Made by a program: the position numbers and the translations under genes. This document shows positions 1-64,000 of a DNA stretch of 64,000 nucleotides, in pieces. The stretch is taken from positions 186,001 through 250,000 of the forward strand of contig CABYRQ010000001.1 of assembly GCA_902521485.1 (NCBI GenBank), in the 5' to 3' direction. Under the pieces are notes generated by a model. That model saw nothing but the letters and a program-made list of their open reading frames with translations, made no database searches and had not been told where the DNA came from. The stretch is from an uncultured Alphaproteobacteria bacterium. GTDB lineage: Bacteria; Pseudomonadota; Alphaproteobacteria; HIMB59. The stretch's first letter is position 1, and every line of letters begins with the position of its first letter.

Positions 1-2
1 TA

Positions 3-230
3 ATTGAATATGACGGCCTGGAGTACCACTTCCAAAACCTTCAAGACATTAATGAGTTTAACTTTGAGGAGCATTTTACTCCGGAGCACTACGAGAGAGA
101 GAAAATATTGGAGTCTTATGGCTATGAATTTATCAGGCTTAACAGATTTAATACGTCAGATGACCCTGTCAAGTATCTCGATCAAAAATTTAATGAAATT
201 ATTAAATCCAAATTAAAAAAAAAAGCCTAA
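3..230 (+). CDS. C-terminal end of a PD-(D/E)XK nuclease-like protein (partial, cut by left edge)
   Basis: The frame starting at base 3 is open from the window edge to TAA at 228-230 and gives about 75 residues. It begins IEYDGLEYHF and continues to HYEREKILESYGYEFIRL. This resembles the C-terminal Vsr/DUF559-type nuclease fold at the end of some DNA helicases: a strand carrying an acidic residue, then a helix, then a strand reading 'GYEFIRLNRF'. A typical example of such hosts is DNA2/NAM7-like helicases. The rest of the gene lies outside the window, so the helicase part is a guess. The last codons sit in a run of ten A residues (215-224). The -1 frame from that run leads without a stop into the next gene. 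Family placement comes from pattern recognition only. Confidence 0.5.
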   Translation: MEYDGLEYHFQNLQDINEFNFEEHFTPEHYEREKILESYGYEFIRLNRFNTSDDPVKYLDQKFNEIIKSKLKKKA

Positions 231-277
231 TTCAAACTAAAATTTTAGAGAAGACTGAAAAAATTTCTTCAGGCCAA

Positions 278-682
278 ATGAAAAATTGTGGCAAATGTGG
301 TGTATTACTAGAACTTAGTAACTTTAAAGATGGCTCCTTAGCTTCAGGATATGGAAATAACTGTAATGCGTGTAAAAAAATAAATAATAGAAAAACAAGA
401 AATAGATATAGTAAATCGGATACTGTTTCTAAGCATCCGCTTAACAAGAGTAAAATATCGGGACTACACGGACCTAGTTTTACTAATACAGAGCTATCAT
501 CTTACGAGATAGGAAAAAGTTATGAAATTGAATACACAAATCTTCAAAATAAAAAAAGTAAAAGAATTGTTTACATAGAGTCAATTTTGCAAAGCTCCAA
601 TAGCTTCAGAGCCTATTGCCATTCTAAAGAGTATGTTCTTACCTTTAGGGCCGATAGATCAAAAATTCTTAGAATATATTAA
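278..682 (+). CDS. Small zinc-finger protein with a WYL-like C-terminal domain
   Basis: This is a 134-residue protein. Its N-terminus carries four cysteines in two pairs (CGKC near residues 4-7, CNAC near 29-32), consistent with a zinc ribbon. A basic linker follows. The last ~60 residues (IGKSYEIEYTN, then FRAYCHSKEYVLTFRADR) look like a WYL domain, with the usual small beta strands and an 'R-AYC...TFR-DRI' core. WYL domains often sense ligands or bind nucleic acid in regulators and DNA-repair or defence helicases. The frame is open upstream of ATG 278 back into the A10 run at 215-224, so this could also be translated as an extension of the upstream nuclease-like protein. If translated alone, ATG 278 is the only plausible start. 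Confidence 0.55.
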   Translation: MKNCGKCGVLLELSNFKDGSLASGYGNNCNACKKINNRKTRNRYSKSDTVSKHPLNKSKISGLHGPSFTNTELSSYEIGKSYEIEYTNLQNKKSKRIVYIESILQSSNSFRAYCHSKEYVLTFRADRSKILRIY

Positions 683-999
683 TTCATTAATTAGTATTAA
701 TGACTAACACTCTTGATTCTTAGTGAAAGCTTATTATCAATGAACTTAAAAAATTTTAATTTACTATTGAGTCAATAATAATTTCTTCTTTTTAGTAATT
801 CTCTTGATTATTTTATCTAGACTACAGACACTGAGAAAACTATTCCTTATAACCTTATTGCTAATTTTTAAACATTAACCCTCGTTAACACGAAATCATT
901 GCATTAGTTAATATTTTATCAACAAACACCTCATTGTATTATTTCAATTCTACTACCTTTAGGGTTTTTTTTTGTTATTATCCCTGTCTTATTATTATT
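683..999. other. Intergenic region, no gene seen; possible promoter for the beta-oxidation genes
   Basis: No credible coding frame is seen on either strand. A short palindrome, TATTGAGTCAATA, lies at 765-777 and is followed by a T-rich stretch; it could be an operator or a weak terminator for the upstream gene. Just before the fadN-type gene, TGTTATTAT at 973-981 matches an extended -10 element (TG-n-TATnAT), which would put a transcript start about 12 bases before ATG 1000. No good -35 box is present. These are suggestions from base pattern only. Confidence 0.3.
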
Positions 1000-3339
1000 A
1001 TGAGTAACTTTAATAAAATCGTTGTAATTGGTGCTGGTACGATGGGCTCAGGTATTGCTGCCCATTTGGCTAATTCTAACCGCCAAGTAGTTTTGCTTGA
1101 TCTCAAAAGAAAAGACAATCCTAACCAAATATCTGAAAATGCCATTGATATTATCAAAAAGTCAGATCCGCCACTTTTAGTGGAAAGGTCTCGAATTGAT
1201 CATATCAAACCAGGTAATCTCGAGGATGATTTTGATGAAATCAATGATGCGGATTGGGTTATAGAAGCTGTTGTTGAGCGCATCGATATTAAGCATAAAC
1301 TTTACTTACAAATTGATAAAGTTCGTAGCCCCAACTCTATTATTTCATCTAATACTTCGACAATTCCTCTTTCAATTCTGACACAAGAGATGTCAGACTC
1401 AATGAAAGCAGATTTTTGTATTACTCACTTTTTTAATCCTGTTCGGTTTATGAGATTATTAGAGATCGTTGAAACACCAACTGTTAATAAAGACAAGATG
1501 AGCAAACTTCGTGAATTTTGTAAAAATGAGCTAGGTAAAGGAATTGTCAATTGTAATGATACCCCTGGTTTTATTGGTAATCGAATTGGTGTTTACGCAA
1601 TGCAAGTGGCAATGTATGAGGCTTTAGAACGAGGTCTTCCTGTAGAAATTGCAGATGCTTTATTTGGGCGACCTTTAGGAATTCCTAAAACAGGTGTTTT
1701 TGGACTCTATGATCTCATAGGCATTGATTTGATGAAAGATGTCCTTGCAAGCTTTAAAAAAGAATTACAAGAAGATGACCCTTTTATGGATGTAGTGAAA
1801 CCTCATCCTTTAGTCGAGCAGTTACTTGATAAAGGTTATAATGGAAATAAGGGCCCTGGTGGTTTTTATCAAACAACAATTGTTGAGGGTGATGAACATG
1901 TCAAGGCCATGAACACTGCAGACATGAGTTATTATGATTTTGACAAGGTAGATTTAGAGATCGCAAGAAGAGTTGAGAAAGAGGGCATCAAGGCACTTCT
2001 TGATGATGATAGTGAGTACGGTCGATATGCTTTTGCAGTTTTAGCAAAAATTATTAATTATAGCGCTTTTTGCATTCCTGAAGTTTCATCAAAAGTGACT
2101 GACATAGATGATGCTCTTCGTATGGGATTTAACTGGAATGAGGGACCATTTGAATTACTAAATGATTATGGACTCACCAGATTTGTTCAACGACTTCAAG
2201 ATGAAAAAAAAGAAGTACCAGAATTGCTCACAACCATGATTAGATTAAAACAAGAGCCTTATGACTCTACTTCTTCACGAGCCTACAATCATGAAGCAGG
2301 TATGAAGTTTATCTCCAGGGGAGAAGGTGTTCGCCGATTAGGTGACCACAAAAAGTATGCTAATCCTTTATCTCGAAATTTTGCTGCAACCATTTGGCAA
2401 TTTAATGATGAACCTCGAGAACAGAAGATACTATGTTGTGAATTTCACACCAAGGCTAATGCTTTGAACGCAGATGCCATGAAAATTTTAGAGGAGTCAG
2501 TTAACCGTCTTGAACAAGATAATTATCAAGGTCTAGTTGTTTATAATGAGGCTATGAATTTTTCTGCAGGTGCTGATTTAAATACCATGATTGGTTTAGC
2601 TGACGTGAAAGACTGGAAAGGTATCGATAAATACCTATCTGATTTTCAATCCGCGTGTATGAAAATGAAATATGCGTCGAAACCAACAGTTAGTGCTGTT
2701 GCAGGTTTAGCTATTGGAGGTGGTTTTGAAGTAGCATGTCAAACTTCTAAGATGGTTGCTCACATGAATAGTACTTTAGGTTTAGTAGAAACAGGTGTCG
2801 GCCTTGTTCCAGGTGGTGGTGGGTGTAAAGAATTATTATGGAGATGGGTGCAAGACAAAAAATATGTAAATGACCATGATCAAGCAGCTCTTCAAGTATT
2901 TGATATTATAGGATATGGCCTAATGGCCCATTCCCCATTGCAAGCTAAAAAGCATAAATTTTTTCTAGATGATGATATTTTCGTTTTGAACAGAGATAAT
3001 CTTCTTGTGGAGGCCTTTAATCAAGTATCATTATTAAAGAATGGATATTCGGCTCCTGAAAAGCCAAAGTTCACACTAAGCGGACCTGAGGTAAAAGAGA
3101 AAATGCACCAAGTTTTATTGGATTTAGAGCAAAAAAAGATCATTTTTGGCTACGATGTTGATATTGGTCTTCATTTAGCAACCGTACTTAGCGGGGGTGA
3201 TACAACTAAATCAAAAGAATTGTCAGAAGCCGATCTATATGATTTAGAGCGACAGTCTTTGATAAATTTAATACAATCCAATAAGACGAGGGATAGGATC
3301 CATGCAATGCTGTCTACGGGGAGAAGACTAAAAAACTAA
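1000..3339 (+). CDS. fadN: Bifunctional 3-hydroxyacyl-CoA dehydrogenase / enoyl-CoA hydratase (FadN type)
   Basis: The protein is about 779 residues from ATG 1000. The open frame runs further upstream, but the extra 22 residues (MYYFNSTTFRVFF...) are unlike the family, and VVIGAGTMGSGIAAHLA follows naturally after MSNFNKI. Domain order is 3HCDH NAD-binding (about 5-190), 3HCDH C-terminal region (about 195-400), then a crotonase/enoyl-CoA hydratase domain (about 490-690) with oxyanion-hole loops near GLAIGGGFEVA and GLVPGGGG. This order, dehydrogenase first, is that of Bacillus FadN and is the reverse of E. coli FadB. It would catalyse hydration and oxidation in fatty-acid beta-oxidation. The stop overlaps the next start (TAATG), so the two genes are translationally coupled. 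No thiolase or acyl-CoA dehydrogenase is nearby. Confidence 0.88.
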   Translation: MSNFNKIVVIGAGTMGSGIAAHLANSNRQVVLLDLKRKDNPNQISENAIDIIKKSDPPLLVERSRIDHIKPGNLEDDFDEINDADWVIEAVVERIDIKHKLYLQIDKVRSPNSIISSNTSTIPLSILTQEMSDSMKADFCITHFFNPVRFMRLLEIVETPTVNKDKMSKLREFCKNELGKGIVNCNDTPGFIGNRIGVYAMQVAMYEALERGLPVEIADALFGRPLGIPKTGVFGLYDLIGIDLMKDVLASFKKELQEDDPFMDVVKPHPLVEQLLDKGYNGNKGPGGFYQTTIVEGDEHVKAMNTADMSYYDFDKVDLEIARRVEKEGIKALLDDDSEYGRYAFAVLAKIINYSAFCIPEVSSKVTDIDDALRMGFNWNEGPFELLNDYGLTRFVQRLQDEKKEVPELLTTMIRLKQEPYDSTSSRAYNHEAGMKFISRGEGVRRLGDHKKYANPLSRNFAATIWQFNDEPREQKILCCEFHTKANALNADAMKILEESVNRLEQDNYQGLVVYNEAMNFSAGADLNTMIGLADVKDWKGIDKYLSDFQSACMKMKYASKPTVSAVAGLAIGGGFEVACQTSKMVAHMNSTLGLVETGVGLVPGGGGCKELLWRWVQDKKYVNDHDQAALQVFDIIGYGLMAHSPLQAKKHKFFLDDDIFVLNRDNLLVEAFNQVSLLKNGYSAPEKPKFTLSGPEVKEKMHQVLLDLEQKKIIFGYDVDIGLHLATVLSGGDTTKSKELSEADLYDLERQSLINLIQSNKTRDRIHAMLSTGRRLKN

Positions 3340-4964
3340 TGAATAATTTTGATCAGGGAATGCATAAAAATGATGCAAACTTTGTTCCTTTAACTCCCAT
3401 AAGTTTCCTTGATCGAATAAAAGACGTATACCCCGACTATGAAGCCATAGTATATAAAGAAAGAAAGTACTCTTGGAGACAAGTTTACGATCGATGCACT
3501 CGATTTGCCAGTGCTTTAACAAAAGTTGGAATTGGCAAAGGTGATGTTGTTTCTATTATGGCAGCAAACACTCCTGAATTATTTGAAGCGCATTATTCTG
3601 TTCCTATGACAGGAGGTGTTGTTAACACAATTAATACTCGTTTAGACACCAGAACAGTTGCTTACATACTAGATCATAGTGACTGTAAAGTTTTTATAGT
3701 GGATCGACAATTTCACAATGTAGCAATTGACGCTATTGCTCAAGTTAACCGAGAGATCATCGTTATTGATATTGATGACAAACAAGCAGGTTTAGGAGAT
3801 ATTCCATCAATTGGGAAATTAGAGTATGAAAGTTTCCTGCAAACAGGTGATGAGGGGTTTGAATGGATAAGACCTGATGATGAGTGGCAGGCTATTTCAC
3901 TGAACTATACATCTGGAACAACAGGAAACCCAAAAGGTGTTGTGTACCATCACAGAGGGTCCTATTTAATGTCAATGGGAAGTATCACTGCATGGAATAT
4001 GCCTAACCGGCTAACATATTTATATACAGTGCCAATGTTTCACTGCAATGGCTGGGGGTATCCATGGACTTTGGCGATGCTCCATGCCCGTGTAATATTT
4101 ATACGAAATATTGTTGTTAAAGAAATTTTCGATTTAATTGATAAATATGAGGTGACTCACTTTGGAGGTGCTCCTATCGTATTAAATATGATAGCAAATG
4201 CTCCTTCAGATGATCAAAAAGCACTGAAAAATAAGGTTTATGTTATGACTGCTGGTGCACCGCCCCCTAGTTCAATTCTTCAAAAAATGGAGTCTTTAGG
4301 CTTTGAGGTTATGCATGTATATGGACTGACTGAAACTTACGGTCATGTTGTTCATTGTGCTTGGAATAAGGACTGGGATAATCTAGCAGATGAAAAGCGA
4401 TCTGAGCTCAAAGCCTATCAAGGAGTTCGCTATCCGCACACAGAAATGGTATCGGTCATGAACCCAGAAACACTCGAACCTGTCCCTTCCGATGGAGAAA
4501 CTATGGGGGAGATTATGATCCGAGGAAATACTGTCATGATGGGGTACTACAAAAATGAAGAGGCCACTAAAGAGTCGATGAAAAGTGGATGGTTTCACTC
4601 GGGCGACTTAGCAGTAATGCACCCTAGTGGATATATTCAAGTTAAAGATCGATCAAAAGATATTATTATTAGTGGTGGTGAAAATATATCATCTGTAGAA
4701 ATTGAAAATATTATTACAAAGCACCCTGCAGTATCATTAGCAGCAGTCGTTGCTAGACCTGATGAAAAATGGGGTGAGACACCCTGTGCTTTTATAGAAT
4801 TAATTGAAGGTCAAACGGTAGAAGAAGATGAGTTAAAGAAATTTTGTAGAGATCACTTAGCTGGTTTTAAAATGCCCAAAACTTTTGTATTTCAGGTCTT
4901 ACCAAAAACATCAACTGGTAAAATTCAAAAGTACGAGTTAAGAGAAACAGTCAAAAATCTCTAA
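3339..4964 (+). CDS. Acyl-CoA synthetase (AMP-forming, ANL superfamily)
   Basis: This 541-residue enzyme activates a carboxylic acid to its CoA thioester via an acyl-AMP. The P-loop-like motif YTSGTTGNPKGVVYHH (A3) lies near residue 190, GLTETYGH (A5) near 330, GWFHSGD (A7) near 420, DRSKDIIISGGENIS (A8) near 435-450 and the catalytic PKTSTGKIQK (A10) near the C-terminus. Overall it resembles medium/short-chain fatty-acyl-CoA synthetases of the AAE/AlkK type; the exact substrate cannot be read. It overlaps the FadN-type gene by one base, so a two-gene acid activation and beta-oxidation operon is likely. Its stop interlocks with the stop of the convergent small gene in CTAA (4961-4964). Confidence 0.85.
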   Translation: MNNFDQGMHKNDANFVPLTPISFLDRIKDVYPDYEAIVYKERKYSWRQVYDRCTRFASALTKVGIGKGDVVSIMAANTPELFEAHYSVPMTGGVVNTINTRLDTRTVAYILDHSDCKVFIVDRQFHNVAIDAIAQVNREIIVIDIDDKQAGLGDIPSIGKLEYESFLQTGDEGFEWIRPDDEWQAISLNYTSGTTGNPKGVVYHHRGSYLMSMGSITAWNMPNRLTYLYTVPMFHCNGWGYPWTLAMLHARVIFIRNIVVKEIFDLIDKYEVTHFGGAPIVLNMIANAPSDDQKALKNKVYVMTAGAPPPSSILQKMESLGFEVMHVYGLTETYGHVVHCAWNKDWDNLADEKRSELKAYQGVRYPHTEMVSVMNPETLEPVPSDGETMGEIMIRGNTVMMGYYKNEEATKESMKSGWFHSGDLAVMHPSGYIQVKDRSKDIIISGGENISSVEIENIITKHPAVSLAAVVARPDEKWGETPCAFIELIEGQTVEEDELKKFCRDHLAGFKMPKTFVFQVLPKTSTGKIQKYELRETVKNL

Positions 4965-5161
4965 TTTAATTTTTTATTTTTATCTTCAGTATTTATCACT
5001 TTAATAGCTTTTAGTTTTTTATAACACATGTAACAGACAAGATTATGATGACTTTTAATTAAATTTTGAACTTTCTTAGGAGCTGTTCGAATTTCAGATT
5101 CAATATACACACTGTCCATGACTGATAACTCTCCCTCGCAATATTTGCATTTCTCAGCCAT
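4961..5161 (-). CDS. Small zinc-ribbon protein of unknown function
   Basis: This is a 66-residue protein with two CxxC pairs (CKYC at residues 5-8 and CYMC near 43-46) separated by about 35 residues, the pattern of a treble-clef or zinc-ribbon knuckle. The Lys-rich tail has no membrane segment. I do not recognise a named family. It follows the two photolyase-domain genes on the same strand with a gap of a few bases, so it is probably the third gene of that operon; whether it has a role in DNA repair is unknown. Confidence 0.6.
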   Translation of the reverse strand: MAEKCKYCEGELSVMDSVYIESEIRTAPKKVQNLIKSHHNLVCYMCYKKLKAIKVINTEDKNKKLN

Positions 5162-5163
5162 GA

Positions 5164-5559
5164 CTAATATTTTAAATTTTTCTTAATTTTGTTCCAATAC
5201 TGAAAAAATCTTTTTGCTGGATGAAGATAATTCTCCTGCAATAAGAAGTAATCGGGTAACTGCTCTAAATCATATATTTCACCTAATTTTTGAAATAAAT
5301 TTTGGTAAATAGGTCTAAAAGTAGATTTTGTTATAATTTTGGATACGGTGTTTTGGTTATGAATTTCTTGCAATATCTCATATGTATTACCTCTATAGAT
5401 TTCAGCACCTGCCTCTTTAGCTAAAAAGTATCTATTTTCAATGATTTTGTCACTAAGCTCATAGCCTTCAGTTAAAGTATCATCAAAGATGTAAACAGGA
5501 TTTCCCTCAATACCGGCTGGCACTCTCATAAACTCGTCATATAAATAAATTAAGTTCAT
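5164..5559 (-). CDS. Photolyase N-terminal (alpha/beta antenna) domain as a stand-alone protein
   Basis: This 131-residue protein resembles the alpha/beta N-terminal domain of DNA photolyases and cryptochromes. It has an early strand, NPVYIFDDTL near residues 19-28 (the photolyase 'PVFIFDP' strand), then a long helix (IIENRYFLAKEAGAEI), GNTYEILQEI ('G.p.evL..l'), and a strand reading SKIITKSTFRP. No FAD-binding helical domain is attached. That domain is encoded by the gene immediately upstream on this strand, overlapping by 4 bases. The pair looks like a photolyase whose two domains have been separated and whose order is reversed relative to the usual single chain. Identification rests on fold-like patterns rather than strong catalytic motifs. 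Confidence 0.6.
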   Translation of the reverse strand: MNLIYLYDEFMRVPAGIEGNPVYIFDDTLTEGYELSDKIIENRYFLAKEAGAEIYRGNTYEILQEIHNQNTVSKIITKSTFRPIYQNLFQKLGEIYDLEQLPDYFLLQENYLHPAKRFFQYWNKIKKNLKY

Positions 5560-6293
5560 AAATTGGGAAAGAGCCTCGAGCTAATTTCTTCATAGCTGCC
5601 ATCTATTTCTCTATTCTTCTCAGGTATAATATCTATGCTTTTGTGACAGTATTTGTGAACATTTTCTAAATTAAATATATAAGGTTTTCCTGCAAAGGTA
5701 CTCGCGATCCACTGCCAAGAGAAGTTATTACTTGCAATGTCTCCATCCAGCAAATGACTCATAAAAAACTTCGCTCCAGCTTGCCACTTCACTCTTCTAA
5801 AGTGAATAATATAAGAAGCCAAATACATACGTGCATGGTTATGAAGGTACCCAGTGCTAGTGAGTTGCTCGATGAAAATATTAATAATCTGTGTTTGTGT
5901 TGTTGCTGACATAACATCCTCAGGCAAGTTATTTTGATATTCTTGAGCTTGAAATCCAGTTTTATATTCTTCTACATCTGTCCATAGTTGATCAGGATGA
6001 TGGTAGGCATAGCTTCTCCAAAAATCTCTCCATGCTAATTCTTGAATAAACTTTTCACTCTCAACAAAATTATATTTGTCTCGAATACATTGATAGAGCT
6101 CTTTGTTAGTGATGATTCCATATTTTATATGGGCTGATAATCTTGAAATTTGTCCATTTAAAAAGTTTCTTGTTTTTGCATAAAGAACAGGATTAAAAGA
6201 ATTGAATTTTTCTAGCGCATCTTGTCTTGATAACATTGAGCTATTCGAATTTTTCGATGTTGGTATTAGATCTTGAACACTTGAGATTTTCAC
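5556..6293 (-). CDS. FAD-binding domain protein of the photolyase/cryptochrome family, without the N-terminal domain
   Basis: These 245 residues match only the helical FAD-binding half of a photolyase (full family members are about 450-500 residues). Visible motifs are ELAWRDFWR at 85-93, GYLHNHARM at 148-156 and LLDGDIASNNFSWQW at 181-195, followed by GKPYIFN in place of the usual 'PYFRIFNP'. These form the FAD pocket and the DNA-contact region in characterised photolyases. There is no alpha/beta antenna domain at the N-terminus; a candidate for it is the next gene, which overlaps by 4 bases (ATGA). Likely roles are light-dependent DNA repair or flavin photoreception; which one cannot be decided here. 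Confidence 0.78.
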   Translation of the reverse strand: MKISSVQDLIPTSKNSNSSMLSRQDALEKFNSFNPVLYAKTRNFLNGQISRLSAHIKYGIITNKELYQCIRDKYNFVESEKFIQELAWRDFWRSYAYHHPDQLWTDVEEYKTGFQAQEYQNNLPEDVMSATTQTQIINIFIEQLTSTGYLHNHARMYLASYIIHFRRVKWQAGAKFFMSHLLDGDIASNNFSWQWIASTFAGKPYIFNLENVHKYCHKSIDIIPEKNREIDGSYEEISSRLFPNL

Positions 6294-6317
6294 TTTTAAT
6301 TATACATAAAATTTGTG

Positions 6318-7196
6318 CTAATAGATTGTTTGTAAATCAAAGGTGATTTTGGTTTCAGGGGGGAGCTGAGAGATTCTTGAAATGTCTTCTTCATTTAAAA
6401 TTGCAATTTTTGGATATCCTCCTGTACAAGGAATGTCCCGCATTAATACAATAGGTTGCCCATCACTTGGTACTTGAATAGACCCAGGCAATATTCCTTC
6501 TGACAAAATATCATGAGACTTAGAACTAATGAGACTCTCACCCTTGAGCCTGATACCCATTCGATCACTTTGATTAGTTATTGTAAAAACACCGCTAATA
6601 AAAGATTGTAGAGTATTGTCTGAGAAATATTGAAGTTGAGGACCGGGATAAACTTTGAAGTTGGTTGCCTTTTCTAAATCAGGTTTTGGTATAGAGATAA
6701 GATCCCAAGAGCTTACATCTTTGCTAATGTTAAATATATCTTCATCATTTAAAGGTCGATTAATCGAACCTATTCCTGCTTTTGTGTCAGTAGAGTAGCT
6801 ATTAAGACAAGGCTCTAACCCAAGTCCATGCTCAAAAGCTATGTATCCATATACTGAGTCTATTGTATTGTGAATAATCAATTCATCGCCCTCAAATAAA
6901 TTAATACTTTTATAGGGCTGGTACTCAAGCTGGCTGTTGTTATTTTTCTGAATACTCATATTACAATTACCACCAACACATATCTTAACAGACCCTTCTG
7001 TTACTTTTATTGAGGGCCCCACATAAGCAAATTCTAGAAATTGATTTTGATGATTGGGTATAATTTTTTGAAGCTCTGTAATAATTCTTTGGTCCATCGC
7101 TCCACTTGGTGAAACTCCTAAGTGCTGATATTGAAATCTTCCAAAGTCTTGAATCGTTGAATGAGTTCCTGCACGAGTGATTATAATTGAGTTCAT
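6318..7196 (-). CDS. pxpC: 5-oxoprolinase subunit PxpC
   Basis: This 292-residue protein belongs to the KipA/biotin-dependent carboxylase-like family. It opens with IIITRAGTHSTIQDFGRFQYQHLGV, where 'G...TIQD.GR.G....GV' is the family hallmark, and has SDRMGIRLKG near residue 210 and GSIQVPSDGQPIVLMRD near 238, both typical of PxpC. In characterised bacteria PxpA, PxpB and PxpC together hydrolyse 5-oxoproline (pyroglutamate) to glutamate using ATP. It overlaps pxpB by 4 bases, so the two are coupled. The length fits the family. Confidence 0.9.
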   Translation of the reverse strand: MNSIIITRAGTHSTIQDFGRFQYQHLGVSPSGAMDQRIITELQKIIPNHQNQFLEFAYVGPSIKVTEGSVKICVGGNCNMSIQKNNNSQLEYQPYKSINLFEGDELIIHNTIDSVYGYIAFEHGLGLEPCLNSYSTDTKAGIGSINRPLNDEDIFNISKDVSSWDLISIPKPDLEKATNFKVYPGPQLQYFSDNTLQSFISGVFTITNQSDRMGIRLKGESLISSKSHDILSEGILPGSIQVPSDGQPIVLMRDIPCTGGYPKIAILNEEDISRISQLPPETKITFDLQTIY

Positions 7197-7912
7197 GACG
7201 AGTATTCCTTGATCAATTCATTTAATGAAAAATTATGTTTTTTTATTTTTTTAAACTCTGAAAGCGATACGGCGTAAAATTTTACTTCATCACCTGGAAG
7301 AAAAAGGGAAGGGTAAGAACTTTGCAAATCAAAAATATCAAATGGTATTTGTCCAATTATATTCCAACCGCCAGGTGAAACTTTTGGATATATACAGGTA
7401 TGGTTTTTTGCTATGCCAATGGATCTAGCAGGAATTTTTACCCTTGGAGTAGCTAACCGCGGTGTGATTAATTGGGAGGGAACATCCCCTAAATATGGAA
7501 ACCCCGGCATGAATCCTATATAATATGTATAGTAACGAACTGATGAGTGAAGATTGACAACCTCTTCTTTTGTAATTTGGTGTAGTTTTTGGATGATCTT
7601 TATATCTAAAGCAAAATCTTCATTATAACATGCCGGTATTTCCCATGTTTTATTGATTTTTTTGTTAGTTTGAGAATTTGTATCTTTCATTTTCAAACTA
7701 ATTTTGTCTTTGTTTTGATCTCTAATTTTTGAATTTTCAAAAATTACAACTATTTTATTGAATGAGGGAATAATGTTTAGTGATTGAAGATTAAGGTTTG
7801 AAATATTTAAAAATACCTCATTTACCTCCTGTGATATAGATTTTGAGGTTTCATTTCCAAAATCTAAGACTAAACCTCGATCCCCATAAGAATTTATTCC
7901 TTTGAAATACAC
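7193..7912 (-). CDS. pxpB: 5-oxoprolinase subunit PxpB
   Basis: This 239-residue member of the KipI/PxpB family has the conserved stretch VRYYTYYIGFMPGFPYLG ('GF.PGFpYLg') near residues 125-142, then TPRLATPRVKIPARSIGIA, and PGGWNIIGQIP near 185, the core signature. It forms a complex with PxpC and works with PxpA to hydrolyse 5-oxoproline. The start appears to be GTG at 7910-7912; no better in-frame start precedes the conserved 'GDRGLVLDFG'. Only about 20 bases separate it from the divergent pxpA start, so the two promoters must overlap or lie inside the genes. Confidence 0.9.
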   Translation of the reverse strand: MYFKGINSYGDRGLVLDFGNETSKSISQEVNEVFLNISNLNLQSLNIIPSFNKIVVIFENSKIRDQNKDKISLKMKDTNSQTNKKINKTWEIPACYNEDFALDIKIIQKLHQITKEEVVNLHSSVRYYTYYIGFMPGFPYLGDVPSQLITPRLATPRVKIPARSIGIAKNHTCIYPKVSPGGWNIIGQIPFDIFDLQSSYPSLFLPGDEVKFYAVSLSEFKKIKKHNFSLNELIKEYSS

Positions 7913-7932
7913 GCTAATATCATAATGTAACT

Positions 7933-8709
7933 TTGGTGCATTTGAATAAAATTAATTTAAATTCTGATATCGCAGAAAAAGATCTCAATTTTTTCGAGAC
8001 TGTTGATGCGCAGCTAATAAATAAAATTAGCTCTGCTAATCTTTCCTGTTTATATCATGGGGGGACAAAAGACGTTGTTTTTAAAGCACTAAGTTACTGT
8101 AAAACAAAACGTGTTTCAGTTGGCGCACATATTTCTTTTTTAGATAGAGATAATTTTGGGCGCACAAAAATTAATTGGAACAAAAAACTAATCCAAGAAA
8201 TTGTCAAAGACCAATTAATGTTTATGCATAATCTTGCCTCTGATATTAATTTTCCAGTAACACATGTTAAGCTTCATGGAGCTTTGAGTAATATGGCATG
8301 CGCTGACCAAGACCTTTCTAGTGAAATAGTAGATGTTTTAAAAAAAAATTACCCAACAATGATATTACTTGCACCAGCTTTAAGTGAACTTGCTAAAATC
8401 GGTATGAATAGCAACATACCCACCGCCCTTGAGATTTTTGCAGATCGCACATATGAAGATGATGCTAGTTTAACACCTCGTTCCATTAATGACTCTTTGA
8501 TAACAGATCCTAGAAGCGCCAAGGAGCACGTAAAAGCCATGCTTATACAAGGAGGGATTATCTCACGTAATGGTGATACTCTAAAAACAAATATTGATTC
8601 AGTGTGCGTTCACAGTGATACGCCTAATAGTGTTGAAATTTCTGAACAAATTTGCATACTCCTTCATGAAATGAAGATAAAAAAAGCAGCTCTTCCAGAA
8701 TTTTTCTAA
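7933..8709 (+). CDS. pxpA: 5-oxoprolinase subunit PxpA (LamB/YcsF family)
   Basis: This 258-residue LamB/YcsF-family protein begins with the family hallmark INLNSDIAE ('idLN.DlgE'). It continues with SVGAHISFLDRDNFGR and HVKLHGALSNMACAD, which carry the His/Asp residues of the metal-dependent polysaccharide-deacetylase-like barrel, and ALEIFADRTYEDDASLTPRS ('eaFADR.Y..dG.L..R'). It is the 5-oxoproline-binding catalytic partner of PxpBC. Unusually it is divergent from pxpBC instead of in one operon. No ATG precedes the conserved N-terminus; possible starts are TTG 7933, GTG 7936 or TTG 7942, so the exact start is uncertain by a few codons. Confidence 0.9.
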   Translation: MVHLNKINLNSDIAEKDLNFFETVDAQLINKISSANLSCLYHGGTKDVVFKALSYCKTKRVSVGAHISFLDRDNFGRTKINWNKKLIQEIVKDQLMFMHNLASDINFPVTHVKLHGALSNMACADQDLSSEIVDVLKKNYPTMILLAPALSELAKIGMNSNIPTALEIFADRTYEDDASLTPRSINDSLITDPRSAKEHVKAMLIQGGIISRNGDTLKTNIDSVCVHSDTPNSVEISEQICILLHEMKIKKAALPEFF

Positions 8710-8716
8710 GACTAAA

Positions 8717-9214
8717 ATGAATAATTATTTTTTTTACGGCACTCTTCGCTCTATTGCAATATTAGAGAAGGTTATAGGAGGAAAAACTGATCACTTAAAA
8801 ATAACTGAAGCTTTTGCACCAAAAAGTGAATTGCGTTTAGTCATTAATGAAAACTTCCCTGTAATAATCTTCGGTGAAAATTATTCTGGCGTTGAAGGTA
8901 TAGTGGTTAAAGGATTAAGAGAAGAAGATATAGCACGTATACGTTTTTTCGAGGATGTAGAGTTTTCTCCTAAAACAATGATTATAGACATAGGGGGAAT
9001 TCATGAAGAGGTTAATTATTTTTCACAAAAAGGAGTTGAGCCCTCTTTAGACCCTTGGTTCTACGATGAGTGGAAAGAAAAAGAGGAAGCTTTGTCCCTA
9101 GTGACAACTGATTTTTGGATGCAACTTTACGGAAAATATACAGCTGAAGAGGCAGATCAATATTGGAATGACGTAAAAAAGCAGGCATATCATCATTACC
9201 TCTCACAACAATGA
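8717..9214 (+). CDS. Gamma-glutamylcyclotransferase-like (AIG2/GGCT fold) protein
   Basis: This 165-residue protein starts NNYFFYGTLRSIAILEKVIG. The YGTLR loop (residues 7-11) is the substrate-binding hallmark of GGCT-fold proteins, and the acidic 'GVEGIVVKGLREEDIARIRFFED' region matches the 'G.vy.l....l..LD.fEg' part carrying the catalytic acid. Such enzymes release 5-oxoproline from gamma-glutamyl compounds, which fits its place directly after pxpA: the cluster would make and then hydrolyse 5-oxoproline. AIG2-like proteins can have other substrates, so the exact reaction is inferred from context. It overlaps the next gene by 4 bases. Confidence 0.75.
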   Translation: MNNYFFYGTLRSIAILEKVIGGKTDHLKITEAFAPKSELRLVINENFPVIIFGENYSGVEGIVVKGLREEDIARIRFFEDVEFSPKTMIIDIGGIHEEVNYFSQKGVEPSLDPWFYDEWKEKEEALSLVTTDFWMQLYGKYTAEEADQYWNDVKKQAYHHYLSQQ

Positions 9215-9768
9215 AAATTATTAATTTAATTTTCTTAATTTCTATATTTTTTACATTTAGTTCTTTATCTGATGAAACAACAAGTTGGGAATTATTAAAA
9301 GAGGGTGGTAAAGTAGTTTTTATTCGTCACGCATATGCTCCTGGAGGCGGTGATCCCAATAATTTTGAATTATACGATTGTTCAACACAAAGAAATTTAA
9401 ATGAACAAGGAATTAATCAATCTAAACAAATGGGTATATTATTTTCTAAATATTCTATTCCAATAGACTCTGTTTATTCCAGCGAATGGTGTCGTTGCAA
9501 AGAAACCGCTCGTCTGGCATTTGGAAATTTTGAGAGTTTAAGTGCCTTAAATTCAACATTTTCAGCTGATTATCAAAAAAACTATTCAAAACAAATGTCT
9601 GAATTAAATCAATTCATTAAAAATTGGGACGATAGTCAAGGTAATTTAATTTTTGTAACCCATTATGTAATTGTTGGTGGTTTTCTTGATTATTATCCAA
9701 GTTCAGGAGAAATGGTGATAACAGATAAATCTCTATCAGTTCTTGGCACTATTAAAATAAATTTTTAA
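9211..9768 (+). CDS. Exported histidine phosphatase family protein
   Basis: This 185-residue protein has a hydrophobic N-terminal signal (IINLIFLISIFFTFSSLSDE) and then the histidine-phosphatase core. VFIRHAYAPGG carries the phospho-acceptor His in an 'RH' motif (RHA in place of RHG), SSEWCRCKETA gives the second Arg region, and FVTHYVIVGGF supplies the second catalytic His ('vtH...i'). It probably acts in the periplasm on small phosphate esters; the substrate is unknown. It overlaps the preceding gene by 4 bases, and its stop interlocks with the stop of the convergent HupE-like gene in TTAA (9765-9768). Confidence 0.8.
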   Translation: MKIINLIFLISIFFTFSSLSDETTSWELLKEGGKVVFIRHAYAPGGGDPNNFELYDCSTQRNLNEQGINQSKQMGILFSKYSIPIDSVYSSEWCRCKETARLAFGNFESLSALNSTFSADYQKNYSKQMSELNQFIKNWDDSQGNLIFVTHYVIVGGFLDYYPSSGEMVITDKSLSVLGTIKINF

Positions 9769-10868
9769 AAGAATACTCTTTCAATAAACCAATATAAACC
9801 AATCATTGAAATTATAATTGAAATAGGAATTTGCAAAAATGCTCTATACCAACTTTGACGTGAAGGTCTTATAAAGATAATTGATGCTAAGATAATAATT
9901 GCTATCTGTGCTATTTCTACACCAATGTTAAATGAGATTAAACTTAAAACAAGTTGACTAGTATTTAACCCAATATCTCCCAGCACAAATGCAAAACCTA
10001 AACCATGAATTAATCCAAAAATAAAAATTATTAAATACCGAAGTAAAGTTGAACGTCTTTGAAATATATTCTCAATTGCAACATAGCTTATAGACAATGC
10101 TATTAACGGTTCAACAATAGTAGCAGGTATAAAAATTAAATTAAAACTAGCTAGAATAAGTGTGATCGAATGCGCAACTGTAAACATTGTGACTTGAAGT
10201 AATAAAGGTTTAAATTTGATGGCGTAAAAAAAGATACCTATTATGAATAAGATATGGTCAAGTCCCTTAGGAACAATATGCTCTATCCCTAAAACTAAAT
10301 ATTCAATTGTTGTACTTAAAGCTGAAGACCGTGTCTGTTGGGATATGAGTGATGATCTTTCAGCAGGTTGTAAATAAGTTGTAAATAAAACAGACTCTTT
10401 TGATAAATCCTCAAAATGTCTAATTACCACGGGACCCAATTCTTTTTCAAATTGAATGGTAAAAGACTCATCTTTTATTTCAAAACCTATGTTTAAAGTT
10501 GTATCTCTGGGAAATTCATCGTTTATTTCTTGAAAAGTATCTACATTTATTAAAGAAAGCGGAATAGTTTCATCTCCAATATTGATTTTAATCTTATCTG
10601 TAAATTTATTTTCATTTTCTATGACCATTTTCTCTACTTCTTCAGTGGAAAGGGCCCGTAACGCATCATATTTTTGAGATTGAGGTGAGTCGTTGGTATC
10701 CTGATATAAAGAGGCATCAATTTCAGAAAGAACAGTTTCTGCATTTAATTTAAATTCGATTGATGCATTTCCTTCAATAATGGTAATATCCATCACCGCG
10801 GGTTTAATTTCGTGTGAATGCAGAGGAGAGCTCAATATTAAAATTAGAAAAAATAAGTACTTAATCAT
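9765..10868 (-). CDS. HupE/UreJ-like membrane protein with a periplasmic N-terminal domain
   Basis: The start is taken as ATG 10866-10868 (MIKYLFFLILILSSPLHSHE...), which gives a normal signal peptide; a start eight codons upstream would overlap the divergent gene. After the signal comes a soluble region of about 180 residues, then the HupE/UreJ_2 membrane domain with about six or seven helices. It begins GLDHILFIIGIFFYA and includes TMFTVAHSITLILA, FGLIHGLGFAFVLG and SFNIGVEIAQIAIII. The His/Asp-rich helices resemble nickel/cobalt transporters. Known relatives are linked to hydrogenase or urease metallation, but neither enzyme is in this window, so metal uptake is inferred. It pairs head-to-head with a DUF4198-like gene. 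Confidence 0.8.
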   Translation of the reverse strand: MIKYLFFLILILSSPLHSHEIKPAVMDITIIEGNASIEFKLNAETVLSEIDASLYQDTNDSPQSQKYDALRALSTEEVEKMVIENENKFTDKIKINIGDETIPLSLINVDTFQEINDEFPRDTTLNIGFEIKDESFTIQFEKELGPVVIRHFEDLSKESVLFTTYLQPAERSSLISQQTRSSALSTTIEYLVLGIEHIVPKGLDHILFIIGIFFYAIKFKPLLLQVTMFTVAHSITLILASFNLIFIPATIVEPLIALSISYVAIENIFQRRSTLLRYLIIFIFGLIHGLGFAFVLGDIGLNTSQLVLSLISFNIGVEIAQIAIIILASIIFIRPSRQSWYRAFLQIPISIIISMIGLYWFIERVFF

Positions 10869-10874
10869 TCGGTC

Positions 10875-11708
10875 ATGTTTACCAAAATTCATCTAAAAAT
10901 TCTTTATATTTTTTTGCTCCTTATTGCTTATTCTATTAGAGCAAACGCTCATGAATTTTGGATCGAGCCTACGCAATATCAACTTAATGATGACTTAATA
11001 AATGCTCACTTGAGGGTAGGACAAGAATTTCAAGGTATGGTTTTAATGTATAATCCACAAGATTTTAAAACATTTAAAATAGTATCTGGATCCAAAAATA
11101 AAAAAGAAAAAATAAAGGGCATACTAGGTGATGTGCCTGCAATTAATATAACGACTAATTTAGACAATTTATTAATTATTTATCATGAAACTAAAGATAA
11201 ATATGTTGATTATAAAAAGTTTCAAAAATTCGAGGATTTTGTTAATGAAAAAGGTTACCAGCAACTAATCAATACTCATTTTGATAAAGGATTTCCCGAA
11301 AGTAATTTTATTGAGAGTTATCGTCGTTATGCAAAATCTCTTATTACACTAAATGGCAGTGAGGGGAAGGATAAAAAAATAGGACTTCTATTTGAATTTG
11401 TTTTAGACCAAAATCCTTACAAAGAATTGAATTCAAAGCAAATGAGTGGAACTTTATATTACAAAAAAAAACCACTAAAAAAAAATCTTGTTACAATTTT
11501 TTCGAAATATAAAAATACAAAGTTATCAATTGTAAATACCATAACGGATGATAAAGGAAAATTCACTTTTGATATTGAACCAGGAAGGGAATATCTTATA
11601 GATTCAGTTGTGATTTATCCATTAAAAGCAGACCCAGAAAAAAATGAGCCAATCTGGCATAGTGATTGGGCATCAACAACTTTCTTAATACCTGAAAATA
11701 ATCTTTAA
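10875..11708 (+). CDS. Exported DUF4198-like protein (possibly metal-uptake associated)
   Basis: This 277-residue protein has a clear signal peptide (hydrophobic residues 7-22, likely cleavage after ANA) followed directly by HEFWIEPTQYQLNDD. That HEFW start is typical of DUF4198 proteins, periplasmic beta-rich proteins often found next to nickel/cobalt transport genes. A second beta-rich region near residues 195-270 (LYYKKKPLKK..., TDDKGKFTFDIEPGREYLI) looks like a carboxypeptidase-regulatory-type fold. Its start lies 6 bases from the divergent HupE/UreJ-like gene, which supports a joint role with it. The biochemical function is not established. Confidence 0.7.
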   Translation: MFTKIHLKILYIFLLLIAYSIRANAHEFWIEPTQYQLNDDLINAHLRVGQEFQGMVLMYNPQDFKTFKIVSGSKNKKEKIKGILGDVPAINITTNLDNLLIIYHETKDKYVDYKKFQKFEDFVNEKGYQQLINTHFDKGFPESNFIESYRRYAKSLITLNGSEGKDKKIGLLFEFVLDQNPYKELNSKQMSGTLYYKKKPLKKNLVTIFSKYKNTKLSIVNTITDDKGKFTFDIEPGREYLIDSVVIYPLKADPEKNEPIWHSDWASTTFLIPENNL

Positions 11709-11738
11709 TTATTATTAATTAGTATAAAATAGATAATT

Positions 11739-12074
11739 ATGATTTTTGCTTTAAAAGTTTTATTAGCTGCTCTTGTGATTGCATTTGCAAGTTGGCTTTC
11801 CGGTAAAAAACCTGAGCTATCTGGATTTATTATTGCTCTTCCAATAGCGAGTATAATAGCCATAGCCTTCTCTTTCTTAGAGCATAAAAATACTGAAAAT
11901 ACTGTAATATTTGCAAAAAGCATTCTTATTGGAGTACCTGTCTCATATTTATTTTTCTTACCTTTTTTCTTTGCAAAAAATCTCAATATGAATTTTTGGT
12001 TAATTTACTTGATCGGATTGACTTTACTCGTAATAGGATATTTTGTTCATAAATATATTATGAGTTTAATTTGA
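11739..12074 (+). CDS. Small integral membrane protein of unknown function
   Basis: This 111-residue protein is almost entirely hydrophobic, with four probable helices: about 1-20, 28-47, 57-78 and 86-108. Short loops contain SGKKPELSGF and FLEHKNTENT. It resembles small bacterial DUF3147-like membrane proteins, but I am not certain of the family. Its stop codon is followed at once by the start of the glutathione transferase-like gene, so it is co-transcribed with it. Confidence 0.65.
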   Translation: MIFALKVLLAALVIAFASWLSGKKPELSGFIIALPIASIIAIAFSFLEHKNTENTVIFAKSILIGVPVSYLFFLPFFFAKNLNMNFWLIYLIGLTLLVIGYFVHKYIMSLI

Positions 12075-12689
12075 ATGTTTGAGTTATTTGCAGACTCAAC
12101 TCCAAATGCAAGAAAAATTTCAATAATGTTAGAGGAGATTAATGAGAGTTATGATTTGACTTTTATTAATTTAAATAAGGGTGAACAATTCAACGAGGAG
12201 TTTAAAAAAATTTCTCCATTTTCAAAAATTCCTGTTTTAAGACATAATAACGAGACCATATTTGAGTCTGGTGCTATCTTAATTTACTTGGCAAATTTAT
12301 CAGGAGAATTTTATGGCTCAAATCAAAGTTTAACAATTCAGTGGCTGATGGCTCAAATGGGTTATATAGGCCCAATGTTAGGTCAGCATCATCAATTTCA
12401 TCATTATAATCCAGGTAAAAGTGATTTTGGTGAAGATAGATATTTTAAAATCGCAGAGACAATATACAAAAATTTAGATGATCATTTATCTATAAATGAA
12501 TATTTGGCAAATGAATATTCAATTGCAGATATTGCAACATTTCCTTGGATCGCTAGACATCCAATTCATGATATAGGTCTGAATAAATATATCAATCTAT
12601 TGCGTTGGTATAATCAAATATCACTTAGACCTGCTGTCTTAAAGGGATATGATCTATTTAAAGATGGCTCAATACCACCACCAGCATAA
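12075..12689 (+). CDS. Glutathione S-transferase family protein
   Basis: This is a 204-residue protein with an N-terminal thioredoxin-like domain (residues 1-78) and a helical C-terminal domain. Visible GST features are SPFSKIPVLRHNNETIFESGAIL, with the cis-Pro before VL and the E-S-G/A pair that binds the glutathione gamma-glutamyl group, and YSIADIATFPWIAR in the C-terminal domain ('siADia..pw'). The sequence HQFHHYNPG in between resembles the YfcG/Ure2-like subgroup, which often has disulfide-reductase activity. Gene order suggests co-transcription with the flanking membrane protein and DCC-type thiol oxidoreductase. Confidence 0.85.
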   Translation: MFELFADSTPNARKISIMLEEINESYDLTFINLNKGEQFNEEFKKISPFSKIPVLRHNNETIFESGAILIYLANLSGEFYGSNQSLTIQWLMAQMGYIGPMLGQHHQFHHYNPGKSDFGEDRYFKIAETIYKNLDDHLSINEYLANEYSIADIATFPWIARHPIHDIGLNKYINLLRWYNQISLRPAVLKGYDLFKDGSIPPPA

Positions 12690-12694
12690 TCAAA

Positions 12695-13030
12695 ATGAAA
12701 GTATACTTTAATGGTTCATGTAATATTTGTAATGCAGAGATAAGTCACTATAAAAAGAAAACCTGTAATATAAACTATGTTGATATTTCAAAAAATAAAG
12801 ATGAGCATATAAATCATCTCTCCAAAAAAGAATTATTTAGAAGAATGCATGTATATCATGATGGAAAAATTGTTTCTGGATCAGAGTCCTTTTTAGTTTT
12901 ATGGGATACAATTCCAAAATGGAGATACCTGTCTTTATTGTTGAAGCTACCATTATTTAGACAATTATGGAAAATTGCATACGAAGGACTAGCTTTACTA
13001 CTTTATTTGAAAAACAAAAAGAAAATTTAG
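12695..13030 (+). CDS. DCC family thiol-disulfide oxidoreductase-like protein (DUF393)
   Basis: This 111-residue protein begins VYFNGSCNICNAEISHYKKK. The 'YfdG.C..C' start with CNIC at residues 10-13 is the DUF393/DCC hallmark. Later FRRMHVYHDGKIVSGSESFLVLW matches the second conserved block of the family ('..mh......g.v..G..A...lw'). It is thioredoxin-like and predicted to be a redox protein, partner unknown. It lies 5 bases downstream of the GST-like gene. A perfect 13-bp inverted repeat lies directly after its stop. Confidence 0.8.
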   Translation: MKVYFNGSCNICNAEISHYKKKTCNINYVDISKNKDEHINHLSKKELFRRMHVYHDGKIVSGSESFLVLWDTIPKWRYLSLLLKLPLFRQLWKIAYEGLALLLYLKNKKKI

Positions 13031-13031
13031 T

Positions 13032-13067
13032 AGAACCATTCTTGAAGAAAACCACAAGAATGGTTCT
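13032..13067. terminator. Perfect 13-bp inverted repeat between convergent genes (hairpin, possible terminator)
   Basis: AGAACCATTCTTG at 13032-13044 is exactly complementary to CAAGAATGGTTCT at 13055-13067, with a 10-base loop. It begins one or two bases after the stop of the DCC gene and lies before the convergent folC end. No U-run follows on either strand, so it is not a textbook intrinsic terminator; it could be a bidirectional hairpin that protects 3' ends or works with Rho. A short palindrome CACTATATAGTG lies further on at 13161-13172. Confidence 0.55.
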
Positions 13068-13179
13068 GGAGGATTAAGGTTAGTTATTAATTCCTACTTT
13101 TCTGAGAAAATTTAGATCAATCAATATATCTTTATAAATGGGGATATTTTTGCTATTTGGCACTATATAGTGAGAAAAT

Positions 13180-14427
13180 CTAATTTTTTAAACGATTTAA
13201 TTTTATCACTTCACCAATAAAATATAATGATCCTCCAAAATAAATTGTGGTCTGATTTGATGAGAATTTATTAATCATTTTAAATGAATCTGTTAAGGAA
13301 TTTGCAAAATAGAGTTTCAGGTATTTGGGCAGCAAATCCTCAGTGATAGAGTTTTCCTCGTTCATTTTAACAACAATTATTTTATTAAAATGATTTGATA
13401 AGTTAGAAAGCATCTGAATATATTTTTTATTTTTTAAAAAAGAGCATATGAGTATCTTCCTAATTTTTGGTAATGATTTAATTAATGCTTTCATGCCATC
13501 GATATTGTGAAAGCCATCTAAATAAATATTTTTATATTTCTTTATTTTTTTATTTAAAAGTCCGCTCTTAATTTGCTGCAATCTCCCAGGCCACTCACAA
13601 TTCATCAACGCTTTTTCTGTTTTTTCTATTACAAATTTTTCTTTCAATATATTCCTTGCTAAATGTATTGCTAATCCAGCATTAATTAATTGATGTGATC
13701 CTAATAAACTTAATTTTGATAAATTAACTCTTATATCATTCGATAAATAAAAATTAGATTTTATTTTCCAATGAATATTAAATAGATTTGCAGCTAATTT
13801 TCTTTTTTTTAATTGTGACTTAATATATTTCATAACATTTGTTTTCTGTCGATTAATAAAAATTGTACTTTTTGGATTTAATATTCCTAATTTCTCAAAA
13901 GCAATTTGATCCAATGAATTTCCTAAATAATCTTGATGATCTAAAGAAATTGGAGTAATAGCTGCATACTTTGATTTTTTTAAAATATTTGTAGCATCAA
14001 ATCTTCCTCCAAGCCCAACTTCTAATATTAGATAGTCAGCTTTATGATCTTGAAAAGCTTTAAACGCCGCCGCAGTAGTGATTTCAAAAAACGTTATCAA
14101 ATTTCCTTCATTTTTATCTTCGCAAAACTTCAAATATTCTAATAATTTTTGATTGGAAATTTCTTTAGATCTTAATTGAATTCTTTCATTAAATTTTACT
14201 AGGTGAGGAGTGGAGTACACGTGTGTTGAATAATCATGGTGATTGAGAATTGATTTTAAAATAGCTGCTGTTGAGCCTTTTCCATTAGTTCCAGCTATAT
14301 GAATGACTTTGGGCAGTAAATTTTCATCAAAATTGATTTTCTTTAAAAGTTTTTTAATTCTCCATAAAGATAAGTCTGAAAATTTTGGATGTAGATTTAG
14401 TAGTCTTTGAAAAATGGGATCTTTCAA
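13180..14427 (-). CDS. folC: Bifunctional folylpolyglutamate synthase / dihydrofolate synthase
   Basis: This 415-residue Mur-ligase-family enzyme adds glutamate to dihydropteroate and folates. The ATP-binding loop IHIAGTNGKGSTAAIL lies near residues 42-57, followed by YSTPHLVKFNERIQL and LEVGLGGRFDATNIL ('EvGlGGR.DaTN'), all diagnostic of FolC. The C-terminal ligase domain includes LDGFHNIDGMKAL near residue 303. The start appears to be TTG at 14425-14427, 4 bases after accD. The accD-folC pair, downstream of the trp genes, is the common alphaproteobacterial order. Confidence 0.93.
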   Translation of the reverse strand: MKDPIFQRLLNLHPKFSDLSLWRIKKLLKKINFDENLLPKVIHIAGTNGKGSTAAILKSILNHHDYSTHVYSTPHLVKFNERIQLRSKEISNQKLLEYLKFCEDKNEGNLITFFEITTAAAFKAFQDHKADYLILEVGLGGRFDATNILKKSKYAAITPISLDHQDYLGNSLDQIAFEKLGILNPKSTIFINRQKTNVMKYIKSQLKKRKLAANLFNIHWKIKSNFYLSNDIRVNLSKLSLLGSHQLINAGLAIHLARNILKEKFVIEKTEKALMNCEWPGRLQQIKSGLLNKKIKKYKNIYLDGFHNIDGMKALIKSLPKIRKILICSFLKNKKYIQMLSNLSNHFNKIIVVKMNEENSITEDLLPKYLKLYFANSLTDSFKMINKFSSNQTTIYFGGSLYFIGEVIKLNRLKN

Positions 14428-14431
14428 GAAT

Positions 14432-15277
14432 TTATTTTTTTACGAATGATAAAACTTTAGAAAGTGTTTGATTTAATTCTTTTCGATGGACAACCATATC
14501 AACCATTCCGTGTTCAAGGAGGTACTCGGCAGTCTGAAAATCCTCAGGTAATTGTTCCTTGATTGTCTCTTCGATAACTCTTTTTCCAGCAAAACCAATC
14601 ATACTTCCTTTTTCAGCAATGATAATATCTCCAAGCATCGCAAAAGAAGCACTCACACCTCCAGTAGTAGGGTGAGTTAGAACACTCACGTAAGGAATTT
14701 TATTTTGATCTAGCATATTTACAGCAGCAACTGTTTTAGGTAGTTGCATTAAACTTACAATACCTTCTTGCATCCTTGCACCTCCTGAAGAAGCAACAGA
14801 TATAAATGGACAATTCAAATTAACAGCGTTTTGACAACCAATTTTAAATGCTTCACCAACAAATTGACCCATTGAGCCACCCATAAAATTAAAATCTAAA
14901 ATAAAAACTACAACTTTTGTGCTTCCAATTTCACCTTTAGCTAAAATGGCGGCATCTTTTTGATCAGTTTTCTTTTGTGCAGCTTTCATCCTGTCTGTAT
15001 ATTTTTTAAGATCTTTAAATTTTAGAGGATCATTATTTTCAAAAGGTACTTCAATTAATTCATAATTTTCGTTATCAAATAAACTTTTTAATCTACTATT
15101 TACATCCATCCCCATATGAAAGTCACAGTATGAACAAACATTTAGATTTTCTTTCAAATCACTTACATACAAGGTTCTTTCTCCACATCCACACTTGGTC
15201 CATAAATCAGACGGAGGTTCTTTTCGATTAACAAGGGAGCTTAATTTAGGTTTTACATAATCTGTGAGCCAGTTCAT
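14432..15277 (-). CDS. accD: Acetyl-CoA carboxylase carboxyltransferase subunit beta
   Basis: This 281-residue protein starts NWLTDYVKPKLSSLVNRKEPPSDLWTKC. A four-cysteine zinc ribbon (CGCGERTLYVSDLKENLNVCSYC region, about 29-53) is typical of bacterial AccD, followed by the crotonase-like carboxyltransferase domain with SSGGARMQEG near residue 164 and LTHPTTGGVSASFAMLGD near 202. It transfers carbon dioxide from carboxybiotin to acetyl-CoA for fatty-acid synthesis, together with AccA, which is not in this window. Three bases separate it from trpA upstream. Confidence 0.95.
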   Translation of the reverse strand: MNWLTDYVKPKLSSLVNRKEPPSDLWTKCGCGERTLYVSDLKENLNVCSYCDFHMGMDVNSRLKSLFDNENYELIEVPFENNDPLKFKDLKKYTDRMKAAQKKTDQKDAAILAKGEIGSTKVVVFILDFNFMGGSMGQFVGEAFKIGCQNAVNLNCPFISVASSGGARMQEGIVSLMQLPKTVAAVNMLDQNKIPYVSVLTHPTTGGVSASFAMLGDIIIAEKGSMIGFAGKRVIEETIKEQLPEDFQTAEYLLEHGMVDMVVHRKELNQTLSKVLSFVKK

Positions 15278-15279
15278 TT

Positions 15280-16062
15280 TTAGATCTTAACCTCTTGAAT
15301 AAATTTTTTAAGGCTTTTAAGGTACTTATTAAAATCCATCTTTATATCAAAATATTTTTGAATTAGAGCTGAGCCAATTACAACACCATCTGCATTTGTT
15401 TTTTTCGATATATCAATGACATCTTTTTTAGACTTGATCCCAAATCCAACTAAAACGGGAACAGAAGACATTTTTTTTATAGATTTAACATTTTTATTTA
15501 TTTCTTTGTAATCTAATTTATTTGAACCAGTGATTCCAGTTGCAGATATGTAATAAATAAATCCTTTTGAATTTTTTAGAAGTTTTTTTGATCTTTTTTT
15601 ATCAGTCATTGGAGATATTAACTTGATCAAGTGGATGTTATTTTTAGACAATGACTTTTTGATTGCATCTTCTTCTTCAAAAGGCAAATCAACAATTATT
15701 ATACCATCGACAATACTTTTAATATTTTTGATGAATTTATTTAATCCAAATTTACGGACAGTATTTAAATAACACATAATAACAAATGAAGTATTATTTT
15801 TAGATTTACTTAATTCTTTAATTAAATTAAGTGATTGTTGTGTTGATAATTTTGATCTAAGTGCAAGTTTGTTTGCCTCTTGGATAATAGGCCCATCTGC
15901 CATAGGATCAGAAAAGGGAAGCCCAAACTCAATAATATTTGGTTGATGAGATAACATTTCATTAAAAACCTTTTTACTTTGATTTAATGTAGGAAACCCA
16001 CACGTCATAAATAACGAGAGTATTTTCTTCTTAGGAAGAGAGTCTAGATTATTCATCTGCAT
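15280..16062 (-). CDS. trpA: Tryptophan synthase alpha chain
   Basis: This TIM-barrel protein of about 260 residues has [16 protein letters not shown] near the N-terminus, [22 protein letters not shown] (catalytic Glu in 'iElGiPfSDP.aDGp'), [12 protein letters not shown] with the catalytic Asp and [12 protein letters not shown] (phosphate-binding loop). It cleaves indole-glycerol phosphate and passes indole to TrpB. The frame allows starts at TTG 16065, ATG 16062 or ATG 16056; an AGGA just upstream favours one of the ATGs. All of them overlap the end of trpB, so the pair is translationally coupled, as expected for a complex with fixed stoichiometry. Confidence 0.93.
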
Positions 16063-17254
16063 CAAATCCTATTGCTTTAGCTGCAGTAAATAAATCTTTA
16101 TCACCTCGTCCACACAAATTTAAAATTACAACTTTGTTTTTATGTTTATTTTTAAATGCTTTAATTAAGTAGGCTAGGGCATGGGAAGGCTCTAGTGCTG
16201 GGATAATTCCCTCTAGTTTTGAACATGTTTGAAATGCTTCAAGAGCTTCTTTATCAGTTATACCAAAGTATTTAACTCTTTTAATATCTTTTAAGTAGGA
16301 GTGTTCAGGCCCTACACCTGGATAATCGAGGCCAGCAGAAATAGAATGTGCCTCTTTTATTTGTCCATCATTGTCTTGTAAAACATAACTGTAACTACCA
16401 TGTAGAATTCCAGGAGTTCCAGATGTCATTGTAGCAGCTGTTTCTTCTGTTTTAGCGCCTCTACCAGCCGCCTCAACTCCAATAATCTTTACCTTTTTAT
16501 CATTCAAAAATGGATAAAATAAACCCATCGCATTTGATCCGCCTCCAACGCAAGCTATCAAATAATCTGGTAGTTTTTTCTCTACTTTTAATATTTGTTC
16601 TCTTGCTTCTTGTCCAATTACAGATTGAAAATCTCTCACCATTTTCGGGTAGGGGTGAGGACCTGCGGTAGATCCGATAATATAAAAAGTATCTCTGACG
16701 TTTTTAATCCAATCTCTTAAAGCTTCATTCATCGCATCTTTTAAAGATTTACTACCAGACTCAACAGGAATGATGGTGGCTCCCAGAAGCTTCATTCTGA
16801 AAACATTAGGTTTTTGTCTTTCGATATCTTTAGCTCCCATGTAAATATAACATGGAAGACCAAAAAGAGCACAAACAGTAGCTGTTGCAACTCCATGTTG
16901 TCCAGCACCCGTTTCAGCGATAATTCTCGTTTTGCCCATTTTTTTTGCAAGGAGTATTTGTCCTAGGCAATTATTAATTTTATGGGCACCTGTATGATTT
17001 AGCTCATCTCTTTTAAAATATATTTTTGGCCCATTAATGTATTTAGATAAATTTTTAGCGAAGTGCAAAGAGGAGGGCCTACCTACATAGTTTTTAAAAA
17101 GATCATTTAGCTCTTTTTTAAATTTTTTATCCTTTTGAATTTTTTTGTAAGATTTATCTAAATTTAATAATAGCGGCATTAATGTTTCTGAAACATACAT
17201 GCCACCAAATTCACCAAATCTTCCAACAGTGCTAGGTTGTTTATATTTTCTCAT
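16049..17254 (-). CDS. trpB: Tryptophan synthase beta chain
   Basis: This 401-residue PLP enzyme joins indole and serine. It starts with the characteristic [18 protein letters not shown], has the PLP lysine in [11 protein letters not shown] near residue 85 and [20 protein letters not shown] near 112. The phosphate-binding loop [16 protein letters not shown] lies near 234 and [13 protein letters not shown] near 303. It lies immediately downstream of trpF and overlaps trpA. Length and motifs are canonical. Confidence 0.96.
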
Positions 17255-17880
17255 TAATTATAAATTGATGAAATAATACCATCTATCAAAGTAAGGCTTT
17301 TCTCACCTGGTTGTTCCTCTACACCGGAATTTATATCAATAAAATCTGCACCTGTTAAGATAATTGCCTTTTGGATATTAGTGACATTTAGACCTCCTGA
17401 TAAAATATAAGGAAGTTTTTGAATATTTTTAAAATCAGACCAATCCCAAGTTTGATTGTTTCCTCCAGGCATCTGATTTGAAGAGGGTTTTGCTTCGACG
17501 AGAAACTGATCTACATCAATTAACTCAGTCGTTTTAAAATCCTCTGGGGATATAGATTTATATATATTTTTCTTGAAATTACTTTTAATTTCGCTGATAA
17601 GGTTTTGATCCTCATTACCATGAAGTTGAATTGTATCAAAATCGAAAACTTCCAATTTATTTTTAATTTCATCAATTGATGGATTAACAAAAACACCTAC
17701 AAATTTATCTTTATGTAATTTAAAGTATTGGTTAACAAGAGATAGTGTGTCCATATCTATAAATCTTGGACTTTTTTCATAAAAAATTAATCCTTGATAA
17801 GAAATATTTAAATCAAGACAGTGATTAATAATTGCTGGATTATTTTGTCCACAAATTTTTATTTTTATTTTGTTCGCCAT
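17254..17880 (-). CDS. trpF: Phosphoribosylanthranilate isomerase
   Basis: This 208-residue TIM-barrel protein begins [22 protein letters not shown] carries the catalytic Cys. Other family blocks are [12 protein letters not shown] ('G.if...SpR.v'), [13 protein letters not shown] and IQLHGNED, and [16 protein letters not shown] with [13 protein letters not shown] near the C-terminus ('DvsSGvE..pG.Kd'). It performs the third step of tryptophan synthesis. The coding start overlaps the end of pyrF by 41 bases; since KICG must be near the N-terminus, the overlap appears genuine. Confidence 0.95.
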
Positions 17881-18547
17881 ATTTTTTTAATAAATCTAAA
17901 GGTTTTTTACTTTCTATTAATTCTCTGCCTATTACAACAAAGCTTGCACCATTTTGTAAAGCATTATGAGCAAAAGTAACTCTTTTTTGATCATCATTTC
18001 TAACAAACATTTTAACACCTGGTGTTATTTTAATTAATTTATTAAATTTTTTTAAAACTTTCAGGTCATTACCTGAACAAATAAGGCCATGAATGTTTTC
18101 ATTATTTGCAAATTCAGCAAATTTTTTTACAAGTTTTTTTGTATTTCTCTCTTTATATATTTTTTTGCTATCTTTTCCATCTAAGCTAGTCAATAATGTT
18201 ACTCCTAGGATTTTAGTTTTAAGTTTATTTTTCTTAATAGAGTTTAACGCAGCTTTCATCATCTCTTTACCTCCTGATATATGCAAGGTAAGAAAATCAG
18301 GATTTATTTTTGATAAAGAGTCTATCGCACTCTCAACTGTGTTCGGTATATCATGAAGCTTTAAATCAAGGAATAATTTACATTTTGACTTTTTAATTTC
18401 TGAAATTAACTCGTTTGAACGATTATTATAAAAAGATCTATACCCGACTTTAAAACCATAAACATGGCGGTATAGTTTTTTAACAATGCTAATATTTTGA
18501 GTATTTGATTTTAGGTCTAGGGCTATAAAAGATTTAAGTTTCTTCAT
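17840..18547 (-). CDS. pyrF: Orotidine 5'-phosphate decarboxylase
   Basis: This 235-residue enzyme makes UMP. It starts FIALDLKSNTQNI ('ialD......'), has the catalytic block FLDLKLHDIPNTVESAI ('D.K..DIpnTv'; Lys/Asp/Lys/Asp tetrad), LTLHISGGKEMM and ITPGVKMF, and ends with NGASFVVIGRELIES ('ga...ViGR.i..'), the phosphate-binding region. It overlaps trpF by 41 bases at its 3' end and ihfB by 14 bases at its 5' end. rpsA-ihfB-pyrF-trpF is a usual alphaproteobacterial order. Confidence 0.95.
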   Translation of the reverse strand: MKKLKSFIALDLKSNTQNISIVKKLYRHVYGFKVGYRSFYNNRSNELISEIKKSKCKLFLDLKLHDIPNTVESAIDSLSKINPDFLTLHISGGKEMMKAALNSIKKNKLKTKILGVTLLTSLDGKDSKKIYKERNTKKLVKKFAEFANNENIHGLICSGNDLKVLKKFNKLIKITPGVKMFVRNDDQKRVTFAHNALQNGASFVVIGRELIESKKPLDLLKKYGEQNKNKNLWTK

Positions 18548-18839
18548 TTAACTTTTTATTTGTATTTTCACTTGCTTTGAAACTAACCTTCCATTTGGAG
18601 GGGATATAAATTTTTTTTTTATTTCTAGGATCAGACCCGTATCTAGGTTTCATAAATTTTGATTTAAAGACACCAAAATTTCTTAACTCAATAGAAATAT
18701 GATTTGAAATATTCTTCTCTAAAATTTCAAAAAACCTATCAAATATATTTTGGTTAATTTTTGGAGTTAAATCAGTTTCTGATTGCAAGTAAGTCTTTAA
18801 AATATCAGACTTATTTTTCTTTAGGTCCCTTGTCCTCAT
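18534..18839 (-). CDS. ihfB: Integration host factor beta subunit-like (HU/IHF family) DNA-binding protein
   Basis: This 101-residue HU/IHF-fold protein has the central ISIELRNFGVFKSKFMKPRYG ('v.lrGFG.F....r..R.g.nP'), followed by DPRNKKKIYIPSKWKVSFKAS, which form the beta arms that insert into the DNA minor groove. The intercalating 'NP' becomes 'DP' here. Its position directly after rpsA matches ihfB in many Proteobacteria. The N-terminus (MRTRDLKKNKSDI) is somewhat longer than in E. coli IhfB and overlaps the rpsA end by 29 bases. It would bend DNA as a heterodimer with IhfA, which is not in this window. Confidence 0.85.
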   Translation of the reverse strand: MRTRDLKKNKSDILKTYLQSETDLTPKINQNIFDRFFEILEKNISNHISIELRNFGVFKSKFMKPRYGSDPRNKKKIYIPSKWKVSFKASENTNKKLNEET

Positions 18840-20508
18840 CCAAAGCCTTACCTAAAATATCTCCTAAAACTGAACCAGATGATTTAGATCCATATTTTTC
18901 TAATAAACTTTGTTCCTCATCTATTTCTAATTGTCTTATTGATAGTGAAAATTTTCGATTAGTAAGATCAATGGAACTAATTTTAGCATCAATTTTTTGA
19001 CCTTCATTATATCTAGATATATTTTGTTCCTCTTTATTTTTTGAAAGTTCTTTTCTTCTTATTGTAGTCTCGATAAAGCTAGCTACTTCAACATCAATAC
19101 CATTATTATTAATTTTAATGATTTTAGCGGAAACAACGTCACCTTTTGATTTATCTTTGAAAAATTCACTAAAAGGATCATTAGATAATTGCTTAATACC
19201 AAAACTGATTTTTTCTTTTTCTGGATCAATTTCTAATATTTTAACTTTGATATTTTGCCCTTTTTGATATTTTTTCAATGTTCTATCACCATTTGAGTCT
19301 GTCCACGACAAATCATTTTTATGGATTAATCCATCAATATTTTCATTAAGTTTTGCAAATATTCCGAATTCTGTAATATTTTTAATCTCAGTATCAATGG
19401 TCTGATCTTTACTGTATTCGTTTAGAATATTTTCCCACGGATTTGGCTCAGTTTGTTTGATTCCAAGACTTATTCTTTTTTTCTCTTTGTCTATCTCTAG
19501 GATCTTAACCCTAATGTTAAAGCCAATATCTAATATTTTATTCGGATGAATATTTTTTTTAGTCCAACTAATATCGTTTGAATGCACCAAACCCTCTAAA
19601 TCTTTTTCTGTGAGTTGAACGAAGGCACCATAATCAGTTATGTGAGTAATTTTCCCATCATAAATTTCATTGACTTTGATTTTTTCTTCAATTTTCTCCC
19701 AAGGATCATCTTTTAACTGTTTATAACCTAAACTGATTTTATCAGAGTCGTCTGAAACTTTAAGAATTTTAAATTCATAATTTTTCCCAATTTCTAGCAC
19801 ATCTGAGGGATGCCCAATTCTACTCCAAGATATATCGCTCAAATGGACCAAACCATCAATTCCACCAAGATCAACAAAAGCCCCATAGTCTGTAAAAGTT
19901 TTTACTTTACCTTTAACTACAGAATTATTTTGTGACTTTTCTAATATTTGATTTTTTATTTCCTTTTGTTTTTCCTCGAGTATTGCTTTTCTTGATACAA
20001 CGATATTTCCTTTAGAGTAATCCATTTTTAGGATTTCAAAAGTTTCCTCTGTTTTTATAAGGTGGCTCACATCTCTTACAGGACGAACATCGATTTGGCT
20101 TAAGGGTAAGAATGCATTTGTGCCCATTATTTTTACGTAAAGTCCTGCTTTGGCTTTACCAACAATAAATCCTTTAACTCTCTCTTTGTTGTCAAATAAC
20201 TTTTGAAGCTTTTCCCATGATTTCATTTTTATCGCTTTTTCATGAGAAACTTTTATGTTGCCTTCCCTGTCTTCTAATTTTTCGACAAATACTTCAATTA
20301 CCTGACCAGTTTTTAATTCATCTGATGAACCAGAGTTTATAAATTCTTCTTTAGGTATTTGACCCTCGCTTTTATAACCAATATCGACTGTTATATGTTG
20401 CTCACTAATTTTAAGAATTGTTCCAGAAATAATTTTATTTGCAGCGATTATGTTTTTATTTTCGAATTGTTGGTCTAGCAATTTGCTATACTCGTCGTTA
20501 GATATCAT
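18811..20508 (-). CDS. rpsA: 30S ribosomal protein S1
   Basis: This 565-residue protein is built of six S1 RNA-binding repeats at roughly 23-90, 105-172, 193-260, 278-347, 364-433 and 450-520. Repeats 3-5 are clearest: VKTFTDYGAFVDLGGIDGLV, ITHITDYGAFVQLTEKDLEG and ITEFGIFAKLNENIDGLIHK. S1 binds mRNA leaders on the small subunit and is needed for translation of leaders lacking good Shine-Dalgarno sites, which appear frequent here. The length matches alphaproteobacterial S1. ihfB follows, as usual. aroA lies upstream after 68 bases, without the cmk gene that often sits between them. Confidence 0.95.
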   Translation of the reverse strand: MISNDEYSKLLDQQFENKNIIAANKIISGTILKISEQHITVDIGYKSEGQIPKEEFINSGSSDELKTGQVIEVFVEKLEDREGNIKVSHEKAIKMKSWEKLQKLFDNKERVKGFIVGKAKAGLYVKIMGTNAFLPLSQIDVRPVRDVSHLIKTEETFEILKMDYSKGNIVVSRKAILEEKQKEIKNQILEKSQNNSVVKGKVKTFTDYGAFVDLGGIDGLVHLSDISWSRIGHPSDVLEIGKNYEFKILKVSDDSDKISLGYKQLKDDPWEKIEEKIKVNEIYDGKITHITDYGAFVQLTEKDLEGLVHSNDISWTKKNIHPNKILDIGFNIRVKILEIDKEKKRISLGIKQTEPNPWENILNEYSKDQTIDTEIKNITEFGIFAKLNENIDGLIHKNDLSWTDSNGDRTLKKYQKGQNIKVKILEIDPEKEKISFGIKQLSNDPFSEFFKDKSKGDVVSAKIIKINNNGIDVEVASFIETTIRRKELSKNKEEQNISRYNEGQKIDAKISSIDLTNRKFSLSIRQLEIDEEQSLLEKYGSKSSGSVLGDILGKALDEDKGPKEK

Positions 20509-20576
20509 ATGTCATTATTTGCCTTTCAAATTAAGTACGGTTTTTTTAAAGTTTTATTGATGTTTTTCAAGAAAAA

Positions 20577-21875
20577 TTAATTACTAAATTGAGATATATG
20601 TTTAAAAAACGTTGGATAGCTTGTTTTTACACATGATTTGTCTCTTATAATATTGTTTTTTTTACAAATCATATTAGCGATAAAAAATGACATTAATATT
20701 CTATGGTCGTAATTGTGTTTTATTACTGCAGCACCATCTTTTAAATATCTATTACCATAAATATGTAAATCATATTTTTTGATTACAGACTTTACGCCAA
20801 TTCTTTTTAAATTTTGATGTATTAGTTCTAACCTATTACTCTCTTTTACTGTCAGTTCTTTAAGGCCTTTAAAAATTGTTAATCCATTTGCAAAAGATGC
20901 TACTATCGATAGTATTGGTATTTCATCTATTTGTAATGGGATATCCTTTGATTTTAGAATAGTCGAACTTAATTTATTTTTTTGATCAATTTTAATATCA
21001 GCAACCAATTCATTATGAATTTTTCTTTTATTAATTATATTTATATTTCCACCCATATCCTTTAAAGTTTTTATAAATCCAATTCGTGTTTTGTTAAAAA
21101 GTACATTCTTAACAATTAGTTTAGACCCAGGTTTTAAACATGCTGCTGAAATAAAAAATGCAGCTGATGAAGGGTCACCTGGTACGTTGTATTTGATAGA
21201 TTTAAGTTCTTTATCATTCTTCATCTCTATAAATCTGTGTAAAGAGCCTTCTCTAACTTTTATATTATACCCCATTGAATGAAGCATATTTTCTGTATGA
21301 TCTCTTGTTGTTTTAAATTCTTTTATTTTTACTTTTCCATTTGTATTTAAAGCAGAAAGCATTATTGCACTTTTGATTTGCGCAGATGGTATAGTTATAT
21401 TAAATGATAAAGGTACCGAATTCCCAGTTCCTTTTAATTTAATTGGAGGGAATAGGTTTTTCTTTAATTCTATTTTTGCACCTATTTTAGTTAAGTGCTC
21501 TGTCACCCTTTTCATTGGTCTTTTACTAAGAGATGCATCTCCAACAAGTTTTACACTGATATTATTTGATGAAATCAAACCAGATATTAATCTAATTCCA
21601 GTTCCTGAATTACCAAAATCTATTACATTCTTTGGTTCAAATAAACTACCCGGGGGAATACCAAATACCAAATATTTATCTTTCTTTTTTTTAATTTGAA
21701 CACCTAACAATCTCATTGCTTTTAATGTATTCATCACATCTTCACCTTGTAATAGGTTATAGATTTCAGATTTACCAATTGCTTGTCCTGCTAAAATCAA
21801 AATTCTATGACTAATAGATTTATCACCCGGAGGAAAATAAGTACCTTTAATGCAGCTTTTATTATTAAAGGGCAT
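20577..21875 (-). CDS. aroA: 3-phosphoshikimate 1-carboxyvinyltransferase (EPSP synthase)
   Basis: This 432-residue shikimate-pathway enzyme opens with TYFPPGDKSISHRILILAG ('PGDKSIsHR', shikimate-3-phosphate binding). DFGNSGTGIRLISGL lies near residue 86, and a second repeat block PGDPSSAAFFISAA ('PGD.SSAafflaAA') near 230. Later EIPILSIVASFANG ('DE.P.la..AafA.G') and KESNRLELI carry the catalytic Asp/Glu and the Arg. It joins PEP to shikimate-3-phosphate. Five bases separate it from lptB. Confidence 0.95.
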   Translation of the reverse strand: MPFNNKSCIKGTYFPPGDKSISHRILILAGQAIGKSEIYNLLQGEDVMNTLKAMRLLGVQIKKKKDKYLVFGIPPGSLFEPKNVIDFGNSGTGIRLISGLISSNNISVKLVGDASLSKRPMKRVTEHLTKIGAKIELKKNLFPPIKLKGTGNSVPLSFNITIPSAQIKSAIMLSALNTNGKVKIKEFKTTRDHTENMLHSMGYNIKVREGSLHRFIEMKNDKELKSIKYNVPGDPSSAAFFISAACLKPGSKLIVKNVLFNKTRIGFIKTLKDMGGNINIINKRKIHNELVADIKIDQKNKLSSTILKSKDIPLQIDEIPILSIVASFANGLTIFKGLKELTVKESNRLELIHQNLKRIGVKSVIKKYDLHIYGNRYLKDGAAVIKHNYDHRILMSFFIANMICKKNNIIRDKSCVKTSYPTFFKHISQFSN

Positions 21876-21880
21876 AAAAT

Positions 21881-22600
21881 TCAGTTATAATTTTTTCCTA
21901 AGTAGATTTTTTTTACAAATTTATCAGATGTAATTTCTTTGGGACTTCCAGATTTAATTATTTCACCATTATAAATAATATACCCGTATTCAACAATACT
22001 TAAAGCTTCTTTAACATTATGGTCAGTAATTATTATTCCTATACTCATTTTTTTTAGCAACATAATAGTAGACTTTACCTCTTCTATTGCTATGGGGTCT
22101 ATACCTGCAAAAGGCTCATCAAGTAAAAGAAATTTCGGACTACTTGCTAAAGCCCTAGCTATCTCGGTTCTTCTTCTTTCACCCCCAGATAATAATTTAC
22201 CCTTAGTTCTTTGAAAATTGCTTAAGGAGAATTGTTTAATAAGATAATTAGTAATTTCTTTTGATTTATTTTTATCATGAAATAATTCTGCTATTGAGAA
22301 AATATTATCGAAAACATTTAAATCTCTAAAAATTGAGGCCTCCTGAGGTAAATATGAGATACCAAGTTTTGTTCTCAAATTTAAACTTTTTCCATCTAAA
22401 CTATTTTCATTTAATAAAATTCTACCAAGGTCTGGAGTTAAAAAACCAGCAACAATATTAAAAAGTGTTGTTTTCCCACTCCCGTTTGGTCCAAGTAAAC
22501 CATTTATTCTATTGCTGTTAAATTCTAAGTTTATTTTATTTAAAGCTTTTTTTGACTTAAAGCTTTTACTTACCTCTATAAGTTTAATCGTTTGAGTCAT
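21881..22600 (-). CDS. lptB: LPS export ABC transporter ATP-binding protein LptB
   Basis: This 239-residue ABC ATPase has Walker A GLLGPNGSGKTTLF at about 34-47, Q-loop SYLPQEASIFRDL near 82, signature LLSGGERRRTEIARAL near 137, Walker B FLLLDEPFAGIDP near 158 and the switch His in IIITDHNVKEAL near 193. SGGERRR and 'PFAGiDPia' are typical of LptB. It drives LPS extraction from the inner membrane with LptFG. It overlaps lptA by 17 bases in the order lptC-lptA-lptB. The rpoN gene that often follows lptB is replaced here by aroA. Confidence 0.94.
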   Translation of the reverse strand: MTQTIKLIEVSKSFKSKKALNKINLEFNSNRINGLLGPNGSGKTTLFNIVAGFLTPDLGRILLNENSLDGKSLNLRTKLGISYLPQEASIFRDLNVFDNIFSIAELFHDKNKSKEITNYLIKQFSLSNFQRTKGKLLSGGERRRTEIARALASSPKFLLLDEPFAGIDPIAIEEVKSTIMLLKKMSIGIIITDHNVKEALSIVEYGYIIYNGEIIKSGSPKEITSDKFVKKIYLGKNYN

Positions 22601-23048
22601 TTTCTAATAAAACTTCAACAAGAGAGTCTTTATCAGCTGAGTTGAGTATTCTTTTATTGTTGTCAATGTCAGCAATAAGTTCATAACCAGTAAGTAATCT
22701 TGTCGGAGATTCAATAGATACATCACCTGTAAGAATAATTATATTATCATTCTTAGTGTAAATAGCATGATTGCCTTTAAAAATCTCATCTTTAAATTTT
22801 ATGACCACGTTTTCAAATAACTCAACTGTGGTAAAAATTTCCTCATTATTCTCTTCAATATAATTTGCAATCATTTTATCTGAATAAGCAATAAATTTAT
22901 CATTTTTAAACTCTACATCTCCATTTGCTGTGTACTTTTTATTTTCAGAGTCCCAAATAAGCGTATCACTAGCCTTTACATAGCTATCTGAATAAGATGA
23001 AGAGAAAATAAGTAAAAAAACTATCAGGTATAATATTTTATTAATCAA
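22584..23048 (-). CDS. lptA: LPS transport periplasmic protein LptA
   Basis: This 154-residue protein has an N-terminal signal (INKILYLIVFLLIFSSSYS) followed by an OstA-type beta-jellyroll. Repeating motifs are LIWDSENKKYTANGDVEFKN ('.....a.GnV'), DKMIANYIEE and NIIILTGDVSIESPTRLLTG ('i.ltGnV.i....r.l.G'). It would form the periplasmic bridge for lipopolysaccharide between LptC and LptD. It overlaps lptC by 8 bases and lptB by 17. It is a little shorter than E. coli LptA. Assignment relies on both motif and position. Confidence 0.88.
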   Translation of the reverse strand: MINKILYLIVFLLIFSSSYSDSYVKASDTLIWDSENKKYTANGDVEFKNDKFIAYSDKMIANYIEENNEEIFTTVELFENVVIKFKDEIFKGNHAIYTKNDNIIILTGDVSIESPTRLLTGYELIADIDNNKRILNSADKDSLVEVLLENDSND

Positions 23049-23466
23049 TTAAAAACTCTACTTCACCTTTAAAAATAATTATACCTTCATTATCTAAGTT
23101 TTTAAAACCTTTGGATTTTAGTATTCCCATGGAGTTTATCACCTTAACAGGATCATTACTATTTGATATTTCTTCTTCAATTTTAATGAAAATATTCTCA
23201 CCGTAAATTTTATATTCTTTATTTTCTAAATAAGAATTTCCTTCAAGATAAATATTATTTTCATCAATTTTATTTAATTTTTCAGATCCAATTTTTGTCA
23301 TACCAGATTTACTCAATACAATGCTAGAAAAGTTTTCAACAGTCATATTTTTTTGACTAAAATTCTCAGACAAAGGTCTTTGATTATAAAAATATATAAA
23401 AATTTGGATAGCTAAAAAGATAATAATAAAAAAATTAATTATCTTTTTGTATAGATTTCTAGTCAT
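23041..23466 (-). CDS. lptC: LPS export protein LptC
   Basis: This 141-residue protein has a single N-terminal membrane helix (IINFFIIIFLAIQIFIYF) and a short periplasmic domain of beta strands, as in LptC (usual length about 190, so this one is short). Recognisable elements are MTKIGSEKLNKIDENNIYLEG and the C-terminal IIIFKGEVEFLID ('...g.v.f.Gnv.l.id'). Sequence conservation in this family is low, so position between kdsD and lptA carries much of the weight. It overlaps both neighbours by 8 bases. Confidence 0.8.
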   Translation of the reverse strand: MTRNLYKKIINFFIIIFLAIQIFIYFYNQRPLSENFSQKNMTVENFSSIVLSKSGMTKIGSEKLNKIDENNIYLEGNSYLENKEYKIYGENIFIKIEEEISNSNDPVKVINSMGILKSKGFKNLDNEGIIIFKGEVEFLID

Positions 23467-24406
23467 TTTCTAAACATTTTTTAATATTAACTATGCCAAT
23501 TGGTTTATCTTTTTTGACAATGATTAGACTTGTAATGGAAAATTTATTCATAAGAACAATAGCTGATGATATTAATAAATCTCCGGTTGCAACAATAGGT
23601 TTACTTTTCATAATATTTGTGGCTCTTTCTTTTATATTTATATTTGCAATCGATCTTCTTAAATCACCGTCAGTAATAATACCCTTTATTTTTTTATTAC
23701 TACCCAAGACTACTACACAACCATATTTTTTTTCAGTCATCACCAAAACAGCATCAATTATAGATGAACTAGTATTTATTATAGGAATATCAGTATCCAT
23801 AATCTCATTAAGAGTTTTCAATTTTTTTCCAATTTTTCCTCCTGGATGAAGTTCAAGAAAAGATTTTTTATCAAATTTTCTTAAACTCAATACTGAGCAG
23901 CAAAGAGCGTCACCGAGAGCCAAGGACATAGTAGTTGAAGTTGTTGGAATTGTTTGTAATTTATCTGCTTCAGAATGATCAGGTAAAATTAAATTTATAT
24001 CTGAATTTTTTGATAATAAGCTTTTTTTGGAAGAGGTAATTGAAATAATTTTAATTTTTTTTTTCTTACTAAAATTTACTAAATCTGATAACTCATTAGA
24101 CTCTCCAGAGTTGGATAAAATTATTAAAATATCACTTTTTTCTATAATACCCATATCGCCATGACTAGCATCAACTGGATTTAAATAAATTGCGGGTATT
24201 CCAGTTGAGGTAAAAGATGCTGCAATTTTACCAGCAATATTTCCACTTTTCCCAACACCAGAAATAATTATTTTACCGTTTTGTTGGGAAATTAGCTCAA
24301 CAGCTTTAATAAAATCTTTATCCAAACTTTTTGATAACTTGTCTAAAGCCAAGGATTCTAACTTAATAACTTTTTGACCTACTTTTTTTATATCGTATTT
24401 AGTCAT
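23459..24406 (-). CDS. kdsD: Arabinose-5-phosphate isomerase KdsD (KpsF/GutQ family)
   Basis: This 315-residue protein has an N-terminal SIS domain (about 35-165) and a tandem CBS pair (about 205-315). SIS motifs are IISGVGKSGNIAGKIAASFTSTG, HGDMGIIEKSDILIILSNSGES and TTSTTMSLALGDAL. The next block, FLELHPGGKIGKKL ('F..lHPgG.lGkrL'), is diagnostic of KdsD. The CBS domains include IIDAVLVMTEKKYGC and GIITDGDLRRSI. It converts ribulose-5-phosphate to arabinose-5-phosphate for KDO. It overlaps lptC, matching the usual kdsD-lptC-lptA-lptB order. Confidence 0.94.
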   Translation of the reverse strand: MTKYDIKKVGQKVIKLESLALDKLSKSLDKDFIKAVELISQQNGKIIISGVGKSGNIAGKIAASFTSTGIPAIYLNPVDASHGDMGIIEKSDILIILSNSGESNELSDLVNFSKKKKIKIISITSSKKSLLSKNSDINLILPDHSEADKLQTIPTTSTTMSLALGDALCCSVLSLRKFDKKSFLELHPGGKIGKKLKTLNEIMDTDIPIINTSSSIIDAVLVMTEKKYGCVVVLGSNKKIKGIITDGDLRRSIANINIKERATNIMKSKPIVATGDLLISSAIVLMNKFSITSLIIVKKDKPIGIVNIKKCLEND

Positions 24407-24409
24407 TAA

Positions 24410-25042
24410 TTACTTATGTGCAAAGATATCCATTTCTTCCCAACCTTGTAAATCTAAATCCACTCTAACTTCTAAAAATTTCATTATTGATTTAAAAAGT
24501 TTTATTCTTTTTTGATTAATTAATTTATTATTTAGCGAATTCTTAATTTCAAATAGATACAAAACATCATTCATAGCATATTCAATTTGCTTTTTTGTTA
24601 ATTTTTTTTTACTCCAATCTGATGATTGTTCTGTTTTATCTAACTGAATATCTAATACTTCATAGACTAGATCTTTGAGACCATGTTTTGATGAATAAGT
24701 TCGAGTTAATTTTGATGCAACCTTTGTACAAAATACATTCTTAACATTTATTTTTAAATTTTCTTTCAATACTGCCATATCAAATCTTCCAAAATGGAAA
24801 ATTTTTGTAAGATTATTATTTTCAAGTAATATTTTTAAATTCTTTGATAATTTTGGTGATAAATCCTCATCAAATTTAATTAAATATACCTTTTTATCTG
24901 TTTCATTTCTTAATTGTATAAGACAAAGTCTGTCTCTTTTAATATTTAAACCAAGGGTTTCGGTATCAATAGAGATATCTCCCTTAAATGATTTTAAAAC
25001 TTTTGTTGGCAGATCATTTTGAAATAATTGGTAATTTGACAT
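24410..25042 (-). CDS. Ribonuclease D-like 3'-5' exonuclease
   Basis: This DEDD-type exonuclease has about 210 residues from ATG 25042. The frame extends 12 codons further, but MSNYQLFQNDLP is the expected start. Motifs are ISIDTETLGLN (ExoI, 'iDtEt.Gl'), FHFGRFDMAVLK (ExoII, 'fH.arfD...L'), SKHGLKDLVYEVLDIQLDK and QIEYAMNDVLYLFEI (ExoIII, 'q..YA..DV.yl'). It is the short single-domain RNase D form without HRDC domains, common in Alphaproteobacteria next to kdsD-lptC. A role in tRNA or small-RNA 3' trimming is inferred from the family. The divergent neighbour starts 35 bases away. Confidence 0.88.
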   Translation of the reverse strand: MSNYQLFQNDLPTKVLKSFKGDISIDTETLGLNIKRDRLCLIQLRNETDKKVYLIKFDEDLSPKLSKNLKILLENNNLTKIFHFGRFDMAVLKENLKINVKNVFCTKVASKLTRTYSSKHGLKDLVYEVLDIQLDKTEQSSDWSKKKLTKKQIEYAMNDVLYLFEIKNSLNNKLINQKRIKLFKSIMKFLEVRVDLDLQGWEEMDIFAHK

Positions 25043-25077
25043 CCTAGAACATATATTTATATAAGATAGATAATACA

Positions 25078-26007
25078 ATGAAAAACAAAAATATCTTAGT
25101 TTTAGGATCCACTGGCTTCATAGGAAGAAGCATCACAAAAAGACTCTTACAAAATGGTGACAAATTAATATGTCCTGTCAGAAATGCCAGTAGGGTTAAA
25201 AGAAACATACTTTCAGGGGATATTGGACAGATTGAAGTAATAGAATTTGATATTAATAATTTATATGAAATTAAAGGCTTAATTGAAAATTCAGATTTTG
25301 TAATTAATTTGATAGGAATTCTGTATGAACAAAATAATTTATCATTTGAACTAGCTCATTACTTATTACCAAAAAAAATTGCTATTTATTGTGAGTTATT
25401 TAAAAAACCATTTCTTCATGTTTCAAGTTTAGGTTCAACTTTTCAAACCAAATCAAATTATTTAATTAGCAAAAAAATGGGTGAAGAATTTATCGAAAAT
25501 AATAACACTAATCATATTATTGTAAGACCAAGCACAGTTTATGGTGAAGAGGATAATTTTATAAATTTATTTGGTAAGATGGCTAAAATTCTACCTTTTC
25601 TTCCATTAATTAAAAAAGGAAAAACAAAATTCCAGCCAATTTATGTCAATGACTTATCTCTGTTAATTTTTAATTTATTAAATAATTTTGATAAATACAA
25701 AAATTCTAATTTAGCAGCTGTAGGTAATGAAATATTTACTTTTAAAGAAATTTTAAGTCACATATTTATGTCTTTAAAAAAAAAGGAAAGATTTTTTTAT
25801 ATGCCCTCTTTTCTGGCAATTCTTCAAGGTAAAATATTAGAAAAACTCCCTAAGCCTCTATTTACTTATGACCAGTATGTAACTCTTTCACATGATAGTA
25901 TATCAGAGGGAAGTCAAAAATTAGTCACCGAGATATTGAAACAAGATCTGTCAAATATGAAAATTATTACTTCAGAGTATCTTAAAAAGTTTATTGATAA
26001 AGTTTAA
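25078..26007 (+). CDS. NAD(P)-binding protein of the NDUFA9-like atypical SDR family
   Basis: This 309-residue Rossmann protein starts NILVLGSTGFIGRSITKRLL (G-x-x-G-x-x-G) and has LICPVRNASRV, NSDFVINLIGILYE, LLHVSSLGS-type residues (FLHVSSLGSTF), NYLISKKMGEEFI (the S..K of the SDR set lacking the full YxxxK) and IIVRPSTVYGEEDNFI. This pattern matches the complex I NDUFA9-related family found in Alphaproteobacteria, which may stabilise NADH dehydrogenase or act on quinone biosynthesis. The substrate is unknown. Its stop interlocks with the uppP stop in TTAA (26004-26007). Confidence 0.82.
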   Translation: MKNKNILVLGSTGFIGRSITKRLLQNGDKLICPVRNASRVKRNILSGDIGQIEVIEFDINNLYEIKGLIENSDFVINLIGILYEQNNLSFELAHYLLPKKIAIYCELFKKPFLHVSSLGSTFQTKSNYLISKKMGEEFIENNNTNHIIVRPSTVYGEEDNFINLFGKMAKILPFLPLIKKGKTKFQPIYVNDLSLLIFNLLNNFDKYKNSNLAAVGNEIFTFKEILSHIFMSLKKKERFFYMPSFLAILQGKILEKLPKPLFTYDQYVTLSHDSISEGSQKLVTEILKQDLSNMKIITSEYLKKFIDKV

Positions 26008-26759
26008 TAAACATAAATTAACAAGACTATGCCTATCAAAATTCTATAAATAACAAATGGTGTAAAACCAATTTTATTTATAAAATTAATAAAAATAGAA
26101 ATTGTTATATAAGCCGCAAAAAATGAAGAAAAAAAAACTATAAGCAGACCTTTATCAATGATAACACTCTCAAAATCACTTATATTAGAAAAAAAAGATA
26201 ACCCAATAATAGGTATTCCCATATATAAACTATAAATAGAAGAATATTTACGGTCTTCTCCAAATAGTCTAAAGGCAATGATACAACTTCCTGCTCTACT
26301 AAAACCTGGTAAAAAGGCAAGACACTGAAAAAAACCAGCTAAAATAAATTTGGTACTTTTGCTTTTGATAACAAATTTAAATTTATTTGGTTTGTCTGAG
26401 ATATAGAGCAATATTGCTCCTATAATTGAGTTGTATCCTATTAACTCTAAGCTAATAAAACTTAAATTATAAAATTTTAGTATTATGCCCAGAAAAACTG
26501 CTGGTATAGTTGCATAAACTATTATCTTAAAGTTGGCTTTAATATTTGATTTTGAAAAATGTTTATGTGCGAAAAGATATATTAATAAAGCTAATAAAGA
26601 GGCAAAGTGTGCAGATGTTTCATATAAATAGTTTCTTGATTCTATGTTCTTATAGAGTATTTCTATAATATTTAGGTGACCACTTGAACTAATGGGGATA
26701 AATTCAGTAATTCCTTGTATTAGACCATAAAAAATATAATAAATTTCATAAATAGTCAT
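26004..26759 (-). CDS. uppP: Undecaprenyl-diphosphatase UppP (BacA)
   Basis: This 251-residue polytopic membrane protein (about seven or eight helices) recycles undecaprenyl pyrophosphate for peptidoglycan and LPS synthesis. Motif 1, GITEFIPISSSGHL, lies at about 15-28 and carries the catalytic acidic residue and serines. Motif 2, FLPGFSRAGSCIIAFRLFG, near 150-168, supplies the phosphate-binding Arg. The length is slightly below the E. coli protein (273). It is divergent from gltD, with 95 bases between them. Confidence 0.93.
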   Translation of the reverse strand: MTIYEIYYIFYGLIQGITEFIPISSSGHLNIIEILYKNIESRNYLYETSAHFASLLALLIYLFAHKHFSKSNIKANFKIIVYATIPAVFLGIILKFYNLSFISLELIGYNSIIGAILLYISDKPNKFKFVIKSKSTKFILAGFFQCLAFLPGFSRAGSCIIAFRLFGEDRKYSSIYSLYMGIPIIGLSFFSNISDFESVIIDKGLLIVFFSSFFAAYITISIFINFINKIGFTPFVIYRILIGIVLLIYVY

Positions 26760-26854
26760 AATTTATTATCATTTATCAGTTTACTAAGTCTTAAAATCTT
26801 TATATTAATAATATCCAATTTATTTGTAAGAGAATAAAGTAATATTTTATTATC

Positions 26855-28267
26855 ATGTTAGAGTTCCATAAAAAAAAACCAAAGAATCCATCTAAAACTG
26901 AACCTGAGAAAAGGATAAAGGATTTTCAGGAGATTTACAGTCAGTTTGATAAAAATGAATCTGTAGAACAATCTTCAAGGTGCTCACAATGCGGGATACC
27001 ATATTGTCAAATTCATTGTCCTTTAAACAATAATATACCAGATTGGCTTCGCTATATCGCTGAAGGCCGATTGGAGGAAGCTTATCAAGTATCCGCTTCT
27101 ACAAATGCATTCCCAGAGGTATGTGGGAGGGTCTGTCCTCAAGATCGATTGTGTGAGGGCAACTGCGTTGTCGAACAGGCGGGCTTTGGTGCAATTACAA
27201 TAGGTAATTTAGAAAAATATTTAACAGAAATAGCATGGGAAAAAGGATGGGTTAAAAATTTATCTTCACTAAATCAATTTAAACAAAGAGTGGCTATTAT
27301 AGGATCTGGCCCTGCAGGAATGGCTGCTTCAGCCTATTTAACTCAAAATGGATATCAAGTAGATGTCTTTGAAAAAAATGACCGAGCAGGTGGCTTGATG
27401 ATTTATGGAATACCTAATTTTAAATTGGACAAAAAAATAGTTGAAAGAAGAACAGAGTGGCTTTTGGAGAGTGGAGTTAAATTTAATTTAAATATGGAAG
27501 TTGGAAAAAATATCTCTTTTCAAGACTTGGAAAAAGATTATGACGCAATATTAATTGCGACTGGTGTTTATAAGGCTAGAAAATTAGATATTGATACCTC
27601 ATCAGTAGACAATAGCATTCCTGCTCTAGATTTCTTAATTGAGAGTAATAGAATTGGATTAGGTGACTCTCCATCAAATAATAAGTTTCTCACCGCAAAA
27701 GATAAGAAAGTAGTTGTTATTGGAGGCGGAGATACAGCTATGGACTGTGTTAGAACAGCAATTAGACAACAAGCAAAAGAAGTTACTTGTCTTTATAGAA
27801 GAAATAAGGAAAACATGCCTGGATCAGCAAGAGAGGTTTTAAATGCAGAGCAAGAGGGTATTAAATTTAATTGGTTATCTGTCCCATCTAAAATAATAAG
27901 TGATAACTCTACTGCAACAAGTATGACATACAAAGTCGCTGCCTTAGGAGAAGTTGATGAGAGTGGAAGAAGAAAACCAGTAGATACAGGTGTTGAAAAA
28001 CAAATAAAAAGTGACCTAATTATCCAAGCTCTAGGTTTTGAACCCGAAGATTTAAACCACAATTTTAAAACAAATATTGAATTAACAAGCTGGAAAACAG
28101 TTAAAGTTGATTTTAAAAAATTTCAAACAAGTAATCCAAAGATTTTCGCTGCTGGGGATATCGTCAGGGGTGCCTCCCTAGTTGTGTGGGCGATCCACGA
28201 TGGTCGTGAAGTAGCAAAATCAATTCATAATTTCTTACAAAGTTCAAAAATAAAAAAAGCATCATGA
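26855..28267 (+). CDS. gltD: Glutamate synthase small subunit
   Basis: This 470-residue flavoprotein feeds NADPH electrons to GltB. The N-terminal Cys cluster CSQCGIPYCQIHCPLNNNIPDW and the later VCGRVCPQDRLCEGNC bind [4Fe-4S] clusters. AIIGSGPAGMAASAYL (FAD, near residue 148) and VVVIGGGDTAMDCVRTAI (NADPH, near 288) are the two dinucleotide folds. FAAGDIVRGASLVVWAIHDGREVA closes the FAD site. It overlaps gltB by 4 bases. The small-subunit gene comes first, the reverse of E. coli gltBD. Confidence 0.95.
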   Translation: MLEFHKKKPKNPSKTEPEKRIKDFQEIYSQFDKNESVEQSSRCSQCGIPYCQIHCPLNNNIPDWLRYIAEGRLEEAYQVSASTNAFPEVCGRVCPQDRLCEGNCVVEQAGFGAITIGNLEKYLTEIAWEKGWVKNLSSLNQFKQRVAIIGSGPAGMAASAYLTQNGYQVDVFEKNDRAGGLMIYGIPNFKLDKKIVERRTEWLLESGVKFNLNMEVGKNISFQDLEKDYDAILIATGVYKARKLDIDTSSVDNSIPALDFLIESNRIGLGDSPSNNKFLTAKDKKVVVIGGGDTAMDCVRTAIRQQAKEVTCLYRRNKENMPGSAREVLNAEQEGIKFNWLSVPSKIISDNSTATSMTYKVAALGEVDESGRRKPVDTGVEKQIKSDLIIQALGFEPEDLNHNFKTNIELTSWKTVKVDFKKFQTSNPKIFAAGDIVRGASLVVWAIHDGREVAKSIHNFLQSSKIKKAS

Positions 28268-31200
28268 AAGATCACCCATTAGAAATCTACAGAAGAAATA
28301 AGCAAAAGCTAAAAGATAATCACGTTTACAATGAAAAACATGAACATGATAATTGTGGTGTCGGTTTAGTTGCCTCAATTAAAGGTGAGTCAAGAAGAGA
28401 TATAGTTGAAAAAGGTGTCGAGGCACTTAAGGCTGTATTCCATAGAGGTGCTGTTGATGCTGATGGTAAAACTGGAGATGGTGCTGGCATTATGTTGGAA
28501 GTTTCAAATTCTTTCTTCAGTAAACAAGTTTTAAAAACGGGTCACAGAACGAGACAAGACTCTATTTTGGGTGTAGGTATGATATTTTTACCAAAAAGAG
28601 ATTTTGGAGCACAAGAAAAATGTAGAGCTATTGTCGAATATGAAATTATAAAAGCCGGAATGAATCTTTTTGGATGGAGACAAGTTCCAGTTAATACAGA
28701 AATCATTGGTGAAAAAGCTAATTACACAAAACCAGAGATTGAACAAATTATTTTTTCTCCTAAAGAAACCACGCCCGATATTGAAAAGAAACTTTATTTA
28801 ACAAGAAGAAGGATAGAGAACAAAATTAAATCTCAGAGTATTAATGACTTTTATATTTGCTCTTTATCGACAGAAACAATTGTTTACAAAGGTATGTTTT
28901 TAGCTGAACAGCTATCTGAATTCTATCCAGATTTATTAGATGATGAATTTAAATCTAAATTTGCTATTTACCATCAAAGGTACTCCACTAATACTTTTCC
29001 TACATGGTCTTTGGCGCAACCATTTAGAGTTTTAGCACATAATGGAGAAATAAATACTTTAAAGGGAAATATAAATTGGATGAGCGCTCATGAGCCAAGA
29101 ATCACACACCCTTTTTTTAATGAAAGAATTAATGATTTAAAACCAATACTTGATCCAGACGCTTCTGACTCTGCATCCCTTGATGCTGCTTTTGAACTTT
29201 TTGTTCAAACAGATAGAGACATGCCTATGGCAAAATCCATGATAATTCCAGAGTCTTGGTCAAATAGATCTGATTTATCTGGTCAATTAAAAAGCATGTA
29301 TGCTTACTGTAATGCTGTAATTGAGCCATGGGATGGACCAGCAGCAGTCTGTGGAAATTTTGGAGACTGGATAATTTCTGGTATGGACAGAAATGGTTTA
29401 AGACCTCTTAGGTTCATTTTAACTGATGACGACCTACTAATTTCAGGATCTGAAGTGGGTATGATTAATATTGATGAAAAAAATATTCTAAAAAAAGGAA
29501 GAGTTGGGCCTGGTGAATTAATCGCAGTTAATTATAAAGAGAATAAATTTTATGAAAGCTCTGAACTAAAAGAATTACTCAGCAGCCGAAATAATTATTC
29601 AGACTGGAATGAAAAGACAATTAAGTTAGATAATATTTTATCCAAGGACAAGATATATACCCCATCAGCAGAGGAGAAAGATAATGTTTTTCAAATAGCT
29701 AAATCATTTAATATAACATTAGAAACTCTTGATTTAATTTTAGATCCCATGGTAAAAACAGGTCAAGAGGCTATCGGATCAATGGGTGATGATGCACCCC
29801 TAAGTGTACTTACTGAAAGATACCGAGGTCTTCATAGTTTCTTTAAACAAAATTTTGCTCAAGTAACTAATCCCCCTATTGATAGTTTAAGAGAGCAAGT
29901 GGTAATGAGTTTAAAAACTAGACTTGGAAATTTGGGAAACATCGTAGAGGAAGACTCTGAACAATGCAATTTAGTACTTTTAGAAAGCCCTTTGTTATTA
30001 GATAACGAGCTTGAAACTCTAAAAAGTCATTTATCACAATTTACAACTGAGATTGATTGTACCTATAATTTAAATGAAGATACAAATTTCTTAAATGAAA
30101 TTCAAAGAATATGCTCTGAGGCTGAACAGGCAGTTAGATCTGGCTCTCAACACCTAGTTATAACTGATAAAAATATAAATACTGACAGAATTGCCTTGCC
30201 AATGGTACTTGCAACCAGTGCTGTGCATAGCTATCTAATCAAAAATAATTTAAGGACGTTTACTTCATTAAATGTCTCTTCTAGAGAGTGCCTAGATGTT
30301 CATTATTTTGCAGTTCTTATTGGTGTTGGAGCTACGACTGTCAATGCTTCATTAGTCGAAAAACTTATTTCAGATAGATTTAAAAAAGGAATTTATGAGA
30401 ATACTGATTATCCTCAACTAATAAAAAACTTCAAAAAATCCATTGAGAAAGGATTGAGAAAAATAATTAGTAAAATGGGTATTTCTGTTATTAGCTCTTA
30501 TCGTGGCGGAAGGAATTTTGAAATAATTGGTTTGAGTAGAAGCATGGTAGAAAGTTTTTTCCCAGGTATGTCTTCACGAATATCTGGAATAGGGTTAGAT
30601 GGTTTAGAAAAGAGAGTAAGACGACAGCATGAGCAATCCTTTAAATCTGATAATGTAATATTAGACATAGGCGGAGAGTATAGATTTAGAACTAACAGCG
30701 AAGCGCATGCATATGAGGGTGTTTCAATACACATGCTTCAAGAGGCAGTTACTAGAGACTCTTATAATTTGTATAAAAAATACACTTCAAGAATTTATAG
30801 CTCAAAACCAATACAGATCAGGGATCTTTTACAATTCAATGAAAGTAACAAATCTTTAAATCTCGATAACGTACAAAGCATCTCTGAAATACGAAAAAGC
30901 TTTGTATCTCCAGGAATTTCTCTTGGAGCTCTTAGTCCAGAAGCTCACGAAACGCTAGCCATAGCAATGAATAGAATTGGTTCAAAGTCAGATAGTGGTG
31001 AAGGAGGTGAGGACTCGAGAAGATATTCTAAATTAAAAAATGGTGATAATCCAAGTTCAGCAATTAAACAAGTTGCTAGTGGAAGATTTGGAGTTACCGC
31101 AGAGTATTTAAATAATTGTTCAGAATTAGAAATTAAAATTGCACAAGGCGCTAAACCGGGAGAGGGTGGACAATTACCTGGTTTTAAAGTTACTGATTTA

Positions 31201-32778
31201 ATAGCTAAATTAAGACATAGTACAAAAGGTGTAACACTCATCAGCCCTCCGCCTCACCATGACATATATTCAATCGAGGACTTAGCGCAACTTATCTACG
31301 ATTTAAAACAAATTAATCCCATAGCTAAGGTTTGTGTCAAACTAGTTGCGCAATCAGGAATAGGAACTGTTGCTGCAGGTGTAGCAAAAGCTAAAGCTGA
31401 TGTAATACTGGTATCCGGACATTCAGGAGGTACAGGGGCGAGTCCACAGTCAAGTATTAAGTATGTTGGTCTTCCCTGGGAGTTAGGTATCAGTGAGGTA
31501 CATCAGATTCTAGCTTTGAATGGCTTAAGAGATAAAGTTATTCTAAGAACCGATGGTGGTATAAAAACAGGAAAAGATATTGTTATAGCAGCTATACTAG
31601 GAGCAGAGGAATATGGTATTGGTACAGCCTCACTTGTTGCAATGGGATGTATTATGGTTAGACAGTGTCACTCAAATACTTGTCCAGTAGGTGTTTGCAC
31701 TCAAGATGAAAAACTTCGTGAAAAATTCAGTGGTACACCTGAAAAAGTTGTAAACTTATTTTCTTTTATTGCAGAGGAAGTTAGAGAAATTCTTGCATCT
31801 TTAGGCTACAAATCTTTGAAAGATATAATTGGTAAAACAGAATTATTATCTCAAATTCATTATGGATCCAGTGATTTAGATAATCTGGACCTAAATCCTA
31901 TATTAACAAAAATTGATGATGGTAAAATTTATAATTACCATTCTGAGAAAAAAAGAAATGAAGTCCCGCAGACCTTAGATGATCAGTTTGAGAAAGATGG
32001 TAAAGATTTTATCAACTCAGGCCAAAAAATTGAATTAACCTATAATATTCAAAATACACTAAGGACAATTGGAACTAAAATTTCCTCTGTTATAACAAGA
32101 AAATACGGTATGAATTCTTTGTCTGAGGACCATGTAACCCTCAAATTGAGAGGTTCAGCTGGCCAGTCTTTAGGGGCTTTCGCAGTCAAAGGTCTTACAT
32201 TAAAAGTTTTTGGAGATGCTAACGACTATGTAGGTAAAGGTCTTTCTGGAGGAAAAATTGTTGTTCAGCCAAGAAACTCATTTACTCAACCAAGCCATGA
32301 AAATGTTATCATAGGAAACGTAACTCTTTATGGGGCAACTGATGGAAGATTGTACGCATCTGGTCAAGCAGGTGACAGATTTTGTGTGAGGAACTCCGGT
32401 GCTTTGGCCATAGTTGAAGGATGTGGTGCTAATGGATGTGAGTACATGACTGGAGGTTCAGCAATTATTTTGGGAAATATTGGCGATAACTTCGGTGCAG
32501 GAATGACTGGTGGATCTGCTTTTATTTATTCTGATCAAAAGAATATTTCTGATTTAATGAATATGGAAACCATAAGTTTATATGAAGTTGATAATCAAGA
32601 TTGGAAAAACCATCTTTTAGATCTCTTAAAAGATTTCCATAAAGAGACAAAATCTAAAAGAGCTGAGTTCATTATTGAAAATTATGCCTCTGAAATCAAA
32701 AAGTTTACTCATATTGTTCCAAACGAAGTAGTTGATAAATTAGAATTTACAGTCACTAAAAAATCAAAAATAGCTTAA
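28264..32778 (+). CDS. gltB: Glutamate synthase large subunit
   Basis: This 1504-residue enzyme turns glutamine and 2-oxoglutarate into two glutamates. The class-II glutaminase domain begins at DNCGVGLVASIKG; the Cys is the probable catalytic residue exposed after removal of about 30 residues. A central domain spans about 470-760. The FMN/alpha-kinase-like synthase domain is at about 830-1190 with SGHSGGTGASPQSSIKY and the [3Fe-4S] cysteines in MGCIMVRQCHSNTCPVGVC (encoded near 31645-31700). A GXGXG beta-helix lies at about 1270-1450. The stop interlocks with the convergent hydrolase stop in TTAA (32775-32778). Confidence 0.96.
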   Translation: MKDHPLEIYRRNKQKLKDNHVYNEKHEHDNCGVGLVASIKGESRRDIVEKGVEALKAVFHRGAVDADGKTGDGAGIMLEVSNSFFSKQVLKTGHRTRQDSILGVGMIFLPKRDFGAQEKCRAIVEYEIIKAGMNLFGWRQVPVNTEIIGEKANYTKPEIEQIIFSPKETTPDIEKKLYLTRRRIENKIKSQSINDFYICSLSTETIVYKGMFLAEQLSEFYPDLLDDEFKSKFAIYHQRYSTNTFPTWSLAQPFRVLAHNGEINTLKGNINWMSAHEPRITHPFFNERINDLKPILDPDASDSASLDAAFELFVQTDRDMPMAKSMIIPESWSNRSDLSGQLKSMYAYCNAVIEPWDGPAAVCGNFGDWIISGMDRNGLRPLRFILTDDDLLISGSEVGMINIDEKNILKKGRVGPGELIAVNYKENKFYESSELKELLSSRNNYSDWNEKTIKLDNILSKDKIYTPSAEEKDNVFQIAKSFNITLETLDLILDPMVKTGQEAIGSMGDDAPLSVLTERYRGLHSFFKQNFAQVTNPPIDSLREQVVMSLKTRLGNLGNIVEEDSEQCNLVLLESPLLLDNELETLKSHLSQFTTEIDCTYNLNEDTNFLNEIQRICSEAEQAVRSGSQHLVITDKNINTDRIALPMVLATSAVHSYLIKNNLRTFTSLNVSSRECLDVHYFAVLIGVGATTVNASLVEKLISDRFKKGIYENTDYPQLIKNFKKSIEKGLRKIISKMGISVISSYRGGRNFEIIGLSRSMVESFFPGMSSRISGIGLDGLEKRVRRQHEQSFKSDNVILDIGGEYRFRTNSEAHAYEGVSIHMLQEAVTRDSYNLYKKYTSRIYSSKPIQIRDLLQFNESNKSLNLDNVQSISEIRKSFVSPGISLGALSPEAHETLAIAMNRIGSKSDSGEGGEDSRRYSKLKNGDNPSSAIKQVASGRFGVTAEYLNNCSELEIKIAQGAKPGEGGQLPGFKVTDLIAKLRHSTKGVTLISPPPHHDIYSIEDLAQLIYDLKQINPIAKVCVKLVAQSGIGTVAAGVAKAKADVILVSGHSGGTGASPQSSIKYVGLPWELGISEVHQILALNGLRDKVILRTDGGIKTGKDIVIAAILGAEEYGIGTASLVAMGCIMVRQCHSNTCPVGVCTQDEKLREKFSGTPEKVVNLFSFIAEEVREILASLGYKSLKDIIGKTELLSQIHYGSSDLDNLDLNPILTKIDDGKIYNYHSEKKRNEVPQTLDDQFEKDGKDFINSGQKIELTYNIQNTLRTIGTKISSVITRKYGMNSLSEDHVTLKLRGSAGQSLGAFAVKGLTLKVFGDANDYVGKGLSGGKIVVQPRNSFTQPSHENVIIGNVTLYGATDGRLYASGQAGDRFCVRNSGALAIVEGCGANGCEYMTGGSAIILGNIGDNFGAGMTGGSAFIYSDQKNISDLMNMETISLYEVDNQDWKNHLLDLLKDFHKETKSKRAEFIIENYASEIKKFTHIVPNEVVDKLEFTVTKKSKIA

Positions 32779-33500
32779 ATAAATTTAGATAGAGTTCTTA
32801 AACTTTCTTTATCAGACATACTGTGATCAGCATGTTTGATGAAAATATTTTTAAAGTTTTTAAATTTTTTGCTCAAATTAAAATTATCATTATACCCATA
32901 TGGAACAGCCTTATCTTTACCTCCATGAATAAAAATAGTTTCACCTAAAAAATCACCCTTAATTTTTTCAAGAAGATATTTTTTACTTCTATTAAATAAT
33001 GCAGGTGAGTAAAAATAAGCAAAGTCAGAGCTAATTTTTTGTTTAATAATTTTATTATTTTTAATTTTTTTTCTTTGTTGAATATTTAAGTTTTTCCAAA
33101 TCAACTTTGTAGTAAAATCAGGAGCAGGGGCAAGACCTATAAGTTTAGATACTTTTTTTGGATTCATTAAAGCATATATGATTGCAACCCAACCACCCAT
33201 ACTGCTACCTATTAAAACAAAATTTTTTAATTTCAAATACTTTGTAATATTATCCAAATCATCATACCAATCGGATATACCAAAATTTATAAATTCCCCA
33301 CTAGAAAGACCATGGCCTTGAAAGTCAAAGCATAGAAATGAAATATTATTTGTTTTGCAGTAATTATTTAAAAAATATGATTTTTTACCACTCTTATCTG
33401 ATAATAAACCATGCAAAAAGACAACAGTTTTTTTACTTCTTTTGTAGTATCTATAAGATATTTTGACATTATCTTTTTTAAAAAAGCTTAGTTTTGACAC
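32775..33500 (-). CDS. Alpha/beta hydrolase
   Basis: This 241-residue serine hydrolase has the oxyanion block VVFLHGLLSDKSG near residues 26-38, FDFQGHGLSSG near 58-68, the nucleophile elbow GSSMGGW with Ser at about 100, and the C-terminal IFIHGGKDKAVPYG and HADHSMSD supplying the catalytic Asp and His. It belongs to the monoacylglycerol-lipase/esterase-like group; the substrate is unknown. The start is probably GTG 33498-33500, which overlaps the 5' end of the divergent glycosyltransferase by 7 bases. Confidence 0.82.
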   Translation of the reverse strand: MSKLSFFKKDNVKISYRYYKRSKKTVVFLHGLLSDKSGKKSYFLNNYCKTNNISFLCFDFQGHGLSSGEFINFGISDWYDDLDNITKYLKLKNFVLIGSSMGGWVAIIYALMNPKKVSKLIGLAPAPDFTTKLIWKNLNIQQRKKIKNNKIIKQKISSDFAYFYSPALFNRSKKYLLEKIKGDFLGETIFIHGGKDKAVPYGYNDNFNLSKKFKNFKNIFIKHADHSMSDKESLRTLSKFI

Positions 33501-34588
33501 AAATTAAAAATACAAAAAAAATCACTTGTTTACAAATTATTCCATCTATGGGTATAGGAGGTATTGAGACAGGTGTAAGAGATTTAGCAAAATATCTTAA
33601 TAAAAAAAAAATAAAAAATTATATTTTATGCGAAAGTAGTAATAAGAATTTAAATGTAAAAGATATTAAATTAATAAAATTAAATAATTTAAAATTCAAA
33701 AATATATTCGATCAAATAAAAATTAAAAAAATAATTAAAGAACTAATTTTAAAGAAAGGAATAAACTTAGTTCATATTTCCTCTAGAGCGCCAGCTTTTT
33801 TTCTTATTAATTTTATAAGAAATTTAGATATTAAAGTTGTAACAAGTGTTCACAACAAGTACCAATCCTTATCTTTGATAAAAGATTGGTATAATAGTTC
33901 TCTATTGAAAGGTGATGCTGTTATATTCAATTCTAATTTCGTAAGAAAATCATATAAAAATTATTTTAATGAAAAGTCCAAAATATTTGTAATTCCAAGA
34001 GGTATTGATACTAATTTTTTTTACCCATCTAAAAAAAAACAAATAGATAAATTTATTTTTTTACCCTCGAGAGTATCAAGTTGGAAGGGACATGATCTTT
34101 TATTAAAATACTTTTCATTGATAGATCAAAAGTACAAAAATCAGTTCAAAATCTGTTTAATATCGTTAAATCAAAGCAGAGAAGAAAAAAAAATAAATAA
34201 ATTAATTAAAGAATTAGATTTAACAAATAATGTTGTAATTAAGAAACCTACTTTAAAAATAAACAAGTTATACCATGACTCTTTTTTGGTAGTAAATTTA
34301 TCAATAAGACCAGAGGGTTTTGGAAGAACAATCACAGAAGCTTTGTCTTCTTCTAAGCCCATTATTGCTCCAAATCAAGGAGGAACTAGGGAACAACTTT
34401 ATAACTTTGATAGAAATTTATTATTTAACGTAAACTCCTATAATTCATTTCTTAGAGCTTTTAAATATATAATCAAAAATTATGTATCACTCTCAAAAAA
34501 AGGAAGAAAATTCGTTAAAAAAAATTACTCATCTAATCTTATGTGCAAAAAAACATTAGAAGTTTACAATTATATAGTTAACCAGTGA
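33494..34588 (+). CDS. Glycosyltransferase family 4 protein
   Basis: This 364-residue GT-B enzyme has an N-terminal IIPSMGIGGIETGVRDLA ('...GG.e.....La'), a middle FVIPRGIDTNFFYPSKK ('viPnGiD...F.p'), FLPSRVSSWKGHDLLLKYF and the C-terminal SIRPEGFGRTITEALSSSKPIIAPNQGGTREQL ('EgfG...lEAma.G.pvia...gG..E'), diagnostic of GT4. It likely adds a sugar to lipopolysaccharide or another surface glycan. The start is TTG 33494, because no ATG precedes the conserved N-terminus. It is followed by a heptosyltransferase-like gene in a GTGA overlap. Confidence 0.87.
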   Translation: MTQIKNTKKITCLQIIPSMGIGGIETGVRDLAKYLNKKKIKNYILCESSNKNLNVKDIKLIKLNNLKFKNIFDQIKIKKIIKELILKKGINLVHISSRAPAFFLINFIRNLDIKVVTSVHNKYQSLSLIKDWYNSSLLKGDAVIFNSNFVRKSYKNYFNEKSKIFVIPRGIDTNFFYPSKKKQIDKFIFLPSRVSSWKGHDLLLKYFSLIDQKYKNQFKICLISLNQSREEKKINKLIKELDLTNNVVIKKPTLKINKLYHDSFLVVNLSIRPEGFGRTITEALSSSKPIIAPNQGGTREQLYNFDRNLLFNVNSYNSFLRAFKYIIKNYVSLSKKGRKFVKKNYSSNLMCKKTLEVYNYIVNQ

Positions 34589-35508
34589 ATATTTTAATAA
34601 TCAAACATGGCTCAATAGGTGATTTTGTAATTTCTATTGGCGCAATTAAATCAATAAGACATAAATTTCCAAAAAATAAAATTTATTTACTGACTACTAC
34701 ATTAATAAAAAAAATTTTTTTTAAAATACCCTACATAGATGAAATTCATTTAGATGATAGGAATTCAAAATTAGATCTAATTAAATATTTAATTAAATTA
34801 AAAAAATTGAATATTTCGCTTGTTATTGACTTACAAAACTCAACTAGGACTGAAATTTATCATTTTTTTACAAGAGTACTTTACAGAAATGTAAAAATAA
34901 ATAGCTCAAAAAAATTTGCTAATTTTAGATATAAAATACAATCATATCAATCTGAACATGTAAGTGATGGTCTAAACAATCAATTAAAGTTAATTAACAT
35001 AAATCAGTTTTTTAAACCAAACGTTGATTGGATGAAAAATATTGATTTTAAGAACCCTATATCAAAAAAATATATAGTTTTAATACCTGGTTCGTCAAAA
35101 AGTGGTCTTAAAAAGAGATGGCCAGCAAAGTCTTTTTCTGATCTTAGTAATTTATTTATTAGAGAAAATTATGACGTCATAGTAACTGGTACTAAAACTG
35201 ATCTATCTATAATTGATCAAATCATTAAATATAATCCAAAAGTAAAAAAATCTGACGAATTATCACAATTTAAAAACTTTATAAGCCTATGTGATGAGTC
35301 CAGCTTGATTATCTCAGTAGACACTGGACCTGCCCATATAGCTGCTCTCTCACAAAAACCTTTTATATGGTTAGTTCAAAAAGGATCTTACGATTTAACT
35401 AACATTCCTATTTCGGAAAATATTACTGTTATCAAGGCTAGTGACGTAAAAAATATTTCAGTAAAAGATGTAATTCAAGTATCAAAAAAACTTTTAAATA
35501 TAAGATAA
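34585..35508 (+). CDS. Glycosyltransferase family 9 (heptosyltransferase-like) protein
   Basis: This 307-residue GT-B protein starts IKHGSIGDFVISIGAIKSIR ('....iGD.v...P.l..lk'), with IVLIPGSSKSGLKKRWPAKSF mid-protein (donor-binding 'lI.pgas...K.Wp...f') and LIISVDTGPAHIAALSQKPFIWL near the C-terminus ('vs.DtG..HlAaa...P...l'). This is the ADP-heptose:LPS heptosyltransferase family. The start is GTG 34585, overlapping the preceding stop. The 3' end overlaps the convergent GT9 gene by 15 bases. It probably works in LPS core assembly. Confidence 0.85.
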   Translation: MNILIIKHGSIGDFVISIGAIKSIRHKFPKNKIYLLTTTLIKKIFFKIPYIDEIHLDDRNSKLDLIKYLIKLKKLNISLVIDLQNSTRTEIYHFFTRVLYRNVKINSSKKFANFRYKIQSYQSEHVSDGLNNQLKLININQFFKPNVDWMKNIDFKNPISKKYIVLIPGSSKSGLKKRWPAKSFSDLSNLFIRENYDVIVTGTKTDLSIIDQIIKYNPKVKKSDELSQFKNFISLCDESSLIISVDTGPAHIAALSQKPFIWLVQKGSYDLTNIPISENITVIKASDVKNISVKDVIQVSKKLLNIR

Positions 35509-36453
35509 AATTTTATTATTTAGTATAATTCCCGAACCACTATCAATCTGAATGATTTTTTTGGCCAAATAAGGACGATACTCTTTTTTAATAAAATTTG
35601 ACTTATTATTTTTATCATATATCACAACTGCCCTCTTATCTAAAATACCACATACATGTGAACATCCACACTCAGGTGTTATTATTAATTTAGATTGATC
35701 TAATAAATTTATCCATTTTTTGAAACTAGGTTTTAAAAAAAATTTATAATTTCTGTCTAATTTTAATATTTTAATTATTCTTTTTATATCATTACTTATA
35801 GTGAGATCAGTTGAAAAAGAAATATTTTTAGTTTTTTTTGAAATTTCTTTTATAAGTGAAATAAAGTCGTAATAAAAGTATTCATTATTAATCCATCTAC
35901 TTGATAAATGAATTAAGTAATCATATCGTAATTTATTTTTTAAAATTAAATTTATTTTCTTTGGTTGTTTAGAGATTGATAAACCCTCATAATTTAAAAT
36001 TTTGTCCATAAAAATTGTTTGGTGAATTAAATTTTTAATATCATCCCTCTTATATAAATAATTAGAATTAAAGAAAAAATTTAATATAAATCTCCTATAT
36101 TTATAATTTGAAAAATTTTTTTTGTATCTTGAAGAATAAATTATATTTACTTTCCATTTTGATTTTAAAAAAAATTTGTATAATTTGCCTTTTAAAGGTG
36201 AAAAATTTAATATTAAGTCAAATTTTCTAGAATTTATCTTTTTTATAGTTTGAATGGTATTTTCTATTACTATAATTTCATCAATAAAATCAAACATTTG
36301 AAGTAAATTTTTTGAAATTCCAGATATAATCATAGTTATTTTAGATTTAGGAAAGTCATTTTTTAATTTTTTCACTACTGGTAATGTTAAAATAGTATCT
36401 CCCAATCTATCATCTCTAATAATTGCTATATTTGATCTATTTTTAATTTTCAT
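35494..36453 (-). CDS. Glycosyltransferase family 9 (heptosyltransferase-like) protein
   Basis: This 319-residue protein begins IAIIRDDRLGDTILTLPVVKKLK ('iaiir...lGD.il..P....Lk'), the GT9 acceptor-side motif. The C-terminal part has LIITPECGCSHVCGILDKRAVVIYD, in which 'tp.sg..H.A' is replaced by 'PECGCSHVCG', a divergent version of the family motif. It is very Lys/Asn/Ile-rich, like the other surface-glycan genes here. It is convergent with the preceding GT9 gene with a 15-base overlap. Confidence 0.78.
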   Translation of the reverse strand: MKIKNRSNIAIIRDDRLGDTILTLPVVKKLKNDFPKSKITMIISGISKNLLQMFDFIDEIIVIENTIQTIKKINSRKFDLILNFSPLKGKLYKFFLKSKWKVNIIYSSRYKKNFSNYKYRRFILNFFFNSNYLYKRDDIKNLIHQTIFMDKILNYEGLSISKQPKKINLILKNKLRYDYLIHLSSRWINNEYFYYDFISLIKEISKKTKNISFSTDLTISNDIKRIIKILKLDRNYKFFLKPSFKKWINLLDQSKLIITPECGCSHVCGILDKRAVVIYDKNNKSNFIKKEYRPYLAKKIIQIDSGSGIILNNKILSYI

Positions 36454-36504
36454 TTTTTTATTTACAAATTTACAAATAAACTCTATTTATTTCTAAATGC
36501 ATAA

Positions 36505-36533
36505 TATTCATACTTTCTCATACACTCTATAAT
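36505..36533 (+). promoter_or_regulatory. Candidate promoter for the infC-rpmI-rplT-pheST-lepA block
   Basis: TATAAT, a perfect -10 element, lies at 36528-36533. Seventeen bases upstream, TATTCA at 36505-36510 is a weak -35 (three of six matches). A transcript would begin near 36540, about 16 bases before the probable infC start at 36556, leaving little room for a Shine-Dalgarno site. Spacing and the perfect -10 support it; strength is unknown. Confidence 0.45.
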
Positions 36534-36555
36534 TTGACTCTATCTAACATACATT

Positions 36556-37101
36556 TTGAATAGACCCTTTAATAGAAATAATAACTTTCGTGGCAAGAAA
36601 GATCTTCATAAGATAAATAACTTTATTAGTTCCGAAGAAGTAAGAGTTATATTAGATGATGGTGAACAACTTGGGGTTATGAATAAAAAAGAGGCTATAA
36701 GCATCGCTCAAGGTAGAGGTATGGACTTGGTTGAGATTGCCCCAAACAATAAACCCCCTGTGTGTAAAATTGTCGATTATGGCAAATTTAAATATCAAGA
36801 ACAAAAAAAGAAAAACGAGGCAAAAAAAAAGCAGAAAGTAATTGAAACCAAAGAACTTAAAATTAGACCGGGTACTGGTGATCACGATTATCAAGTAAAA
36901 ATAAAGAACGCTCAAAAATTTCTTAAAGAGGGAAATAGAGTTAAATTTAGCTTAAGGTTTAAGGGCAGAGAAATGGAACACTCTAATTTAGGCATAGAAA
37001 TGCTTAAAAGAGTAAAAAATGACTTAGAGGATATTATTAGAGTTGAAATGGAACCTAAAATTGAAGGAAGACAAGCTTTCCTCGTTGTTGCACCAAAATA
37101 A
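36556..37101 (+). CDS. infC: Translation initiation factor IF-3
   Basis: This 181-residue protein has an IF3 N-terminal domain (VRVILDDGEQLGVMNKKEAISIA and MDLVEIAPNNKPPVCKIVDYGKF-type residues, about 29-85), a Lys-rich linker (KKKNEAKKKQKVIE) and an IF3 C-terminal domain (KELKIRPGTGDHDYQVKI and MEHSNLGIEML). It controls start-codon fidelity. No ATG precedes the conserved region; TTG 36556 is the best candidate, in line with infC genes elsewhere that use rare start codons for autoregulation. The thrS gene that often lies upstream is absent. rpmI and rplT follow. Confidence 0.94.
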   Translation: MNRPFNRNNNFRGKKDLHKINNFISSEEVRVILDDGEQLGVMNKKEAISIAQGRGMDLVEIAPNNKPPVCKIVDYGKFKYQEQKKKNEAKKKQKVIETKELKIRPGTGDHDYQVKIKNAQKFLKEGNRVKFSLRFKGREMEHSNLGIEMLKRVKNDLEDIIRVEMEPKIEGRQAFLVVAPK

Positions 37102-37109
37102 ATTTTATG

Positions 37110-37190
37110 ATAACTAATTGACTTCGATAAGTCGAAAAGGCTTTAACAATAGGGTATGCCTTAAGACTTAGTAAACAAACCTAAAAGGAG
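37110..37190 (+). ncRNA. Structured leader before rpmI-rplT (candidate autoregulatory element)
   Basis: The 94 bases between infC and rpmI contain a perfect hairpin GACTT-CGAT-AAGTC at 37120-37133 and a second one with arms AAGGC (37137-37141) and GCCTT (37158-37162). A second copy of GACTT at 37165-37169 can pair with the same AAGTC (37129-37133), giving two mutually exclusive folds. A strong Shine-Dalgarno AAGGAG lies just before rpmI. In E. coli and Bacillus, L20 represses this operon by binding a leader that mimics 23S rRNA, so an L20-responsive element is plausible. No homology to a known leader class was established. Confidence 0.45.
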
Positions 37191-37195
37191 AAAAA

Positions 37196-37396
37196 ATGCC
37201 CAAACTTAAAACAAAAAGTAGTGTAAAAAAACGCTTCAAAAAAACCTCGTCTGGGAAATTAGTTGTCGGAAACGTTGGTAAACGTCATGGCATGTCTAAA
37301 AGAACAAACTCTTTTATAAGAAATTCAAAAGGTACAAGAGTTTTATCAAAATCTGCATCAATAATAATTGACTCAATGATGCCATATTCTAAATAG
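37196..37396 (+). CDS. rpmI: 50S ribosomal protein L35
   Basis: This 66-residue, very basic protein starts [20 protein letters not shown] ('pKmKTk..a.KRFk.TgsGk'), the standard L35 N-terminus, and continues [18 protein letters not shown]. Length and motif are canonical. A good Shine-Dalgarno (AAAGGAG) precedes ATG 37196. It sits between infC and rplT in the usual order, with a structured leader upstream. Confidence 0.96.
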
Positions 37397-37412
37397 GTTA
37401 AGGAGATACATT

Positions 37413-37772
37413 ATGCCAAGAGTTAAAAGAGGAGTTACAGCAAGAGCTAAACATAAAAAAGTTTTTGAATTTACAAAAGGTCATCGTGGTAGAAGAAAGA
37501 ATGTTTATAGAGTAGCTACACAAAGCATGGATAAAGCCCTCCAATATGCTTATCGCGATAGAAGAAATAAAAAAAGAGACTTCAGGGGACTTTGGATTCA
37601 AAGAATTAACGCTGGTGTTAGAGAACATGGTTTAACATATGCAAAATTTATTAATGGATTAAAGAAGGCTAATATCGAAATCAATAGAAAAATTCTCTCT
37701 GAAATTGCATTTCATGAACCTGCTGCTTTCAAATCAATAGTTGAGAAAGCAAAGGCTAATTTAGCCAACTAA
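37413..37772 (+). CDS. rplT: 50S ribosomal protein L20
   Basis: This 119-residue protein starts [20 protein letters not shown] ('pRvkrGv.ar.rHkkvl..akG') and contains [20 protein letters not shown] and [20 protein letters not shown], all diagnostic of L20. It is an early assembly protein that binds 23S rRNA and in characterised bacteria represses its own operon. A Shine-Dalgarno AAGGAG lies upstream of the ATG. pheS follows after 6 bases. Confidence 0.97.
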
Positions 37773-37778
37773 ATTAAA

Positions 37779-38828
37779 ATGGACATTAAAAAAGTCCTAA
37801 TTCAAGCCAAAAAAGATATAGAACTGTGTTCTAATCAAAGAGACTTACAAGACATTAAAGTAGCTTATTTAGGAAAAAAAGGAAAAATAACTGAGTTACT
37901 AAAAAGTTTAAAAGATCTTTCGTTAGAAGAAAAAAAAAATACGGGAGCAAAATTAAACTTGTTAAGAATTGAGGTTGATAATCTTATAAGAAATAAATCT
38001 GATAAATTAAAAATCCAAGAAATTAATACAAAATTACAAAATGAAGCTATCGACATAAGCTTTCCTCCTCCAAATTCAATAAATTCAAAAGTTCACCCAA
38101 TATCAAAAACATTTGATGAGGTTATTAATATTTTTGGATCAATGGGTTATTCTGTTGCTGAAGGACCTGATATTGAAACAGATTATTTTAATTTTTCTGC
38201 TCTCAATATACCCGAAAATCATCCTGCCCGAGAAATGCAGGATACTTTCTATATAAATGACAAGGATAAAAATGACAAACCTTATGTTTTAAGAACACAT
38301 ACAAGTCCAGTTCAAATTAGAACTCTACTAGATCAGAAACCCCCAGTAAAAATAATTGCTCCAGGAAGAACTTACAGGTGTGACTCAGACTCAACACATT
38401 CCCCGATGTTCCATCAAGTTGAGGGATTATTGATAAATGAAAATGCGAATATGGGAGATTTGAAGGGAACTCTGATTGAATTTTGCAAACAATTTTTTAA
38501 TGTACAAAATTTAAAAGTTAGGTTTCGACCTAGTTACTTCCCTTTTACAGAGCCTTCAGCAGAGATGGATATCGCTTATGAGATAGTAAATAACAAAATT
38601 CAGTTAGGCCAAGGTGAACGTTGGCTTGAAATTCTTGGTTGTGGGATGGTAAACCCTATAGTTTTGAAAAATTGCAATGTAGATACAAATATTTTTCAAG
38701 GTTTTGCATTTGGAGTAGGCTTAGATAGAATCACAATGTTAAAATATGGTCTAACTGACATAAGATCATTTTTTAGTGGAAATTTAAGTTGGATTGCTAA
38801 TAACGGTTTTACGATAGGAGATTATTAG
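37779..38828 (+). CDS. pheS: Phenylalanine--tRNA ligase alpha subunit
   Basis: This 349-residue class-II synthetase subunit has an N-terminal coiled-coil arm (about 1-85) for tRNA contact. Then comes HPISKTFDEVINIFGSMGY, EGPDIETDYFNFSALNIPENHPAR (motif 1 region), RTHTSPVQIRTL, RTYRCDSDSTHSPMFHQVEG (motif 2), RFRPSYFPFTEPSAEMDI and FAFGVGLDRITMLKYG (motif 3). It charges tRNA-Phe as part of an alpha2-beta2 enzyme with PheT. Its stop is adjacent to the GTG start of pheT. Confidence 0.97.
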   Translation: MDIKKVLIQAKKDIELCSNQRDLQDIKVAYLGKKGKITELLKSLKDLSLEEKKNTGAKLNLLRIEVDNLIRNKSDKLKIQEINTKLQNEAIDISFPPPNSINSKVHPISKTFDEVINIFGSMGYSVAEGPDIETDYFNFSALNIPENHPAREMQDTFYINDKDKNDKPYVLRTHTSPVQIRTLLDQKPPVKIIAPGRTYRCDSDSTHSPMFHQVEGLLINENANMGDLKGTLIEFCKQFFNVQNLKVRFRPSYFPFTEPSAEMDIAYEIVNNKIQLGQGERWLEILGCGMVNPIVLKNCNVDTNIFQGFAFGVGLDRITMLKYGLTDIRSFFSGNLSWIANNGFTIGDY

Positions 38829-41221
38829 TGAAGTTTAGTTATAGTTGGTTGTGCGAACATTTAGAGACAGATAAAACTGCAATTGAAATTGGTGATGCGC
38901 TGACAAATTTGGGACTTGAGCTGGAGAGTTTTACTGATTATTCCTCATATTCAAAATTCGTTGTAGCTACAATTAAAGATTTTAAAAAACATCCTAATGC
39001 AGATAGATTGAATATTTGTAAAGTTGATGATGGAACCAATACATATCAAGTAATTTGTGGAGCAAATAATGTAAAGAAGGGATTAAAAGGAATATTTGCT
39101 AAAGATGGAATGTATATTCCAGGAACTCAGATACATTTAAAAAAAGGTAAAATTCGAGGAGAAATATCTGAAGGTATGCTTTTATCAGAGAGAGAACTTA
39201 ACTTGAGTGATAATCATGAGGGCATTATTGAGTTATTAGGTAATTTTGAAAATGGCACTTCAGCAATAGAAGCATTGAAATTAAATGATCCTATATTTGA
39301 AATAGGCATTACTCCAAATAGAGGAGACTGTCTAGGCATTAGAGGAGTTGCAAGAGATTTATCTGCTAAGGGCTTTGGAAAATTAAAACCTTTAAAATTT
39401 GATAAAATTGAGCATTTAGAATTTGAAAGTCCAATCTCATGGAATATTAAAAATGATGATAATAGCTGTGAATATGTAGTAAGTAGGTATTTTAAAAACG
39501 TAAGCAATTCCAAATCACCAGATTGGTTACAAAAAAAACTTCTAAGCCTTGGCTTAAGACCAATCAATGCTTTGGTTGATATTACAAATTTTATCACTCT
39601 CGATTTAGGCAGACCTTTGCACGTATTCGATGCAGATAAAGTTGAAAAACAACTTGATATGAGACTTGCGAATTCAAATGAAAAAATTCTTGCTTTAGAC
39701 AACAAAGAATACAGCTTAGACGTAAACACAACTGTTATAGCTGACAGTAAAAATACCCTAGCTATTGCAGGAATTATTGGTGGTGATTTCAGTGGATGTA
39801 CTGATGATACTAAAAATGTATTTCTTGAAGTAGCTCTTTTTAACCCAAATAGTGTAGCAAAAACAGGGAGATCTCTTGGTATAAATTCAGACGCCAGGTA
39901 TCGCTTTGAAAGAGGCTTGGATAAAAATATGGTAATTGAAGGTTTGGAATACGCGTCATATTTAATAAACAAAATTTGTGGGGGAACAGTTAGCAAAAAT
40001 ATAGAAGCTGGAAAACTACTAAAGCATGAACATAAAATAAATTATAATTTTGATTATTTTAATAAGGTAATCGGTTTCGAATTAGACTCACAAAAACAAA
40101 AAAAAATATTAAGTAACCTAAAATTTCAAATCATTGAGATTAATGATAAAGAATGCGATCTCTTAGTACCAACATGGAGGAATGATATAAAAAATAAAAT
40201 CGATATTGTTGAAGAGATTATAAGAATTTATGGATATGAAAATATAAAAGTAAGTGTACCCTCCACATCAACAGATGATGTATCAAAAATAAATAATTCA
40301 TCGATTAATAAAAAATTTAAAGCAATAAAGAAACTAAAAAAAACCTTGTTAGCAAATGGTATCTCTGAAGTTGTTACTTTTTCTTTTCATTCAACTAAAG
40401 CTCACGAAATCTTGAAAGGAGATGCAACTCTAAAAATTTCTAATGCAATAAGCGATGATCAATCTTTTATGAGAAATTCTATGATATTTAACCATTTAGA
40501 AAGTGCGGAATTAAATTTTAAAAAGGGTTTTAAAAAAATAAAATTATTTGAAATAGGACCTATTTATAACTCATCCCAATCACAAGAAAATATATTATCA
40601 TTGCTTATTTCTTCTGAAGAAAATAAAAATTCTATTTATAAATCAGAAAAATTTAATTTTTATTCTTTATCAAAATTATTATCAAATTTAATAAGCTCTT
40701 TAAATTTTGATATAAAACAATTTCATATTTCAAGATCAACCTCGAATATATATCATCCAGGTCAATCCGCTGAACTTTATATGGGTAAAAAATTAATAGC
40801 CAGATATGGAAAAGTGCATCCATTAGTTATGGAGGAATTCTCTAAACTTAAAGACACTTATGCGATTGAAATATTCTTTGAAAATCTTCCAATAGACTCA
40901 ATTATTAGAATTACCACTAACAACATATTAGACTCTCAATTTCAATTCAGTGAAAAAGACTTTTCATTCATATTCGAAAGAGAGCAAAATTTATTTGAAG
41001 TCCAAAGATTTGTTAATGGTGTAGATAAAAACTTAATTAAGAGTGTAGAATTTTTTGATTTGTATGAATCAAAAGACTTAGGGGATAATAGTAAAAGTGT
41101 AACTTTTAGGGTCACTATTCAATCAAAAGATAAAACCCTTGAAGATAAGGATTTAGATCAACTCCACAAAAATATTTTAGAAAAAGTATCTAATAAATTT
41201 AAAGCAAAAATTAGAAGTTAA
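38828..41221 (+). CDS. pheT: Phenylalanine--tRNA ligase beta subunit
   Basis: This 797-residue subunit starts at GTG (GTGAAGTTTAGTTATAGTTG). It begins [20 protein letters not shown] and has a tRNA-binding OB domain near 40-150 ([25 protein letters not shown]), a B3/B4 editing domain near 200-370 ([16 protein letters not shown]), B5 near 400-470, a catalytic-like domain, and a C-terminal FDX-ACB domain ([19 protein letters not shown]). It is the full-length bacterial form. It is coupled to pheS upstream and lepA downstream by one-base overlaps. Confidence 0.96.
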
Positions 41222-43020
41222 TGGAAATTTCTAAAATTAGAAATTTTTCAATAATAGCTCACATTGATCATGGCAAATCAACACTTGCTGATAGGATAAT
41301 TGAAATTTGTGGAGGAATGGATGATCGAACAAAAAAAGATCAAGTTTTAGACTCAATGGAAATCGAAAGAGAAAGAGGGATCACAATAAAAGCACAAACA
41401 GTAAGATTAAACTATAAAAATAAAAAAGGTGAACAATATCAGCTCAATATACTTGATACACCTGGACATGTTGATTTTTCGTATGAAGTTTCAAGATCTC
41501 TTTCTGCATGTGAGGGTTCCGTATTAGTTGTTGATAGCACACAGGGAGTTGAGGCACAAACACTTGCTAATGCATATCAAGCAATTGATGTAAATCATGA
41601 AATACTCCCAGTTCTTAATAAGGCAGATCTACCTGCTTCTGAACCGGATAGAGTAAAAGAGGATATTGAGCAGACAATAGGAATAGATACCTCGGAAGCA
41701 CATCTTGTTTCTGCAAAAACTGGACTAGGTGTTAAAGATTTATTAGATCAAATTGTTGAAAAACTTCCCTCTCCAAGCACAAATGAGAAAAATCTAAAGG
41801 CCCTTTTAGTTGACAGTTGGTATGACAATTATTTAGGGGTAACAGTTTTGGTAAGAGTGCTAGATGGTGTAATAAAAAAGGGAATGAAAGTTAAGTTCTT
41901 ATCCAATAATCAACAATACAACATAGATAGAATTGGATATTTCACACCTGAAATTAATTATTGCGACGAACTAGGCCCCGGAGAAATAGGTTTTATTAAT
42001 GCAAGTATAAAGTCAGTTGCTGATTGCAAAGTTGGTGATACAATTGCAGAATTAAATGATCAAAAAATAAAAGCACTTCCTGGTTTCAAGCCATCATTGC
42101 CAGTAGTATTTTGTGGAATATACCCAGTTGATACATCAGACTATGAAAGGCTCAAAGAAAGTTTCGAAAAGCTTGCCCTGAATGACTCTAGTTTTACATA
42201 TGAAAATGAAACTAGTGCAGCTTTAGGTTATGGATTTAGATGTGGTTTTTTAGGACTACTTCATTTAGAAGTTACAACAGAAAGACTCAGAAGAGAATTT
42301 GATCTAGATTTAATCACAACCGCACCCGGAGTTGTCTACAAAGTTATAGATAGGAATATAAATGAGAGCGTAATAAGAAATCCATCTGAGTTACCTGATC
42401 CAGCAGAAATAGATAAAATTTTAGAACCATGGGTTAAATCTACCATTATAGTACCACAAGATTATTTAGGTGGAGTTATAACGCTTTGCATTGAAAAAAG
42501 AGGCAAACAAAAAAACCTCAATATACAAAACAACAGGGCTATTTTAGAAATGGAATTACCTTTGAATGAAATTGTTATAGACTTTTATGATAAATTGAAA
42601 TCTTACTCAAAAGGTTATGCTAGTTTTGATTATCAAGTTCATGACTATTTTGAGGGAGATTTAGTAAAACTAAATATTCTTGTAAATTCAGAAACTGTTG
42701 ATGCTTTCTCAAATATTGTCCATAAAACTAGAGCTGAAACAATTGGTAGAAGGATATGTAATAAGCTCAAAGATCTAATTCCAAGACAAAACTTTCAAAT
42801 TCCAATTCAAGCAGCAATTTATGGAAAAATTATTGCCAGAGAGACTATTAAAGCTTTTAGAAAAGATGTTACCGCAAAACTATATGGAGGAGATGTAAGT
42901 AGAAAGAAAAAACTACTTGAAAAACAAAAAAAAGGTAAGAAAAGAATGAAACAGTTTGGTAACGTTGAGATACCCCAGACTGCTTTTTTTGAGGCTTTGA
43001 AAATAGGAGACAACGAATAA
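41221..43020 (+). CDS. lepA: Elongation factor 4 (LepA)
   Basis: This 599-residue translational GTPase has G1 [15 protein letters not shown] near residue 12, the switch region [14 protein letters not shown]3 [13 protein letters not shown] near 79, G4 LNKADLPA near 132 and G5 VSAKTGLGV near 163. EF-Tu domain 2, EF-G domain III/V-like regions ([20 protein letters not shown]) and the unique C-terminal domain ([22 protein letters not shown]) follow. It acts on stalled or mispositioned ribosomes. The length and domains are canonical. Its start overlaps pheT by one base. Confidence 0.96.
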
Positions 43021-43026
43021 TTTCGA

Positions 43027-43048
43027 TGCAATATAATAAAATATTGTA
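43027..43048 (+). terminator. Weak hairpin after lepA (possible terminator)
   Basis: Seven bases after the lepA stop, TGCAATAT (43027-43034) pairs with ATATTGTA (43041-43048), including one G-U pair, around the loop AATAAA. A T-rich but interrupted stretch follows. The stem is AT-rich and weak, so termination efficiency is doubtful. Its place between convergent transcription units supports the call. Confidence 0.35.
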
Positions 43049-43087
43049 ATTTAAATTAATCAATATTTAATTAATTTCTACTGACTT

Positions 43088-43836
43088 TTAATTATTAAAT
43101 TTTAGTATTATTTCTTTTCTGTTTTTCTTGTTAGGTCTATCTAATTTATCAGGTAAGCTTATGTAATTTCCTAGTCTTTTTGGAGACCTAGAAAATGATA
43201 TTTCTATAGTCTCTGGCACTCCTTTTTCATCACAATCATCATTGTTGTTTGCGTGTATATGAGATAACTCTAAATCAATTTTTTTTATAAAATCTGAAAT
43301 TCTATCTAAATTTTGACCACATTTGTGAAACTCTATAATAATACCAACAAATTTTTTTTGATGATGAATTATTTCATTAATAATTTCATATTCACTCCCC
43401 TCTATATCAATTTTTAAAAATATATTTTCTTTCTTTGTAAAATTTAGTGCTTCTTCAAATGAAATAGAATTACTAAGAGTATTACTAATAAATTTAGGTA
43501 CAAAATTTTTATTATTAAAAAATTGATAAAATTTTTTCTTTGTTAAATAATTTCTAAAATATTTTGCAAAAGATAATCTCTTAAACTTTTTTAAAGCTTC
43601 TAATTTCTGATTTTCCCAAAAGGTCTCATTTATTGATCCATCAAATGCAATTAAATCAATTTTATTTTTATTTAAAAAATCTTTCTCAAAATCCCAATTA
43701 GTTGAAATTCCAAAACTAATTAAACATTCTGATTTGTAAAGAGAGTTACTTTCAACTAAATAACCCCCATATCATAACGACTACCAATTCTTAGTAATTT
43801 ATAACTATATTGAGGTTTAAAAATACTAGGAAGCAT
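43088..43836 (-). pseudogene. FkbM-family methyltransferase, broken by a single-base frameshift
   Basis: On the minus strand, ATG 43836 opens MLPSIFKPQYSYKLLRIGSRYDMG, then the frame hits a stop. Reading on in the next frame from a run of five G residues (plus-strand C run 43764-43768) continues GYLVESNSLYKSECLISFGIS to a stop at 43088, about 225 residues with no Met. The junction matches the family pattern 'RIGs.yDGGYlv.......lisfGi'. LKIDIEGSEYEII and IIIEFHKCG are further FkbM (Methyltransf_21) hallmarks. Adding one G would restore a frame of about 250 codons. This is therefore a frameshifted gene, a homopolymer phase variant, or a sequencing error. It would O-methylate a sugar or glycan. 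Confidence 0.75.
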
Positions 43837-43892
43837 AAAACGTATTATTATTATTTAAGATATATCAATTTTAGCCTATAAGATATATCTAT

Positions 43893-43982
43893 GGAGAGAT
43901 GGCCGAGTGGTTTAAGGCGCACGCCTGGAACGCGTGTATAGGGGCAACTCTATCGTGGGTTCGAATCCCACTCTCTCCGCCA
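43893..43982 (+). tRNA. tRNA-Ser (anticodon GGA)
   Basis: This 90-base tRNA starts GGAGAGA and closes with TCTCTCC, G and an encoded CCA. The anticodon stem CACGC/GCGTG encloses the loop CTGGAAC, giving anticodon GGA (Ser, codons TCC/TCT). A long variable arm (TATAGGGGCAACTCTA region) and the T-loop GGTTCGAATCC are typical of class II tRNAs. It sits inside a patch of surface-sugar genes, and a glycosyltransferase begins five bases after CCA. Confidence 0.97.
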
Positions 43983-43987
43983 AAAAA

Positions 43988-44806
43988 ATGACAGAAACAA
44001 TTGGGTATAATCTTAGAAAATTTGTAAGAAAATTCACAGAGTTTCCATTGGTTGAAATCAAAGACAGACAAACTCAATTCAAATCAAATAATAAAATCCC
44101 ACCAAATGTCTACCAAACATGGGAGTCTAGATTACTTGGAAAAACTCATGCTAAATCCATTCAAGAATTCAGAGAAAATAATCCAACATTATCTTTCTAT
44201 TTATTTGAAAAAGAAAAAAGAGACGATTATATGGCGTCAAATTGGGGTAGGGAGGATATTTCAAATATTTACTTTAAGAGTATTTTTGGTCCAATGAAAG
44301 CTGATATTTTTCGTTATTGTATTTTATATGAACTAGGTGGTTATTATTTTGACATTGCTAAAGGTTGCAAATGTCCACTAAATCAACTGCATGATAGTAA
44401 TCACATAGGCGTTCTAACATATGAAGACACAATTTGTTATTATCCACCAAATGACCCCAAACTTTTTTCATTAATTAGACCTTTTAATAATATTCTACAA
44501 TGGGGACTTGCATTTTCAGAAAAAAATTTATTTTTAGAGAATTTAATTAATAATATTTGTTCAGACTATAAATTATACAAAGATAAAGTTTTCAATAGTC
44601 CAAAGACAGCTATTTTAAACTTTACTGGGCCAGGTATGTACACAAAAGTGATGAGAAACTTTATTTTAAAAAATGATATATCTAATTTGTCTGAACTAGA
44701 TATAAAATTTAATAATAATGGAATATTTAAACTAAAGGGCTCCTCAGTCAGACATTACATAGTACCTAGTTATACCTATCAGAAAAACTCAAAAATAGTC
44801 AGTTAG
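43988..44806 (+). CDS. OCH1/GT32-like glycosyltransferase (sugar-binding DXD-region family)
   Basis: This 272-residue protein is taken from ATG 43988; the frame runs back through the tRNA, but that part is not protein-like. Family features are [12 protein letters not shown] ('IPkiihqtW'), [21 protein letters not shown] at 103-123 ('..sDl.Ry..Ly..GGiY.D.D'), and [13 protein letters not shown] ('..tGp...t'). The usual DXD metal motif reads FDIA (Asp122, Ala124), so the second acid is missing. It probably decorates LPS or capsule. It starts 5 bases after the tRNA-Ser CCA end and shares an 8-base 3' overlap with the convergent GT9 gene. Confidence 0.8.
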
Positions 44807-45776
44807 TTTTAAGTGACTCAAGAAAATCAATTAAAATTTTTTCATAAGTATTTATTGGAAAATTTTTTATTTCCTTATAACCATAGTCTTGTATCTGAAT
44901 AGTTTTGGAAAAACCAGGTCTTGAAAACTTATTTTCATTTGTAACTCCAAATATTTTAAAAGTTTTGACACCCACAAATTCAAACATCCAAGCAGTTCCA
45001 CTATCATTACAAAGTAAACAACTCATTTGTTTTGCTAAATTCATCGTGAAAGTAATGTCATTAGAGATCAATTCACCATCTTTCCATTCTGGGCACTTGA
45101 AACCATTATCAAGACAGGTATTTAAAAGATTTTTTTCGTCAGGACCTAAAAAAAAGAATACTTCGTAACCATTTTCTCTCAATTTGTTTGCAATGTTTAA
45201 ATATTTTTCAAAATTCCATTGTCTAATTTTATCACCAGCACCTGGAGAAATTGCAATATTTTTTTCAATATTTTCATATTTGAGAGAATTTTTAGTACCT
45301 TTTGGGAGTTTTATATCGGGAATATCTTTAATTATTTTATTCTGGATAGTAGACAATATATTAAAATAAAATTGTTCAATATAAACATCTTTAAATTTTA
45401 AATTGTATTTATTTTTAATATCAGAAAAAAAAAAGTTTGCACATGAACTAAAAAAATATTTGTGTGGTATTTTTTTTAGGCTTAATGTCCTTAAAACAAC
45501 TTTTTGTAAATCTATGATTAAATCAAAATATTGATTTTCAAGTTTAGTATTTTTTCTAAATAGATTTGATATTGATGACTGTATACCATTATTTTCAATA
45601 ATTTCAAAAATTGTATCTTTTACTAATGGATTTAATTTATCCTTAAAAGTTGTTGTATGGGTGGTCGTGTAATAAATTTTTGATTCAGGGTATATGTTTT
45701 TTAAAGATTGTAAAAAAGTTACCTTTTGTAATCCATCTCCAATTTTATCATTAAAACTATATACAAGAATATTCAT
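44799..45776 (-). CDS. Glycosyltransferase family 9 (heptosyltransferase-like) protein
   Basis: This 325-residue protein begins ILVYSFNDKIGDGLQKVTFLQSLK ('il......iGD....l...lk'), has IAISPGAGDKIRQWNFEKYLNIA mid-protein ('iai.pGa....rqWp...y..la') and MSCLLCNDSGTAWMFEFVGVKTFKIFG near the C-terminus ('...v..DSG..H.aa..gvp...lfG', with Trp in place of His). It is a divergent heptosyltransferase-family enzyme, probably for LPS. It overlaps rmuC by 4 bases upstream and the convergent GT32-like gene by 8 bases. Confidence 0.8.
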   Translation of the reverse strand: MNILVYSFNDKIGDGLQKVTFLQSLKNIYPESKIYYTTTHTTTFKDKLNPLVKDTIFEIIENNGIQSSISNLFRKNTKLENQYFDLIIDLQKVVLRTLSLKKIPHKYFFSSCANFFFSDIKNKYNLKFKDVYIEQFYFNILSTIQNKIIKDIPDIKLPKGTKNSLKYENIEKNIAISPGAGDKIRQWNFEKYLNIANKLRENGYEVFFFLGPDEKNLLNTCLDNGFKCPEWKDGELISNDITFTMNLAKQMSCLLCNDSGTAWMFEFVGVKTFKIFGVTNENKFSRPGFSKTIQIQDYGYKEIKNFPINTYEKILIDFLESLKTN

Positions 45777-46735
45777 TCATTAATATCTAACTCAACTTTT
45801 GTTTTGGCACCTAAATCTTTAATTTTATTAGCCCTACTTAATAAACTACCCTTACCATCTGTTATATATTTTTTAGACTGATTTATATTTTCAGTAGATT
45901 TAATTAAACTTGCTTCAGTTTTTTCTAGCAAATTTAAAGTTTTTGCAATTTGGTCAAACATACTACCTGCAATTTCTGCAATTTCTTTTGAATTTTTATT
46001 TTGTTTCTCAAGTCTCCAAATACTCTCGACGAGTTTCATGCACATAATGAGAGTAGATGGTCCCACAATTATTACTTGTTTTTGTTGTGCATAGTTTGAA
46101 ATACTCTGATCGTACTTTTGAGCAGTGATCAATGCATAATCATGAGGCATGAATATAAAGACATAATCTGGCGAATTCACTTTTATGAGGTTTGTATAAT
46201 CCTTTTTGTGAATTGCATTTATATGACTTTTCATTGAATTTATGAAATTTTTTATAGACACCTCTTTTGCTTTTTCATCATCAGTGTTTTGATAATCATA
46301 CCAATCTTTCATTGGTAATTTTGAATCAATAATAATATTCCTTTTTTCTGGAAGAAAAATTACTACATCAGGCCTAAAAATTTGCCCACTCTCATTTTTA
46401 TCAGTAAATTGCGTTTTGTAGTCTCTATCTTTGGTCATTCCACAATCTTGTAAGATATTCTCCAAAATAGCCTCACCCATGTCACCCATATCGGAGATAT
46501 TTGCTGTCATGGCATTAGTCATTTTTTTTGTTAAAACTCCAATTTCATCTATTTTGGAATTAACATATCCCGTTTGTTCAAGAGTTTTATCAAATAGGTT
46601 TGCGAGGTTTTCATTAATTTTTTTTAAATCTAAATCAATGTTATGATTAGTCTTAGTACTTGACTTTAACAAAACAAAAATTGAAAGAACGATTACAATA
46701 ATTAAAAATATAATTATTAAAAAATCCAAATTCAT
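45773..46735 (-). CDS. rmuC: RmuC-family DNA recombination protein
   Basis: This 320-residue protein has an N-terminal membrane helix (about 4-24), a helical region, then the RmuC nuclease-like core: MGEAILENILQDCGMTKDRDY ('G...Le.iLe.sGl..g..y'), RPDVVIFLPEKRNIIIDSKLPMKDWYDY ('rpDvvv.LP..k.lviDsK.pl..y..y') and FIFMPHDYALITAQKYD ('vlmFiP.E.a...a'). The D...DsK set resembles a PD-(D/E)XK core. Other RmuC proteins limit inversions and recombination. It is shorter than E. coli RmuC (475), mostly through a reduced coiled-coil. Confidence 0.85.
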   Translation of the reverse strand: MNLDFLIIIFLIIVIVLSIFVLLKSSTKTNHNIDLDLKKINENLANLFDKTLEQTGYVNSKIDEIGVLTKKMTNAMTANISDMGDMGEAILENILQDCGMTKDRDYKTQFTDKNESGQIFRPDVVIFLPEKRNIIIDSKLPMKDWYDYQNTDDEKAKEVSIKNFINSMKSHINAIHKKDYTNLIKVNSPDYVFIFMPHDYALITAQKYDQSISNYAQQKQVIIVGPSTLIMCMKLVESIWRLEKQNKNSKEIAEIAGSMFDQIAKTLNLLEKTEASLIKSTENINQSKKYITDGKGSLLSRANKIKDLGAKTKVELDINE

Positions 46736-46752
46736 ATAAATTAAATTAATAT

Positions 46753-47127
46753 TTAAGAGTAAATTTTATGAATATTATCAATATTACTCTTTAATTTGTT
46801 CTTTAATATATTTAATGACTCATAATCAAAAAAATTCTGTTCTAAAAACTTATTATAACATTGTTTAATCTCCTGGGAGATTTGCTCGATTTTTAAAAAA
46901 TCTTCAGGTATGTGATTTTTTATTTTTTTTACTTCTTGATTGAAATCATTAAGTGCATTTTTAAAATGTTTATCAGAAAAAGTTTCAAGTTTATTTTTAA
47001 TATTTGAGATATTTAAATTAGTATCAATTTTAGACTCTAAGTCATAAACAGTTAAACTAAAATAGTCAAAAATTTGATCATACAAATCGTAAAGTTTTTG
47101 GGAATTTATAACTTTTGGAATATTCAT
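46753..47127 (-). CDS. Hypothetical protein, mostly helical
   Basis: This 124-residue protein is rich in Lys, Asn and Ile, without a signal or membrane segment. Predicted structure is mostly alpha-helical with coiled-coil-like heptads (LESKIDTNLNISNIKNKLET, EVKKIKNHIPEDFLKIEQIS). I do not recognise a family. It lies 17 bases upstream of rmuC on the same strand, so it is probably co-transcribed with it. Confidence 0.5.
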   Translation of the reverse strand: MNIPKVINSQKLYDLYDQIFDYFSLTVYDLESKIDTNLNISNIKNKLETFSDKHFKNALNDFNQEVKKIKNHIPEDFLKIEQISQEIKQCYNKFLEQNFFDYESLNILKNKLKSNIDNIHKIYS

Positions 47128-47178
47128 ATATAAAGATTACATTAGATACTTTTGATATGTCAAAGAAATTTTAAAATG

Positions 47179-47213
47179 AAAAAAGCCTAAATACTTATTT
47201 ATCTAGGCTTTTT
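47179..47213 (-). terminator. Intrinsic terminator downstream of the DmdA-like gene
   Basis: AAAAAGCCTA at 47180-47189 is complementary to TAGGCTTTTT at 47204-47213 around a 14-base loop. On the minus strand the hairpin ends in a run of U residues. It lies about 10 bases after the stop of the DmdA-like gene, so it closes the leftward sox/C1 operon. On the plus strand the symmetric A/T flanks could also stop readthrough from the other side. Confidence 0.8.
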
Positions 47214-47223
47214 AAAAATAAGA

Positions 47224-48528
47224 TTAATATGCCGTATCTCTTCCATCATCCTTTGCAATTTCTCGTGCATTAGGATTTACTGATGGTCTAAAAGGTATTT
47301 CAACTATTTCACCATCTACAGGCGACCCTGGAGTTTCACAATACTCATCAGGTAGATGAAATTTAAATTTATTACCTATGTCTTTTTTCTCATAAGGTAC
47401 ATATCCCATTGCGATATTTGTTCCCAATTCAGGGGAATACCAAGGTGATGTTAGATACCCTATTGGTGTAGATCCATCTTCAGATATAAGCCAAAAGTCT
47501 GGAGCATATTCATCAATGGGTTTACCACCTAATCTAAATCCAACTAGTTGGTTGCTATATGGTTTCTCACCTGCCTCAATTTTTGTTCTCATTGCCTCTA
47601 GAGCTTCTTTACCAATATAGTCAGCTTGTTTTTTTCTTGGAACCTGATAGCCAAGGTTACATTGAAATGGATAAGTTTCGGCATCAAGATCTTGACCCCA
47701 AGATAAAATTCCTGCAGCTATTCTTCTATGGTGTGCAGGTGCTATTACTTTTAGATTGTGTTTCTTTCCAGCCTCTAAAACAGCATTCCACATATCATCT
47801 GCATACAAAGTTGCATCTCTGAGGTAGATTTCATATCCCTTTTCCCCAGTAAAACCTGTTTGGGAAATAATACAATCTCTCCCTCCAACTTTTGCTGCCA
47901 TTAACCCGTAGTAAGGAATGTCTCTAACAGCATCTCCAACTAAATCTGCCATAAGATCGATTGACTTTGGTCCTTGAATTTGAACAGGAGATACATCTAT
48001 TTCATCAATTTCTACATTGAATCTTTTATCGTGATTTACGCCTTGAAGAAAAAACATTATATCAGAGTCAGATAGTGAAAACCAAAATTCATCCTCTGCA
48101 ATTCTGAGTAATATAGGATCATTTAACACTCCTCCTTTGTCATTACAAAGAATTACATATTTTCCTTTCATTACTTCAATTCTTGTTGCATCTCTTGTGA
48201 TAACAAAATTTGTAAATTTTAACGCATCAGGCCCTTTTACACGAATTTGTCTTTCAACTGCTACATTCCACATTGTTACATGATTAACTAATGCATCATA
48301 TTCAACCATTGCACCACCATCTTCAGGTTTTACATAACCTCTAGGATGATACATTCTATTGTATACGGTGCATCTCCAACATCCTGCTTCCACTGATAAA
48401 TGCCAATAAGGATTTTTTCTAACTCTAGTCGATATAAGCATTTGTTGAGGTGTTGGTCCTGATTGCCTTAAATTAAAAGGGACTTTTCTGTCAGATTGGT
48501 CCACTGAACTTGGTTGCTTAAGCTTCAT
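47224..48528 (-). CDS. DmdA-like tetrahydrofolate-dependent demethylase (aminomethyltransferase, GcvT fold)
   Basis: This 434-residue GcvT-fold protein is closest by eye to dimethylsulfoniopropionate demethylase DmdA. YDALVNHVTMWNVAVERQIR near residue 77 ('y..l...v.vWdVsveRqve.rGpDA'), GGVLNDPILLRIAEDEFWFS near 125 and DVSPVQIQGPKS near 178 are matching blocks, and ISQTGFTGEKGYEIYL is the folate/substrate loop. It is longer than usual DmdA (about 370), with an N-terminal extension and an insert with two close Cys (C50, C53; GCWRCTVYNRMYHPRGYV). It would pass a methyl group from a methylated onium compound to THF. The MetF-like gene upstream supports this. The substrate is uncertain. Confidence 0.72.
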   Translation of the reverse strand: MKLKQPSSVDQSDRKVPFNLRQSGPTPQQMLISTRVRKNPYWHLSVEAGCWRCTVYNRMYHPRGYVKPEDGGAMVEYDALVNHVTMWNVAVERQIRVKGPDALKFTNFVITRDATRIEVMKGKYVILCNDKGGVLNDPILLRIAEDEFWFSLSDSDIMFFLQGVNHDKRFNVEIDEIDVSPVQIQGPKSIDLMADLVGDAVRDIPYYGLMAAKVGGRDCIISQTGFTGEKGYEIYLRDATLYADDMWNAVLEAGKKHNLKVIAPAHHRRIAAGILSWGQDLDAETYPFQCNLGYQVPRKKQADYIGKEALEAMRTKIEAGEKPYSNQLVGFRLGGKPIDEYAPDFWLISEDGSTPIGYLTSPWYSPELGTNIAMGYVPYEKKDIGNKFKFHLPDEYCETPGSPVDGEIVEIPFRPSVNPNAREIAKDDGRDTAY

Positions 48529-48608
48529 ATATCCTCCTATAAAAAATGCAGTAGCAATTTTTGAAAATTAATTTCTTTTTAGGGTCTATGCAATCGAAAA
48601 ATTAGAAC

Positions 48609-49490
48609 TTAAAAGATTTTGTTGTGGAGGACTATTTTGTCATTTTCCATTGTAAAATCACCATTTTGAAGAGCATTTAACCAATGACAGGTCTTCTCGA
48701 AGCCACCAAAAGGAAAACAGTGAAAATTTTTAAATGAACTTTGTTCTTTAGAGAAGTTTGCTAATTCAATAAACATTTCATCGTTTGAAGTTTTCGTTAA
48801 AAGGTCAGTTACTTTAGATGAGTTCTTTTTCAAAAAACTTAATGAATTTCCAACACCACTCATTATGCCAAAATTAAGAAGTGTTTTAAAAGACGCCGGG
48901 CCTGGAAAGCCTACTCTGACTGGTAATTTTATATTTGAATTATCTAAAAATTTACACCATTTAATAAATGGTTCGGCATTAAAAAAAAATTGAGTAACAA
49001 GTTCTAAATTTAAATCCTTATCTTTTGATAATTCATATTTTTTATTCAAAAATTCGTTCACAGTATTTTGATCAATATCAGGTGAGCCTTCTGGGTGTCC
49101 AGCTATTCCTATCTCTTCAAAATCATTATCTTTTAATAAACCACACTCTAGTATTTCCAGAGAAGATGATACTGATCCATTTTGATTACCTCCACCACCT
49201 ATAACAAGAATTTTTTTGCTATCTGTTCTATTTCTAAGTTCTTTTAGGAAGTATGAAACATGATCTAAATCTTTCATTGTCCTTGCAGGCAAATGAGTAA
49301 TAGGAGTTAATTCTTGTTTAGATACAAAATCAACAGTTTCTAAAATGTCGTTTTCCGTAGCATCAGGAAGATATGTTATGTAGACATTATTTTTTTTATC
49401 TAGAGGGATAGACTTTAGTTTATGTCTTACTTTTGGGTTAAGCTCTACTGTAAAGCCATCAACTAAAGAAACAATATTTTCTTTGATCAT
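48609..49490 (-). CDS. Methylenetetrahydrofolate reductase-like (MetF family) protein
   Basis: This 293-residue TIM-barrel protein has DGFTVELNPKVRHKL at the N-terminus ('..s.E..P....'), NNVYITYLPDATENDILET, LTPITHLPARTMKDLDHVSYFL ('...Hl.cr......l...L'), ILVIGGGGNQNGSVSSSLEIL (usual 'ilalrGD') and IGIAGHPEGSPDID ('igvAgyPE.HpE'). It departs from housekeeping MetF at several positions, e.g. GGGGN in place of RGD. In this operon it probably oxidises methyl-THF, made by demethylation, back to methylene-THF. Related MetF-like genes often accompany THF-dependent demethylases. Confidence 0.78.
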   Translation of the reverse strand: MIKENIVSLVDGFTVELNPKVRHKLKSIPLDKKNNVYITYLPDATENDILETVDFVSKQELTPITHLPARTMKDLDHVSYFLKELRNRTDSKKILVIGGGGNQNGSVSSSLEILECGLLKDNDFEEIGIAGHPEGSPDIDQNTVNEFLNKKYELSKDKDLNLELVTQFFFNAEPFIKWCKFLDNSNIKLPVRVGFPGPASFKTLLNFGIMSGVGNSLSFLKKNSSKVTDLLTKTSNDEMFIELANFSKEQSSFKNFHCFPFGGFEKTCHWLNALQNGDFTMENDKIVLHNKIF

Positions 49491-49508
49491 ATTTTTAAAA
49501 TATAATAG

Positions 49509-51983
49509 TTAAGACTTTAATCTATGATTTTCTGGGTCGAGCAAAGGTTCCTCTGTAACTGTTAGTGGATACCTTTTGCCAAAGTACTCGACCTCTAACT
49601 TATTTCCTTTTTCTGACAATTCTGTTGGTAAATATCCATAAACAATGTGTTTATCAACAAAATAGCCATAATTTGTACTTGTAACGTACCCTATAGCTTT
49701 ACCATTTGAATAAATCGGTTCTGTGCCCAAGGCCATTCCTTCAGGGTCATCAATAATCATACAAGTAAGTCTCTTTTCAATTGGTTTTTCTTTTATTTTT
49801 TGAAGAGCATTCTTACCGATAAACTCATCATCTTTTTTAAGCTTTACCGTAAAACCTAAGCCTGACTCATAAGGGTTGTAATTAGTATGAATGTCTGTAC
49901 CCAGTGATCTATAGCCTTTCTCCAATCTGAGTGACTCAAAAGCACCAGCACCTGAGCAAATCATGTTGAACTCTCTTGAGGTTTCTCGAAGTTCATCCCA
50001 TAATGATAGCCCATACTCAGTAGGTGTATATATTTCCCAACCTAATTCACCTATATAAGATATTCTTACAGCAACACAAGGAATGTTACTGATTGAAATC
50101 TTTTTAATATGGAAAAATGGAAAACCTTCGTTAGATACATCATCATCATCACACAGTTTTTCAAGAACAGATCTTGAGTTTGGCCCCCATAAGCCGATAC
50201 CTGCAAAAGCGGATGTCCAATCTATGATCTGAACACTTCCGTCATCAGGAGCATTTGCTCGAAGCCAACTAATATCAATCATTCCATTACCAGCTCCTGC
50301 CAAGACCCAAAATTTATTTTCCTCAAGTCTACTAATTGTAAGATCACTTTTAATACCACCATACATATTAGAAATTACGCTATAAACAACTTTACCTACG
50401 GCAACATCAATATTATTTGTGCAAACTTTCTGTAATAATTTTAGAGCACCTTTTCCACTTACTTCAATTTTCACAAATCCTGTAATATCAAACAGGGCAC
50501 CCGTTTGTCTTGTTACAAGATGTTCAGCTGCTTGAATTGGTGACCAATATTTTGCAGCCCAGCCTGTCCTATTTGGAAAGTTTTTACCTTTCATTAATTC
50601 AGCATTTGACTCATACCATTGAGGTCTTTCCCAGCCCATAGTCTCAAAGAAATGTGCTTTTTGTCCTTCTAACCTTGCATAAAATGGACTTCTTCTTAGT
50701 GGTCTTGGCTGCTCCATTTGTTGAAGCGGGTGAATAATATCATATACCTCTTTATAATTCTGCTTACCTCTTGACCTTAGATATTTCCTAACATGATGAT
50801 GTTGATGAAAACGATTGATATCTCCTTGACGAACATCAAGTTCAGGCTCACCATTAACTATCCACTCTGCCATAGCTTTTCCAACACCACCAGCATGTGT
50901 TATCCATACAGCATTAGCGGTCCACAAACCTTTTACACTTGTCTCGCCCATTAAAGGGTTACCATCTGTTGTAAATGAAAAAATTCCATTAATTTTTTTT
51001 GTAAGTTTTTTTTCTGAAAATCTTGGGAACAACCAATTCGACTCTTTATGTGCACCTTCAAAATCATCAGGTCTAAAGTCCACCAAAGAGGGCATTTCTT
51101 CAGCATCTTCAGGTTTCTTTAATTCTTCTGACTCTAAAATTCTTGGTTCATGTCGATAATTTCCAATAACATAAGTATCATTCCATTGTCTGAAATAGAG
51201 ACTGTAATCTTGATGACGCATCAATGCGTGTTCAACCAAAGCTTCTTTGTGATCAGCTTTAAATTCTTTCAATTCCTCAAACGGTTCTAACCACACCATT
51301 TGATGTTCGCAGGGAACTAGAGGTAATGATATGTTCGCAAGTCTTCCCATTTTTGGAGCCCAGATACCAGTTGAGACAAGTACAATATCGGCTTCATAAT
51401 CACCCTTAGATGTTTGTACACCACGAATTTGATTATTCTGAATTTTAAAACCATTAACTGCTGTATCACCAAAGAATTCCCCTGCTTTTAAATCAGTCAC
51501 ATATTTTGCCATAGCTCTAACTGCTCTTACAGGTGCTGCTAAACCATCAGTTGGAACGTAATATCCCCCGTGAATTTTTTCTGGATCAATATAGGGGCTC
51601 AATTTTAAAACTTCATCTGGAGTGATTATTTTTGCATCAGTTAATCCATAACTGTGAGCTATACCTAGTTTTCGATAGAGGTCTTGATGTCTTTCTTTTG
51701 TCTTCGATACTTCAATTCCTCCAACAGTATGAAAACAAGGTTTTCCCTCAAATGATAAGGATCTAAGTAAGTCAACTGTGTACTGTGCAAATTTACACAT
51801 CATTCGTGAAGGATTAGTTTGAAACACACCCCCTGGTGCATGACTTGTAGAGCCTCCAGTTTCAAACAATGGCCCTTGATCGAGTATAACCATATCTTTC
51901 CAACCTAATTGAGCTAAATGATAGGCAGTGCTCGCTCCAACAATACCGCTACCAACAATTATTATTCTTGATTTTCTTGCCAT
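49509..51983 (-). CDS. Dimethylglycine / sarcosine dehydrogenase-like flavoprotein
   Basis: This 824-residue protein has a D-amino-acid-oxidase FAD domain (1-370) beginning IIIVGSGIVGASTAYHLAQLG, a central FAO_M linker (about 370-430), and a GcvT-like THF domain with its C-terminal barrel (about 435-815; GAGAFESLRLEKGYRSLGTD, GLGFTVKLKKDDEFIGKNAL). GGSTSHAPGG includes His48, in the position of the covalent FAD His of dimethylglycine oxidase and dehydrogenase. It would oxidise N-methyl groups and hand the formaldehyde unit to THF. Dimethylglycine is the best guess since SoxBDAG upstream handles sarcosine. The length fits DMGDH. Confidence 0.85.
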   Translation of the reverse strand: MARKSRIIIVGSGIVGASTAYHLAQLGWKDMVILDQGPLFETGGSTSHAPGGVFQTNPSRMMCKFAQYTVDLLRSLSFEGKPCFHTVGGIEVSKTKERHQDLYRKLGIAHSYGLTDAKIITPDEVLKLSPYIDPEKIHGGYYVPTDGLAAPVRAVRAMAKYVTDLKAGEFFGDTAVNGFKIQNNQIRGVQTSKGDYEADIVLVSTGIWAPKMGRLANISLPLVPCEHQMVWLEPFEELKEFKADHKEALVEHALMRHQDYSLYFRQWNDTYVIGNYRHEPRILESEELKKPEDAEEMPSLVDFRPDDFEGAHKESNWLFPRFSEKKLTKKINGIFSFTTDGNPLMGETSVKGLWTANAVWITHAGGVGKAMAEWIVNGEPELDVRQGDINRFHQHHHVRKYLRSRGKQNYKEVYDIIHPLQQMEQPRPLRRSPFYARLEGQKAHFFETMGWERPQWYESNAELMKGKNFPNRTGWAAKYWSPIQAAEHLVTRQTGALFDITGFVKIEVSGKGALKLLQKVCTNNIDVAVGKVVYSVISNMYGGIKSDLTISRLEENKFWVLAGAGNGMIDISWLRANAPDDGSVQIIDWTSAFAGIGLWGPNSRSVLEKLCDDDDVSNEGFPFFHIKKISISNIPCVAVRISYIGELGWEIYTPTEYGLSLWDELRETSREFNMICSGAGAFESLRLEKGYRSLGTDIHTNYNPYESGLGFTVKLKKDDEFIGKNALQKIKEKPIEKRLTCMIIDDPEGMALGTEPIYSNGKAIGYVTSTNYGYFVDKHIVYGYLPTELSEKGNKLEVEYFGKRYPLTVTEEPLLDPENHRLKS

Positions 51984-52041
51984 TTATTCCTCTAAAAATA
52001 CCTAATCAGTTCCAAAATTTGATGTCAATATGAAAAAAAAC

Positions 52042-52563
52042 CTAATAGTTAACCGCGTCAATAAGACGATCCTCAAGATAGTCAGCAAATGATCGATTAC
52101 AACTAAGTAATAATTTAAGATCAAGATTAAAAATAGAACAGTCTACTCTTGCTAATAATGTTTGTGCAGCAGTGGATTTTTTAAAGGATTTTTCTCTAAA
52201 GTCAAAATGCGTTAATTTATTTAATATATCAAAACTATTTTTACCCTGAATTTCAAAAAATACTTGTGAGTCAGAAATATTTGTCGCCAATATTAAGGGT
52301 GATTTATTTAAGTCAGCTAAGATTTTGTTGAGTTTTTTATTTTCAATTTCTTTTTCAAATATCAAATTCCATTGATCAAAAGACATTTTTGCTAAAGTAT
52401 AATTATCATTTGAAATTATCCTTAAATTATCTGATGGTGGTAAAAGTTTTAAAGATTTATTTATGTGATTATTAAATTTTGAGTCACCAGATCCTCTTAA
52501 CAGAATCTGTTGAATAACTTTTTTTTTAATCTCAACACCATCAGATCGAATTACTTCAGTCAT
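52042..52563 (-). CDS. soxG: Sarcosine oxidase gamma subunit
   Basis: This 173-residue protein overlaps soxA by 4 bases. IQQILLRGSGDSKFNNHINKSL near the N-terminus, FEIQGKNSFDILNKLTHFDFR ('i.v.Gp.a..vL...c.lDl......') and TAAQTLLARVDCSIFNLD ('t.l.r..v.l...') match SoxG, which shares the GcvT fold. It completes the SoxBDAG heterotetramer. It is slightly shorter than typical SoxG (about 200). Conservation in this family is weak and position counts strongly. Confidence 0.87.
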   Translation of the reverse strand: MTEVIRSDGVEIKKKVIQQILLRGSGDSKFNNHINKSLKLLPPSDNLRIISNDNYTLAKMSFDQWNLIFEKEIENKKLNKILADLNKSPLILATNISDSQVFFEIQGKNSFDILNKLTHFDFREKSFKKSTAAQTLLARVDCSIFNLDLKLLLSCNRSFADYLEDRLIDAVNY

Positions 52564-55538
52564 GAAACTAACCTTTTATTATCTTCATCATAAAAAACTG
52601 GTTTAACTATATCTACACCAGTTGTGCTCATACTTGATGTAGAAGCGTAAGCTTTTGTTCCAATCATAGAGTGGCCATTTTTGATAACAGCTAATGCAAA
52701 ATCATGACCTAATGTAGAACTATAATAACAAGATGTAATATGACCAAGCATTGGGACAGGAGACTTAATTTCTTTATCAAGAATGATATGTTGTCCTTCC
52801 TCTAGTTTATCGGCTTTATTCGAGGGAATTATACCAACAAGTTGTTTTCTATCTTCTCTTATAGTATCAGACCGAGTAAGTGATCTTTTACCTAAAAAAT
52901 CTTTTTTTGATTTACCAATCATCCAGCTAAGTCCCAAATCTATAGGCGTTATAGAACCATCTGTGTCTTGGCCAACAATAATGTAACCTTTTTCTGCCCT
53001 TAAAAGATGCATTGCCTCCGTGCCGTAGGGAGCAAGGCCAAATTCTCTTCCAATACTTTGAATGTTATCCCAAATTTTAGGTGCACTATTTGACGGAATA
53101 TATATTTCGTAACCTAACTCCCCGGTAAAGCTTGCTCTTAGAATTCGTATTGGAATACCATTAAATTCATGAAATTGGAAAGTCATAAATGGAAACTCCT
53201 CATTGCTAAAATTGATATTTGGAAAGGCTTTTTTCATAATTTCTCTGGTTTTTGGTCCACTAATGTTGAAAGTTGCATATTGCTCTGTAATCGAGTTCAT
53301 AAAAACTTTTAAATTTGGCCACTCAGTTTGAGCATATTCTTCCATGCAACCTAAAACAGTAGCAGCACCTCCAGTAGTTGTAGTGGCAATAAAATGTTGA
53401 TCAGAAATTTTACAAATTATCCCGTCATCTTTTACCATTCCATCTTCCCCCAACATAAGAGCATATCTTGCAGAACCTTGTTTCATCTTAGTAAAACTGT
53501 TTGTGTAAATTAAATTCATAAATTCCAACGCATCCTCACCTTTGATCTCAATTTTTCCTAATGTGCTCCCATCTAAAATACCTGCGTTTTCTCTTACATT
53601 TTTGCTCTCTCGTTGAACAGCATCATGCATCGACTCATCTTTATTAATTTGGAAATACCATGGCCTTTTCCATTGCCCGACATCCTCAAAAATTGCACCA
53701 TTTTTTAAGTGCCAACTATGTATTGGTGATTTTCTCTCTGGGTCATAAAACTCATAGCAATTTCTGCCAGCTATTGCAGAAAAACTTAAAGGAGCATAGG
53801 GTGGTCGATAAATAGTTGTGCCAACTTCATTTACTTTTTTATCCAGAAGATCAGAAACGATTCCAAGTGCGTTAATACTACTAATTTTACCTTGATCGGT
53901 TCCCATACTATTTGTTGTGTATCTTTTTAAATGTTCAATTCTATCAAAACCCTCTGTTATTGCTTGACGGATATCTTTAGTTGTTACATCATTTTGTAAG
54001 TCAATAAATGATTTAGCCCATAATGATTTCTTTTGCGGAGAGACCTCCCACAATTTTTCAATGTTATACTTAGTGTTTGTATTTAATTCGAGTTTTACAT
54101 ATAATTTTTTGACTTTAAAAGTTTTCAATTTTTCATTTATATCAGAATTTAAATTACCAAAATTAAATTGTCCTGAAGCAGAACCAAGAGTTATGGTAGG
54201 TTGAAAAGGTTTTGATGGCTTGTAAGTTAAATCTTTCTCATCCCAATCTAATAAACCTTTTGACTGAGTAAACAAGTGAACATCTGGATTTATTCCACCT
54301 GACAAACATAAGCAGTCACATTTAATTTCATTTAAAGCACCAGAACTATCCTCAACAAGAATTTTTTCAATTTTTTTGTTTCCAAATGCTCCTTTTATTT
54401 GTGAATTTGTGTAGAGAGGAACATCATTTTTTCTTATCAAGTCAAACAAATTTGGCTCAATTTCTTCCCCGGATCGTGAGTCGACATATGCTTTTGGTTT
54501 TAAACCAGCTTTTATAAGACTATAAACTAAGCTGTTTGAATTCGAATTATTACTGAAAATAACAGGTTCTTTAGAAGGTGCTAGTCCATATCGGCACATA
54601 TATTTTTCAAAAGAAGAGCTTAGCATTATGCCTGGGAGATCGTTATTTTGAAAAGATAAAAATCTCTCAATGTGTCCATTACATAATATTGTGTGACCTG
54701 TACGTATCTTATGTAAAGTGCTATTAACTTTTCCTTCTATCGGTTTAGAGCCAACAAATCTATCTTCAATTGCTATAAGATGATTTATGTAATTATAAGT
54801 TGTAACAAGTGTGTTTTTTAAAATCTTTATATTCTTAGAGTCTTCTATTTCTTGTATAGTTTCTTTTAACCAATCTTTAGGCTCTTTGTTATCAATTAAT
54901 GATATTTTGTTTGAATTATTTATAATGCCACCAAGTTGTTCTTCAAAGTCAATTAACAACACATCATAATTTGAGTCGATGAAAGATTTAGCTGCGAGAA
55001 GTCCATTTAATCCTCCCCCTATAATTGTAACATCGACGTTATGATGGATATGATTACTTATGCCTTTGAAATCTTTGGGAGGTTTACCTAATCCAGCTGC
55101 TCTTCTAATAAGTGGTTCATATAAATTTTTCCAAAATTTCTTATGTGGCCCCATGAATGTCTTATAGTAAAAACCAGCAGTAAAAATTGGAGAAAATAAG
55201 TTATTGATACTTCCAAAATCGTTTTCAAGAGAAGGCCATCTGTTTTGACTTTCAATTTCCATCCCTTCATAAATTTTTTTTATAGTTGCTCTTGTGTTTG
55301 GTTCGGAATATTCACTAATTATTTGGACTAGAGCATTTGGTTCTTCTATACCACAGGTATAAATTCCTCTTGGCCTATGATACTTAAAACTTCTTCCTAC
55401 AAGGTTAATATTATTTCTTAATAGAGCTGAGGCTATAGTATCGCCTTTGTACCCAAAATATTTGACCCCATCAAACTTGAAGCTAATTTTTTGATGAAAC
55501 TGAATAAATTGATTTTCTTTTAAATTTATAGATTTCAT
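52560..55538 (-). CDS. soxA: Sarcosine oxidase alpha subunit
   Basis: This 992-residue subunit has an N-terminal Fer2_4-like domain (FKFDGVKYFGYKGDTIASALL), HRPRGIYTCGIEEPNALVQI, then an NAD/FAD Rossmann domain near residue 170 (VTIIGGGLNGLLAAKSFI) and a GcvT-like THF domain (about 590-980; GSTLGKIEIKGEDALEFMN, ISGPKTREIMKK, GTEAMHLLRAEKGYIIVGQDTDG). SoxA binds NAD+ and transfers the methylene unit to THF. The length matches the family (about 1000). It overlaps soxD and soxG by 4 bases each. The cluster order is soxB-soxD-soxA-soxG. Confidence 0.95.
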   Translation of the reverse strand: MKSINLKENQFIQFHQKISFKFDGVKYFGYKGDTIASALLRNNINLVGRSFKYHRPRGIYTCGIEEPNALVQIISEYSEPNTRATIKKIYEGMEIESQNRWPSLENDFGSINNLFSPIFTAGFYYKTFMGPHKKFWKNLYEPLIRRAAGLGKPPKDFKGISNHIHHNVDVTIIGGGLNGLLAAKSFIDSNYDVLLIDFEEQLGGIINNSNKISLIDNKEPKDWLKETIQEIEDSKNIKILKNTLVTTYNYINHLIAIEDRFVGSKPIEGKVNSTLHKIRTGHTILCNGHIERFLSFQNNDLPGIMLSSSFEKYMCRYGLAPSKEPVIFSNNSNSNSLVYSLIKAGLKPKAYVDSRSGEEIEPNLFDLIRKNDVPLYTNSQIKGAFGNKKIEKILVEDSSGALNEIKCDCLCLSGGINPDVHLFTQSKGLLDWDEKDLTYKPSKPFQPTITLGSASGQFNFGNLNSDINEKLKTFKVKKLYVKLELNTNTKYNIEKLWEVSPQKKSLWAKSFIDLQNDVTTKDIRQAITEGFDRIEHLKRYTTNSMGTDQGKISSINALGIVSDLLDKKVNEVGTTIYRPPYAPLSFSAIAGRNCYEFYDPERKSPIHSWHLKNGAIFEDVGQWKRPWYFQINKDESMHDAVQRESKNVRENAGILDGSTLGKIEIKGEDALEFMNLIYTNSFTKMKQGSARYALMLGEDGMVKDDGIICKISDQHFIATTTTGGAATVLGCMEEYAQTEWPNLKVFMNSITEQYATFNISGPKTREIMKKAFPNINFSNEEFPFMTFQFHEFNGIPIRILRASFTGELGYEIYIPSNSAPKIWDNIQSIGREFGLAPYGTEAMHLLRAEKGYIIVGQDTDGSITPIDLGLSWMIGKSKKDFLGKRSLTRSDTIREDRKQLVGIIPSNKADKLEEGQHIILDKEIKSPVPMLGHITSCYYSSTLGHDFALAVIKNGHSMIGTKAYASTSSMSTTGVDIVKPVFYDEDNKRLVS

Positions 55539-55885
55539 TTTTCAACCGTAAAATTACCCGACCCAACTTCTGGTTCACCAGAGGGCGTTTTAACAACACT
55601 TTTAAAATTATTTAAATTTGGTTTTTTTTCATCGAGCTTGTAGGTCGCCAAAATTTCATCAGTAGATGTATCTCTTACACAATTAAACCATTTGCGACAA
55701 CCATGTGTGTGTACCCAGCGCTCATAAAACAAACCTTTAGGATTTGCTCGTATAAAGACATATTCTCCCCACTCTCGATCACCAATTTCTTTTGATCCAT
55801 CGGGTCTTTTTACATGCGCCTCTCCTCCATTTGAAAATTCCGATTGATCTCTCGGGCCGCAATAAGGGCAATTAATTATGAGCAT
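55535..55885 (-). CDS. soxD: Sarcosine oxidase delta subunit
   Basis: This 116-residue protein starts LIINCPYCGPRDQSEFSNGGEAH ('m.IpCP.CG.R...EF.ygG..h'), the SoxD hallmark. The zinc ligands are the two N-terminal Cys and HTHGCRKWF, where the family has 'W.H..GCr.Wf...RdT'. A 4-base overlap with soxA and a 5-base gap to soxB indicate strict co-expression. Delta binds structural zinc in the heterotetrameric enzyme. Confidence 0.96.
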   Translation of the reverse strand: MLIINCPYCGPRDQSEFSNGGEAHVKRPDGSKEIGDREWGEYVFIRANPKGLFYERWVHTHGCRKWFNCVRDTSTDEILATYKLDEKKPNLNNFKSVVKTPSGEPEVGSGNFTVEK

Positions 55886-55890
55886 ATTTA

Positions 55891-57141
55891 TTAATGTGCT
55901 ACGGCTGCAGCACCGTGTTCGTCGACTAATCTTCCACTTGCAAATCTATCAAGATTAAAAGCACTATTAATTTGATGAGGTTCATTTTTTGCAATGGTAT
56001 GTGCGAAAACATTCGCACTTCCAGGTGTAGCTTTAAAACCACCTGTGCCCCAGCCACAATTAAAAAATAAACCCTCAATGTCACATTTACTAATAATAGG
56101 ACTAGCATCTGGACAAATGTCAACAATACCACCCCATTGACGAAGCATTTTCATTTTGCCAAATACTGGATAAAGCTCGACCATAGCTCGAATAGTATCT
56201 TCAATAATGTTAAAACCACCTCTTTGAGTGAAAGAATTATAACTGTCGGTTCCTGCTCCAATAACTAATTCACCTTTATCAGATTGACTGACATAAGCAT
56301 GAACTGCAGAGGACATAACCACTGTATCAATAATAGGTTTGATTGGTTCAGAAACTAGTGCCTGAAGTGGCTTACTTTGTAAAGGTAATCTGATACCTGC
56401 ACTTTCTGCTAAAACACCAGTATGACCTGAAGCAACAACTCCAATTTTATTTGCCCTTAAAAAACCTTTGGAAGTTTCGACACCTTCTATTGTTCCATTT
56501 TTAATCCTTATTTGATGTGCTTCGCAATTTTGAATTATATCTACTCCCATCTCATCAGCACGCATTGCAAAACCCCATGCTATTGCATCATGTCTTGCTA
56601 CACCACCGCGAGGTTGGTAAGATGCACCTAGCACTGGATATCGAAGATTGTCAGTATTCATTATAGGAACCTTTTTTTGAATTTCTTCTTTAGATAACCA
56701 AAAGGAATCAATACCATTTAAATTATTTGCACTCACTCTTCTTTTAATTTCTTTTATATCATGTTCGTTATGGGCTAAATTCATAACCCCCCTTTGACTA
56801 AACATTACATTGTAATTTAATTCGCTTGATAGGTTTTCCCATAACTTCAAAGAGTGTTCGTACAAATGAGCACTATCATCCCATAAATAATTTGATCTAA
56901 TGATAGTGGTGTTTCTACCTGTGTTACCTCCACCAAGCCAACCTTTTTCTATTACGGCAATATTTTTTAATCCATGTTCTTTTGCTAAGTAATACGCAGT
57001 TCCTAGTCCATGACCTCCACCACCAATTATTATGACATCATAAAACTCTCTAGGTTCGGGGCTTCTCCACATTTTTGGCCACTCTTTATGGCCAGAAAGT
57101 GCATTTCTAGCAAGGCTAAATATTGAATATTTTTTCTTCAC
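55891..57141 (-). CDS. soxB: Sarcosine oxidase beta subunit
   Basis: This 416-residue FAD/FMN subunit oxidises sarcosine. The dinucleotide fold is [20 protein letters not shown] near residues 34-53, followed by [40 protein letters not shown] near 177 includes His184, aligned with the covalent FMN His of heterotetrameric sarcosine oxidases. [23 protein letters not shown] lies at the C-terminus. It is followed by soxD after 5 bases. The PhyH-like gene lies upstream. Confidence 0.96.
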
Positions 57142-57169
57142 AACAGCAAATTAGCAAAAAATAAAATAA

Positions 57170-58000
57170 TCAGCTAGTTATTTTCAGGGGCGAATTGTCA
57201 TTAATTTTTTTAAAAATTTTAGGGAACTTCCATTGCAAATCGCAGTCTACATTTGGGGCTTGAGCTGAACTATTTAAGTCGTTTTCACAAATAGTTCTAA
57301 TTTCAAAGCTTATCCTTGTATTTTCAGACTTTTCTTTTGATGAGCTATGTAAGTGGGCACCTGAAAAACATAAAATTTCTCCTGGTTTTATAGTTACTGG
57401 TATTTTCTTAATATTGCTGGGCAAGTCCTCTTTTAATTGTGGAGCAGAGGGATAAGAAAAATCGCCTTTTTTTCTATTGGCTAAATAAATGTTTAAGTCC
57501 CAAGTAGAAGTAGTATTCTTAACTGGAACATCAAAATAATCTGGGTAAAAAATCATAGTATTTTTTTCCTCTACATTACTTACTGGTGCCCACCAATTAA
57601 TTTGTTGATACAAATTTGTGCCCCAAGTATCACGATGAATATTTATTCTAGATGCTTCTCTGTAAGGTAAGTTATTTTCTGCTGGTGCTACTCTTACCAC
57701 AAATCGATCCCAAAAAGTTTCACCTTTATTGTATCCAATTTCAAATAAAAAGTTTGAAAATAGTTTTCTGAAATCTTCATGGTTTTTTAATTTTGATACA
57801 ATATCCTTACTTATATCCTCAGAATTTTTTAAATAATGTATTTTTTCTATTTCACCATGATAAATATTTTGAATTTTATTTTTAATTTGGGTTATTAAAT
57901 CATTTGAAGTTTTTGATTTTTGAAATACAAAAACTTTTCCACTAAAAATATCTTTTTTAAATTCTTGAAGATTTGAAATTTTTTCTATTGGTATAAACAT
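57170..58000 (-). CDS. PhyH-like 2-oxoglutarate/Fe(II) oxygenase family protein
   Basis: This 276-residue protein has INIHRDTWGTNLYQQINWW mid-chain (candidate Fe ligands in H-x-D), GEILCFSGAHLHSSSKEKSEN with a distal His and TRISFEIRTI with the Arg that would bind 2-oxoglutarate. The overall layout fits phytanoyl-CoA dioxygenase-like enzymes, though the N-terminal half is not recognisable to me. It lies immediately after the PFK gene and before soxB in the same operon, which suggests hydroxylation of an osmolyte or methylated amine. The substrate is unknown. Confidence 0.65.
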   Translation of the reverse strand: MFIPIEKISNLQEFKKDIFSGKVFVFQKSKTSNDLITQIKNKIQNIYHGEIEKIHYLKNSEDISKDIVSKLKNHEDFRKLFSNFLFEIGYNKGETFWDRFVVRVAPAENNLPYREASRINIHRDTWGTNLYQQINWWAPVSNVEEKNTMIFYPDYFDVPVKNTTSTWDLNIYLANRKKGDFSYPSAPQLKEDLPSNIKKIPVTIKPGEILCFSGAHLHSSSKEKSENTRISFEIRTICENDLNSSAQAPNVDCDLQWKFPKIFKKINDNSPLKITS

Positions 58001-59083
58001 TCACTTTATATCACCAACATATACCCCAAGAGCTAAAGCAGTTTCAATTAGAGGATCGGTTCTATCTACAACTTTATAAGTAGATATTCCTTCACTAATT
58101 GGAACATCAACAACTTTCCTATCTCTCCAGGCAACCATTCTTCCATATTTTCCTTTTGCTATTAAATCAACAGCATAAACTCCAAAAGCACTAGCTAAAA
58201 TTCTATCACGTGGAGTAGGAGGTGCACCTCGTTGAACATGCCCCAAAGAAGTGACCCTACACTCTATATCAGTACTTTTCATTATTTCCTCTGAAAGATA
58301 ATTACCTATTCCGCCTAATCTTTTTTGACCATCAGCGTATTCAACAGTATAACTTTTTCCGTTTTCTGTTTTTACTGCCTCTGCTACTACAATCAGCGAA
58401 TGAACTATTCCTCTATTTTTCATTTCAGTGAGTTTATTGACAATTCCTTTGATAGAGTAATTTAATTCAGGAATTAGGATTACATCTGCTCCACCTGCAA
58501 TGCCTGCGTTAATAGCTATGTGTCCTGCATCTCTACCCATTACTTCTAAAATCATCGTTCTTTGATGACTTGCAGCAGTTGTTTGTAAGTTATCTAGTGC
58601 TTGGGTAGCAACATTTACAGCTGTATTAAACCCTATGGAGCTTTCAGTGGCTCCCACATCATTGTCAATTGTTTTAGGTATGGCTACAATATTTAAGTCA
58701 CCTCTTTTTGCAATTTCAGTTAATATCGACATGCTTCCATCTCCGCCTATAACAATAAGCCCATCAAGATCTAATTCTTTGTAACCATCAATAATGTCTT
58801 GGGATCTATCTTTGTATTTACCATCTGGCATGGGAAATTTAAAAGGATTACCTTTACTAGTTGTTCCCAAAAATGTCCCACCTTGTCTTAGAAGAGAACC
58901 ACTAAAAGTTTGATAGTCTAATGGAACATAAGCCACTGGTCTTTGCATTAAACCAACAGTGCCATCACGAATACCCATAACTTCCATCTGATATGTATTT
59001 TTAGCTCTAAAAAATATCGATCTAACTGCCGCGTTTAAACCACCACAGTCTCCACCACTAGTAAGAATTCCAATTTTTTTCAT
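58001..59083 (-). CDS. pfkA: 6-phosphofructokinase (ATP-type by active-site residues, clade with Lys in the second signature)
   Basis: This 360-residue protein has the nucleotide loop GILTSGGDCGGLNAAVR at 5-21, GGDGSM at 113-118, PKTIDND at 136-142, MGRDAGHIA near 184 and the hexose-phosphate block LGHVQRGAPPTPRDR near 285. Gly116 is in the position of E. coli Gly104 (ATP-type), while Lys137 replaces Gly124, as in group III/'X' PFKs. By family knowledge this mix usually means ATP dependence, but pyrophosphate use cannot be excluded. It is adjacent to the ROK kinase and would pass hexose phosphate into glycolysis. Confidence 0.9.
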   Translation of the reverse strand: MKKIGILTSGGDCGGLNAAVRSIFFRAKNTYQMEVMGIRDGTVGLMQRPVAYVPLDYQTFSGSLLRQGGTFLGTTSKGNPFKFPMPDGKYKDRSQDIIDGYKELDLDGLIVIGGDGSMSILTEIAKRGDLNIVAIPKTIDNDVGATESSIGFNTAVNVATQALDNLQTTAASHQRTMILEVMGRDAGHIAINAGIAGGADVILIPELNYSIKGIVNKLTEMKNRGIVHSLIVVAEAVKTENGKSYTVEYADGQKRLGGIGNYLSEEIMKSTDIECRVTSLGHVQRGAPPTPRDRILASAFGVYAVDLIAKGKYGRMVAWRDRKVVDVPISEGISTYKVVDRTDPLIETALALGVYVGDIK

Positions 59084-60007
59084 TTAAAATTTATCTGAGT
59101 CCCACAACCACGCTGCCCCTCTAACACCGCTGGAGTCACCGTGAGTATTCCGTAAGATCTTATTTCTTATCTTATCACTAAATGTGTATTTAGGAAGTAA
59201 TTTAGGTATATTGTCATAAAGTCTACCAACGTTTGACATACCTCCACCAAAAACTATTACCTCAGGGTCAACGATACCGATCATTACAGATATTAATCTG
59301 GCAAAACGATCTTCATATAATTCAAATTCTTTTTTTGCTCTTTCATCTCCATTTGCTTCTAAAGCAACTATTTCTCTTGTTCTTAAACTGGTGCCATATT
59401 TCTCGTTAAATAATTTTGTAAAACCTATTCCTGATATAAATTGCTCAGCACATAAGGGTCTTTTGCAATTACCTACATTACATTGGACATTAGAATTAAT
59501 TTCCTCCTCAGTAGGATAGGGTAATGGTTGATGTCCCCAATCTCCTGCAATTTGGTTAACACCCTCAATGACTTTCTTTTCATAAACAAATGATCCGCCA
59601 AAACCAGATCCAATAATTACACCCCAAACTGATTTATAATTTGCCCCAGAGCCATCGATAGCTTCAGATAATGCAAAACAGTTAGCATCATTCATGATTC
59701 GAATTTCTCTATTTAAACTTTTTTCTAAGTCTTTATGAAATGGTTTGTCATTAATCCATATACAATTAGCATTATTTACTAAGCCAGTTTCATATGATGA
59801 AAATCCTGGTATGCAAACCCCTACAGAATTTTGTTGATCTGTAAATTTATCAAATTCTGAAACTAAAGATTTTACGGTATTTAAACCACTTTCGTAATTT
59901 TTTTCATAAGTAGATCTTTTTCTCAGAATTTCTTTACCATTTGAGTCTATTAAAATACCCTCAATTTTGGTACCACCGTAATCAATGCCTATTTTAAAAT
60001 CACTCAT
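59084..60007 (-). CDS. ROK-family sugar kinase (fructokinase-like)
   Basis: This 307-residue protein starts FKIGIDYGGTKIEGILID (ATP loop 'D.GGTki'), has VGVCIPGFSSYETGLVNNAN, MNDANCFALSEA (catalytic Asp in 'NDan.fa..E'), VWGVIIGSGFGGSFVY and AGDWGHQPLPYP. The ROK zinc site appears as CNVGNCKRPLCAEQFISG with its Cys residues. The family phosphorylates fructose, glucose, mannose or N-acetylhexosamines. Adjacency to PFK suggests fructose or mannose. It is the first gene of the leftward operon and diverges from the Gfo/Idh/MocA gene. Confidence 0.87.
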   Translation of the reverse strand: MSDFKIGIDYGGTKIEGILIDSNGKEILRKRSTYEKNYESGLNTVKSLVSEFDKFTDQQNSVGVCIPGFSSYETGLVNNANCIWINDKPFHKDLEKSLNREIRIMNDANCFALSEAIDGSGANYKSVWGVIIGSGFGGSFVYEKKVIEGVNQIAGDWGHQPLPYPTEEEINSNVQCNVGNCKRPLCAEQFISGIGFTKLFNEKYGTSLRTREIVALEANGDERAKKEFELYEDRFARLISVMIGIVDPEVIVFGGGMSNVGRLYDNIPKLLPKYTFSDKIRNKILRNTHGDSSGVRGAAWLWDSDKF

Positions 60008-60099
60008 TTTTAAATAGATACCATAAGTTATAAAATATATGTATGAAATCTTTTAAATATATGTATGGATTGTAGTCAAATAGGTTTAAATTTTTTTTT

Positions 60100-61107
60100 A
60101 TGAAAAAAAGAATTATTAATTGGGGCATATTAAGCACTGCTAAAATTGGTTGGGAGCACGTAATACCTGCAATAAAAAAATCTAAAAATAGTCAGGTTAT
60201 TGCACTCGCTAGTAGAAATTTATCCAGAGCAACGGTTCTAACAAAAAAATTTAAAATACCAAAAAGTTATGGTTCTTATAAAGAGTTATATGAAGATAAA
60301 GATGTAGATGTAATTTATAACCCTCTTCCTAACCACTTACATATAAAATCAAGTATTGAGGCCTGTAAAAATAAAAAAAATCTCCTATTAGAGAAACCAT
60401 TATCTTTAAAATCAAAAGATATAGATCCATTAATAAAAATTGCCTCACAAAATAAAGTTATTGTTAAAGAAGCATTTATGGTCAGGCATCATCCTCAATG
60501 GCGTTGGGTTAAAGAATATATAAAATCAGGTAAGATCGGATCAATATCAAGTATATCAACAGTGTTTTCATACAATAATAAAAATCCAAAAAATATCAGA
60601 AATATCAAAAACTTTGGTGGAGGGGCCATCTATGACATTGGATGTTATCCGACTGTCATATCAAGATTTCTATTAGATAAAGAACCAAAAAGAGTTATTG
60701 CAACTACTAAAAATGATAAAAAATTTAAAACAGATATTTTATCATCCGCATTGTTAGATTTTGGAGATACTTTCTCAACCTTTACAGTTGCTACACAAAG
60801 CACATATTCACAACAAGTAGTAATTCTTGGCACAAAAAAAACAGTTGTTATTGAAAATCCTTTCAACGCAATTGCGAATAAACCAACCACAGTTGTTATC
60901 TACAATGGAAAATCAATCTATCGAAAAGACAATACAATAAAAGTATTTCCAGCGACTGATCAATATGAACATCAAGTTACAAAATTTTCTAATGAGTTAA
61001 TTTATAAAACTAAAATAGATTATGGATTATTAGATGCAAAAAAAAATATGAAAGTCTTAGATGCAATTTTTATGTCTATTAAGAAAAAAAAGTGGATTAA
61101 AATTTAA
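60100..61107 (+). CDS. Gfo/Idh/MocA family oxidoreductase
   Basis: This 335-residue NAD(P)-dependent dehydrogenase has IINWGILSTAKIGWEHVIPAI at the N-terminus, VIALASRNLSRA, DVIYNPLPNHLHIKSSIEAC ('d.v.i.tP...H.......') and LLLEKPLSLK ('vl.EKPl'), then KEAFMVRHHPQWRWVKEYI ('eaf..r.hPq......i') and GGGAIYDIGCYPTVISRFLL with the catalytic GG..D.G.Y. It is close to the trans-1,2-dihydrobenzenediol / glucose-fructose oxidoreductase-like branch. The sugar substrate is unknown. It diverges from the ROK kinase. Confidence 0.85.
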   Translation: MKKRIINWGILSTAKIGWEHVIPAIKKSKNSQVIALASRNLSRATVLTKKFKIPKSYGSYKELYEDKDVDVIYNPLPNHLHIKSSIEACKNKKNLLLEKPLSLKSKDIDPLIKIASQNKVIVKEAFMVRHHPQWRWVKEYIKSGKIGSISSISTVFSYNNKNPKNIRNIKNFGGGAIYDIGCYPTVISRFLLDKEPKRVIATTKNDKKFKTDILSSALLDFGDTFSTFTVATQSTYSQQVVILGTKKTVVIENPFNAIANKPTTVVIYNGKSIYRKDNTIKVFPATDQYEHQVTKFSNELIYKTKIDYGLLDAKKNMKVLDAIFMSIKKKKWIKI

Positions 61108-61139
61108 TTTATTAGTGAGATAAAAAAAATTTCAATTAA

Positions 61140-62165
61140 TCAATGGGCACTAGAAGGAGCCCATATATTTATATCACCCTCTTTTGCAGCTTTATTTATT
61201 TCTTTTATTTCTTTTTTTGAAAATTTTAAATTATCAAGTGTAGCTAAGTTTTCTTTAAGCTGTTTTACTGTTCTAGCACCAATTAAAGCAGAAGTTATTG
61301 CACGATTATTTAATACCCATGCTATAGCCATTTGGGATAGAGATTGATTTCTTCTTTTTGCAATTTTATTGAGTTCATTAATAATTTTAGTATTTTTTTT
61401 CGTTATTAAATCTTTGCTGAAAGAGCTATTCTCATTAACCCTTGAAACTTTGGGAATTCCTTTTAAATATTTATTAGATAAAAAACCTTGGGCTAGTGGA
61501 GAAAAGGCGATACAACCAACCCCTTTTTTTATGAGAGTTTTTGTTAAATCTTTTTCAATCCATCTATTAATTAATGAATAAGAAGGTTGATGAATTAATA
61601 ATTTGATTCCTTTGCTCTTTAAAATTGAAATCATTTTATTTGTCTTATTGGAGGAGTAAGAAGAGACACCAATATACAGGGCCTTACCAGCTTTATAGAT
61701 ACTTTCTAAAGCATCAGCTGTTTCCTCAAGAGGTGTATTTGGATCAAAACGATGAGAATAAAATATATCTACATAATCCAGTTTCATCCTCTTTAAACTT
61801 TGATCGCAACTAGCAATTACATGTTTTTTTGAACCCCATTCACCATATGGTCCATCCCACATATCGTAACCTGCTTTAGACGATATAATTAACTCATCAC
61901 GGTATTTTCCAAGATCACTTTTCAAGACTTTACCAAAATTAGACTCAGCACTGCCATAAGGTGGTCCATAATTATTTGCTAAATCAAAATGAGTAATTCC
62001 TGCATCAAAAGACTCAAAAAGAATTTTTTTAGACTCAGACGCCATTCCATTGCCACCAAAGTTATGCCATAACCCTATTGACAAGACAGGTAGTTTTAAA
62101 CCACTATCACCACAGTTTCTATAATGCATTTTTTGATAGCGATTTTTGTCTGAAATATATGTCAT
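61140..62165 (-). CDS. Aldo/keto reductase (YghZ/L-glyceraldehyde-3-phosphate reductase-like)
   Basis: This 341-residue (beta/alpha)8 enzyme has YRNCGDSGLKLPVLSIGLW, FDLANNYGPPYGSAE with the catalytic Asp/Tyr, LIISSKAGYDMWDGPYGEWG with the Lys, VDIFYSHRFDPNTPLEETAD with the His and IGVSSYSSNKTNKM. The C-terminus has AWVLNNRAITSALIGART ('a.v......iiGa'). YghZ-type proteins reduce L-glyceraldehyde 3-phosphate or methylglyoxal. The 4-base overlap with ribokinase puts it in the sugar operon. Confidence 0.86.
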   Translation of the reverse strand: MTYISDKNRYQKMHYRNCGDSGLKLPVLSIGLWHNFGGNGMASESKKILFESFDAGITHFDLANNYGPPYGSAESNFGKVLKSDLGKYRDELIISSKAGYDMWDGPYGEWGSKKHVIASCDQSLKRMKLDYVDIFYSHRFDPNTPLEETADALESIYKAGKALYIGVSSYSSNKTNKMISILKSKGIKLLIHQPSYSLINRWIEKDLTKTLIKKGVGCIAFSPLAQGFLSNKYLKGIPKVSRVNENSSFSKDLITKKNTKIINELNKIAKRRNQSLSQMAIAWVLNNRAITSALIGARTVKQLKENLATLDNLKFSKKEIKEINKAAKEGDINIWAPSSAH

Positions 62166-63088
62166 TTATAAAGTAATTCCTCTTTGTATGGCATCGAATT
62201 TGCTGCTCCCTCCCTTGTAACAGAAACACCTGCCACAAGATTAGCAAACTCAATAGCTTCTTTGTAGTTTTTATTTTGTGAGATTGCCACACTTAGAGCC
62301 CCATTAAAAGCATCTCCCGCACCTGTTGTGTCAACTACTGGTTTTTTTAGATTTGAAGCAGGTACTATAAACTCCTCTTTATTGTTTTTAAAATAACAAC
62401 CATTTTCTCCAAGTGTAATAATTATATTCTTTATCCCTTTGTCTAAAAAAAAACTTCCTGCTTTTTTACAGTCTTCCTCATTTTTAATTGATTGACCGTA
62501 ATAAAAACTTGCCTCCGTTTCATTGGGGGTAAAAAAATCAAAATATTGAAAGTTATCATTAGTTATTTCACTGGCGGGTGCTGGATTTAGAATTGTTGTA
62601 CAATTAAAATTTTTCGCTTTCTTTAGAGCATAGAGTGTTACCTCTTTTGGTGTCTCTAACTGAGTTAAAAAAACATTAGAAGACTCAATTATATTTAACT
62701 TTGAGTCGATTAAATTTTCATCAATTGTACCAGCAGCTCCTGGAACAACATTTATTGCATTTTGCCCAGTTTTTTCATTAATCAATATACCTGCAGCCCC
62801 AGTTGACTCATTTTCAGAGATAACCAAACCATCATAATTTATTTTATCTCTCTTGTATAAAGAGATTGCAAGATCGGCATAGCTATCTTTACCTACTTTA
62901 CTTATAAATGATACATTACCTCCTGCTCTAGCTGCTGCTATTGCTTGGTTAGACCCTTTACCACCTGGTCCGATGATGTATTTTTTTCCTAATATGGTTT
63001 GACCTGGTATTGGAATATCATTTGCAAAAAAACACAGATCTGCAACGAATATCCCAAATACACAAATACTCAATGATCTAGTACCCAA
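62162..63088 (-). CDS. rbsK: Ribokinase (PfkB family)
   Basis: This 308-residue protein has SICVFGIFVADLCFFANDIP, GKKYIIGPGGKGSNQAIAAARAG near residues 35-57 (PfkB signature 1, 'G..GGKGaNqA.aaarlG'), and VVDTTGAGDAFNGALSVAI near 250 (PfkB signature 2, with the catalytic Asp). Ribokinase fits the 'GGKGSNQA' form and the FucU/RbsD mutarotase gene upstream, which its start overlaps by 19 bases. It phosphorylates ribose or a similar pentose. Confidence 0.88.
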   Translation of the reverse strand: MGTRSLSICVFGIFVADLCFFANDIPIPGQTILGKKYIIGPGGKGSNQAIAAARAGGNVSFISKVGKDSYADLAISLYKRDKINYDGLVISENESTGAAGILINEKTGQNAINVVPGAAGTIDENLIDSKLNIIESSNVFLTQLETPKEVTLYALKKAKNFNCTTILNPAPASEITNDNFQYFDFFTPNETEASFYYGQSIKNEEDCKKAGSFFLDKGIKNIIITLGENGCYFKNNKEEFIVPASNLKKPVVDTTGAGDAFNGALSVAISQNKNYKEAIEFANLVAGVSVTREGAANSMPYKEELLYK

Positions 63089-63528
63089 ACAGTACCATCA
63101 GGTTTAACAACTCCTTTAGTTAAGATAAAGCATCCAAATGGTCTGGTTTCGTTTGTTGTTATTATGGCAAATGCCTTTTTGGCTTCATCATAAAATTTAA
63201 ACCTTTCAATAGATGAAATTTTCCAATGCTCTCCTGAGATTTTCTTAGTTATGTCAATTATTTCTTGATGAACTTCATTTAATTGATCTGGATTTCCATC
63301 AATTTCCATCCTTTGAATAGGAGAGTCGACAAAGCTATCTAGAGGAAATATGGAGAGTATAGCCTCGGCAGCTCTTGCAGCATTTACACCATCAATACGA
63401 TGAACTCTGGAGTTCATCGAATAGGCGGGAAAATTTGAGTCACATAAAATTAATTTATCTCCATGTCCCATCGCTCTTAAAGTATGCAAAACCTCTGGAC
63501 TAAGAATTGGATCAATTTTAATAAGCAT
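63070..63528 (-). CDS. FucU/RbsD-family sugar mutarotase
   Basis: This 152-residue protein has the family core LSPEVLHTLRAMGHGDKLILCDSNFPA ('L.PelL..La.mGHgD.ivi.DanFPa') at residues 8-34, with catalytic His in MGHGD. The later FDEA-like block is FYDEAKKAFAIITTNETRPFGCFILTKGVV (FucU 'e.R.YgnvilkKGVi'), and DGTVWVLDH ends the protein. It interconverts pyranose and furanose or anomers of fucose or ribose. It feeds the ribokinase downstream. FucU rather than RbsD is favoured by the length and the C-terminal block. Confidence 0.88.
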   Translation of the reverse strand: MLIKIDPILSPEVLHTLRAMGHGDKLILCDSNFPAYSMNSRVHRIDGVNAARAAEAILSIFPLDSFVDSPIQRMEIDGNPDQLNEVHQEIIDITKKISGEHWKISSIERFKFYDEAKKAFAIITTNETRPFGCFILTKGVVKPDGTVWVLDH

Positions 63529-63567
63529 ATAACATAGAACTAAATTAATTCGTTAAATTCAACTTAA

Positions 63568-64000
63568 TTAATTAATCTTTACTGGTTTGGATCTTAGTTT
63601 TCCGACAGTCTCTAGCTCTGCTTTTCTACATAACTTTGGAGGGAGACCTTTATTTATTAGTTTTAAATCTTCAAACACTATTTCACCCATTTCATAAAAG
63701 ACAGACTCTAGAGCTCCCGCTCTGTGTGCTGAGAAAAGAATATTTTTAGATTTACGTATGGGATCATTTTTTTTTACTGGCTCCTCAGGAAATACATCTG
63801 TTGCAACTTTGATTTTTCTTTTTTTTGAAATTTTTAGTAGGTCTTTAAAATTCACTACATTAGCCCTACTTAGAATTAGTAAACAAGAATTTTGTTTCAT
63901 CAGACTCAGTAGCTTTTTATCAATCATATGTTTATTTTTTGTTGTGATAGAACTAAGAACATATATCACATCTGATTTTTTAAATATTTCATTAAGAGAA
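63568..64000 (-). CDS. D-2-hydroxyacid dehydrogenase-like protein, C-terminal part (cut by right edge)
   Basis: The minus-strand frame is open to the window end, giving about 143 residues. The sequence SDVIYVLSSITTKNKHMIDKK ('sDvv.l..plt..t...i'), LILSRANVVNFKDLLKI ('linvaRg.lvd...L'), IKVATDVFPEEPVKKNDPI ('aalDVf..EP......l') and NILFSAHRAGALESVF ('nvilTPHiag.') follow the NAD-dependent D-2-hydroxyacid dehydrogenase pattern. The Arg and the Glu are visible, and the catalytic His appears as SAHRAG. The start lies beyond the window. Confidence 0.85.
   Translation of the reverse strand, partial: SLNEIFKKSDVIYVLSSITTKNKHMIDKKLLSLMKQNSCLLILSRANVVNFKDLLKISKKRKIKVATDVFPEEPVKKNDPIRKSKNILFSAHRAGALESVFYEMGEIVFEDLKLINKGLPPKLCRKAELETVGKLRSKPVKIN

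Follow-up and report, generated by a model that had tools for sequence, protein, structure and literature searches.

A putative start-codon pseudoknot in the rpmI–rplT leader of Alphaproteobacteria, probably a feedback brake on ribosomal protein production

How is the rpmI–rplT transcript controlled in the Alphaproteobacteria, a class with several laboratory models, for which such control appears to be undescribed in the sources searched? The question is raised here by the 94-nt infC–rpmI spacer of a marine alphaproteobacterium (HIMB59-like), which holds a leader. In the window, the whole 64,000-nucleotide stretch of DNA that was analysed, this spacer lies on the forward strand between its upstream neighbour infC, encoding translation initiation factor IF3 (36556–37101, a 181-amino-acid open reading frame with a TTG start), and rpmI, encoding bL35 (37196–37396, a 66-amino-acid open reading frame; the window's genome matches TIGR00001). 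The next gene on the same strand, rplT (37413–37772, 119 amino acids), encodes bL20, the presumed regulator. The names infC and rplT are presumed from sequence character and gene order, as are those of the pheS-like and pheT-like open reading frames that lie 3′ of rplT. Strain HIMB59 is assigned to the Pelagibacteraceae by NCBI, and the records titled Pelagibacteraceae have a clearly different rplT (67–73% identity). The only match to Rfam at the gathering threshold in the window is a tRNA gene at 43893–43979.

Proposed operator and its relation to known bL20 control

By sequence comparison, the leader is composed of an outer helix, an inner GGC/GCC stem (S1) and a loop whose end, directly before GCC, is complementary to the first two codons of rpmI, the start codon among them, a pairing denoted S2. 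The loop strand reads XGGCAU in most of the class loci that carry the motif (86 of 115) and GGGUAU, facing AUGCCC, in the window. These comparisons make it almost certain that a pseudoknot able to sequester the rpmI start codon is real, and its repression of translation is very likely. That bL20 is the ligand is fairly probable by analogy, because bL20 is encoded in the same operon and controls that operon in E. coli. L20-type control, which had been suggested from the sequence of the spacer, is thus plausible, and our favoured reading, held with fair confidence, is of a cis-acting translational operator of the rpmI–rplT transcript in which bL20 stabilizes a start-codon pseudoknot. The leader hairpin is probably a feedback brake on ribosomal protein production.

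In the proposed mechanism, S1 and S2 would stack on each other to form an H-type pseudoknot, with the AUG occluded and the Shine–Dalgarno sequence left in the long loop. When rRNA is short, free bL20, the product of the second gene of the transcript, would bind and stabilize the pseudoknot, and 30S subunits would then be unable to place the start codon; bL35 would be repressed directly and bL20 by coupling. When there is little free bL20, the weak S2 would open and translation would proceed. The element gives sharp predictions, namely pairing of the start codon and RNA-level selection on the silent site of codon 2.

The same pseudoknot may instead answer to another regulator (bL35, IF3 or temperature) or act as a fixed damper without a ligand, which we consider an appreciable but clearly less probable reading. 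The sequence comparison points to no particular ligand, and a pairing as short as S2 could come apart, by melting or displacement, with no protein involved. However, bL20 is the regulator of this operon in both E. coli and B. subtilis (available portion of PMC10931766), and the presence of a conserved irregular stem beside the pseudoknot is suggestive of a binding site. The E. coli rpmI–rplT genes are repressed by bL20 by way of a pseudoknot near the start of rpmI, rplT being affected by coupling (available portions of PMC10931766 and PMC6962249), and bL20 is the ligand that we retain for the proposed operator.

The alphaproteobacterial element resembles the E. coli bL20 operator in having the same genes, in the translational level expected for its action and in a pseudoknot near the rpmI start. 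According to the available portions of the two sources, E. coli has a promoter for the two ribosomal protein genes inside infC (PMC10931766), and its pseudoknot extends from within infC to a point six bases short of the start codon (PMC6962249). The alphaproteobacterial element, in contrast, lies wholly in the short spacer and the start region, and its S2 contains AUG and codon 2; because its pseudoknot contains the start codon at which the E. coli one stops short, it is new relative to the E. coli form. The second bL20 site of the E. coli-type operator is an irregular hairpin, and the sites resemble helices H40–41 of 23S rRNA. The internal loop in the window's genus has an invariant AA (37135–37136) opposite what is mostly AA (37163–37164); no AA dimer, as found in known bL20 sites, was noticed as common to the class loci.

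The Firmicutes bL20 leader (B. subtilis), named L20_leader in Rfam, is comparable as a bL20-controlled leader of infC–rpmI–rplT. It lies before infC and acts by transcription attenuation (available portions of PMC10931766 and PMC6097659), whereas the alphaproteobacterial element is situated 3′ of infC and is without an Rfam match. The L20 motif of the Deltaproteobacteria is a predicted bL20 leader that was found by comparison (Eckert and Weinberg 2020, available portion of PMC7247131). Compared here by its description only, this motif has a helix between two consecutive G–C pairs and an AA dimer, and the words pseudoknot and start codon are absent from the main text (PMC7247131).

Rfam 15, at the gathering threshold, gave no leader match in the window or in 29 loci (9 + 20, with L001 being the window's own), in agreement with the sequence-only reading, which had seen no obvious match to the known Firmicute or E. 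coli forms. Among low-threshold matches, ES239 was far below its gathering score, and the preQ1-II riboswitch (RF01054), another class with a pseudoknot in the vicinity of the start region, was rejected because the window's leader scored 18.3 bits (E value of 2.3) where the gathering score is 47. No alphaproteobacterial rpmI leader is described in the literature searched, a scope that excludes supplementary tables and most subscription journals. In their available portions, a 2009 Pelagibacter survey (PMC2704228), a 2010 survey (PMC2864571) and the 2020 leader survey (PMC7247131) name none, and the words rpmI, rplT, infC, L20 and L35 are absent from a 2005 alphaproteobacterial survey (PMC1273637).

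Helices and start-codon pairing in the window's genus

Spacers of the window's genus were drawn from 46 loci; L023 gave none, and the Pelagibacteraceae-like L047 was excluded from the alignment. The alignment (A3) comprises the 37 distinct sequences of 45 usable genus spacers, each with 12 bases of rpmI, and includes the window's own (L001). The segments from which pairings had been proposed are all in place in the window: GACTT at 37120–37124, AAGTC at 37129–37133, AAGGC at 37137–37141, GCCTT at 37158–37162 and GACTT at 37165–37169. It had been proposed that AAGTC pairs either with the first GACTT, in a 5′ hairpin, or with the second, in an outer helix, as a switch between two exclusive pairings, and that covariation among related spacers would bear on both helices. 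Compensatory changes above those in shuffles were found in the outer helix, which upholds the claim of a structured leader before rpmI–rplT, and none above shuffles were found in the 5′ hairpin.

The outer helix (AGUC/GACU; 5′ strand 37130–37133, 3′ strand 37165–37168) shows compensatory GC, AU and GU changes on both strands, with all three types present at two pairs. Across the 37 leaders, 82.2% of cells are paired over five pairs, compared with 76.2% in shuffles; 21 cells are changed on both sides, compared with 9.4; and the covariation is 0.374, compared with 0.234. None of 500 shuffles was as high on any of these three measures, and the helix beats every slid version of itself on paired cells, two-sided cells and covariation score. 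There is no excess in the number of pairs with a two-sided change (3, with 369 of 500 shuffles as high) or in that of further pair types (8, with 388 of 500 as high), and the fifth outer pair, 37129–37169, is not kept, being unpaired in 32 of the 37 genus leaders. The window's leader alone folds no better than shuffles (z of −0.06), so that the single sequence is within chance.

The alternative 5′ hairpin (37118–37124 with 37129–37135) was rejected, since 63.8% of cells in its five core pairs are paired across the 37 leaders, the same as in shuffles (63.5%, with 250 of 500 reaching as high a value), and its covariation shows no excess. That AAGTC alternates between this hairpin and the outer helix is most improbable. 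The window does hold both pairings, and the 5′ bases are paired in the proportion just given, but the hairpin has a predicted energy in the window of −5.0 kcal/mol against −10.5 kcal/mol for the outer plus inner stems, two leaders (L036 and L041) retain GACC bases where pairing is no longer possible, and the 5′ arm overlaps or precedes the predicted transcription start. With the outer pairing real and the 5′ hairpin lacking covariation beyond shuffles, the proposed switch is therefore unsupported.

Inner stem S1 pairs 37137–37141 with 37158–37162. Its GGC/GCC core is invariant in the 37 leaders, with GGC at 37139–37141, the position at which the class-wide rule given below demands GG(C/U), and with an invariant GCCT in the 3′ strand, which abuts S2 directly. 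The other pairs vary among A–U, G–U and G–C without two-sided changes, and 93.0% of cells in the stem are paired.

The loop sequence GGGUAU (37152–37157), directly before GCC, is complementary to AUGCCC (37196–37201), which is the rpmI start codon together with the Pro2 codon. The six pairs include the start codon, one of them being U–G, and had been missed in the sequence-only reading. The complementarity is present in all 45 genus spacers, each of which has GGGUAU in the loop and CCC as codon 2; both strands are invariant in the 37 distinct leaders, and S2 cannot covary in the window's genus for this reason. In the 40 ATG-started frames of at least 200 amino acids in the window, CCC accounts for 65 of 579 proline codons (11%). 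The Shine–Dalgarno sequence AAGGAG (37185–37190), invariant in the alignment, would be positioned in the long loop of the pseudoknot.

In another family of the order, 22 of 23 spacers have CCC as the second codon of rpmI, and the loop reads GGGCA in 21 of 23, with AGGCA and UGGCA in one each; S2, formed here with UGCCC, is 98.3% paired. Four pairs of the stem in this family are changed on both sides, a number equalled or exceeded in 24 of 500 shuffles, and the covariation score of the stem was reached in 2 of 500. The predicted energy of the S2 duplex is −6.6 kcal/mol for GGGUAU and −8.6 kcal/mol for GGGCAU.

Distribution in the class and pairing with codon 2

A further 150 alphaproteobacterial loci (30 + 100 + 20) were surveyed for the region upstream of rpmI. 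They were picked as the highest-scoring matches to L35, with mostly one to three from each family, and are a non-random sample. The rpmI start was recognised in 141 of the 150 and in 46 of 50 controls from non-alphaproteobacterial Pseudomonadota, and the rest were dropped. The motif was defined by a fixed rule, consisting of GG(C/U), a loop, the base X, GG(C/U), then AU, AG, A or U, then GCC, at a distance of 20–160 nt before AUG. X is the base 5′ of the second GG(C/U), and its expected partner is the third base of rpmI codon 2.

The motif precedes rpmI in 115 of the 141 alphaproteobacterial loci, compared with 8.5 in dinucleotide shuffles, and in 2 of the 46 controls, compared with 1.5; the remaining 26 sampled alphaproteobacterial loci are without it. 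The motif together with a Watson–Crick X is present in 105 of the 141. All 45 spacers of the window's genus also carry it, with X complementary to the third base of codon 2. Among named records, the motif is carried by L074, L075, L087, L089 (Kiloniellaceae), L120, L133, L140 (titled Proteobacteria), L142 (Inquilinus limosus), L146 (Parvibaculum sedimenti), L147 and L148; it is absent from L118 (titled Chromatiales), and the rpmI start was unrecognised in L141 and L144. A strict pattern that includes AUGCCCAA, applied to 398 genomes of the phylum, gave hits that begin bL35 in 8 of 8 cases within the same class, and 0 of its 10 hits in 9 other genomes precede bL35. This pattern is insensitive, reaching 8 same-class genomes and missing the window's own because the window has GGGTAT.

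Among the 115 motif loci, the loop strand is GGCAU in 86, GGCU in 24, GGUAU in 4 and GGUU in 1. The GGGCUGCC class loci, such as L153, L172, L183 and L189, have the shortened S2 strand GGCU (24 of 115). Pairing in this class is limited to GGGC:GCCC, leaving the A and U of AUG free, and these loci are perhaps a distinct subtype. At L160, the sequence is GGU...UGGCAU-ACC with the codon CCU, and an S1 pair is apparently changed on both sides (GGC/GCC to GGU/ACC).

The relation between X and codon 2 was tabulated for the 112 loci with one motif, the three loci with two motifs being excluded; relatedness was controlled by sampling across families only, with no tree. Watson–Crick combinations comprise G/CCC at 90 loci, C/CCG at 5, A/CCU at 4 and U/CCA at 3, and the remainder are one wobble G/CCU, one wobble U/CCG and eight unpaired loci. 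The resulting 102 of 112 compares with a permutation mean of 75.9 (s.d. of 2.3 and maximum of 87; 0 of 100,000 as high), and 0 of 50,000 permutations within GC quartiles were as high. Watson–Crick combinations make up 12 of the 20 non-CCC loci, where 6.2 would be expected, and 277 of 50,000 permutations were as high. When the congeners L225 and L363 (both C/CCG) are removed, 100 of 110 loci are Watson–Crick against 77.1 (s.d. of 2.13 and maximum of 89 in 20,000 permutations). By their family labels, the Watson–Crick non-CCC loci L155, L161, L198, L227, L232, L239, L242 and L278 belong to eight different families, L239 having its motif at the far edge of the allowed distance (159 nt); L357 (C/CCG) and L232 (A/CCU) are members of the same family. 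Codon 2 is CCC in 95 of the 115 motif loci, compared with 9 of the 26 motif-less loci (Fisher P of 3e-6). No link to the third base of codon 2 was seen for the three loop positions that precede X in 97 loci, a set composed of 103 regex cores minus six that were dropped by eye (L171, L201, L202, L213, L225 and L270). It is hardly credible that the conserved GGGCATGCC is a near-palindromic DNA operator or that the link to codon 2 is a base-composition bias, since, although GGGCATGCCC is palindromic, the window form GGGTATGCC and the GGGCTGCC class are non-palindromic, X covaries with a coding base at least 41 nt away, also within GC quartiles, and CCC is rarer where the motif is absent.

For the outer arm at the 112 loci, the nearest GG(C/U) was taken as the 5′ strand, and stems scored 12.19 on average, compared with 7.99 (s.d. 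of 0.32) after 3′ flanks had been exchanged between loci (0 of 200 as high). When the choice of strand is repeated in the same way for real and exchanged flanks, the scores are 13.65 and 9.39 (s.d. of 0.33), respectively, again with 0 of 200 as high. An earlier score on 97 loci (13.0 against 7.99, s.d. of 0.37) was biased, the 5′ strand having been chosen with the real flanks in view. The commonest subtype (A2), represented by 26 of 27 loci after exclusion of L159 as near-identical to L158, has two-sided changes at 7 of 11 pairs and 93.3% of cells paired, a covariation that is flattered because the loci were chosen for pairing. This number of pairs with a two-sided change was reached by 62 of 500 shuffles.

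The junction varies by lineage (1 by 2, 3 by 3 or a bulge, with 3 by 2 in the window's genus), and model R1, which was built from the commonest subtype, fails to find the window's leader. For these reasons, the kinship of the window's leader with those of the class is judged by the hairpin, the complementarity of S2 and the location, rather than by a model score. A structured RNA with covariation is kept directly upstream of a ribosomal protein gene across the lineage, the pattern by which ribosomal protein leaders are recognised.

Promoter elements and the SAR11 lineage

A −10 element of an rpmI–rplT promoter is predicted on the forward strand at 37106–37116, either as TATGAT (37106–37111) or as the extended −10 TGATAACTA (37108–37116), with a start at approximately 37118–37124. 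Leader positions A6, T7, G8, T10, A11 and A15 are invariant in the 37 genus leaders. In the other family of the order (A4), TTG and TATAA are invariant and about 16–18 bases apart. Across the class, a TATAA-like hexamer is present at most 70 nt 5′ of GGC in 71 of 112 loci, compared with 13 in a segment further upstream, and in 48 of those 71 loci it lies 17–28 nt before GGC. With such promoter-like elements just upstream, the predicted transcript seems to start near the base of the outer helix. The transcript map of Caulobacter includes an operon with rpmI and rplT (Fig. 6A legend, available portion of PMC4117421).

SAR11 offers a natural example of a lineage with neither the device nor the leader. 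The motif is present in 0 of 63 loci titled Pelagibacteraceae or Pelagibacterales (among L076–L150), and codon 2 is CCC in 3 of the 63. No Shine–Dalgarno-like string was found in the last 20 bases before rpmI at these 63 loci, whereas 45 of 45 loci of the window's genus have one. A TATAAN hexamer ends 7–12 bases before AUG in all 63, the distance being 11 bases in 44 of them. From the position of this hexamer and the missing Shine–Dalgarno string, the SAR11 rpmI message is predicted, and seems, to be near-leaderless. Because the motif is widespread in the rest of the class, we infer that its absence from SAR11 is a loss.

On balance, we lean towards regarding the element as a further bL20 scaffold, an H-type pseudoknot whose loop would capture the start codon and codon 2, with a synonymous codon kept for RNA pairing. 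This scaffold would probably be ancestral to most Alphaproteobacteria, retained in the HIMB59-like lineage and lost in the SAR11 Pelagibacteraceae as their rpmI became near-leaderless. If true, it would be a further independent answer to the question of how bL20 reads its own message.

One genome of the survey, G015, has a second rplT contig (L047, G015:C111) with a spacer similar to that of the SAR11 Pelagibacteraceae, and this contig is probably a contamination of the G015 assembly.
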